Position numbers and translations under genes: made by a program
Part shown: piece by piece, positions 1 through 64,000 of the stretch
How positions within the stretch are numbered: position 1 is the stretch's first letter
How the letters are laid out: every line of letters starts with the position of its first letter
Notes under the pieces: model-generated
The model's database searches: none
Told to the model about the DNA's origin: nothing
Seen by the model: the letters and a program-made list of their open reading frames with translations, nothing else
DNA from: Cristatella mucedo
Taxonomy: Eukaryota > Bryozoa > Phylactolaemata > Cristatellidae
Reading direction: 5' to 3'
NCBI GenBank assembly: GCA_009760855.2
Contig: WPIO01000018.1
Coordinates: forward strand, 470,001-534,000
Length of the DNA stretch: 64,000 nucleotides

Positions 1-568
1 AATCAAGGGAGCAGGAGTGGTAGGCTCCTAGCAACTTGCCACCAGGCAGCCACAGTCAGCAGTCTCGTGGCTAACCAAAATCATTCCAAATGACGGCAGT
101 CACAGCAGAGACTGAACGGTGTGCTGCTTTGGGGCTGAGCTACCTGCTCGCTATACCAATCGCATTAACCGAGCTGAAAATGTCAACTAAAAACCTAGGA
201 GCAGTCCAGTCATTGCAAGGCAAATGCCGAGTCATCACTGGGGAGCCCGGAATATGGCAGCCTGCTCAAACGGTTGGGTGCCTCTGATAATTGCTGTGAA
301 GTGGGGCAGCAGTTAGTCACAGCATCAATTAACATCTGCCTATCTGGAATGAGATGTGCTGCGAAAGCGGCTCGGACCAGAGTGCTTATGAGCGATGGCA
401 GCACACTCTGGATGAAATCAGGCTACAGGGCTTCAAGCAACGTATGAGCAGTCAGGCAATACCCATTAAATTAACCTACTCGATGGAATATTAGCCCACC
501 TGGAGTACCTCCGTGTGAGGAGCTGACGGTCCACATGGCAATACGGCAAAGGTCAGCACATTGGAATG

Positions 569-574
569 TTTATT
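569..574 (-). promoter_or_regulatory. candidate poly(A) signal of the channel gene
   Basis: AATAAA on the minus strand, about 470 nt after the stop codon. It was chosen only by position, so it is a weak call. Confidence 0.3.
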
Positions 575-1042
575 GCATATAGTTAATTTTCAATTATGCT
601 CTCCCTAAACCAAGCTGCCTCGGCAAGCAATCTGTCAGCAACTATTGAGAATATAAAGCAAGATAACTAGCTGAAAAACACCAGCAATATAAGATGGTAG
701 CAGCCACATAATTACAGGCTCCCTCTCTTGGCTCTAACTACGGCAGTCCCTCTACCCCGAAGGGTTGTGTAACGGGTCAACCAAGGACCGAAGCAGAAGA
801 CATGTGGCTAGCCGTGCAGAGGAAGCCATGGCAATAGGTATACAGATGTGGTATACAGATAGCAGCTGTCGTCGCCATGGCAATAGCACAAATCGATCGG
901 ACGACATCAAATACACCGACCGTGCATGGCATCCAAATCCGAATCTGCAGTGACTACGCTGCTGTGAGATGCCATGTTCACAGCATCGACTTGAAAGAAG
1001 GCCGCACGGGGTACCTTTACACAAGCACTGGCACTACAGTTG

Positions 1043-15307
<14,265 letters not shown>

Positions 15308-15590
15308 CTGCAAGATGTATGCCAATCAACCAAAATTGAACTGAAGGCAACGATGAAATGTATTCGAACCGTGCAAATGATTCACTGGAGCCGATAGACG
15401 ATGGAGGGTAGCTTGCTGGTAGTATTGAAGCAGCAGAGGCAACGCATGCATGCTTTCACTTCAAGTCTCAGCATGTTAAGAATTCACCACACCCGAATGA
15501 GCTGACTGCACGAAGCCGAAATGACACTATTACAGCCAGCATCAATCTCCACGGTGCTTTGCAGGAGATTTCGAGGTTCTAATCCCACTT
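15308..15590. other. region upstream of exon 2 (expected intron 1)
   Basis: I looked for a signal-peptide exon ending in phase 1 on the minus strand. Short open frames beginning MLAVIVSFRL and MLRLEVKACM exist, but neither has a donor in the required phase. Confidence 0.3.
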
Positions 15591-15593
15591 TAA

Positions 15594-16992
15594 TTCGAAT
15601 AATAATACATTTGATAAAGCACCCTCAGAGAACTCAATCTCTTTTTAGGCACTTTCCATTTGCTGCAAAGGATGCGTGATCAAGTGGTTAGTGGTAGCAT
15701 GCTTAATAAACAGCATTAATAACCTGGTTAGGGGTGACATGCACAGGGTCAGCATGCAAATATGATTAGTCGCAGCATGCAACAGTGCCAGCACTCACAA
15801 GCACAAAAAGCACAAATCAGAGGGACCTGCCAAATGCCGTCATAAATAGATGCCTTTTTAACTTATTTTTAAATGTGACCGAGTCAGGAAACGTCGCGAC
15901 GCAGGTCGGGAGTGAGTTCTAGGCTTTAGGAGCACACAAACTCAAGGTACGGTCTCCAAAGGATTTGAGGTTTGTACGAGGTATTAATAAAATGTTAGAT
16001 TCCGAAAAGCTGGTCGTACGAACTTGGCCTGGTAGGGGAGTAGACCTGATGGGTAGGCTGGAGCCAAAGAATGAAGGGATCTAAAAGTGAGCTATAAAAC
16101 CTTGAAGTCGAGGTGTTGCTTCACTGGTAGCCAGTGCAGGTCGGCAAGAAGTGGTGTTATGTGGCAACTGCAACACTCACGACAGACAAGCCGAGCTGCA
16201 GAGTTTTGCACCGGTTGTTAGTGCGTGATTGCACGTGCCGGTAGGCCAGCAAGCAGTGAGTTAAGAAACCAAAACGGGATGTCACACATGCATGGACCAA
16301 CTTAGATGTGGTATCCTTATCTAAACAAGCCCGAATTTTAGCAATGTTATGTAGCTGAAAGTAGGCAGACTTGATTGTGGAGCTGATGTGGTCGTCGAAT
16401 GAAAGGTCACTTTGGCACACGACACCTATATTTCATGCAGATTCAACAGGAGTTATGCTGGCAGCGCCGATTTTTAGCATTAGGTTTTTCAATTTCTGAA
16501 TCATAACTTGGCTTGCCCATAACTAGTAGGTTAGTTGCATCATCATTCAATTTAAGAAAACTTGCTGCCATCCATGTGCGAATGTCAGCAATACATGCAG
16601 CAAGGGAGTTGAGAGAATTCGACATGCTCGAGAGCTGGGAGGGATCAAAGCAAATGTACAACTGAGTGTCATCTGCATAGAAGTGAAAGCCTAGATTATG
16701 CTTGGCAATCACATCGGCAAGAGGGAGAGTACAGAAGTGAAAGCCTAGATTATGCTTGGCAATCACATCGGCAAGAGGGAGAGTATAAATTGTGAAAAGA
16801 AACGGGACCTAGCACGGAGCCCTGAGGTACCCCATATTTCAGAGGTACTTCTGATGATATTTGTCCGTTCACATCAATACTCTGGAGTCTCCCCCTGAGA
16901 TAGGATCTGAACCATTGCAGAGCAGTGCGAGTGATGTTCAGACGAGATGAGATACAGATCACCGAATCAGATACGACTTGTATACCAACCAA
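15594..16992 (-). mobile_element. LINE A copy, 5' truncated, with internal duplication
   Basis: On the minus strand it reads from RT domain (LQWFRSYLRGRLQSIDVNG; GVPQGSVLGPV; FHFYADDTQLY) through the C-terminus to the hairpin tail and an ATT-type end near 15600. Frameshifts are present, and a 54-bp tandem duplication lies at 16679-16786. Confidence 0.9.
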
Positions 16993-17189
16993 TTGAGCTT
17001 TGGCACATCAAGATACTTGTTCAAAGCTTTTTAAGGTACTTTCTTGTGACTTTTAGACACATTCATATACAGTGTAGTTTTGTGCCTTGTAAATTCCGTA
17101 ACTCAGCCTATACTTATCCAATCAACGAGAAATTTGAAATGTAATCTCCGCGCCGCTTGCCCGTCATGAGTGCCCAAACTGTTTGTCAC

Positions 17190-17285
17190 AAATGCATGTA
17201 CAAATTTGGATGTCGTATCCCTGTCTAAACAATCCCGATTTTAGCAATGCTATGTAGCTGAAAGTAGGTAGATGACTGTGAAGAT
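17190..17285 (-). mobile_element. LINE A fragment
   Basis: The sequence atccctgtctaaacaatccc...gcaatgctatgtagctgaaa matches the middle of LINE A on the minus strand. Confidence 0.6.
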
Positions 17286-17394
17286 CACTTTTACAATCGT
17301 GTTCAATTCGTGTCATGTAGTGGTCACGCATCACCCTACAGACCATTGACTAATGAAGCTCCAAAAGGGTCCTTCAACGGTTCAACGCTGTTCT

Positions 17395-18325
17395 TCATTT
17401 ATACCAAGCCTCTCGGAAACACGATTCAGATCTATCGGTAGCTGGCTAGAAATCTAAACAGCTCTCGGGTTCCTTCTAGGCTGGATTAGTGATATTCCGT
17501 TTTGACTGGGGTGCTGAAAAAAGTTACTAGGCCACCACAGCTGGTGATGGCTGCAAGACTAGCTAACAAATCTCAGACGTTCAGCCACGAGTCTCCATTA
17601 CTGAAGGAACTGCAATGGCTCCTGGTTGATCAATGGATAACAGAGTAAAACTTATAGGCTGAGCAACAAGGCCGTCACGGCCTGGCTCCTTCATAATAAT
17701 AATATTGCACTTGATAAAGCGCCCTCAGAGAACTTAATCTCTTTCTAGGCGCTTTACATTTGCTGCAAAGTGATACGCAACAGAATAGTAAGTAAAATCA
17801 TGCTTGAAAAACAAACAAAATGAATAACATGGTTAGGGGTTACATGCACTGGGTCAGCATACAATTTCATGCCATTACATACTCAACTGCCAAACCAGGT
17901 TCAGTCACTTCACGCCCTCACGTCCTCTATCCACCATATAGTTGCCATTCCATTCCTCTGCTTAAACATCACTGGTTGAGAAAGCTTTCGCACTGCTAGC
18001 CTCTCACTGTGGAACTCATTTGTGCAATTCTTACCAAGTTAGGTATACTCTCCAGCTGCCGACTGAGGCACATCCTTCCAGCTGTGCCGAGCTGCTACTT
18101 CCAGGCTACTCACTTCTTCGACTGCCCCCTTGACTCGGCTAGGCTTCTTCATTTCTCTTTGCTGCCAGAGATCAAGTCTGTTGGCTACCGTATGCGCGCC
18201 GAAAGCAATATTTTGACGGCTTTGACTTCGCTGTTGAAAACTCCCCTGCCTAACACACACTTCGTCCTTATGGCTTTGCGAACTTACAGACGGAGATATA
18301 TTATTACATTACATTTCATCACTCG
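17395..18325 (+). mobile_element. LINE B copy interrupted by LINE A tail
   Basis: A degenerate RT C-terminus at 17455-17690 and 17880-18080 is followed by the LINE B 3' UTR, ending ttacattacattt at about 18315. The middle is split by an antisense LINE A tail. Confidence 0.75.
17693..17872 (-). mobile_element. LINE A 3' tail inserted in LINE B
   Basis: The tail (aataataatattgcacttga, taaagcgccctcagagaact) is followed by the 3' UTR up to gggtcagcatacaa. LINE B resumes straight after, so LINE A inserted later. Confidence 0.85.
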
Positions 18326-18329
18326 TGCA

Positions 18330-20090
18330 TTGCAAGCACTGCACAAAAGTTCCCAAATGCCTGTAACTGTGTCTCAGAGTACCATTCGGCTGCACTAGCT
18401 TTTACTGTACAGAAGTGGATTAGCTGCTTCGGACTAGCTGCAACTCAACTGAACAGGGGGATTAAACTAAGAAGCAGAAAGAGTCGAGCGAATGTCTTCT
18501 CTGCCTTCTTTTCTTGCTCCATCGACCACTTTGTTATTAGCTGCACAGAGATAAAACAATAAAATATTTGCTTTAGCGCAGTGCAGTCGTTGCCAATTCA
18601 ACGAAAGGTTTTGGAGGCTGCTAGAAATGTAAGGGTGAAGACTGCTGGGAGATTAGAGATCCTACAATAACCCGATGCCAGTAGTTTATCAAGTTTGCAC
18701 CGAACTATACAGAGAAGATTCACTACTCAGTGGCGGAGAAAAGCCAAAGTCATCTGCTAGAGGTCAGTGGTTGGTTTGGCTGTTAAAAAAAAGACACCGA
18801 GGAACAATTGCTGTACAATAGTAGGTACGACACAGTTATAAACAAATTAACTCTTTGGTCTGCTATTAACTTGCCGAAAACCACATGACATATTGAAACA
18901 TGTGTATTCTAAAGAGGTTATATCATGCCAGTGCTCCGAATATTAGTAGTTTTTTTAATTTTAATCATAGAGAGACAGATGCATTCAAGTACAAAAGCTT
19001 TTGGACTGCTTAGATTCGCTTGATTGGCAGCTTTTCCCTAAGCCCCTGACTGGACTAGCGTCAGGATGAAGGTTCCCTAAGCTAAGTATTGAATTCCTAC
19101 GTAAGAATCGCCCAAATAATAGGGCAGGTTCTGGACATGACAAATGTATCAAAATCTATTTGACTTCTTAAAAATTGGCGCTTTTGCCTAGAACAGAATA
19201 CGGAGAAACTACCTCTTTGACAGCGCATGCCGGAGCCGTTAAGGCCGTGCACGAGCCAGGCCTATAAAGCCAGCCCATCAAGCATGATCTATTTTGCCGG
19301 AAAAAACCAGCAAAATAGATCAAGCCGAAGGTAGCCGAGTTTCCATGCTCTGCGAGGGGTAACATTGTGGCACTGTAAGAGACTGGGCAATCACAGTCGC
19401 TAAGTCAAATGACTACTACTCCAACAAGACCGAAGACTACCGTTTCCTTATACATGAGGAAGGTATTGAAAACTGAATGTGATTCATAGTTGGGCTGGCC
19501 TCATGCTAACACTCAAGATGGACAATGCCATCCTCAGGCTTGTGGCAAAGGACTGTACCTTGGAATCTGCTACGCTCACACAACATATCAACTAGAATTA
19601 AGACACCGTTTTTCACACTATGCATTGGAGCCACAGAAGTGGAAGCTGCAGAGGAGCTGCAGAGCAGCACGTCAGTGTGGATGTGGCCGAAGCAAATAGC
19701 AAGTACATTTAAGCTAATCCTAAACCCTGGTTGGTAGACCTTGAGAATAATACAGAATGGAATCGTCTCAGATCACAAAGATGTAGCCCGTGCCACCCTA
19801 GTTCAAGAAATAGTTTATACTTGAACTGTCCAAAGTAGCGTTTGCAGCCGCTGCAAAACTCATTCAGCCCCTTCACATTCACCGAATTCGAAAGGTACAT
19901 TACAAGTATAGAACAGTGTTAGATTCAGGCTGTGACTGATGCTCATGAACGGTCCCAATGAATTAGCTTATTCAGATTGACTAAGATGTGGCCACTATTT
20001 AGGAGTCGATACTTAACTGAGAATCGGCTCTTCACACATTGATCGAAAGTGACAAAGAACCAGCAGAGATGCTAGCCTACAGGGCGACAC
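18330..20090. other. intergenic DNA, no feature recognised
   Basis: Short open frames only. There is no splice-supported coding similarity, and 19280-19320 holds a small inverted repeat (tctattttgccgg / ccagcaaaataga). Confidence 0.4.
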
Positions 20091-20094
20091 TGCA

Positions 20095-20240
20095 CTCGGC
20101 TGGATTCGTCCAACAGTTAAGGTGCTCTCGCCCCGACCAAGGTCTGGCTGAGGTCGTGGGCTCGAGCCCTGAGGCATGTGTGAAGTGCTTGAATAGAGAT
20201 GAAGTTCTCTTGGGGTGCTATACAAATGAATTATATTTTT
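20095..20240 (+). mobile_element. SINE1 copy
   Basis: Head tccaacagttaaggtgct, B box gggctcgagccc, tail aagtgcttgaatagagatgaa...ggggtgctatacaaatg. Confidence 0.8.
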
Positions 20241-20284
20241 ATTTGTTATGCATGAGTGCACTGAACCTTCAAATCATTCAAACA

Positions 20285-20380
20285 ATGTGTTCCTTTGCAG
20301 CAAATGTAGTGCCTTGAAAGAGATTGAGTTCTCTGAGGGTGCTATATGAAGCGTATTATTATTATTATTATTATTATTAC
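20285..20380 (+). mobile_element. LINE A tail remnant
   Basis: gcagcaaatgtagtgccttg...gagggtgctatatgaa, followed by (att)n. Confidence 0.7.
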
Positions 20381-20430
20381 CTACCCAAGTTTCGAGTTAC
20401 ACTACCGGACTGTGACCATTGTTGAAGCTT

Positions 20431-20680
20431 GGGCAAGGCAGCAGCTGAGAGCTGCAGCAGCAGCTGAGAGCTGCAGCATCAGCTGAAAGCTGAAGCAGCT
20501 GAGAGCAGCAGCAGCTGAGAGATGCTGTAGCTAAATGATGCAGCAGCCGAGAGCTGCTGCAGCTGACAGCTGTGAGAGATGTAGCAGCTGAGAGATGTAG
20601 CAGCTGAGAGATGCTGCAGGTGAGAGATGCAGCAGCAGCTGAGAGCAGAAGCAGCTGCTGTGTGAGATGCAGCAGCAGCT
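20431..20680. repeat. imperfect tandem repeat (AGCAGCTGAGAGATGC-type)
   Basis: About 15 loosely repeated 12-18 bp units built from agctgagag and ctgcag. They are rich in PvuII/PstI-like palindromes (cagctg, ctgcag). Confidence 0.85.
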
Positions 20681-21099
20681 CAAGGCCTCGGGGCAGGCAA
20701 AGATGGATGCCATTGGAAGAAGGAAAACAGGCGAACTTGCTCAGCTGTTGAATAACTAACTACCAACGCCTTAAGGAAAACATAATGGGCTGTTGGGTTA
20801 TTAATAATTTTAAGAGGCAGCTGGGTAATCGTCATTTCGAATAGTACAAGTTGCACAAGAGCACCTAAAGCAATTAAAGACCCGTGTAGATAGTCAAAGA
20901 AAAAAAGCAGCAGAAACAGTAGAGGCCTGAACACAGATATCTTTTCTAAACACACACAAAGACAAAAGTTCCAAAGCTAAAAATCGAGTTCGAGAACCTG
21001 CAGGCAATTTCAAAGACTGGTCTCGAGCCGCCCTGTGTGCTCCGCTCCCTCCAGTGCTGCTGCTGCTGCTGCTGCGAATCATTCCCAAGTTAGTGGTCA

Positions 21100-23480
21100 T
21101 CCAGCTAGCTACAGCCCCGGTAGCCAATCTTCAAATTTGCACTCGGAACCCTAATTCGACGTGCAGTAAACCCATAATAGTACATGACGTGATTATAGAT
21201 GACAATCTCGACCTGTTTGCTTTGACAGAGACCATGCTGTAATCGACTAACCAGCAGACCATAAGCGATGTCATACCAATAGGCTTCTCTTTCTTCTTTA
21301 CCCCTAGATCAATCAAAGCAGGTGGCTGAGTCGCCATCCTCACATGCTCCTCCCGCAATTTCAAACCGCTTGAAGTCCCCTCGAAGCAGTCTTTCCAATC
21401 TCTTGCCTTGAGTGCTTCTGGCAGCACGTAGCCAATAGTGGTAGTAATCTATCACTCTCCCAGGTACCAAGCCATCCTTTATTTTATAAAAATTCTGATC
21501 ACATTTCCATTCAGTGGGCAAGAAATCGATATTCCTCGTTATGGGTGACCAACATTTATTTGTACCAATAATCTGCCGGCTTAAGCACTACATTTTGTGC
21601 ACTGACAGACTTGTTTTCGCTTGTGGCTCATGAGCAAGACCTCACTCACAAAAAGGGTCATACAATCGATTCTATATTCTCCCACAACTGTATGTTATCC
21701 TCCCCTCTTATTACCGAATGCTGCACATCTGAGACAACACGGCATCTCACTCGGTCGGTCTGCGGTGTGTGCCTCCCCTACATCCCTACAGTCATTGTGA
21801 ATCGTAAAACTTTAGACCCTTAAAATCACTGCTGTTCACAGGAAAGTATTCCTATGCAGTTGATAGTCAATCGCCCTTCCGAACTGTCGTCATCGGTCGA
21901 ATGCCACAACACGATACTAATTGCCGTGCTCGACGAGTTTTGCACCTCTGACTAAGCATATTGTGCGCCCTCACCCAGATAACCTATGGTTTGCCGCCGA
22001 TTATAAACTAGCCAAGTCCACTAAGCAAAATCCTGAGAAAGCACAAAAAAGTTAGGGACTGACTGCCCATCGACAGGCATAAGAGGACAACTTTAGATCA
22101 TATCAGTCTATCCTAGCAAAGGCCAAGTCTAGCTTCTATAAAAAGTATTGTTGAATCACAGATGCCCAATAAAAAAAATGCTAATGTCTATGATCAACCG
22201 TCTCCATAACAGCTTCCAGGCTACCTCTTTATGTAGCTACCCTTGTGGTGATCTAGCTGATCGCATCTCGAGCTTCTTTGTCAGCAACATAGGCAGAATA
22301 AGATGGCCCGTCCCTAAGGAAGCTGATTCCCACTGGACTCCGGTCCCTCAGTAAAAAACGCCATACGACTCCTCTCCGTTAATTCCGTGCAGAGCCTTAG
22401 TTTGTATTTAAGGTGACCACGAGTGATCTAATCCTGAAATTCATCTCCCGGTCAAAAAAGACAGCCCTCCAGACCAAACGATTATTAGAGGAACCATAAG
22501 GTATGGGTGTACTTGTGGGCTCTACGCTTGGCCTGCTGCTTTTAACAATTTATACTCTCCCTCTTGCTGATGCGATCGCCAAGCACAAACATTGGCTTCT
22601 CCTTCTATGCAGGTTACTCGGAAACTGGAATGCTTACTGCTCCAACCGGCTCTGCCAGCATATCGCCTGTGGCATCTGCACAAAACATAGGTGCCCTGTT
22701 CCAAAGTGGCCTTTCCCTAAACAACCACAGCAGCTCCTCAGTCAAGTTCAAGGCCTGCATTCAGCCATGTACCATCGTTCAGGTTCGAGCCTGCACAGAC
22801 ATAGATATATCACGTCCACATTGGTCCACGAATTTAAGCCTATAGTCTATAGTTATAGCTCACCGTTCATAGTCTATAGCTCAATGCTTACCAGTCTGAT
22901 TTAACAGCCTTGTTTATATATCATCAGATGAGCCGTCCGGGCTATCACCAACGCTTGCAGTGGTCAATAGAGAATCGTCCACTGAATGACTCGAACCCAC
23001 GTGACCCGGGTCGTGAAGATCAAGCACACCTTACCCCTGGACAAGACTGCCGGCTCGTTCAATCGTGCACTATCAGGTGGTTACAAAAACTCTGCAGCTA
23101 GGTTGGCCTACCGTGAGCTTCTCCATTGCCACATCACACCACTTCTTACCAACCGGCCCTGGCTCCCAATCAAGCAGGGCATCGATTTCAAGGTTCTGTC
23201 ACTCGTATTAGGTCCCCTCATGTGCTGGCTCCATCCTACCAATAAGAACTACTCCTGCTTTCTTGACTCAATCCGTTTAGTTATTCATCGAAACAAACCT
23301 CAAATCCTGTGGAGACCGAGCATTTAGTTCGTATGCTCCCAAAGCCTGGAACTCTCTCCCGACTTGCATCAGAACATCCCCTGACTTGACCACATTTAAA
23401 AAGAAATTAAGAAACACCTATTTAGGACAGCATTTAGTGGGTCCCGTGATATGGAAACCCTCACAAAGATTGGTAATGTA
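21100..23480 (+). mobile_element. LINE A copy with endonuclease and RT remnants
   Basis: This is the only copy extending into the endonuclease. The remnants are IIVHDVIIDDNLDLFALTET near 21180, GFSFFFTPRSIKAGG near 21285 and KKGHTIDSIFSHNCMLSSPL near 21650. Further downstream come an RT segment near 22500 (LLTIYTLPLADAIAKH) and a C-terminus near 23330 (SSYAPKAWNSLPTCIRTSP in frame fragments). It is heavily frameshifted and contains a SINE2 insertion. Confidence 0.8.
22905..23045 (-). mobile_element. SINE2 copy inside LINE A
   Basis: Shares ttaacagcc..gtttatata, ggctatcaccaacgcttgcagtgg and the antisense B box (tcgaacccac) with the copies at 29150 and 37617. The tRNA-like head is on the right, so it is in the minus orientation. 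Confidence 0.75.
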
Positions 23481-23489
23481 CACTCGGAT

Positions 23490-23699
23490 TCCCGAAGTCT
23501 ACTACAGCAGATGCCAGCATAAGGATTCTGCTTGGTCTGCGATGCTGTGCTGGCATCTACAGCTTACACAAATCTAAGCAACGTATGCATCTCTATCAGT
23601 GACTCCACAAAGCCTCGAAGACTAAGAGGGCGTTATGAAGGAAAGTTTTCTATAGCAGATGCCAGCATCAGGATCCTCCATCGTACGCGGTACTCTGTT

Positions 23700-23700
<1 letters not shown>
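23490..23700. repeat. duplicated short motif and LINE B tail fragment
   Basis: The motif gcagatgccagcat(a/c)aggat occurs twice (about 23508 and 23655). Between them an antisense LINE B tail (gtgactccacaaagcctcga) is recognisable. Confidence 0.45.
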
Positions 23701-25080
<1,380 letters not shown>

Positions 25081-25499
25081 CACTCCATCTGCAAGTCTCT
25101 TGGTTGTCCCTCTCACTTTTACTCTGCCACCTATCTCTTCCCTCTCTGATCTGAGTATCCCGCTATCACTGTTACGCTGACTCGAACTCTGTGTCGCCAT
25201 TTCTCTCTCAATCCATTCCCAGCCTTGTTAATCTCATTCTCCTTCTCACTCTTTGTTCTTGCTTCCCACTGTCACCAGCTCACTCATACTCTTTCACTCT
25301 CTTTAACCTCACTCTCTTTTTATTTCTCTCTATACATCTGCTCAGATTTCTACTCTATCTATCGCTGTCACTCTGCTTCAAGTCCCTCTACTCCTCTCTG
25401 TCGCTCGCATATTCGTATTCCCTTTTTCTATCACTTCCACTGTTTGCCTGGAGCCCTCTTTCTCTCCCCTCTCTATATGTCTCAGATGCTCTCCACTTT

Positions 25500-27930
25500 C
25501 TATGTAAATATAATTTCCTATGGTCATTCATTCCTATTTTTCTGACAGAATCGCCCTATTATCCCGTAAAAATTACAAGCACTCCAAAAATGCAACGCTG
25601 GGGCCTCGATTTGTGAGCCGCAGGTCATACCGAGGTAACTTGGCATACAACCAAACGTGCTGACACGTGCACTCACCTAAGTACGATACACTGATTAAAA
25701 ATTCAAATAAGATGAGCTGGAGAATCATTTTCTAGTGCGTTCCAATAGGCAAAAAGCTAGCTTGGTCTGGCGACCAGGTAGCCAAGGTAAAGCCGACTCC
25801 GGATATATGAATGTCAAGGTTGGTAGGTGACCCTCATAGTTTGCCCCAGGGTCAGAAGCTGGAAGGAAGCTTGGGAGCGTTACTACCCGACCGGTTTGTT
25901 CTGGCGTTCAAGTCGTTTCGTTAGATGGAAAACACTCGCAGTTTTGTATTCGTAGGAAAGACATCATTTGTTATAATTTTTTGACAAATGATCTGACTGC
26001 TATTCGCATATTGAGGAGCATTCTATAACCTTAGGCCGGACAATAACGAGCCGACAGCCAGTCTAACGTATAAGCGTCGTCTCGCAGCCAAAGCCAAGAT
26101 GGGCTAGGGTTTGCAGCCATTTTGGGCCCCAAAAGCCACGCTCGCCTGCCGCGTGCGCGACGGCTTAGCGCCAGCAAACGCTGTTGTCCCTATTGGTCAC
26201 AAACAGGGGGGCGGTCGTTCAGCTTGATCTGCTTTCGCGTGCGATCGGACAAGCTCCGACCATCCAGGCGTCACCGGCCTGAGTGGCTTTGTGAGAACGA
26301 ATGGCTTGAATGGCCCCTGCCAGCTTTGGCAGCTTGGCCTCTGTCTGGGCTAGCCACGCGGTCAACCCTCGCCCTTGACGGCCGCTGGGGAAGGGAAGCG
26401 TCTCAAGAAATTCTTACAAATGCCTAGCGAGAGCGGCAGTTTAACTGCAACCAGTGAGACGCGAGGTCACTGCAGCCCGCACCAGGCATTTAATGGCCTC
26501 TAGAGCGCACAGGCCTAGCTCCTGTTCGTAGTGCGTCCTGCGAGCCGCCACTTGTTATTCCGGCCCACCGTACACGCAAAGTGGGTCAGACACATTTAGG
26601 GCACACGGTCACTCCGGGAAGCAGAGGACGGTGGAGGATCGCTCGACTCGAGGGACTCTCTTCTCCGATCTGCTCTACTGCACATGCGTTTCGACGAATC
26701 TTCGATTATTCGATATCGCGTCTACGATGCCTTCGGCCGCTGCATCGGATCGGAACCGTTTGTGCTCGCTTTCGAATTTTCTTTGTGGGTTTCGCTATGC
26801 TTTGCAATCGCTTAAATTGCATTTATCGATTCCGCAATTCTCCTGGCGTTGGCCTGACAGCAGCCTGCTAGTGGCAGCATTAAGAGGCACTTGAGAGGAT
26901 CAACACGAAACTTAGGCCGGAAGTGGAAGCTGGTCACGAATATTGTGCACGTCGGACGCAGGGGAAATGGAGAAGAGCCGCTCCATTTTTTCTAGAAAAA
27001 AGATAGATCTGTTGATCATTTCTTTCGCAGATAGAGAGACTTTTAGCACGTCGTCAGCCAAGAATGGAGTCTGGCCTCAATTAAAATTGCTCGGTATTAG
27101 GTGTAGTAGCACTTGCACGATTGGCATACCGTGGCTTTTTTTAGCTCTCTCCCACTAGTGGTTGGCGATCGAATTGACAAAAAGTAAAGCACTCTGCTGG
27201 AATGAGATGGATAGAGTGAGTTTAAAGTGATCCTCCAATAATTATGCTCCGAATAAATATTAGATGTCTGCCCTTGCTTTTTACACCACTGAACACAGCA
27301 TGAGAACGCAAACCTCGCCGGGCAAGCTCTCCTCTTTATAAGAGCGATAGAGACTGCAGCCACGAGGTGTCACTCAGCCATACTGAGCACGGCAGGCTAG
27401 CGTGGCTGTACAGTTTAAGTCTTGGCAACCGACATCACCTATTGGCTTAGAATCTGAATTCAAGCTTGTGTATAGGCAGGGTCATTGCTTCAGAAAGTCC
27501 ATTCCAAAAGGTAGCAAAGCGGTGGGATTGAGAAACGGGTGGGCATTGAATATATTTGGTTATGCAATAATTGGAGACCAAATAAACTCAGTCATCATCT
27601 TTCGTTCAACTAGTTCACTTGGTCCCATTGACATAGGGTTAAAAAACCTTTGCCATGCAAAATACCGAAACAAAAGATGCCAAGGATGCCAAGGTGCGAA
27701 ATTGAAATGCCCCTCGATTGCAAACAAAGCGCTTTGTTTGACTTTCTGCTGAGTACTATTTATGAAAAAATGCATCAAATATTTCTTACGAGAAGCGCGA
27801 TATTCATTTAAGTAATGAGATTAAATTTCGATTTAAAACCTGGTCTGTGCACAATGCCTAAGACTGACTGCATTCGCATACTTGGAGCGATGGTCTGGCG
27901 ATTCGCTATTCATAGTGCTATCACTCTTGA
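25500..27930. other. intergenic DNA, partly GC-rich (26.05-26.7 kb)
   Basis: The 26.05-26.7 kb part is CpG-rich and might be an exon or promoter, but no domain was recognised. The 116-codon plus-strand frame at 27402-27752 is also unidentified. Confidence 0.35.
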
Positions 27931-27939
27931 TTTTTTAAA

Positions 27940-28076
27940 CATTATGTATATATATATATTATATATATATAATATACTATATATTATTATTAATATATTA
28001 TGAATTTATTATTAACTTATTATTATTATATATTATATATAACAATATATTGTATATTGTATGTATATCTACAGTG

Positions 28077-28141
<65 letters not shown>
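27940..28141. repeat. AT-rich tract ending in pure (TA)n
   Basis: Mixed tat/att repeats from 27940, then pure TA for about 62 bp (28079-28141). Confidence 0.95.
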
Positions 28142-28142
<1 letters not shown>

Positions 28143-28554
28143 CTGTTGTGAAAACACATATCCGATCGTTCAATGCTTTAAGCATACTTCCACCTAAAGT
28201 TGCATGCCGTACCAGCTACAACATAATGCAATTGTTTGAACTTGTGCTAATTCGTTGTTGCTAATAGCACAGCCTGCTGGATTTCAAGTGCTCGCTTCAT
28301 TACTGTCCGTCAACGATATCCTACCGCCTACGCAAGCTATTGTTGGAAGCTGCTTCGGATATCTACATGAGTTTTGCGTGTCCTTTCGTCGATATTTCTT
28401 TATCTCTAGCTAGTTGTCGTCAATCCAACAACTAGCGAATTGAGGTAGCGGCAAATGCGGTTCGAGCAAGTTGGTTTAAAGTTTAGGCGCTGTCTAAGCA
28501 GCTTGAAAAAGTCTCAACTACCTTGCTGGACGTATTGCCGACATCTGCACATTG

Positions 28555-29745
28555 ATGGCAGCAAGCTTTCTCAAATTTAATGACAATAGCACCAACTCAC
28601 CGGTTAAGAGTAAACCAGGCGTGACTCAAAAATTGGAAGGCTTAACGCTCAAAGTCGGCTCTGCCAGCGTACCTCCTGCTGCGTCTACACGACATCTAGT
28701 TATCCTGCTCTAAAGTGGCCTTGTACTAGATGACCACATTAGTAATTCTGCTTACTTTTGGCTATGTAATGTAAAGTATATCCGTCTGTAACTCCGCAAA
28801 GTCATAATGGCATTGCTAAAGTTCGGGATTGCTTAGACGGAAATACTACATTCAAATTGGTCCTCACATTTATAACATCCCGCGCTGGCTTCTGCAACTC
28901 ACTACTTGCTGGTTGAAGCGCCTGTAAAATCAGGCACTTATAGTTGGTGCAAAAATCTGCAGCCAGGCTAGTCTATCGTGAGCTTCCGTAGTTTTCATAC
29001 GCCACAAAACTCCTCGCAGACGTGCAGTGGCTCCCAATTCAGTAGTGCATCGACTTCAAAGTCCTGCTACTCGCTCTTAGGTTCCATCATTCTTTGGCTC
29101 CAACCCTACCTATCAGAACTACTCAAACACTAGGCGAGGCAACGTGCCAAAAAAAATCCTAGCTGATTAAACAGCCTTTTTTTATATAGCGACAGAAGAG
29201 CCTTTACGGCTATCACCACCGCTTGCAGTGGCGATAAAGGATCGCCCACCGCAGGAATCGAACCCACGACGTCGGGACCGAGGTCGTGAAAGCAACCACC
29301 TTACCTAGTGTGCCATCACGGCTCACCGCACTTTTCTGAATTTAACCATTTAGCCACACCTCGCACGAACCTCGTAATTTTTGCGGACTGTACCTTTAGC
29401 TCGTTTGCTTCCAAAGCCTGAAATTTACTCCAGACTGAAGTCATGACATCCCCTAACTTGAGAAAATTTGAAAGATGCTATAACACCTATTCATTAGAGC
29501 ATTTGGGGTGTTTGTGGTTTTTCTGTTGTTTGCTTATCCGGGCTGACACTTTGCATGCTGCTACTAGCATAGTGGCATGCTGAGCCTGTGCATGTCACCT
29601 CTAACCGTGTTATTTTTATTGACATTACGCATGCAAAGACTAATCGTATGACCATGCTTCCTTTATAGCATAAATATAGTGCCTAAAAGAGATTGATATT
29701 TTTGAGGATGCTATTAAAATGCACTTTATTATTTTTATAAATTGT
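28555..29745 (+). mobile_element. decayed LINE A copy with nested SINE2 and LINE B tail
   Basis: RT C-terminal landmarks are recognisable (ctaaagtggcc, accacattagtaattctgct, tggctccaattcagtagtgc), then the LINE A UTR and tail to 29745. It is interrupted at 28767-28815 by an antisense LINE B tail (atgtaatgtaaagtatatcc) and at 29150-29335 by SINE2. Confidence 0.7.
29150..29335 (-). mobile_element. SINE2 copy
   Basis: Reading the minus strand gives ggcacactaggtaaggtggt, then a B box gtgggttcgattcctgc, then the SINE2 body ending ttaatcagctaggat. The tRNA-derived promoter is well preserved. Confidence 0.85.
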
Positions 29746-29749
29746 CCCA

Positions 29750-29985
29750 AATGCGCTTGTGCGTGCTGACACTGTGCTTACTGCCACTAACAATATTTGC
29801 ACATTGAAGCAGTGTTTGCTACCTCTAACAATATTATGCTTGTTGATATTGTTGATATTAGGACTGTGTTGATATAAGGACGATACTACTAGCTATTTTA
29901 AAATGCTTCTTTTACAGCACATGCAAAGTGCGAAGCGAGAGATTAAATTGTGTGAGGGCATTGTACACATTTATTATTATTATTA
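29750..29985 (+). mobile_element. LINE A 3' tail remnant
   Basis: gcttgtgcgtgctgacactg...ccactaacaatatttgcac...cacatgcaaagtgcgaagcg...gagggcattg, then (att)n. It lies in tandem after the previous copy. Confidence 0.65.
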
Positions 29986-29989
29986 AGAC

Positions 29990-31225
29990 TCTAGCTAATC
30001 TTCGCATCCTTTACTTTTTCCAAGTGAATCATTCTTCCTGATCTTGCATGTTCGGGCATAGTCAGTAGTGACCAAGTGTTTGACCTATGCGCTTATTTCT
30101 TATTGTGCCCTGGAACCAGTACACGGTTCGGTGGACGTGGCTGCTACTCTGGGTATTACTAGGCAGTGAATGCAGATGACTTTCGGTGTTCTGTAGCATG
30201 CTCGTCTACCATTGGTAATTGATATTTTTGCTTGCCTCGTCTGAGCTCTCGATGCTGAATTTGAAGAAAGCCCCTTGTATAGCTTAGATATATGTTATAG
30301 CTTAGGGTATAGCTTAGAGCTTATAGAAAAGTCCCTTATATATATTGGGTATAGCTCCGAAAAAATGCTACTGCCGTGCGATAGTTTACACGCATTCAAG
30401 CATGAACAAGGATTTGGATTGAGGGATTCAGCTGCTGATAAACACGAAAGATGTCAGCTTCAAGTTGAGAGGAGCCGAGTTTCGACGCTGCCGTCACTAG
30501 AGCCCAGACCCAGCATGTCAGTTTTTGGGTCAAGGGTCTGCCTGTCGGTGAATTACCGAGGCTGAGACTTAGCGTGGGCAGGGCAGGGTGGTAGGGGCTG
30601 ATATTTACCGTCTTTCTTTTTCAAATTGAGTATATCCAATAATCGAATATATAATATATAATATATTATAATATATAATTGAATATATCCCTTACTTACC
30701 CACAATTTGTACTGGCAACGCGTGCCGCAGGACTGTCTTGGGGGCTACCGCCGTTGCATTTCAGTGAGCAATTGGCAGGTACGGAAATCTAACCCACGAC
30801 CTAAGTGCGGTCATTTTACCGTTGGCTATATGCACACACTCTGTGCGCATGCAGGTTAAAACTCAAATACTGCATTTACATATTATTAAGACACGTGATT
30901 TATTTTGGTAGTTCAATTCATATTTCCTAAATGCTCATTCAACCTTGAAGAATGTTCTCATTATTCTTTACTTATAAATTCAAGTATTGCATAACAGTTG
31001 TGTCTCGCATTGCAATCCAATGGTGGTATGTGGACTAGAGTTTGGAGCTTCGTAGGATTTTAAAGAAATCAGAATCTTAGCAGTCACGTAGAGCTGTTCA
31101 CTGTGTCAAATTTTGTGATTGACCTGTGGAGGCCCATAATTAAACCTGCATTTACATTTAAAAACTATATACATCCATGTATACATTAATCCGAATATTT
31201 TTGCAGCACATACCTGTGTATTTTA
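29990..31225. other. AT-rich intergenic DNA, no feature recognised
   Basis: Small ata/tat repeats at 30640-30680. No coding signal was recognised. Confidence 0.4.
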
Positions 31226-31227
31226 CC

Positions 31228-31531
31228 ATATTTAAAATATTTAAAAGGAACCTAAAAACACACCTATTTAGGAAAGCATTTAGTGGGTCCCTGTGATTCG
31301 TCCTTGATGTGCTTATGCGTGCTGACACTGTGCATGCTGCCACTAACCACATTTGCATGCTGACCCTGTGCATGTCACCCCTAACCATATTATTGGTTTT
31401 TTCATTTTTCAAGCATGATTTTACTTACCATTTAATTGCATTTCCCTTTGCAGCAAATGTAAAGCGCCTAGAGAGAGAGATTAAGTTCTCTGAGGTCGCT
31501 TTATCAAGTGAATTGTTATTATTATTATTTG
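31228..31531 (+). mobile_element. LINE A 3' end fragment
   Basis: Begins in the last codons of the RT ORF (aaggaacctaaaaacacacc) and runs to the hairpin tail (taaagcgcctagagagagag...gaggtcgctttatcaagtg) and (att)n. Confidence 0.9.
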
Positions 31532-31532
31532 T

Positions 31533-31680
31533 GGAAGTGAGTTCCACACTCTATGACCTGCAGAGCGATCATCTGTGGTAACGGCCTTTAAGCGAAGGAC
31601 CAGAGCAGGTTATTCGTTGTACGCATTCGGTCACCTGAGGGCACGAATAGGCTGAGACAAAAGCTGCATTTCAGCTAGGT
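31533..31680 (-). mobile_element. LINE B fragment
   Basis: The reverse complement reads ctctgcaggtcatagagtgt, then ggaactcacttcc, and further into the family C-terminus (Q..R..RSC-type codons). It abuts the LINE A end. Confidence 0.6.
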
Positions 31681-31681
31681 T

Positions 31682-31838
31682 AGCTGATTTAAGAGCCTCA
31701 TTTCTAAAGCGACAGAAGAGCTTTAACGGCTATCACCACCGATTGCAGTGGGCAATAAAGGATCACCCAATGCAGGACTCGAACTCAAACCTGGGTCGTG
31801 AAGAGCGGGCAACTTATCCCCTCCCTCCCGGCCTAAGA
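31682..31838 (-). mobile_element. SINE2 copy
   Basis: agctgatttaagagcctcat...gacagaagagctttaacggc...cactgcaatcggtgg (antisense), and a degenerate B box. Confidence 0.75.
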
Positions 31839-32129
31839 CCCACGTTCACGGTATGTAAGGTGGTGCAGCAGTTTAACTGAGTAGGAAGTGGCTGCGACGT
31901 CGAGTTTTTTCGTATTTTTCGTGCGCAGTAAAATCCGCATATACGCTACGCTAATTAGAATTTTGATTAGAATTGATTCCGCATCACTTCAATTTCTTTA
32001 CTGTATAGGCGATTTGGTGTTATACGAAACTTGACATTAGAAGGCGACTTTACCACTAGCTGTTACCCACTGCCTTTGTCCACCAACTGGTAGTGGGGCC
32101 GAAAGGCTGGTCATCATCGGGTGAGTGAC

Positions 32130-32208
32130 CTAAAGCAAACTCATTAAGCGCCTAGAAAGAGATTAAGTTCTCCGAGGGCGCTTTATCAAGTGTATTATTA
32201 TTATTATT
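32130..32208 (+). mobile_element. LINE A tail remnant
   Basis: attaagcgcctagaaagaga...gagggcgctttatcaagtg, then (att)n. Confidence 0.75.
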
Positions 32209-32209
32209 A

Positions 32210-34020
32210 TTGGCCATTGCCCCAATACTGTAGGTAAGTCCACTTAATGACGCCACATGAGGAGGCAAGTTTTGATACCAGTGTAAAGCTCACAGGAGCG
32301 GGCGTTTTCCAAGATTTATTCTGCTTCTCATAAACCTTTACGGATACCCCAAATGCACTCGTGAAAACATTAAATGACGTCACTGCATTAATTGTACGGC
32401 TTTTTTGAAAGAAAAGGCAAGACTAAAAGTATTACTTATCCCGAAACTGTGCACTGTTAGATTCGTGCAGACAAGTTTGTTGCAAAAAACAGTGACAGCC
32501 CAGTACCTATTTAAACTGGTGCCGGAAAGAGCTAATTTGGATAATGAAAATCATCGATGAGACTTCTTAACTTGCTGCTTCCGAATCCCAATGGTACTGG
32601 CATAGGATATGTCGTAATCTCAGTTCTGGCGCTGTATCGAGCACTGCTCAAATAGAAGTCAGTGGCATTTCGCAGAGAGCGATGCGCTACCGTCATGTGC
32701 AATGCAGCTGCCGCCGTCGGTGGCTGCAAAATTGACCGCTCTTCCTTGCAATACGGGTCTTTTGCGTTAAAGTATAGATTTTCTCTGTCGCCGCCGTGCT
32801 CTGCTACTGTCGGCAATCCTGCGTGCGTCGCTGCTGCTGGTGCGACCCGCTAGCTTTGCTGCGAGGTGCCATCTCTACCGGTAATTTATCAGGCACCGGC
32901 AAGGATGAGCAATCATGTACGTACGTCGTGTAGGTACTTCACGAACAAATTCAGTTTAGGAGCGGCTCCAGCACGCCTGTAACTCTACAAAGGGTATTGA
33001 ACTGCGGTAAAAGCCGGGCGAACAACGCGTCACTTCCTGCACGCTTTGTTTCGCAGATCGCGGACGAGTTCAATCAGCATCGCCGGCTCTGGATATTCTT
33101 CATATATAATGGCTAGCGCTCGCAGCGAAATTCACTCGGAAAACGTTGCCGGAAGCTATAAAGTGTGCCGCCGAGAGCAGACAAGGAAACGACGTGCGTA
33201 CGTACTTAACTTCTACTCATGCTATGCAACTTACCGCCAAACGACTGAAACTGCGCATCCACACTGCGAGTCTAACGTGTCGTTTTGCCGCCTTCGCCGC
33301 CTCCGACTACTTGCAGCTTTCGGCCTTCCGCTTCCGAGTGGGTTTATACTAGATTCCACATTGCATACATTTATTTCCATGTGCATTTTGCAAAATCTAA
33401 ATCTATGCACAAATATATATTTACTATAAGGAAAAAATACTTCGAGAATTCTTGTACATTCCCAGAGGGGCTATTTACTAAACATTTTCAACCAGCTTTT
33501 GAAAAAAGAGCTACTTAACTATGCAAACAGTAGCACGTAACTTATTCGATGCACAAGTCAAGCCATGATGGCACACCGTAACCCGCTGGGTCAAACCAGC
33601 TCGGCACATGTAAACTTCGTTTAAAGATTGACAGTAGTGCGGTGAGGATGCAAAGGGCACGTGGTCTTCTGAAATGCAGAGCTGCGAGATTATTTCCAAT
33701 TCACCGAGTACAGCGAGCAAACAGTGCTCCGAATTTCCTGCCAGGCTTACACAATTTGAATATGGTCAGGTTTTGGAAGCTAACGCCCGCCACTTGGCTA
33801 TAGATTCTGATTTCGCTAGTTAACCGACTCAAAACCACGGCAGGTTCGGTGCGAATTATCCTGCAACCTTTTGAATCAAGCTGTAGGAAGCGTGGAAGCT
33901 TATATGAAATCAGTAGATTTCCGCTTCCGGTTTTCGAGTAGACGAAAGCAGAATTACAGCCGAGGTGCTTGCCCTGCTGATGGTGGTCTACGTCAACCTA
34001 GAATACCGGAGTGCTTTGAT
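32210..34020. other. intergenic DNA, GC-rich at 32.65-33.35 kb
   Basis: Open frames on both strands (32816-32532 minus; 33046-33429 plus) have no recognisable domain. The GC rise could mark a promoter or first exon. Confidence 0.3.
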
Positions 34021-34024
34021 TCAG

Positions 34025-34155
<131 letters not shown>

Positions 34156-34562
34156 GTATGCTGTTATATTTACCTTTGGTATTGCCATTATACTACTAGT
34201 TTTATGAAAACAAATCTTAGCAAAAGAAATTCCGCAAATGCGGCATGACCTTCGGGATAGATGCATATTTAATAACAAATAATTTTCCTTTACAATTCAA
34301 GTCTTTAAGACAATACTAAATTACGCATGCTACTGATTGCGGTTGTCTGTAACACTTTATAGAGAAAACAGCACGATATAACGGGGAGTTGAAGCTTTAA
34401 AAGAAAATGAAGCTAGTTACCCACTCAGAAAAATATCCAAGTTTAGAGAGTTTTCAAATGTTAATACCTAGGCAGCAGCTGTTTTTCGGCTATGGAGGAG
34501 TGGGAGTTTATCCGGATTTCCGGCTTTCTGCTTAAGCGCCAAATCGATGCGAAGATCCTCTC

Positions 34563-34658
<96 letters not shown>

Positions 34659-34669
34659 TCTCTCTCTCT
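34563..34669. repeat. (CT)n microsatellite
   Basis: About 105 bp of CT with a single interruption near 34652. Confidence 0.97.
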
Positions 34670-35640
34670 GGTGACTCACAGGTAGCTTCACTCTTTTATC
34701 CCAACCTATCAGTCCTATTTTTTCGCTCGCCCACCCTAGTCTGGAATATTTTTTATTTTGGTTGGGTAAATTTGGCGTAAATTATACGTCAGCAAACGTC
34801 CTTGAGCTTCGTTTTCCGTAATCGTGGACCTATAGAACCAAATGCATCAAATCTAAATAAAAAATATTAAACAATGTGGTCAAGCAAGCAGAGCTGAACT
34901 CGCATTGAAGTTTCAATTTGATACGTGAAATATTAGCTAAGTTATTGAATTTACAAGGCACTAACCAAGCTTGGAAATGAATATGTATTAAAGTCACAAG
35001 TATGCACTTAGCAACCCTCAAGCATACATCACGAGCTACCAAGATTCGACAAGTTGGGATACAAATCGCATATGATGTAGAGATCGGTAATTTTTTATTT
35101 GTAGATTTGTTGCTTCCGGTTTACATCCTGGTTAGACTTAGTTTGAATAACCAGTTTTTCTTTCATGTGGAAGTCGTTAGAACTTCCGATCCCAGTTCTA
35201 ATTTATTTGTCTTTCGAAAGGTACCATACGCACATATTTGATTGTCGGACAAATTGTATCGGTATTTTCTTGACATTTCCCCTTAACTGGTGCACTTTCG
35301 TTATGTATGTGTTCTGAGTTCCTTCGAAACGAGTGGTACATAAATACTTTTTCGTCAGTGCAAATGACGGCACACGATACTGCCTGTGAGAGCACGCAGC
35401 CCGTGTGAGCACACACGGAAAGCTGCTTAGTGGTGCTCGGGAAATCGTGGGCCCAACGATGGCAGGCTTTACACAAGCTGCTATCCGTAGCAAATGACGG
35501 GGAGGATTTCCAGCGGCCGCATTTGGACTGAATTGTGCGGAAACGCTCGCGGCCGCCATCAGTCTAAGATCCCTGGGGATGTGCAACATGTGAGGACAGC
35601 CGCGGTCGCCATCACAATGCACGACGTAGAACTGACGGTG
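34670..35640. other. intergenic DNA, no feature recognised
   Basis: The two overlapping minus-strand frames ending near 35200 show no domain. Confidence 0.4.
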
Positions 35641-35644
35641 AGAC

Positions 35645-37135
35645 TAGTAATAATAACAATAATAATATTGCACTTGATAAAGCGTCTTCAGAGAACTTAA
35701 TCTCTTTCTAGGCGCTTTACATTTGCTGCAAAGTGATATGCAATAGAATAGTAAGTAAAATCATACTTGAAAAACAAACAAAATGAATAATATGGTTAGG
35801 GGTGACATGCACAAGGTCAGCATGCAAATGTGGTTAGTGGCAGCATGCACAGTGTCAGCACGCATAAGCACATCAAGGACAAATCACAGGGACCCACTAC
35901 ATGCTGTCCTAAATAGGTGTGTTTTTAAGTTTCTTTTAAATGTGGTCACGTCAGGGGATGTTCTGACGCAGGTTGGGAGGGAGTTCCAGGCTTTGGGAGC
36001 ATACGAGCTAAATGCACGGTCTCCAAAGGATTTAAGGTTTGAACGAGGTATTTCCAGACTGTTGGATTTCGAAAAGCGGGTGGTACGATGCTTGGCCTGA
36101 TTGGGGATTATATCTGAAAGATAGGCTGGAGCCATAGAATGAAGAGACATAAAAGTGAGCGACAAAACCTTGAAGTCAATCCGTTGCCTCACTGGTAACC
36201 AGTGCAGGTCGGCGAGAAGTGGAGTAATGTGGCGACTGCGACGCTCACGACAGACAAGCCTAGCTGCAGAGTTTTGCACCAGCTGCAATCGCCTGATCAC
36301 ACATGCTGGTAGGCCAGTAAGCAGTGAGTTGCAGAAGTCGAGACGGGATGTCACGAATGCATGGACCAACTTGGACGTGGTATCCTTATCTAAACAAGCC
36401 CGAATTTTAGCAATGTTATGAAGCTGAAAATAGGCGGATTTGACTGTGGAGCTGATGTGGTCGTCTAACGAGAGGTCGCTTTGGAATATGACACCAGATT
36501 TTGAGCTGATTCAACTGGAGATATGCTGGCAGAGCCAATTTTGAGAGTCAGTCTTTCCAATTTCTGAATCACACTGGGTTTGCCTATAACTAGTAAGTTA
36601 GTTTTTATCATCGCTTAGTTTTAGAAAATTGGCTGCCATCCATGTGCGGATGTCATCAATGCATGCAGCAAGTGAGTTTAGAGAATTTGAGGTGCTCGAA
36701 GGCTGGGAGGGATCAAAGCAAAGGTACAACTGAGTGTCATCCGCATAGAAGTGAAAGCCTAGATTGTGCTTGGCAATCACATCAGCAAGAGGGAGAGTAT
36801 AAACGGTGAAAAGGACCGGACCTAGCACAGAGCCCTGAGGTACTCCATATTTCAGTGGTACTTCAGATGATCTTTGTCCATTCACGTCAATACTCTGGAG
36901 TCTCCCACTGAGATAGGACCTGAACCACTGCAGAGCAGTGCCAGTGATGCCCAGGCGAGATGAGAGGTGCTCTAGAAGAACTTTGTGATCGATGGTATCA
37001 AAAGCTGCCGAAAGATCGAGCAAAACAAGAAGAAACACTCTACCCATATCTGCGTTCCTGAGTAGGTCGTTGTATACCCGAAGCAATGCTGACTCTGTGG
37101 AGTGATTAGCTCTAAAGCTAGCGATGAGCGAGTCG
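35645..37135 (-). mobile_element. LINE A copy, long, RT largely intact
   Basis: On the minus strand the RT contains ANHSTESALLRVYNDLLRN, then VLLDLSAAFDTIDHKVLLEH (domain A), GVPQGSVLGPVLF (B) and FHFYADDTQLY (catalytic YADD). One frameshift region near 36500-36600 separates this from an intact C-terminal frame (36369-35884; WNSLPTCVRTSP, then FKRNLKTHLF and a stop). The 3' UTR, hairpin tail and (ATT)n-like end follow. It is a L2/CR1-clade non-LTR retrotransposon; the endonuclease is absent. Confidence 0.92.
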
Positions 37136-37464
37136 CTCGCGCTGCAGTTACGTGGAGGTGCGTCGGACTTCGTTGATTTCGCCGCCGTGTAAGACAGAAG
37201 AAGAAGAAGAACATTAGGCAGCTGGCGTGTAGACGAAGGAACGTCAAAATAGTCCAAGCAGCCCGACGAAAGCGCCCTCTGCCTGCAGCGATGGGGCGGA
37301 TGTACGGCCGGGCAGGTAAGCTTAGGGTAGCCAGCGGTTGCTACAGTAATACCATTCGCTTCAATGTGTCTTGGGAGGTGATTCTTCTTTAGCGAGTCCT
37401 TAGCGACTGTATTGATATTGAGTTCTCTTAGCATGCTGAGTAGATGTGCTATTATTGCTATCAA
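37136..37464 (-). other. in-frame sequence fused upstream of LINE A RT
   Basis: The RT frame continues open for about 115 codons upstream to an ATG at 37464, with no similarity to the endonuclease/linker expected there. It may be LINE 5' sequence joined by internal deletion, or host DNA. Confidence 0.35.
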
Positions 37465-37529
37465 TATGGCCGCGCTGGTTTGCCTCTGTGGTCAAGTTGC
37501 TTGCCTTTAACGACCCAGGTCAATGTGAA

Positions 37530-37615
37530 CGTATTTGATGACCGACGTAGCCGGCTCGAGCCCCGTCGCATACGCGAAGCGCCGGGATAGAGATTGAGTT
37601 CTCTTCAGCGCCTCC
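37530..37615 (+). mobile_element. 5'-truncated SINE1
   Basis: B box cggctcgagccccg and tail gaagcgccgggatagagatt...cttcagcgcctcc. SINE2 follows directly. Confidence 0.75.
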
Positions 37616-37616
37616 A

Positions 37617-37795
37617 TAAAAAAATCCTAGCTGATTAAACAGCCTCGTTTTGTATAGCAACAGAAGAGCCTTTACGGCTATCACCACCGCTTGCAGTGGC
37701 GATGAAGGATCGCCCACCGCAGGAATCGAACCCACGACCTTGGAAGCGATGTCGTGAAAGCAACCGCCTTACCTAGTGTGCCATCACGGCTCCAT
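37617..37795 (-). mobile_element. SINE2 copy
   Basis: Nearly identical to the 29150 copy. On the minus strand it reads ggcacactaggtaaggcggt, then B box gtgggttcgattcctgc, body ggtggtgatagccgtaaagg and end ttaatcagctaggat. Confidence 0.88.
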
Positions 37796-37799
37796 ACAA

Positions 37800-38575
37800 A
37801 TGAAGTATATCTTAGTACGTTTTACTGAGAGTATAATCAACATTCACAAAAGTTAAATGAACGTCTCTTCACGGAAGAGCTACCCAGGCCTCTAAAGATG
37901 CACACAATTTTTATGACTAGCTTGGCGTTCTTACATATCAGTCTGTCATGCAGCTGTCACAAGCACCTCCCACACCACGGTCGCTACCCCGGGATACCTT
38001 GGAGCTGGCACAGCGACCCTGGTCACGGATTTAGAGTTCGGAAGCAACCAAGAAGGCAGGCTTAATTGCCCAATGCAAATAGTTGCTAACCGCAGAGAGC
38101 ACTAGCCGCGTGCGCTAGCGAGCGAGCGTGCGCGCTGGAGCGGAAGTAGCTCGCCCGGTCGGCGCCGCGGCCGCTGGGATGCGCTGCCCCCGACGGATCA
38201 GTGGGAAGCCGACGGACGCTCGCTGGAAAGGAGGCAGCCGATGCCGGGCGTCCGCCATCCGATGCCGGGCGTCCGGCGTTTTGCCGCGAGAGTGACCGGG
38301 CCGGGACGTGCTCGCCGGCGTTCGCGCGACGCGTCGCCACGCTAACCGCGGCGGCGAGTCGACGGCTGGATGGGCGAGAGTAGATGAGCTCGCCTATACT
38401 GCCGCCTGCCCCGCCCGCCCCAAGCCACTGTCGTAGGAGAAGAGTGCAGGGAAGAGAGGACGTCGAGATCGCCGCCGGGTACTCGACGGCGGCGGCGGTC
38501 TGTGGATCCAGGCGGCTCAGGATTCAGGGTAAGCAAGCAATAGCTACGACGGCCTCGGCGCTGATAGCCAGCATC
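37800..38575. other. start of the GC-rich domain
   Basis: Composition turns strongly GC/CpG-rich at about 38.09 kb. A direct repeat (gatgccgggcgtccg) lies at about 38240-38275. The open frames are compositional. Confidence 0.4.
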
Positions 38576-38579
38576 GCAA

Positions 38580-39862
38580 TGTAGCGCCCCGCTGGCCTTG
38601 GGTGAATTTGAGCACGAACAAGAGCTGTTCGGCGGTGGGCAAGAACTCCTTTGTCCTGGAGCAGTCAGCCAGAGAGGAGCGCCAGTGTGGTTAGAGACCA
38701 AGAGCTTAAGAGCAAGCCAGGAAGCTCTGAGACCAGCGGTGGCGATTCGGCCTTTAGAATTGGTCCGATACCCACGGGAGCTGCTGATTGATGTTGGCTG
38801 GCCTGTCAACCTCCGCCATCACTCTCTCCAAAAAGAATCGTCTGGAACCCATTCGCCATTCAAGCTGGACAGAGTGGACATTCCAGTGGCCTAGTGCTGG
38901 TATTAATTCCTTACCGTAATGGGACATGGTGTCGGGCCCAAAACCACTAAGCTCTTGCCCCATTGTCTCAGCTAAGTATTTAAGAGTCGAGCGACTCTCA
39001 CTCTTGGTCTTCGGTCTTTCGGTCTTTCTGGTCTTTTGTCCGGCTCCGCGCTTCGACACCGCCGGACTCGTTTCTCTGAAAGCGAGGGAGAAGGGCGGGC
39101 TGTTCGCCGGCGATTGACGGGACATGACGAGGCAGCTCTAGGAGGATTCGGTGGACTCCATCGAATACGGTCGTATCGCGCCGAGCCTGAATTTTGTGTT
39201 TCTTTTTGTGTTTTGTGTGTGCGCGCTAGCACGTGGTCTCGGCATAAGGATTTGCCGGTGCGAGCTAGACGTAGTTGGCGTGTGTTGAGTCCTAGTTCTC
39301 CGGTTAGGGTTTAGGCTCCAGTTTGGGCTCAATTTGGGCGGTTTTCCCAATTATAGATGTAAGTAGTTTAAGTGGGGAGACGTGTTTCCTCCGCAAGAGT
39401 GCTTGAGGTGGCGTGTTTGGAGTATTTCTGCCGCACTGGTGGAAATGGAGTACTAGTTCTCCGGTTAGGGTTTAGGCTCCAGTTTGGGCTCCGTCTTTTT
39501 GGGTCGTTCCCCATTATAGACGTAAGTAGCTTCAGTGTAGAGAAGTATTCCCTACGCAAGAGTGTTGGTGCTGTTGAGAACGTGCGACGAGTGTGGAGAT
39601 AAAACTGAGCTAGGAGCGCAGCGACTTTGTGTGCTTGCGAATAAAGCTCAGTGAAATCCCCAATTTGTGTGTCTCGCTTTCCAATTCACGCCGCAGACTC
39701 ACGAACCCCTTTAGTAACGGTAAGCAGGACAGCGCCAGAAACGTTCGTTCCGTGGCGGCCAGCTTATTTCGCGTAGGCGCGCACCGAATGGCATTAAGCG
39801 CCAGGTTACGCCGCTAGGTAAGCGGCAGGTCAAGCCTACGCCGCCGAGCCTTCGGCGTTACA
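38580..39862 (+). mobile_element. putative solo LTR
   Basis: A 1283-bp unit begins TGTAGCGCC and ends GGCGTTACA, imperfect inverted termini with the TG...CA form. A TATA-like tatttaag (38977-38984) and an AATAAA (39640-39645) lie in the order expected for U3-R. No target duplication was found and there is no adjacent primer-binding site or gag-pol, so this is a structural guess. Confidence 0.4.
39293..39602. repeat. 161-bp tandem duplication
   Basis: tagttctccggttagggttt begins at 39293 and again at 39454. Both copies continue with similar caatt/ccccattatagac and cgcaagagtg segments. It lies inside the LTR-like unit. Confidence 0.8.
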
Positions 39863-40269
39863 GTAAGTTATAGGCCAGGTCTCAGCCGAGGAGGTTGCAG
39901 TGCTCGTGGCTCGTGACGCGAGTCCGAGGAGTCCAAGGCCCGCCCGCTGCAGCCGGTCCGCGATTGCTCCACCACTAGCGGTCGCTGACCGATAAGCTCT
40001 TGATAAGCTCTCAGCATCGACAAGGTTGCGGGATCAGCTGACCTTTACTTGGCCTTTGCATTTCGAGGGCGGACGCTCGATCCGCCGGGGCTACCGAGGC
40101 GGTAGCCGCTACTGTGGCGCGGCGGCGGCGGCGATGTCGGTCAGTGGATGTATCGAGCGGTATGCTCACGCGCCGCAAAGCGATCGCTGCTGCCAGCCAC
40201 AAAACCGAGTCGACAACCTGAGCATGCCGAGAGCGAGCACGGATGCGCTAGCGATTAGTGAGTCGGCTA

Positions 40270-40415
40270 GCCTCTCTGTATCTCTGTGTGTCTCTTTATA
40301 TCTCTATCTATCTGTGTGTCTCTGTCTCTCTGTGTCTCCTGTCTCACTTTCTCTCTTTGCCTCAATGTCTCTCCCTTTCCCCGTCTCTGTTTCCCTGCCT
40401 CTCTCCGTGTGTCTC

Positions 40416-40481
<66 letters not shown>

Positions 40482-40500
40482 ATCTGTCTCTCTGTCTCCA
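40270..40500. repeat. pyrimidine-rich tract with (CT)n
   Basis: Irregular tctgtctctc from 40270, then pure (CT)n at about 40418-40478. Confidence 0.93.
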
Positions 40501-40682
40501 TCTCGCCCGTATCTCGTCGGCTAGTCTCTTTTCATGCGTATCTCGTGACCTTCATTGGCCGCCCGGTGGCTCTTACGTCGCGATTGAATTCACGCCCCTC
40601 AGTAAGAACTGAATAAGTGGACAGTTGCAGCAGAAGCGAAGTCGAATTACTCGCTCTATCTCCTTTGTGCGGAGATATATAT

Positions 40683-41130
40683 GTGCAGAACTGAACTGCT
40701 GAACTGCTGCATCAGTTTTAGCCTATTCGCGCCCTCAAGTCCTGTGTGGACAATAAATTAGCTGTTTTTTTCCTCCGCTTAAAGATCGTTGGCGACAGAA
40801 GCTTTAGCTCTGCAGGTCCTAGACTGTGGAGCTCACTTCCACAATTCTTACGCAACGACAACTACTCTCCTACTGCCGACTGTGGCTCATCCTGTTCAGC
40901 GGTTCTGAGCTGCTACTTCTATGCTACTCACTACCTCAACTGCTCTCCTGACTCTGCTATGCTTCCCACTTTCTCTTTGTTGCGTGAGACGAAGTCTGTT
41001 GGCTACCGAATGCTTACCGAAAGCAGCTCAGGCTGTGAGTGCGCTATACAAAACTTTCCTGCGTAACATCCACATGGTCTTTATGACTTTGTGGAGTTAC
41101 AGACAGAGATACATTACATTACATTACATG
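40683..41130 (+). mobile_element. LINE B 3' end
   Basis: Contains FLRLKIVGDRSFSSAGPRLW, then SSLPQFLRN, the 3' UTR, and ends with acattacattacattaca. Confidence 0.85.
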
Positions 41131-41179
41131 ACAAGGTGTAAGAACGGTATTTCAACTTTGGGCCGTATTGAGCGGCTTC

Positions 41180-41312
41180 TATGTATGGAATGGCACAGCT
41201 AATTTATTGTCGACACAGGACCTGAAGGGGCGAACAGGCTGAAACTGATGCAGCAGTTCAGCTAGGATATCTGCGATACAGTTTAGCAACCAGATCGCAC
41301 AGGCATACGTCA
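41180..41312 (-). mobile_element. LINE B fragment
   Basis: The minus strand encodes CAIWLLNCIADILAELLHQF, then QPVRPFRSCVDNKLAVPFH, the family's segment just upstream of the GDR motif. Confidence 0.7.
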
Positions 41313-41705
41313 CCAGGCTGCGTATCCTGCCGCCGCTGCTCCTTTGTAGGCTACCGTTCATAAGGGAGTGCTGTTTGGTGCGAACGGATCGCACCGACCG
41401 CGGCGTCGAGGAATTTGTCGACCCAAATCCGCTGGCGAACTTTTCGCACCGCGTCTGCACACTTTCGCGCGCGCGCTCGCGGGCCATTCGCGTTCCCGTC
41501 GGCTGCGCTAGGCTAGCTGTCCGCGGCGCGTGCGCCTCTCAGCGGCAACGTCTCATCTCGCCCCGACACGTCGTTCCCAATGCACATGGAAAAGCCAACG
41601 CCTCTTCACTTTTCCTAAACTGTACTAATTTCGAATCCAATACTCATCCGAGTGCCGTCGACGAGTGAAGTGAAGCCGAAAAAAGCAAGCCGTAAGTCGT
41701 GCACG

Positions 41706-41711
41706 TTTATT
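41706..41711 (-). promoter_or_regulatory. candidate poly(A) signal of the prohormone gene
   Basis: AATAAA on the minus strand, about 530 nt past the stop codon of the neurophysin exon. It is the nearest candidate seen. Confidence 0.4.
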
Positions 41712-42238
41712 CCAGCTCCAGCCGGTCGTATGGCGACTGCTGCGAAGCTTCGCGGCTGAGAGTGGCGCGAGCAGGCGGCGGGCCTACCGCGACAGCGGCC
41801 GCCCCGCCGCCCGCGCGATCAGCGCCTCGCCTTGCAAGCGGCTCGAGCCTTGGCTGCGGTCGCTCGAGGCCACGCAATGCGAGCAGAGGCGGCGACGACG
41901 CCCGTTCGTCGCTGCCGAGTCGGTTTGCCGAGCCGGCTCTCTCCGCCGCCGCCGCCGCCGATCGGCGGCGGCAGAGGGGTGCCCGACGAGCTTGGAAGAG
42001 CGCGGACGCGAACGCGTAGCGTGGACGAGCATGTCCGTTCTCAGGCGCGGGCTCGGCGCGTGCCCCCCCCCCGCTGGCGGCGGCTGCTGCTCGGCGGCTT
42101 GGCCAAACGGCCGGCGCTCTCAATCGGCGGCAAGGAAGGCGTCGGCGCCCCAGATGACGTGACGCCGTCGGAGCGACGACGTCGCTCGGCCTGGCGCCGC
42201 GACGGCCGGCCGGCTGCGCCCGGCGCCTGGCAGACGCC

Positions 42239-42276
42239 TTAGTCGACGTCGCAGGCGCCGTCTTCGAGGCAGCCAC
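42239..42276 (-). CDS. prohormone exon 3: neurophysin C-terminus (38 nt)
   Basis: The acceptor is tttgccag. The remaining two bases complete Gly, then [11 protein letters not shown] and TAA. The C-x6-C pair supplies cysteines 13 and 14. The exon is too short for ORF callers; its phase and motif make it convincing. Confidence 0.88.
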
Positions 42277-43361
42277 CTGGCAAACGACGGCGCGCGTGCG
42301 CGCGCACCGGTCGATGTGCACAGGCAAGGGCGACCGCTCTTGCATTCGCACGAGTTCAGCAAGTGGCTAGTAACGCTCGGTGAGTGGCTGGCAGCGCTTG
42401 GTGAAGCCGTTCGCCGGCAAGCGCTCAAGAAAGCGATTCGCAAGCTCAGTAAAGACTCAATCTAAGTGAAGGAGAAGCTAGCATCTAGGCTCGAGGAGAC
42501 GACGGCGGTGGCGGCAGCGGCGGCAGTGGCGGCAGCGGCAGCTGAAGGTGCCGCAGCTAAAGGCGACGCACCTTCGTTGCAGCAGAGGTGCCTGGTGGCG
42601 CACTCGCCGCCCGCGACCGCACGGCACGAGCCGGAGTAGGGCGGGCTGCACGGAGCTGGGCTGATTTGCTCTGCAAAGCAATACTTCGCCGCCTCCTTGC
42701 CCAGAATGCAGCCGAACGGCCCGCAGCACACTCGCGGCCCTCTGCAGGTTCCGCTCAAGCCGGGACCGCAGGACGGGCACTGCAAAGATCGCCGTGCATT
42801 AGGACAGCGCCCGGAAAGCACGCTAGGATCGCACGGTACGCAATACGCCGTCCTTCGCCGTCGCCGAGGCCCGGCCCCCGGCGCCGTGGATCGGCCTCGG
42901 CCCTCTGCGTTCGGCGGAGCGCGCGGCCCCACGATGCCGACGATTGGAGCGCTCCGTCGCTCCGCCGGAAGGAGCAGCCGAGGCCGATTCGTTGCACCGG
43001 GGTACTGCACTCGCCCCAGCGCAGCGAGGGCGAGCGCGAATGGAAGAAATCGACGCGGCGGCCGCGTACGCTGCCTCGCGAAATCCAATCGTGCCGCGGT
43101 CACTGACCAATCTCTGCCAAGGAGTGGCGCGCACGCTATCTCCCGAACGACGCGGTGCGTCGGCGGCCCGGCGAACTTCGCGTCCGCTCCCTCTCTCTCT
43201 CTCTCTCTCTCCTTCTCTTCTGTCTGTCTCTCCCCCTGTCTCTCATTCCTTCTCCTCTGCCTCTCTCTGTCTCTCTGTCCTTCGCCTCTCTCTCTCTCTC
43301 TTCCGTCTCTCTCTCTCTCTCTTCCGTCTCTCTCTCCCTCTCCTTCTCTCTCTCTCCCTCT

Positions 43362-43442
<81 letters not shown>

Positions 43443-43576
43443 CTCTCTCTCTCCCTCTCCTTCTCTCTCTCCATCTCCTTCTCTCGCTCTCGCTCTCTTT
43501 CACTCTCTCTCTCTCTCTCTTCCGTCTCTCTCTCTCTCTCTCTTCCGTCTCTCTCTCCCTCTCCTTCTCTCTCTCC

Positions 43577-43625
<49 letters not shown>

Positions 43626-44137
43626 GTCTCTCTCTCTCTCTTCCGTCTCTCTCTCCCTCTCCTTCTCTCTCTCCATCTCCTTCTCTCGCTCTCTTTCACT
43701 CTCTCTCTCTTCTCTCTCTTCCCCTCTTCTGTCTCTCTCTGTATACATATATCTCTCTTTCTGTTTGTCACCGCCTAGCGCTGGCCAAAACGTGCAGCTC
43801 CGCGGGAGAGCAGTGCTCGCGGACCGAGAGCGGCAACCGCCGAACGGGTCTCCGGAGACGCTCGACTCCAAAGCTCGGTTTCGCCCGCCAGGGACGCGCA
43901 GCGCCAAGGGAGGCCGCAAATTTCCACGTATCTCCAGCCGCGGCGGCGGCGTGCTTGACGTGCCTGCTCGACGACGACGGAGGCCGAGGCTTCGCCGCGC
44001 TTTCCAGTCAGCATCAGGCTGCCGAAGATCTTGTAGCACGACCTTATGTAGCACGGCGACGCCGCAGAGACGAGCAGCAGCAGCAGCAGCAGCGGAAGGA
44101 GAGCCCCCGCAGCGTCGCGGCCTCGGCTCGCCGCCAT
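42239..44137 (-). CDS. vasopressin/oxytocin-type prohormone (signal peptide, extended hormone, neurophysin)
   Basis: Secreted neuropeptide precursor; exons 44137-43964, 42779-42572 and 42276-42239 give 139 residues. Residues 1-28 are a signal peptide with a poly-Leu core ([16 protein letters not shown]). Residues 29-47 are [19 protein letters not shown]: a ring-forming Cys pair six apart, a ten-residue tail, an amidation Gly and a dibasic site. Residues 59-139 are neurophysin, starting CPSCGPG and ending [11 protein letters not shown], with all 14 cysteines in order (C.SC, C, CC, C, C, C, C, C, CC, C, C). The ATG has A at -3 and G at +4. Three exons, with the first break before CxxCGPG, follow the family gene structure; there is no copeptin. 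Odd features are the hormone itself (no Asn5, no Pro7, long tail) and a GC rather than GT donor for intron 1. It lies alone in a CpG-rich domain. Confidence 0.93.
42572..42779 (-). CDS. prohormone exon 2: neurophysin core
   Basis: The acceptor is tctttgcag and the donor is gtgcgt. The 208 nt encode [20 protein letters not shown] through [11 protein letters not shown] plus one base. That is 12 of the 14 neurophysin cysteines and the CGP.G..G.C.GP..CCG...GC signature. The corresponding vertebrate exon is of very similar length. Confidence 0.96.
43191..43735. repeat. 545-bp (CT)n-rich tract in prohormone intron 1
   Basis: Pure and interrupted CT with recurring ttccgtctctctctccctct and ccttctctctctccatctcc blocks. 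It causes the very long Ser/Leu and Arg/Glu frames on both strands, which are not genes. Confidence 0.96.
43964..44137 (-). CDS. prohormone exon 1: signal peptide and hormone
   Basis: Fifty-eight codons from ATG to [11 protein letters not shown]. The 11 residues after Lys-Arg lead into neurophysin. The 3' boundary is inferred from CAG/GCACGT, a GC-type donor, which joins in phase 0 to TGC of exon 2. Signal peptidase may cut after AA (leaving SPCYIRSC) or nearer the Cys; the exact site is uncertain. Confidence 0.88.
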
Positions 44138-44139
44138 GA

Positions 44140-45420
44140 TGTCGTCGAGTCGCGCGCGCGCGAGCTCTGGCTGCGCGTCGCTCCGACTTGCCGCCGCCGC
44201 CGACCGACGGCTCGCCGCCGCCGAGAGCGAGCGGCAGGCGCCCAGGCGATCGCCGGCGCTCGCTCGGTCCCGGAGCTCGATCGTTGGCTCTGCGCTCTGA
44301 CGCTCAGCGCTCTCTCGCTCCCCTCCTCAGTCGTAGCCGCAGCCGCCGACGCACAGCGGCGGCCAACGACTGTCGAGCGACTGCGCTCGCCCGCACCGCG
44401 GGCGCCGACCTTTATGGGTGACGCACGCCCACCGCCGCGCCGTAATCAGATGAACGCAGAAGTTTAGACGCTAATTATCAGCTACACACGTCGCCTCTAC
44501 GGCGACTGCCGTCGGCGACGCGAGCGCAAGCGCGTCGTCGGGCTCAGACGGGCTCAGACGCCGAACCGTCGCCGACGACGTCTGAGCCCAGCGAGCGCCG
44601 CCACCGCCTGGGCTGGGCTGCCCCGCCTCCGCGGCCGCTTGCGTTCAGGACGCGCCGCCCCCCACCGCATCCCTTACGCGATGCCCGCGCAGGAATAGCG
44701 AGCGAATGCCGCGATGGGGACGCGGTGGGGACGGCGCCGCTTTCGTCCGGCGCTCGCCTGAGGGGTGAGGCGGTCGCCGGTGCGACTCTCACTGGGGAGC
44801 ATCTCTCTCCGTGCGCGCCACCCCGCCGGCGAGGCTCGGCACGAAGTACGGCGAGCAGACGAGCGAGAACGCCGCCCAGTGACGATCGTCGGTGCAGGAA
44901 GGCCAGGAAGGGGGACGGACGGACGGACGGAAGGAAGGAAGGGAGATCAACCCATCGTTCGGGCACATCGAGACCCGTAGCGGCTCTCAGCCGTCTCATC
45001 GGTGGCACGATTCGGCGGCGGCGGACCCGAGTTTCCCTGCGGCGCCGCCGCCGACACGCCGGCGGTTCAGGGATTCGAGCCAGGGGGCGCTTGCTTGCGA
45101 GGCCGTTGCGACTGCTACAGTCGAGCTAGGCGACGGTGGCTTGCGCTTGCGCGAGTGGGCGCCTCCGGCTGCTCCGTCGGAGTGGCTCCGCCAGCTACTG
45201 CGCGACGTCGGCGAAGCTCGAAAAGCACTGAGCGAGCCACCGTGGTTATCTCTCCTGGCAGCCGCGATTCTTTTAACTATAATTTCGGGCGTCCACACTG
45301 GTGGAGAGGTGGAGCCGTTGCGCCAAAGCCGTAGGGGTGTGCGTTCGCGAGAGCATCGGCTCATTGCGGACGCCGGCGTGCGTGCTTCATCAGTAGGTTT
45401 TTGACTGATCGGCCGCCGGC
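44140..45420. other. CpG-rich DNA upstream of the prohormone gene
   Basis: Very high GC with many CpG, resembling a CpG island or promoter region. Overlapping long frames on both strands are Arg/Ala/Pro-rich, as expected of composition. Short runs such as ggacggacggacggaagg (44916-44940) occur. Confidence 0.5.
44410..44416 (-). promoter_or_regulatory. candidate TATA-like box of the prohormone gene
   Basis: CATAAAG on the minus strand, 273 nt upstream of the ATG. A TGCGTCA half-CRE-like motif (44418-44424) lies just before it. Position only; weak. Confidence 0.25.
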
Positions 45421-45439
45421 CCGCATCAATTAATTGCAA

Positions 45440-45920
45440 GTATACTTGTAATAATGATGACAATAAGAAGAAATTAGCACCCAAGAGAACTGAATCTATT
45501 TCTGGGCACTTGCACGTGCGCTGGAAATGAAGCATTCAATAGGTTGGCAGTAGCGCGAGCCGCGTCAGCGCGCATCAGCGCTCACAAAGGACGATGCGCG
45601 CGGACGCAGCTTTGCAAATGCTTTGGTTTGGGGCTTGAGTTGTTACACTTGTCGGGTAGCCAGCGCAGGTAGGCGAGAAGCAAAGCACTGCGGCAGTTGA
45701 CGCGTTTACTGAAGCGAAAAGTCTCACCGCAGTATTTTGCACCAGCTGCAAGCATCTTATCGGACGGGCCGACGGACCTGCAACTAGTGAGTTACTCTGC
45801 AAGTCGAGACGGCGTTCCGCGAATGCAAGCGCTGGCTACGCTACGCGGCGGTGCCCTCGTCTAAACAGCGACTACCATAATCCTTAGCGTCGGCGAAACG
45901 TGAGGTAAGAGCTGATTGTA
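45440..45920 (-). mobile_element. ancient GC-shifted LINE A remnant
   Basis: The minus-strand order matches LINE A: middle (tcgcggaacgccgtctcgac, ttgcaggtccgtcggc), QLVQ-type region (cagctggtgcaaaatactg), then the UTR and a tail with an aataagaag-like end near 45450. Many positions have gained G or C relative to other copies. Confidence 0.6.
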
Positions 45921-45924
45921 AGAG

Positions 45925-47695
45925 CTAATCTAACGCGAATATCTATCAGCGAAAGCGCGGTCTGTTTCGGACGCACCGCTTTTGCAGCTGTTGCGCGTGC
46001 ATTTTCGATTCCAGACGGAAAGCGCGCTTCTCTGCGCTTACTACAGTCAAACGCAAATCTCTTGCCTGTCTCGCCTCGCCCTCACCCTCTCGGAGATCGA
46101 TGCTTCGTTTCCGCCTGGGAAACTCGCTCGTAGGAGCGCGCACGCTCGATCGGTTCGGTAGCCACCAGTGCTGCGAGAGTGCTCGTCGCCACCGCCGCCC
46201 ACCAGAGGGCTAGGGCCGTCTGCGAGCGCCGGGCTCGCGTTTGATTAGGCGAACGCGCCGAGCGCTGGACCGTGCGTCGCCGCTCTCAGCCGATCGAGCG
46301 ATGGCGACAAAAAGCGACGACGAGGGTCAAGACGACGAACGCCGGCTGGCTTCCAGCGAACAGTCGGCGGTTTTGTGGCTTTGTAGGAACCGCCGCAGCG
46401 AGTCGCGACGGCGCGCCGCCGCTCGCGCCGCCTCGCGGTTGGACGCTGTGCGTGCGGGCCGCTTCCGGGATAGCGGAAAGAGCAGGCGCGCTCGTCGCGA
46501 ACCCGCAACACGCTCGCAGCTCTTTGAACAGGGCCGCGACAGGCCGCTAAGGAGCGAGCTTCCGGCCGCCTGACGATGGCGACCGCTTCTGAAGAAGAGC
46601 CGGCGGCTGGTGGAGTGGCGAGCGGTTTCCGCCGCCAGCGCCCGCGATGGCGCCGAGTCGAGGAGAACTCAAATGAGGCTGCACTGCTTCGCCTTCGCAG
46701 GCGAAGATGACCGCCGAGCAGGCCTGGCGGCGGGTGCTGCGCAGCGCTGCTGATGGCGACGGAGCGACGTCTCGACCGCCGGCGGCGGCGCTGGGAAGGC
46801 TGTGCAGGCGCTCCATTCTTCGCAAGCTAAAACGCGCAGCAGCGAGCCAGCGGCCGCTGTGCGGAATCAGCCTGATGGAGCTCGAGCCGCCGTGCGTCCG
46901 GTAGCGGCCGCTCGCCGTCCGGCAGAGCTTAAAGCCGACTTAACAGGTGTACTTACGGAAACCGATACTGGTCATCTCGACTGTGACGCTCGCCGGAGGC
47001 GTGCGAGTCCGGCGCGAAAAGAGCCACGCAAAGTGAAGCGATGACGCAGCGATGCGCGACAGGCGGCGCCGCCGCCAAAAGGTTCGAAAGGCAAACGCGC
47101 CCTTCTTCGGGTCGCGGTCGCATTCCGGAACCTTCCGAAATCCTTCCGTGCAGTCTCGCGCACCCTCGCGCTCCAGCAACGCCTCTGCCGGCGAGAGCAG
47201 CGCTCGAAATCGGCGGCCACGTGTCGACACTGATCCGTCGTTCGCGGCGTGCGAGCGCCGAGCAGGCAACGGACTCGCTCGCGGAAGGAAGGCGAGAACG
47301 GACGCGCCGCGGAAGGCGAGTGCGCGGCTCGCTGCTGCGGAAATGCCACTTTGGGCGTCCGCGCGGCGGCGCGAGTACGGCACGCGCGCGCGCGCTCCCC
47401 GATCGAGCTCGCTGCCGCCTCGGCTGCTGCCACCGCGGCGGCGCGCAGATGCTCGACGCAGAGGTGGGCGGGTGTAGAAGGTCGCGAGATCTGTGACGGC
47501 CTCCGCTCGCAGCTTCGAGCGTCGCCAGGGTGACAAGTCTCGCAATCGGCACCCCGACGGTGACTGGCGGACGGTATACGGCATCCGCATGGGCGGCGTT
47601 TTATTCGTGCGGCGTTTTAATCGTGTGGCGTTTTTTCGCTGCTTTTTCGGGGCGAGGAGGCGAAAGCAGTGGGTCGAGCGCTGCCTCGCGTTCAA
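45925..47695. other. CpG-rich DNA, no gene recognised
   Basis: Extreme CpG density. Frames of up to 257 codons exist on both strands at once, are Arg/Ala/Ser-rich and carry no domain. A promoter or first exon of an unseen gene is possible. Confidence 0.4.
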
Positions 47696-47697
47696 CC

Positions 47698-48012
47698 CTC
47701 TCTCCCTCTCCATTCCTATGCCTGTCTATCTGTCTATCTGTCTGTCTGTCTGTTTGTTTGTCTGTCTATCTGTTTTTCTTCCTGTTTGCCTGTCTCTCAG
47801 TCTGTCTGTCTGTCTGCCTGCCTGCCTGTCTTTCTTTCTCAACTCTCACCACTCTCTGTCTCTCTCTCTCTTTTTGCCCTCTGTCTCTCTCTCTCGTTCG
47901 CTGTCTCTCTGTCTCGGTCTCTCTCTCTCTCTCCCTCTTCGATCTCTGTCTCTCTTCGCTCGCTCTCTATGTCTCTCTTTCTCTCTCGCTGTCCCTCTCT
48001 CTCTTTCTCGAT
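47698..48012. repeat. (TCTG)n and (CT)n degenerate tract
   Basis: tctatctgtctgtctgtttg and related units give way to ctctctgtctctctct. About 310 bp of pyrimidine-rich sequence. Confidence 0.92.
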
Positions 48013-48449
48013 AGTATCCGCCAAACGACGGCTTGAATTGTGGCCAGCAAAATAAAGACGAGGGGAGCTCACTCCTGTTTCGGTTTCGGTGATTACTGTG
48101 AAGATCGTGTAGGTAGCTAGCTGCAGCTAATGAGCCACGTTTCTTTTAGGTGGTTGTCGTCAGAGCTGAAAGTCATGACAAAAAGTGCTGCTTTCAGCCT
48201 GCGTTGACTACCATGCCGACGATCGAGACGAAGATTGACGACTAAGATGGGAGGCAGTGAGATAAGACGCTGTTGTTGACAAATAATTAACCGTTAGGCA
48301 TGTTACATCTACGGCTGCGTCCGTCTCCTTCCAACCTGAAGCCTGCCGAAGCTCGCGACCAGATAGAGCTGAATTTTTTTGATCGCTAGTGACAAAACCG
48401 ATCCAACAGTTGAGTGCAATTCTAGTACCATTCAGTGACTCTTAGATTA

Positions 48450-48600
48450 GAGCCAAGTTGCTCAAACTTCGCAACCTAGGTCGTTACTTCGAGTCGTGCA
48501 GTAGACAATCCTTTATTGCCCGCTGAGTTTGGAGTGATCGTAGCGAAAAGCTGTTCTGCCTCTATCTCAAAGAAGCAGTTGGACCGGCCGACTTTGCCTT
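48450..48600 (+). mobile_element. diverged SINE2 copy
   Basis: cgagtcgtgcagtagacaat...cctttattgcccgctg...gtgatcgtagcgaaaagctg...ttctgcctct. It is the only plus-oriented SINE2 seen and is poorly conserved. Confidence 0.45.
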
Positions 48601-48639
48601 TTATTTACACTGCACAGCCTCTGCCTCATAATGGGTCGA

Positions 48640-48900
48640 CCCACATTTAGCCTAAGCGAGACATCTAGGTGTCGCCTGCCGGACCAACCTTTCCCTAGAT
48701 TGCCTCGTCAACTTCGCAGTCAAGTCGGCACACTTTTGGGATTCACAAATGTAAAAAATCCCGGCTTGTTTAGATAAGATATGGCGGCAAGCAGGTTCGC
48801 TCGTTTGCGACATCCTGCCTAAACTCCCGTGACCCACAAGCCCCCAGGTCTTTCCGAATGTGCAATAAGGCGCTTTAGTTGGCGCACAACTGCTCAACTA
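48640..48900 (+). mobile_element. decayed LINE A fragment
   Basis: Matches the LINE A middle (gcgagacatctaggtgtcgc; cttgtttagataagata; gacatcctgcctaaact) with many changes. Confidence 0.5.
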
Positions 48901-49599
48901 TCCTTGTCTGTCATACACTTCCCAATTGCTGCACGGTACCCATTTATGACGACCAGCAGTTCGCTTCCATTCAAATCATGCATTGACCGCTGACAATTTC
49001 TGTCATCGACTTCGAGAACACTAGCTCTCTTTTCCTGCCCAACGAGCGTAGCACTCAAGGCGCTGTGTTACGTAGAAGCAACTCCAGGGGCAATGACTCC
49101 TAATGCATCGACGTCGCGATGCGCGGCGTCGCTGGAGCGTTGGAGCTGCCGATGGAGCGGCTCCTTGCCGCGCATGCGCCGCCGCTGCTGCACCTGCCGA
49201 GAGCATGCCGGCGACCTCGGGCGCAGAGATGAGTGACGGAGGAGTCGACGGCGTCGAGGCTACACTACCCTGATTCGCGTCGGGGGGGGCTAGGGTAGTC
49301 AGCAGCCGAAGAGCATCTGCTTTCGGCGCACAATTGTGGAGCGCTCGAAGCGTCGCCGGTAGAAACGAGGCGCCAATGGGCAGCTGACTTCGTTAACGTC
49401 GGCCGACTGGCTGTGAATACAGAAGCCACGGTTTTAAGGCGGACGCACGGCACGGCGGGACTCGACGAGCGAAAGTACTTTGTCGGAAGCACAGCCCATG
49501 TTGGTCATTTATGACAGCTACAAAAAATACTATCCTTGCTGGTGCCTCGAAGCACGGCCAGCTGGTCATAGCTTGGGTCTTTGCGATTTGTCTCTCGTG

Positions 49600-49742
49600 T
49601 GCATGCACCTGCTTACACTGTGCCTGGTGCTTGCGGACGCTACCACCAATCGTTTAGTGATGCTTTCTACACAGCATCTGTAAAGTGCCTAGAAAGAGAT
49701 TCAGTTATCAGAAGTCATTATACAAATTTCTAATTATTATTA
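49600..49742 (+). mobile_element. LINE A 3' tail remnant
   Basis: gcacctgcttacactgtgcc, then acagcatctgtaaagtgcct, agaaagagattcagttatca, and (att)n. Confidence 0.65.
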
Positions 49743-49744
49743 TT

Positions 49745-51190
49745 GTTGTCGATTCAATACTCGCAAGGTAGGCCGACGATAACATAGTGCGACCGAAATC
49801 GAGAACGCCCGATCATTGAAAAAACAAGCCCGTGCAGTTTGTGGTATATACTACAGCATCGGTGGGTTGCATGCATATATGCACAGCAAATGTCGTTCGC
49901 TACAACTTCAGCAGAGCTCGGAGCCCAAGGTACACTTGCCAAACCTTCACTGCAGATATCCCGCCCGTACGGCGTAGACATCTATTTTGAGTGGGTTGGG
50001 TCCTAATACACAAAATTAAGGAGTTACTAATTATCTCGAGAAGTTCAGTAACTAACAAAGTTCCAGCCTCATAATAAAACCGTCCTCGGCCTGGGTAAAC
50101 TATAGAAACCTTATAGAACTATAATTGCTAGTGATCGATGTTTGGCTTCGCACGCACCATCCAGCTTCAGCTTATATTTCCACCAAGATTTCGATACGCT
50201 TAATTTTGAAGCAGTCTCCAAATCTGCGAGGTCTTCATTTTCACCACCGATAGCCTTCGAAGCATCAAGCCGTGCTCAAATAAATCTACTAAGCGGTGTA
50301 CTTTCCTTGCGTTCATCTTACTTGGCACTTTACTTGGCCAAAGACAGGCGAACGCCTTGCAGTCACACCCGATAACCTAAATGGAAATATATTTAAAAAA
50401 TAGAAAGTACTTATGCGCTTGGTAGCGCCGTAAAAGTAGAAATGCTGAGCAAGATGACAAACGACAGTGTTTACGCGTGCAGAGGGAAGCGCCCTGCTGC
50501 CACGGCCCTTCAACAACTAGAACCTCCTACGGCAACGGCAACGTCGTATCCGTCAACGATGCTAGGATCTGCTAGAAACGATCCGACGACAATACACAAT
50601 AGGAGGAGGAGCAGACCTCCATGCACAGTCAAATACGATCGCGACAAAAACTTACTGCTGTCATATGTGGCAGAGTCCAATCAATGCTGTCTCGTCTGCC
50701 TAGCAATTAAATTCAGCAATCTGTAGGGTATGGCGAGAGCAAAAACACCCAGCTGATCTTACTGCTGAGCACCTACCCACTATCAGACTTTTGAACGTTG
50801 AGTCGTAACAGTAAGTCCTATCTATTACAACAGTGGCTTTATTAGAAATATTAGCTTTACCGACACGCCAAAGAAGCACAGGCAGCATGGCTGCCATCTC
50901 GCGAGGTCAGCTGGCGTCTATTGGTGAGAAGATCGTGGCATTGCATCGAATGGCTTACAATGTGTACGACATAATCTCAGAATACGCACCTAGTGCTAAG
51001 ACAAATCTTATCCAACTAAAAAAAGCGAAGACTAGTCTCATGAATGATCGAAACACGATATCAAAAAAGAATCTTAGATGTCATTATTAAGCATCGACAT
51101 CCGATAAGCAACCATTTCAGTACATTTCACATCGCTACAATACGAATCCTCAGCAGCATCATACCAAGAGATCAAAGGTCACTCGACTTG
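49745..51190. other. region with unassigned plus-strand ORFs
   Basis: Frames at 50142-50375, 50442-50726 and 50833-51090 (+) lie in ordinary-composition DNA. The last reads MAAISRGQLASIGEKIVALH and is mostly helical and Lys-rich. I recognise no family. Confidence 0.25.
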
Positions 51191-51199
51191 TAGTACATA

Positions 51200-51360
51200 C
51201 ACACGCACACAGACACAGACACAGACACAGACACACACACACACACACGAATCACACACACACACACACACGCACACGCACACGCACACGCACACGAATC
51301 TCTCACACACACACACACACACACACGAATCGCACACATCGCACACATCACACACACTCA
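51200..51360. repeat. (CA)n microsatellite, interrupted
   Basis: CA runs separated by cgaat; a longer-period pattern cacacgaatc(t/g)c recurs three times. Confidence 0.93.
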
Positions 51361-51591
51361 TACGCCATACCCATAACGATAGCAGGGTAGTATAACTGTA
51401 TCGCCGCCGTGTGGTAAAACAGTTTTGTTGGAGCAGCAGTCAACAACCTCAGAAGATAGTACGACAGCAGCCTCGAAGCTGAGTTCCCGAAGTCTCTGGC
51501 TCCGCAGTGGCTAGAACCGTCACACGAAGGTCAAGTGTTTCATTCATCATGTCTTTAGTTCAGGTTGAGGCACAAGCGACCAGCGTGCTAT

Positions 51592-51765
51592 AAAAAAATG
51601 AATAGCTGAATTAGCATCTTCATTTGTATAGCTGTAGACGAGCCTTTAAGGGCTATTGCATCAGTTGGCAATGAAGGATCACCCGCTGCAGTGCAGTGCA
51701 GTGAAATCTACGACCTCGGTCGCGAATGGCAAACACCCTTACCTCCTGGGCTATCACGGCCCTTG
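51592..51765 (-). mobile_element. SINE2 copy
   Basis: aatagctgaattagcatctt...ctgtagacgagcctttaagg...ctatcacggccc end. The B-box region is eroded. Confidence 0.7.
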
Positions 51766-51769
51766 GCTG

Positions 51770-53370
51770 TAAGTGACATGTTCCATTATGTTGTTTAAAA
51801 TCCTCAACTCGGACTTACTAAGCCGTTAAACTGGTTTCCCAATTGCACCACACGGAGCTTCCACACTTGATAATGTGGTTCCCATATCGCAATCGATATC
51901 GTCTAGATTAACATTATTATGCTCACTTGTAGAATCGCACAATTTAGTCTTAGGTTCGCAGGGGTCTTGACTTTACCCTTATTGCAATTAGCTGCTCAGT
52001 CCTGGCTCTTTCTTTGGATGACCCTTTCTTTTTCTGTCGATGAATTACAGGCGTCGATATACCTTTGCCGTCAGGAAAACACGGTTCCAATTATAGATGC
52101 GCATCAATGTTGGCAGGGGCTAGTTTGAGATGAGTACTGCCACTTCATTGTTTATTTTAGGCCTTTCGCTCTTCGCAAAGTTAGTCAAATTCAGTAAATC
52201 ACAACGGTGCCGTTTTTTAAGTCGTGATAAGCAGTGCTCAGCAAATTGAATTATTGCAGTAGATGACTCCTCTCCGGAATCCCAACGTTTGGCTCAGCGG
52301 GCAGAAATTTTCAAAACTCAAGCATTCAATTCTGCGTGCAAGGCATATTATACTCAATTCAATATTGAAAGAAATGTTTCAGATAAAATGTTAACTAAAT
52401 AGTTACATTAAATGAGGCTAACATAAGGTAACTGCAACGGCACCTCTGAAATTAAGGTCATCTCCGACATCCGGTCTAGTGGGTCTTGGGCATAAGCGGC
52501 CTATGAACGAAATCTTTTGCAGCAAGCGCCACTCATGGAACTCTCGGGGAAATCATAGCAACAAAAATTATAATAATAATTTTTTTTAACGGCTTCAGAA
52601 GCCTAAAAATCTCGGTCTGCACACTTTACATTTGGTGCAAAGAAAGTATGTCAATATGGTTGAAGATTAAATGCACATCAGCTCGCACAAGCACTCAAAC
52701 CCCATAACTAAAATGAACCCAGCAAATGCTGCGAGATACCGGAGCCATTTTATCTTCTGCTAATCTTTGCAGTCGATTGAGCTATCCACGTAATACTGGT
52801 ACATCGTAGCCCGACTTATGCGACTAATGCAATGTTCATGCTGCAACTGCACATAGTGGTACGCTGACGGTAGCAGAGCGGCAGGAAGCAATAGCGCCTA
52901 TTAACACCAAGTATATTCCACAAAAGAGATGGAGAGGGCAACATCAACAGCATGAGCAAAGAAAGCCTTAATGTATAGCTCTCGTGCAGCTGAAAACCGA
53001 GTGCAACTGACTGACCATTGCTGTACAGTACCCTTGTACTCTTGAGTAACAGTGCACAATCCTGCAAGGTGCGAGTGGCTTTGTAGCAGGACAGGCGCAC
53101 GACAATATATGTCTCAACTCGCCGAGAATTTCTGCCTAAGAGTCCGGGAAAAATCCTTACATCATCACATTCTGACCTTAATTGAAAGGCAGGCGTGGTC
53201 CAGCTGCTTGACCTCCAGCAGCTCTCTTTACATATCAACCGCCTCCGGGTTATGGATCCCATTTGGTACTACGATATCTACAAATTTATAGAAGTTTTAA
53301 TCTATCTGTCTTTCTTTTTTGCAAATACCCATCAATGTAGTTATCACGTATCTGATTACGTTTGTATTTC
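51770..53370. other. intergenic DNA with a LINE A tail remnant
   Basis: An antisense LINE A tail is at 52566-52710 (aataataatt...acactttacatttggtgcaa...agcactc). The 148-codon minus frame (53262-52816) has no recognised domain. Confidence 0.4.
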
Positions 53371-53373
53371 TCT

Positions 53374-53500
<127 letters not shown>

Positions 53501-53610
53501 TGTACCGATGGATGTATTCACGTATTTTCTTTATTACCTGTCTTTTTCTGTATTCTTAATCTCGCTCTTTGTCTCGGTCTCTATCTCTCTCTTGCTCGCA
53601 GTTGCGCGAG

Positions 53611-53681
<71 letters not shown>

Positions 53682-53705
53682 TTGCTTTCTCTCTCGCTCT
53701 CTCGA
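53611..53705. repeat. (CT)n microsatellite
   Basis: Pure CT to about 53673, then ctttctctttt-type continuation. Confidence 0.95.
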
Positions 53706-53859
53706 ACAGTCTTTCATTCTTTCCCACCCTCACTCTTTCAGCTGTCAATTTCTTAGCCCATGTCCCTCAATATATATGTCCGCGTTGCTCATAGCTTCAG
53801 GATTATTCTAAATCATCGGCCATGCCAGTGAATATAAATCAGGCAGAAACTTCTAATCT

Positions 53860-53946
53860 CTTTGCAGCAAATGTAAAGCGCCTAGAAAGATGAGTTCTCT
53901 GAGGGAGCTTTATCAAGTGCATCATTATTATTATCATTATTATTAA
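53860..53946 (+). mobile_element. LINE A tail remnant
   Basis: tttgcagcaaatgtaaagcg...gagggagctttatcaagtg, followed by (att)n. Confidence 0.75.
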
Positions 53947-53949
53947 CCA

Positions 53950-55180
53950 AGTATCGCTCGTTCGTTATGTAGAAATGTACATATTCTTAACTACACGCGG
54001 CCGTCCGTAGCGACCGAAATTAATTTGAACAGAGGCTAATGATTGACCGCAGCCAATCTCTGGTGCGTTATAGAAGGTTGTAGAAGGCTATAGAAGGTTA
54101 TAGAAGGCTTGAAAGCATGATGTGCGATATCAATCAGCAATCACCCGATCACCTGCTGCTACCCGATGTGACAAGTGTTATATTACCATCTTGGTCGATG
54201 AGAGATACCGTAGGTTAGCAGCAAATGGAGACCCGACCCTGACGTCTATGATGACTCTAGGACGTCTATCACCGCCACAAAAAGTCAGAATGTAGTTAGA
54301 AGGCAGCAGGTTGTACCCTACGGACCCTGTACCAAGAAAGCACTAGCCGTGTACTCATGCATTTCACACCTCCTTCGTTAGGAGCAAGCAGCTATAAAAG
54401 TTGGGCTCCGGCTACATCGAAAACCATGGTAGACCAGCTCAGCCATTTTGAAGATAGCGTTTGAACGCAAGATATCCTCGATTGCTCCTAGTTCTGCATC
54501 TCCAGAAGTATTGGATGTCGTCGCACAGTGCTCTCAAGTGCATGCTTTCCCACCAGGTAACGAACTGCGGCTCTACTAGCACGGCACTTTGGCCACGTGC
54601 ACCACCGGGTACGTCCTACGGTGTGTTTCTGAGGTCACTTGTCAAAACACGAGCCGCCGAATGCCGAATGGCCACGTACATCACCCGGGATGTTCATAGT
54701 AGCCATGCTAATCAGAATTCCAGCGAAGTTCAGCAAATACTGGTGGACTGCCAAAAGCACCAAATAAAGCGGCTGGCCGAGGCGCCCAGCTGAGACGAGA
54801 TGCTCGTCTCAGAGTGAGCGCTCGCCGATGGCAAGGGTTGTGTGGCTCAGGGTAGTGTGACCTGGGAAAGGAGATTTGTAGTCACGTGGCCGAGATTCAA
54901 CGCCAGAAGCATGCGGAATCGAGAGGTTGGTGCGGCCCATGTCGAGAAGGCATCGAAATTATCTTGGCCGCAGCTCGATACATGTGTAGGCGTTCTGCCT
55001 AATTAAACCCTCAATCGTATAACTTTGGGCACCAACCATCGAACGAGCTTTTGGTTTCCAAGAAAAGCCAGCAAGGTAAATGACTTGCGGTGGAAGAGAG
55101 CTAAGAGATATAGGTAGCCAGAGAGATGGTAAAAGAGGGTGATAGGCATAGGTAGGAAAAGATAGATATATGGACAGAGA
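53950..55180. other. unassigned DNA with short repeats
   Basis: A (tatagaaggt/c)n repeat of four units is at 54071-54108. The 110-codon frame at 54461-54793 (+) contains a LWPRAPPGT motif; no firm family. Confidence 0.3.
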
Positions 55181-55184
55181 GATA

Positions 55185-55200
55185 GAGAGGTAGAGAGAGA

Positions 55201-55274
<74 letters not shown>
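55185..55274. repeat. (GA)n microsatellite
   Basis: About 85 bp of GA, preceded by gata-type repeats from 55140. Confidence 0.96.
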
Positions 55275-55276
<2 letters not shown>

Positions 55277-55756
55277 CCGCCGAATGATAAGCTTGGAGAA
55301 TAACCGATCGTGAAGTAGGTAGGTAGGGGGAGGTAGGGCAGGTGACCCTTAGAACAGCCGGCGTTTCCGGGGGTTCACCCAGCTACGCCGCATCTGCGGC
55401 TGACCAATGCGTGCCTAGCACCATCTTTCGTAAGATGGTTTGATGTGCTGAGAAGCAAAAGGATCCAGGGGGAGCTGACCTTGCCTGTATCGTCAATATT
55501 TTCGCAAGCAAGTCGCAGTCTTCAGCGCAAGTGTGGACGCTCTACATGAGACTCAAACGCTAGGCGATAGCTGGCGTCAGGCTGATGATATTGATTGACC
55601 TCTACGCGCATATTCAGGTCTGCGCCGCGGAATGCGCAATCGGTATTGAGATGGAAGAGCCGCCGACTTGAAGCCGGAAGCCGGCTACGTAACCTCTGCT
55701 TGCAGCTCCGATCATTGAGCACCAGGGTATCGCAGCCAAAAGCTACGGACAGCGGC

Positions 55757-55802
55757 CGCCAGCTGCACTAGGCTACGACGCCAGCTGCACTAAGCTACGA
55801 CG
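55757..55802. repeat. 22-bp tandem duplication
   Basis: gccagctgcactaggctacg and gccagctgcactaagctacg are adjacent, each followed by ac. Confidence 0.85.
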
Positions 55803-56167
55803 CGCATACAGCAGTCTTCCGATAGGCGACAGCTTGCATGCCAACGGGAAGTAAAGCTGACCTTAGCTGTCAGTCCTGTTCTTTGGCAAGCAGGCGCCGC
55901 ACCAGCCCTCTGGGCCCGCCGACGGAGCCGATGCAGACTGCCGATAGCGCGATTCAAGTCTTTAATTTATGAAGCTCGCTCGGCGAGAGCAGCTCGGACG
56001 GGCTCGACAGGGAGCGCGGGTCGCACCGGCCCCCGGGACTCAACGTCGCCATTGCTGCGGCCCAGCAGACGCCTCGAGTTAAAATGGACGCATACTAGCT
56101 GCCTCTTAGCTACCTAGCGGATGTAGAGCTGGTCGAGGACGAACTGCTTCGACGCCAAAGGGATATG

Positions 56168-56274
56168 ATTCATTTGCATAGCCCCCCAAGAGAACTTAAT
56201 CTTTATTCAAGCGCTTCACACATGCCACGGGCCTTGGGCTCACGACCTCGGCCAAACCTCACACCTTGCTAGTA
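56168..56274 (-). mobile_element. SINE1 copy, head-truncated
   Basis: The minus strand gives the B-box region (ggtcgtgagcccaaggcccg), then the tail aagcgcttgaataaagatta and agttctcttgggggg. LINE A starts immediately to the right. Confidence 0.7.
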
Positions 56275-56277
56275 AGT

Positions 56278-57755
56278 TCCAGTCTGGCTGTAGAGCTAAT
56301 CACTCCACATAGTCAGCATTGCTTAGCCTATAAAACGACCTACTTAGGAATGCAGAGGTGGGTAGAGTGTCTCTGCTTGTTTTGCTTGATCTTTCGGCAG
56401 CTTTTGATACCATCGATGACAAAGTTCTTCTAGAGCACCTCTCATCTCGCCTGGGCATCACTGGCACTTCTCTGCAGTGGTTCAGGTCCTATCTCAGTGG
56501 GAGACTCCAGAGTATTGACGTAAATGGACAAAGATCATCTGAAGTACCTCTGAAATATGGAGTACCTCAGGGCTCCGTGCTAGGTCCGGTTCTTTTCATG
56601 GTTTATACTCTCTCTCTTGCTGATGTGATTGCCAAGCACAATCTAGGCTTTCACTTCTATGCGGATGACACTCAGTTGTACCTTTGCTTTGATCCCTCCC
56701 AGCCTTCGAGCACCTCAAATTCTCTCAACTCACTTGCTGCATGCATTGATGACATCCACACATGGATGGCAGCCAATTTTCTAAAACTAAACAATGATAA
56801 AACTAACTAACTAATCATCGGCAAACCCAGTGTGATTCAGAGATTGGAAAGGCTGACTCTCAAAACTGGCTCTGCCGGCATATCTCTAGTTGTATCAGCT
56901 CGAAATCTAGGTGTCAAATTTCAAAGTGACCTCTCGTTAGATGACCATATCAGCTCCACAGTCAAATGCGCCTATTTTCAGCTTTATAACATTGCTAAAA
57001 TTCGGGCTTGTTTAGATAAGGATACCACGTCTAAGTTGGTCCATGCATTCGTGACATCCCGTCTCGACTTCTGCAAGTCACTGCTTACTGGCCTACCAGC
57101 GTGTGCGATCAGGCGATTGCAGCTGGTTGCAAAACTCTGCAGCTAGGCTTGTCTGTCTTGATCGTCGCAGTCGTCACATTACTCCACTTCTCGCCGACCT
57201 GCACTGGCTACCAGTCAAGCAACGGATTGACTTCAAAGTTTTGTCGCTCACTTTTAGGTCTCTTCATTCTATGGCTTCAGCCTATCTGTCAGATATACTA
57301 CCCCATCAGGCCAAGCATCGTACCACTCGCTTTTCGGAATCCAACAGTCTACAAATACCTCGTACAAACCTCAAATCCTTTGGAGACCGTGCATTTAGTT
57401 CGTATGTTCCCAAAGCCTGGAACTCCCTCCCGACCTGCATCAGAACATCCCCTGAACTGACCGCATTTAAAAGGAACTTAAAAACACACCTATTTAGGAC
57501 AGCATTTAGTGGGTCCCTGTGATTCGCCCTTGATGTGCTTATGGGTGCTGACACTGCTTCATGCTGCCACTAACCACATTTGCACGCTGACCCTGTGCAT
57601 GTCACCCCTAACCATATTATTCGTTTTGTCTATTTTTCAAGAATGATTTTACTTACCATTCAATTGCATTTCACTTTGCAGCAAATGTAAAGCGCCTATA
57701 AAGAGATTAAGTTCTCTGAGGGCGCTTTATCAAGTGCATTTTTATTATAATTATT
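56278..57755 (+). mobile_element. LINE A copy, best-preserved RT (5' truncated)
   Basis: A non-LTR retrotransposon of L2/CR1 type. The RT covers domain A (LLDLSAAFDTIDD), B (GVPQGSVLGPVLF) and the catalytic YADD (FHFYADDTQLY) at 56358-56810. It continues in other frames to the conserved C-terminus (GDRAFSSYVPKAWNSLPTC) and stop at 57522. A ctaactaa expansion at about 56800 and a shift near 57100 break the frame. The 3' UTR ends in the hairpin tail (taaagcgcctataaagagat; gagggcgctttatcaagtg) and an AT-rich end about 50 bp before the GAIN-like exon. Confidence 0.94.
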
Positions 57756-57808
57756 ATTAATAGTTTTAATGTATTTTTCTTGAATGAAGTATTCCTTCTA
57801 CACTCTAG

Positions 57809-58000
57809 GAAACTATAATGAATGGAAACATTATTGACGTCACCAAGAACGTGACAAGCCTGACCGGTGACCCTGCCATCCTAAAGTCAGCAGATGTCGT
57901 CAATGTATCCCGAATTCTCCAGAATTTAGCCACGTTCTACCATGGCAGCAATATCTCTGCAAAGCGACTCCTTCAGGTCTTTAATCAGCTGCTGCCTCCT
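57809..58000 (+). CDS. candidate adhesion-GPCR GAIN-domain exon
   Basis: A ctctag acceptor precedes ETIMNGNIIDVTKNVTSL, then AILKSADVVNVSRILQNLA and ISAKRLLQVFNQLLPP. The pattern of N-glycosylation sites, SADV..VS.IL.NL and an LL..(V/F)N.LL helix resembles the helical subdomain A of GAIN domains in latrophilin-like receptors (membrane receptors with autoproteolysis). The donor is uncertain: gt at 57977 or 58001 both keep phase 0, and the frame stays open to 58381 without further similarity. No HRM, GPS or seven-helix exon was recognised. Family assignment is tentative. Confidence 0.42.
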
Positions 58001-58689
58001 GTGCCGGCAAAAGTCAACAATAAAACTTCAAAGGCCGCCTCCATCATTTTCAACTTTCCCACGAGTGCTTTTATCGTGGCTGCGTTGTCCCGTATTCGAG
58101 CAGGAAGAGCAGGAGACTCGCACCGAGGACGCTCGCAAGCCGTCGACCACGCCGAGTCGCTTCTGCAATCGCGAGCTGGTCGAAAGATGCCTCCTCGCCA
58201 AGGATCCAGGTTAGACTGCAGGCCTGTAGGCAAACGCCAGCTGCATCGGCGCAGCTGCGTCTCAGCAGTCCTACTCTGGTGTCGCTACTTCCGGATAGTC
58301 TCCAAAATTTCCCTTTCTTTTCGCATCGCGCTTTTCGCTCATCTGATTCGTTCTATCTATCGGGTCTTCTATTTCGTCTAGCACCATGTGAGCAGCTCAA
58401 TGGAAATGGACTGGCCGATAGCTGAGCCATAGTAGACGTACATTGCACGTGTACTACGCATCACTCCCGGAAGTATTAGTCGCGTAAGATAGCGCTGCGC
58501 CATCTTGCCAGGTGACGCAAAGGCACCATCTAGCGACGTGAAAGAGAAAAGGACGGACACTCTCGCTGTATTTAGTAGGAATTTCTCGCTCTCCGGCGCA
58601 ACAAACGCTTCTACAAAGTGGTAGCTCGACGCGGCGCGAAGTCACCGGCTCTGCCAGCGACGCAGCACGTGGTGCAGTTAGCCGCTGGG

Positions 58690-58785
58690 GCTTTGCTAGC
58701 ACTGTAGAAAACTCCACTGCGTGACATCCACTAAGTCTATGTGGCTTGAGTTATACACCAAGAAACATCACGTTACACTGCATCG
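58690..58785 (+). mobile_element. LINE B tail remnant
   Basis: gaaaactccactgcgtgaca...ctatgtggcttgagttatac...atcacgttacactgc. Confidence 0.6.
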
Positions 58786-58867
58786 CGCCGTCTCCGAGCA
58801 GCCATTCGCTGCTCATGAACTTAGAGAGGACAGGGCAACGTTGGAGGCGCCATCTGCGCCGCGACTA

Positions 58868-58945
58868 AAGTGTATGCACAGTGCCTAGAACGCGATTAGC
58901 TTTTCCGCGGGGGCTAAACGAATGTATTTATTATGATTATCAATA
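58868..58945 (+). mobile_element. LINE A tail remnant
   Basis: aagtgtatgcacagtgccta...gggggctaaacgaatg, then tattatgattat. Confidence 0.5.
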
Positions 58946-59077
58946 TTATCGCCGACTGCACCTGGACGCGGCTTGAGCGTGCCTCGATGCCGCCGCACGG
59001 ATTTGGCTCCGCGGCGAGCCAGCCGCTCCGCGGCTCCACGCTCACGCCGTTCCTACTGCCGCAGCCGCCGCCGTTTC

Positions 59078-59214
59078 TGCCGTCGCCGCTGCCGTCGCCG
59101 CTGCCGTCGCCGCTGCCGTCGCCGCTGCCGTCGCCGCTGCCGTCGCCGCTGCCGTCGCCACTGCCGTCGCTGCCGTCGCTGCCGTCGCTGCCGTCGCTGC
59201 CGTCGCTGCCGCGC
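59078..59214. repeat. CTGCCGTCGCCG minisatellite
   Basis: Six or so 12-bp units are followed by five 9-bp units (ctgccgtcg). Spurious Arg/Cys and Pro/Ser/Leu frames come from this array. Confidence 0.93.
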
Positions 59215-59224
59215 TGCCGCTGCT

Positions 59225-59640
59225 GCCGCCGCCGCTGCCGTGTCCGTCCTAGCGATCCGCACCGCTTCCTCCAGTCGCTCGGTCGCCACGCGGTGAATCG
59301 TCTCTACTCGTTCATTGAAGAGAAGGAACCAAAAGCCGCCGAGAGAGCCAAAGAGTTTAAAGTTCGAAATGCAATGCAGGAGACTGCCAGCTTTACTTCT
59401 TTTTTGCAAGTATTCCAAATGTGTCCTCAGAAAGTTGCTCCAAAAGACCTACAATGCTGTTCAGTCCATCATTTATAGCTTTCACAGTCTCCACTCTTAC
59501 ACTCCACCTTGTTGCAGAGTCACGTTTGACAGTGATGGCTAAGACTTTCTTCAGTTATTCTAACCTCAGAAGAGTTTATCTTGAAAAAAAATAAGTTGGT
59601 GCTCTCTAATGTTCACAAAAAGATAATTACAACGGAATCT
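59225..59640 (-). pseudogene. hAT transposase remnant (ZMYM1-like)
   Basis: The minus strand reads VKRDSATRWSVRVETVKAIN, then DGLNSIVGLLEQLSED. After a stop and frameshift it continues LLHCISNFKLFGSLGGFWFL, then ERVETIHRVATERLEE. This is the TRWS.R...VKAI and F.F...L...I....AL.. order of ZMYM1/52-kDa-repressor-like hAT transposases. It runs straight into the minisatellite. Confidence 0.6.
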
Positions 59641-60420
59641 TTACTTGTAGCATGAACTGCTACTAGGTTCAAGCTGCGTTTATTACGGTCTGCATAAACT
59701 GCCTTCTCATTTCTGAATGTATTTCTATTTTCGACACCTGAGAAGTAGTCAGACATGACTGCTGCGTTGTCGTAACGCAGCCAGTTAAGTTAGCCTAGCT
59801 AGTGTGGCCTAATAGTGCGTCGGCGCTCAGCCACGAACCCCGGCTCGCCCTCGACGCGCTGTAGCAGACCGGGCTTGATCTTTGCGGGACGCAGCCCGCC
59901 ATGGCAGGCGTACTGGGCCGAGCGGACGGGAAGGGAGGCCGACGGGAAGGGAAGCGGACGGGAAGGGAAGCCGACGGGAAGGGCTGCGAGCGCCAGTCGA
60001 ATATACGGCGGCTGAAGCCCGCTTGGTGTATGCGTAGCGTAGCCGGTGCCGCCGCAGCGTTGACCTATCCTCAGCTTGGTCTAAGTCTGTAAACATGCTA
60101 AATTAAACTAGCTCAGTCAGCAATAGTCAAGGCCATTACAGCAAGGACATGCTTGAAATCGAGACTGGTATTCTTACATGAAAAGGTTTCTTTTTAAATA
60201 TGCACAATCTATTTTGGTTTGATGACCCCTTGGCCTCGGCGCCCGCGGACGTCTGCCCCACTCCTGCCCCCGCCCACCCCTTACTGCGGCTGCGTTCGAA
60301 CGCAACGGAAGCAGACTCCGTAACGGGCTGCCCTCGGTGGAGCTGGAGAGCTCCCAGTGTCTCTCTCTTCTTTTCCTACGGCCGGGCATGATAATCGCAT
60401 CAACGACGCGAAGAGCTAGG
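59640..60420. other. unassigned DNA
   Basis: A (ggaagggaagcsgac)n-like repeat of four 15-bp units lies at 59926-59985. No gene was recognised. Confidence 0.4.
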
Positions 60421-60427
60421 GAGCTCC

Positions 60428-60485
60428 CAGCGGGCTAGTCTAGTGCGCGCGCGGCGCGTCGCGCCCGTACTAGACTAGCCCGCTG
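60428..60485. repeat. perfect 17-bp inverted repeat (hairpin)
   Basis: The arms CAGCGGGCTAGTCTAGT and ACTAGACTAGCCCGCTG pair perfectly across a 24-nt GC-rich loop. Function unknown. Confidence 0.9.
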
Positions 60486-60611
60486 CAGCTCGCAGCCGTA
60501 GGCCAACAAGACGGCGGCGGCGGCGGCCAGCCGCCAGCAGCAGCCGACGAGGGCGGCTGACTTGAACGTGCTTGCCGCTCGCACGGATCTGAGAGCGTCA
60601 GCCGCCGCCGG

Positions 60612-60612
60612 T

Positions 60613-60708
<96 letters not shown>
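60612..60708. repeat. (CCG)n trinucleotide repeat
   Basis: About 97 bp (more than 30 units) uninterrupted. It encodes poly-Ala, poly-Pro or poly-Gly in spurious frames on both strands. Confidence 0.97.
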
Positions 60709-60714
60709 CCGTCG

Positions 60715-61380
60715 AGGGAGTGGCGGCTGCGGTTGCGGCGGGGCCTGCGCCCGATCGGACTTTCCAAAGATGACCAGCTGCGCCGCATCCGGCAGCGCAG
60801 TAGCTCCAGTGCGCATCCGGACGCGCCGCCGCAGCTGGAGAGGGCTGCGGTGGCGGCGGCAGTCGCCCTAGCCTCGACGCCGCCGCCGTCGCCGCTGGGA
60901 AAGCCCTGAATTCGTTAGCTCTTCCGGGGCTGCATCAAAGCGGATACAGAGAGTAGGCGGTTTCACTGCCGCCGCGTCGCCCCTCTTGCTCTCTGGGGGG
61001 ATCCGACGGCCTCGTCCTCTCGCGATGACAACGCAATCAGCTGCCGCCCGGCGACGGTTTCTTTTTGAAGCGGGGCCCTCTGCTCCTCGAGCGCCAGCGA
61101 GCCGTCAAACTTTGGCGACCGTGAGCGACGAAGCGGACGTGCAGTCGCAGGTCGCTGCGAGGGCTCGCGACGACGATCGATGCTCGCCGTAGCGGCTCCG
61201 CTCGTGCCCGACCGGCGCTGCAGAGGCGGCTTCTCGTGCTGCGGGAGGCGTGAAGTAGCGCGGAGCTGCGGGGATGCACGTGCTGGCCATTAGGGAAACA
61301 AAACAAGAGCACCGGGATTCTTGCAAGAAAGGTTTCGAAATGGCAACGAATGAACGAGAAAATACAAGTAAGGAAATAGA
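60715..61380. other. CpG-rich DNA, no gene recognised
   Basis: GC-rich flanks of the (CCG)n tract, possibly a promoter or 5' UTR; overlapping frames on both strands look compositional. Confidence 0.35.
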
Positions 61381-61394
61381 GAAGTAGATTAGAA

Positions 61395-61435
61395 GAAGTA
61401 GATAGAGAGATAAATAGAGAGAGAGAGACAGAGAC

Positions 61436-61466
<31 letters not shown>

Positions 61467-61473
61467 CAGAGAC

Positions 61474-61532
<59 letters not shown>

Positions 61533-61945
61533 GAGAGGAGAGAGACGGAGGCGAAGGAGAGAGAGAGAGAGAGAGGAGAAGGAGAGAGAGACAGAGAGAG
61601 AGGGGAGAGAAAGGGACATGTAGATAGCTAGTTGGTTAGCTAGGTAGCTTGATACAGTTATGGATAGATAAATAGATAGATAGAGCAAAGAGCAAGGAGA
61701 GACTGTAAAGAGAGTGTAAAGAGAGGTGAATAAGAATAGGAAGTCAACGGAGAATTAGTTAGAACTATGTATAAGGGAAATAGTCTGGAGAGTGAGAGAG
61801 AGAGGAAGAGGAAGAGAGATAGAGATAGAGATAGAGATATATATATAGATAGATAGAGAGACAGAGACAGAGCCAGACAGACACAGACAGACTGACAGAT
61901 TGACAGAGAGGGGGAGAGAGAGAGAGGGTGGTGTGATTGATATAC
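61395..61945. repeat. purine-rich (GA)n/(GACA)n/(GATA)n tract
   Basis: Interrupted gaga, gaca and gata repeats: (cagacagacagaca) near 61485, (gataga) near 61670 and 61815-61855. Confidence 0.92.
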
Positions 61946-61950
61946 GCATA

Positions 61951-62100
61951 GGTACATACCTGATTATTGCACATAATAAATGGAGGAAGGTGCAATAGAT
62001 TCTTTGCTAAAGAGGGGAAAACATGGGTACATACCTGATTATTGCACATAATAAATGGAGGAAGGTGCAATAGCTTCGTTGCTAAAGAGGGGAAAACATG
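61951..62100. repeat. 75-bp tandem duplication
   Basis: Two adjacent copies start ggtacatacctgattattgc. They differ at only about two positions (attc/ctcg near the middle). Confidence 0.92.
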
Positions 62101-62109
62101 AAGAAAAGA

Positions 62110-62960
62110 AAATAGGGCTAAGAGAGGAGAAAGGGCGAGAGAGAATACGGACACAGGGATAAAGACGTAAACTTCTAGCCACTTCTAGGAGTTTACGAAA
62201 ACACGGGTTTGGTTTACGGGTAGGGATGAAATGTTACTGCACGGCCAAAGGGAAGTCGCTATAGAACTGCTTTTGGCTAAGGTTTAGGAGACGATTAGCT
62301 GATCCGGACCATACTAAAGCTTCGCTACATTGACTGGCAAGAACTCCTCATGCAAGTGCTGAGCTGGCCTAAATGACCTGCCAATCACGTTTAGGCCCTT
62401 TGTTATAATGCACCGGCCATAACTACTTCTCCATCAAATTTGGGCACGCTACCACCTGCTCGTGTCTTACTCAAGCCCCTCAGCTGAGCCTATCACCTAG
62501 CTGAAAACCTTCGGAGATTACGCCTTTAGTTAGCCTGCAACCAAGGAATTGAACTCATCCCTAAACTGCCTCACTACATATCCTGATTCATCTGTAGACC
62601 AAAGTTACGAGCATAATTTCAACCGGTCAACAGCAGCACTCCTCCTGCACCTCCGCGGGGCGTGGAGCAGCAGCAGCCCGATCGATCTGCCAATCTTGGC
62701 GACAGCGGCCTTTCTGATATTTAAAGCTGAACAAAAGCTGACAGCAAAGGCGAAGCCTCCTGAAACTTGGGAATCAACCCATATACAAGTGGCTAGATAC
62801 AATGCCTCGGCGGCGTATCGCAGGAGATGCAACGCTGCACCGGCGAAGGGCCACTGGTGGACTATCTTGAGCTAATAAGTTGGCGCATTAGGGATAATGA
62901 TAATAAAAATAATACTTCTTTTCTGTAGCCCAAAGATAATTTTATCTCTGTTCAGATGCG
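62110..62960. other. unassigned DNA
   Basis: A 108-codon plus frame (62549-62875) starting MNSSLNCLTTYPDSSVDQSY is not recognised. A short (aataat)-type tract lies at about 62897-62915. Confidence 0.35.
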
Positions 62961-62975
62961 TCAAGAATCGACGCA

Positions 62976-63855
62976 TGAGAAGTGATAACCAGCTCTACCA
63001 GCATATCTCCTGCTGAATCTGCAAGAAATCTAGGCGTCATATTCTTAAGCGACCTCTCACCGGACGACCACATCAGCTCCACCGTCAAGACTGCATACTT
63101 TAAGCTACATAGCATTGCTAAAATTTGGGATTTTTTAGAGAGGGATACCACATCTTAAGTTGGTCAATGCATATTTGACATCCCGTCTTGACTTCTGTAG
63201 GTCACTGCTTACTGGTCTACCGGCCTCTGCACCCAGGTGCTTACAGCTGGTGCAAAACTCTGCAGCAGGCTTGTCTGTCGTGAGCGTCGCAGTTGTCACA
63301 TCACACCACTTCTCGCCGACTCCCTTTCAAGCAACGCAGTAAATTCAAGGTCACTTTTAGGTTCCTTCATTCTCTGGCTCCAGCCTACCTTTCAGATCTA
63401 CTGCCCCACCAGGCTAAGCATCAAAACCATAAGCTTTTCAGAATGTAACCGTTTACCCATACCTCGTACGAACCCCGAATCCTTCGGAGACCCTGCCTTT
63501 AGTATGCTCCCAAAGCCTGGAAATCACTCCCAACTTCCGTCGCGATATCTCCTGACTTGTCCATATTTAAAGAGAAACTAAAAAATGCATCTATTTATCA
63601 CCGCATTTAGTGGGTCCTGTGATTGCCTATTTATGTGCTTATGCGTGCTGACACTGTGCATGGCGCAAGTAGCAAACTTACATGCTGACCCTAAGCATGT
63701 AACCCCTAACCGTGTTATTTGTGCTGTTTATTGAGCATGATACCACTAACCGTTCAATCGTGCTTCCTTTGCAGCAAATGTAAAGTGCCAAGAAAAAGAC
63801 TGAGTTCTCTCAGGGGCGCTCTATCAAATGTACTAATATTATGATTATTATAACC
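62976..63855 (+). mobile_element. LINE A 3' half, decayed
   Basis: Matches the RT C-terminal part (tcttaagcgacctctcaccg; acatcccgtcttgacttctg; tgctcccaaagcctgg), the 3' UTR (gtgcttatgcgtgctgacac) and the tail (cagcaaatgtaaagtgccaa...ggggcgctctatcaaatg). Confidence 0.88.
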
Positions 63856-64000
63856 AATAGTTAGCGAGAAGTAAGGTATCCAGCTTCGTCAAGCGTGCTA
63901 AAGCCCACACAATGCTAATGATGTGACCGTTGGTTAGTTAGGCCGCGTGGCTAGGGACATTCAACAGATCTCGCACAGGCAGTCACAGCACGCAGGAAAA

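Follow-up and report, generated by a model that had tools for sequence, protein, structure and literature searches.

Results

Organization of the gene

The window (the whole stretch of DNA analysed, 64,000 nucleotides) carries a gene for a vasopressin/oxytocin (VP/OT)-type precursor on its minus strand, at 44137-42239. As read from the sequence, three exons join without a frame break into 420 bases, stop included, and 139 residues. The features of the gene are, in the direction of transcription:

44411-44416, minus strand: TATA-like CATAAA upstream of the gene (weak evidence)
43964-44137, minus strand: coding exon 1, with signal peptide, Ser-Pro, hormone, Gly-Lys-Arg and linker, and a GC donor at its end; the architecture is that of the homologue P0001 (see below)
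44060-44137, minus strand: signal peptide, residues 1-26, with a putative cleavage site; the 20-residue stretch ahead of Cys1 contains 15 hydrophobic residues
44054-44059, minus strand: Ser-Pro, residues 27-28, before Cys1, common to P0001
44006-44053, minus strand: codons of the predicted 16-residue hormone, read from the sequence; the counterpart in P0001 is CYIKSCFRLLGSLHLS
43997-44005, minus strand: Gly-Lys-Arg amidation and cleavage site, identical in P0001
42780-43963, minus strand: intron 1, 1184 bases, phase 0, GC-AG, preceding neurophysin cysteine 1
42572-42779, minus strand: coding exon 2, neurophysin cysteines 1-12; its unspliced frame matches Pfam Hormone_5 at E 1.3e-13
42669-42671, minus strand: Glu95, the pocket glutamate, aligned with the bovine neurophysin Glu
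42277-42571, minus strand: intron 2, 295 bases, phase 1, GT-AG, preceding neurophysin cysteine 13
42239-42276, minus strand: coding exon 3, neurophysin cysteines 13-14 and stop
41706-41711, minus strand: candidate polyadenylation signal AATAAA

The spliced precursor matched Pfam Hormone_5 at E 9.2e-15 and 55.7 bits (cut-off 27.2) over profile positions 2-79 of 79, and the 14 cysteines of its neurophysin follow the standard order. In a phmmer search of the PDB, neurophysins were the only relatives by sequence (eight distinct sequences at E ≤ 0.001, best E 1.4e-11). The initial annotation had described a complete three-exon precursor with a 14-cysteine neurophysin; this is seen in the sequence and is borne out by the Hormone_5 match and the PDB neurophysins. 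The two introns of the gene model, ahead of neurophysin cysteines 1 and 13, match the intron positions of vertebrate genes. Its three coding exons agree with the state described as usual for VP/OT-type precursor genes (PMC7181382). Nearly half of intron 1 is occupied by a GA/CT microsatellite of 550 bases (about 43187-43740); many other long dinucleotide repeats are found across the window.

The donor of exon 1 is GC, not GT (CAG/GCACGT), and its use leaves Gln directly before the first neurophysin cysteine. With a simple score that uses only the bases around GT or GC and imposes no penalty on GC, this donor reached 5.7 bits between about 44018 and 43758, against 1.8 for the runner-up, and all GT sites scored zero or less. 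A hidden exon encoding a canonical hormone was considered and rejected: across the 64 kb, none of the six unspliced frames contains a canonical nonapeptide or a second motif of the form C-4-C-tail-G-basic-basic. In sequence simulated from the GC-rich region, this motif alone arose at a rate of 0.16 per 8 kb. When a preceding 20-mer with 13 or more hydrophobic residues was also required, it occurred in none of 300 simulated pieces of 8 kb; the actual gene has 15 such residues.

The predicted hormone

Behind a leucine-rich signal peptide, the precursor contains a single hormone with Cys1 and Cys6, as is typical of the family, in which such a hormone lies directly behind the signal peptide; here up to two residues, Ser-Pro, may stand between them. 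Also typical is the Gly and dibasic site that follows, GKR both here and in P0001. The hormone consists of the ring C-Y-I-R-S-C, presumably closed by a Cys1-Cys6 disulphide, and a ten-residue tail up to Gly-Lys-Arg. It departs from the canonical nonapeptide (C-x-x-x-N-C-P-x-G-amide) in having Ser5, Tyr7 and 16 residues; the replacement of Asn5 by Ser and Pro7 by Tyr and the ten residues before the amidation Gly, all reported in the initial annotation, are confirmed in the sequence. Pfam Hormone_4 matched neither the window precursor nor P0001, nor the Bugula neritina precursor P0002. Because the canonical mussel precursor P0008 was also without a match and only the beetle P0042 gave one, this model does not discriminate.

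A homologue with the same extended hormone

A word-based search of 5.8 billion proteins with the spliced precursor returned 48 candidates, among which P0001 was the sole match at E ≤ 0.01 (E 3.7e-50, 67% identity over 81% of the query). P0001 has 144 residues and comes from a 1,118-base contig of source 'lgn'. It is one uninterrupted frame, ...VAAGSP-CYIKSCFRLLGSLHLS-GKR-SDAAYAKK-neurophysin, and, because the frame is single and open, it presumably derives from a transcript; its divergence (67% identity) suggests a second species. A search with A1 gave 1,314 candidates, none of which was a hit except P0001, and A1 scans of viral and genome contigs gave 27 and 58 pattern matches, respectively, with no relatives among them.

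P0001 and the window precursor share the same architecture, with Ser-Pro before Cys1 and the extended hormone and GKR in the same place, but differ in the signal peptide and in the linker (8 residues in P0001, 11 in the window precursor). Since in P0001 the exon content is the same and runs on into a neurophysin, exon 1, with its GC donor, is supported independently. As one of two outcomes that would speak against an extended hormone, the initial annotation had named a canonical nonapeptide joined to the neurophysin; in P0001, a probable transcript, the extended hormone is joined instead. The span from CATAAA to AATAAA in the window would yield a message of about the size of the P0001 contig, which is only suggestive.

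The rings of the two hormones are identical at five of six positions, with the consensus C-Y-I-R/K-S-C. The ten-residue tails align without a gap and have four identities, four conservative exchanges (Y/F, K/R, I/L and T/S), one neutral exchange (F/L) and one that is not conservative (Met/His). Their BLOSUM62 score is 24, compared with a permutation mean of -5.5 (p 0.0003; 0.03% of 200,000 tail permutations), whereas the linker next to the tail scores -5 and its alignment contains a gap of three residues. Charge is kept between the hormones, as R4 is replaced by K and K8 by R. In the neurophysins, 61 of 81 residues are common. A conserved tail next to a poorly aligned linker is, for the two protein sequences compared, a pattern suggestive of purifying selection, and the extended hormone seems to be a genuine variant, kept by selection, of a hormone that is otherwise very conserved. 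The non-canonical, C-terminally extended and probably amidated hormone proposed in the initial annotation is thus supported by the neurophysin and by the retention of the same hormone in P0001.

Hormones of other neurophysin precursors

A four-row query alignment (the window precursor, P0001, Bugula and Lymnaea) produced 2,527 candidates, 62 of which were neurophysin hits. Because of these seeds, the sample leans towards molluscs and beetles; the named records include a few fish, one annelid and one brachiopod. A recognisable hormone with Gly-Lys-Arg was present in 49 of the 62, the other 13 being left out of this count, and 47 of the 49 are nonapeptides that carry Asn5, Cys6 and Pro7. P0001 (16 residues) and the B. 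neritina AVP P0002 (CYIRTCDLGIL, 11 residues) are the exceptions. Pro at position -1 of the hormone was found in one of the 49, namely P0001, and in none of the 47 canonical hits. This Pro leaves the exact N terminus of the window hormone uncertain. The hormone or near spellings of it occurred in none of 5.39 million open papers, a set that lies apart from subscription papers and supplements; rings of known extended forms, or spellings close to them, turned up in five papers.

The neurophysin carrier

The pocket glutamate is kept in 39 of the 45 rows of alignment A5 (45 of the 62 hits), including P0001. We take the bovine residue aligned with Glu95 to be Glu47; Glu47 of neurophysin pairs with the amino group at the N terminus of the hormone. 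An AlphaFold2 model of P0001 built with 45 sequences had a mean pLDDT of 77 and a pTM of 0.49. Its neurophysin part (residues 61-140) was mostly confident, with means of 71-89 over ten-residue blocks, and superimposed on bovine neurophysin 1jk6 with a TM score of 0.90 by target length and 1.2 Å. All ten PDB structures matched at E ≤ 0.001 were neurophysins. Residues 41-51, which comprise 11 of the 16 hormone residues, had pLDDT values below 50. The predicted structure, which is of P0001 and not of the window protein, confirms the carrier fold as modelled and is silent on the hormone tail.

Phylogenetic placement

Two neurophysin trees were computed, the first with 34 rows (37 hits and the window were prepared and four rows were lost to a pattern filter) and the second with 28 of the 62 hits, the window and bovine neurophysin. 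The window and P0001 neurophysins grouped at 100/100, and the branch that carries them is very long, with 3.53 and 3.37 changes per column in the two trees. AU tests, applied to clades picked after the first tree had been seen, rejected no placement of this pair: p was 0.34 with Bugula, 0.49 with vertebrates, 0.45 with insects, 0.56 with spiralians minus Bugula and 0.34 with spiralians plus Bugula. Common descent of the extended forms of the window and of Bugula is accordingly neither shown nor excluded. A bryozoan origin, suggested by the ring of Bugula and by a short CCG-x-FGC stretch, was considered and set aside: the stretch is widespread (bivalves, beetles), and the trees neither support nor reject such an origin. 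The combination of Arg/Lys4 with Lys/Arg8 weakly recalls spiralian hormones.

Surroundings of the gene

Pfam was run on 145 of the 198 filtered open reading frames of the window. Reverse transcriptase was found in four, and there were single matches to a Cys-loop receptor ligand-binding domain and a zinc finger; three further weak matches are probably due to chance. No tRNA gene was found in the window, and Rfam gave no match at gathering scores. An exon of a Cys-loop (neurotransmitter-gated) ion channel lies at 12086-12277 on the minus strand, the better of two stretches matching Neur_chan_LBD (whole-protein E 7.6e-20 for one frame with stops read as X); the same domain was matched at E 3.1e-12 in one of the 145 open reading frames. 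Another open reading frame at 11041-11466 (minus strand) resembles, by eye, a further exon of the channel.

A LINE-type retroelement, perhaps of a CR1/L2-like clade, is apparently present in several copies that are about 64-95% alike (35643-37491, minus strand; 56284-57764, plus strand; 15705-16952; 8895-9157; 62987-63584), and the RVT_1 matches fall in four open reading frames. Around the hormone gene (36001-48000), GC content reaches 0.53-0.64 and the observed/expected ratio of CpG is 1.0-1.3. Positions 1-24000 have a ratio of 0.54-0.73 and an excess of TpG; the contrast looks as if the two regions were differentially methylated.

Discussion

The locus holds a real gene of a known family, and its hormone is a distinct, conserved variant. 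Very probably it is a functional VP/OT-type precursor gene in which the part of the hormone outside the ring has been remodelled, and we read the change as replacement of the Pro-X-Gly-amide tail by a conserved, probably amidated tail of ten residues. VP/OT hormones are among the most conserved animal peptides, as illustrated by the 47 of 49 that here keep Asn5, Cys6, Pro7 and a length of nine. A conserved variant that lacks Asn5, Pro7 and Gly9 and is longer by seven residues offers a natural experiment on the parts of hormone and receptor that can vary jointly. It separates the ring, which is kept and would dock in neurophysin and deep in the receptor, from a tail that is free to change.

The strongest competing account, which we regard as possible though short of probable, is that the gene is one of two VP/OT paralogues, the divergent copy being in the window and a canonical nonapeptide gene elsewhere in the genome. 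The use of hormone and receptor would then be subdivided, as with nemertean paralogue 2. Two vasotocin-related paralogues are described for linguliform and craniiform brachiopods, phoronids and a palaeonemertean, one nemertean paralogue being without its cysteines (PMC8557429), and the very long branch of the window and P0001 neurophysins fits such a history. The presence of a single copy within the 64-kb window speaks against it but is not a strong counter-argument, and the account is compatible with the molecular reading preferred here. That the neurophysin instead carries a sister peptide of NG/NPS/CCAP type is very unlikely: echinoderm NG-peptide precursors are also described as having neurophysin domains (PMC8557429) and the peptide does lack Asn5 and Pro7, but an N-terminal Cys1, Cys6, Tyr2-Ile3 and a basic residue 4 make a VP/OT ring, and the VP-like peptide reported from Bugula has the nearly identical ring CYIRTC.

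Two further explanations deny that the hormone is functional or belongs to the gene. According to one, exon 1 is a chance frame beside a real neurophysin exon, and the true first exon, with a canonical nonapeptide, lies elsewhere. Exon 1 does require a GC donor and sits in a GC-rich, repeat-rich region in which long open frames are common. Against this, P0001 fuses the same exon content to neurophysin, the window has no canonical motif in any of its six unspliced frames, and none of the 300 simulated 8-kb pieces combined signal and motif; P0001 and the simulation rule out a chance frame for practical purposes, and we hold it to be extremely improbable. A decaying gene with a drifting hormone could account for the loss of the near-invariant Asn5, Pro7 and Gly9 together, but the frame is intact, the 14 cysteines and usable splice sites are retained, and the 61 of 81 neurophysin residues and the conserved tail held in common with P0001 disfavour it; a pseudogene is scarcely credible.

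On the preferred reading of a working, remodelled gene, maturation of the precursor can be envisaged as follows. In the secretory granule, the Cys1-Tyr2-Ile3 end would dock in the neurophysin pocket, whose glutamate is kept. A convertase would cleave after Lys-Arg, the basic residues would be trimmed, and the Gly would be converted to a C-terminal amide. The product would be a 16-mer amide with a disulphide ring. The Ser-Pro before Cys1 might be removed by signal peptidase or be left as an X-Pro for trimming by a dipeptidyl peptidase. Uncleaved, it would block the amino group said to bind neurophysin. Signal peptidase disfavours Pro at -1, dipeptidyl peptidases remove X-Pro, and Ser-Pro is found in both precursors, so it is reasonable to guess at an N-terminal trimming step. 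The hormone has Cys-Tyr-Ile at residues 1-3 in common with oxytocin, and since these residues and the pocket glutamate are kept, a hormone with a free N terminus should still dock in the carrier.

The ring would still insert deeply into the receptor, as in OT/VP receptors, and the aromatic residue 7, basic residue 8 and hydrophobic tail may form novel contacts with a co-evolved receptor, at its extracellular loops and N terminus. In the OTR-oxytocin structure as described in PMC9293896, the ring is buried, residues 7-9 are directed towards the loops, and Asn5 and Pro7 lie against ECL2 and ECL3. Because exactly Asn5, Pro7 and the residues that follow have changed and Tyr2-Ile3 are kept, contacts at the receptor surface were probably rebuilt, and a receptor pharmacology unlike that of Pro7-Gly9-amide hormones is a reasonable expectation. 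The 145 open reading frames scanned in the window include no match to a VP/OT-type receptor. Tentatively, and with somewhat less than even confidence, we picture an animal lineage in which the hormone bears a conserved, hydrophobic, amidated 'address' of ten residues (aromatic, basic, two hydrophobics, Gly-Ser-Leu-x-Leu-Ser/Thr), the loop surface of the receptor has been rebuilt and trimming of Ser-Pro is an extra maturation step.

With 16 residues and without Asn5, Pro7 or Gly9, the hormone is the longest extended VP/OT-type form found in these searches; among the published extended forms compared (Styela, Ciona, C. elegans and Bugula), none has 16. Extension had been thought in the initial annotation to be known from tunicates only, which is wrong, as C. 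elegans CFLNSCPYRRY-NH2 and Bugula CYIRTCDLGIL-GKR are also extended; nor does amidation set the hormone apart from tunicates as such, since the Styela 14-mer is amidated and the form from Ciona is not. Loss of Pro7 is described for Ciona and Saccoglossus as well (PMC7181382). A cone-snail peptide listed in PMC10136000, one of the five papers with rings of this kind, has eight residues and is not extended. The tails of Styela and Ciona are unlike that of the window by eye, and the 62 hits include no record named as tunicate. The Styela plicata 14-mer amide CYISDCPNSRFWST (PMC7181382) resembles the hormone in being extended and amidated, in its CYI ring start and in lacking Asn5, but it retains Pro7 and has a tail of eight that is unlike in sequence. 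Ciona vasopressin CFFRDCSNMDWYR is, as presented in PMC7181382 and PMC8135067, likewise extended, without Asn5 or Pro7 and with Arg4; it differs in having 13 residues, no amidation and an unlike tail. Nematocin of C. elegans, CFLNSCPYRRY-NH2, is described as extended and amidated with Ser5, but has 11 residues and retains Pro7 (PMC7181382). The B. neritina AVP, or BnVP-like, is reported as an extended VP-like peptide (PMC4990251); like the window hormone it has lost Asn5 and Pro7 and exceeds nine residues, its ring is CYIRTC against CYIRSC, and it is followed by Gly-Lys-Arg and a 14-cysteine neurophysin, but it has 11 residues, its tail is not clearly alignable, and its neurophysin is about 33% identical, with Ser where the pocket Glu aligns.
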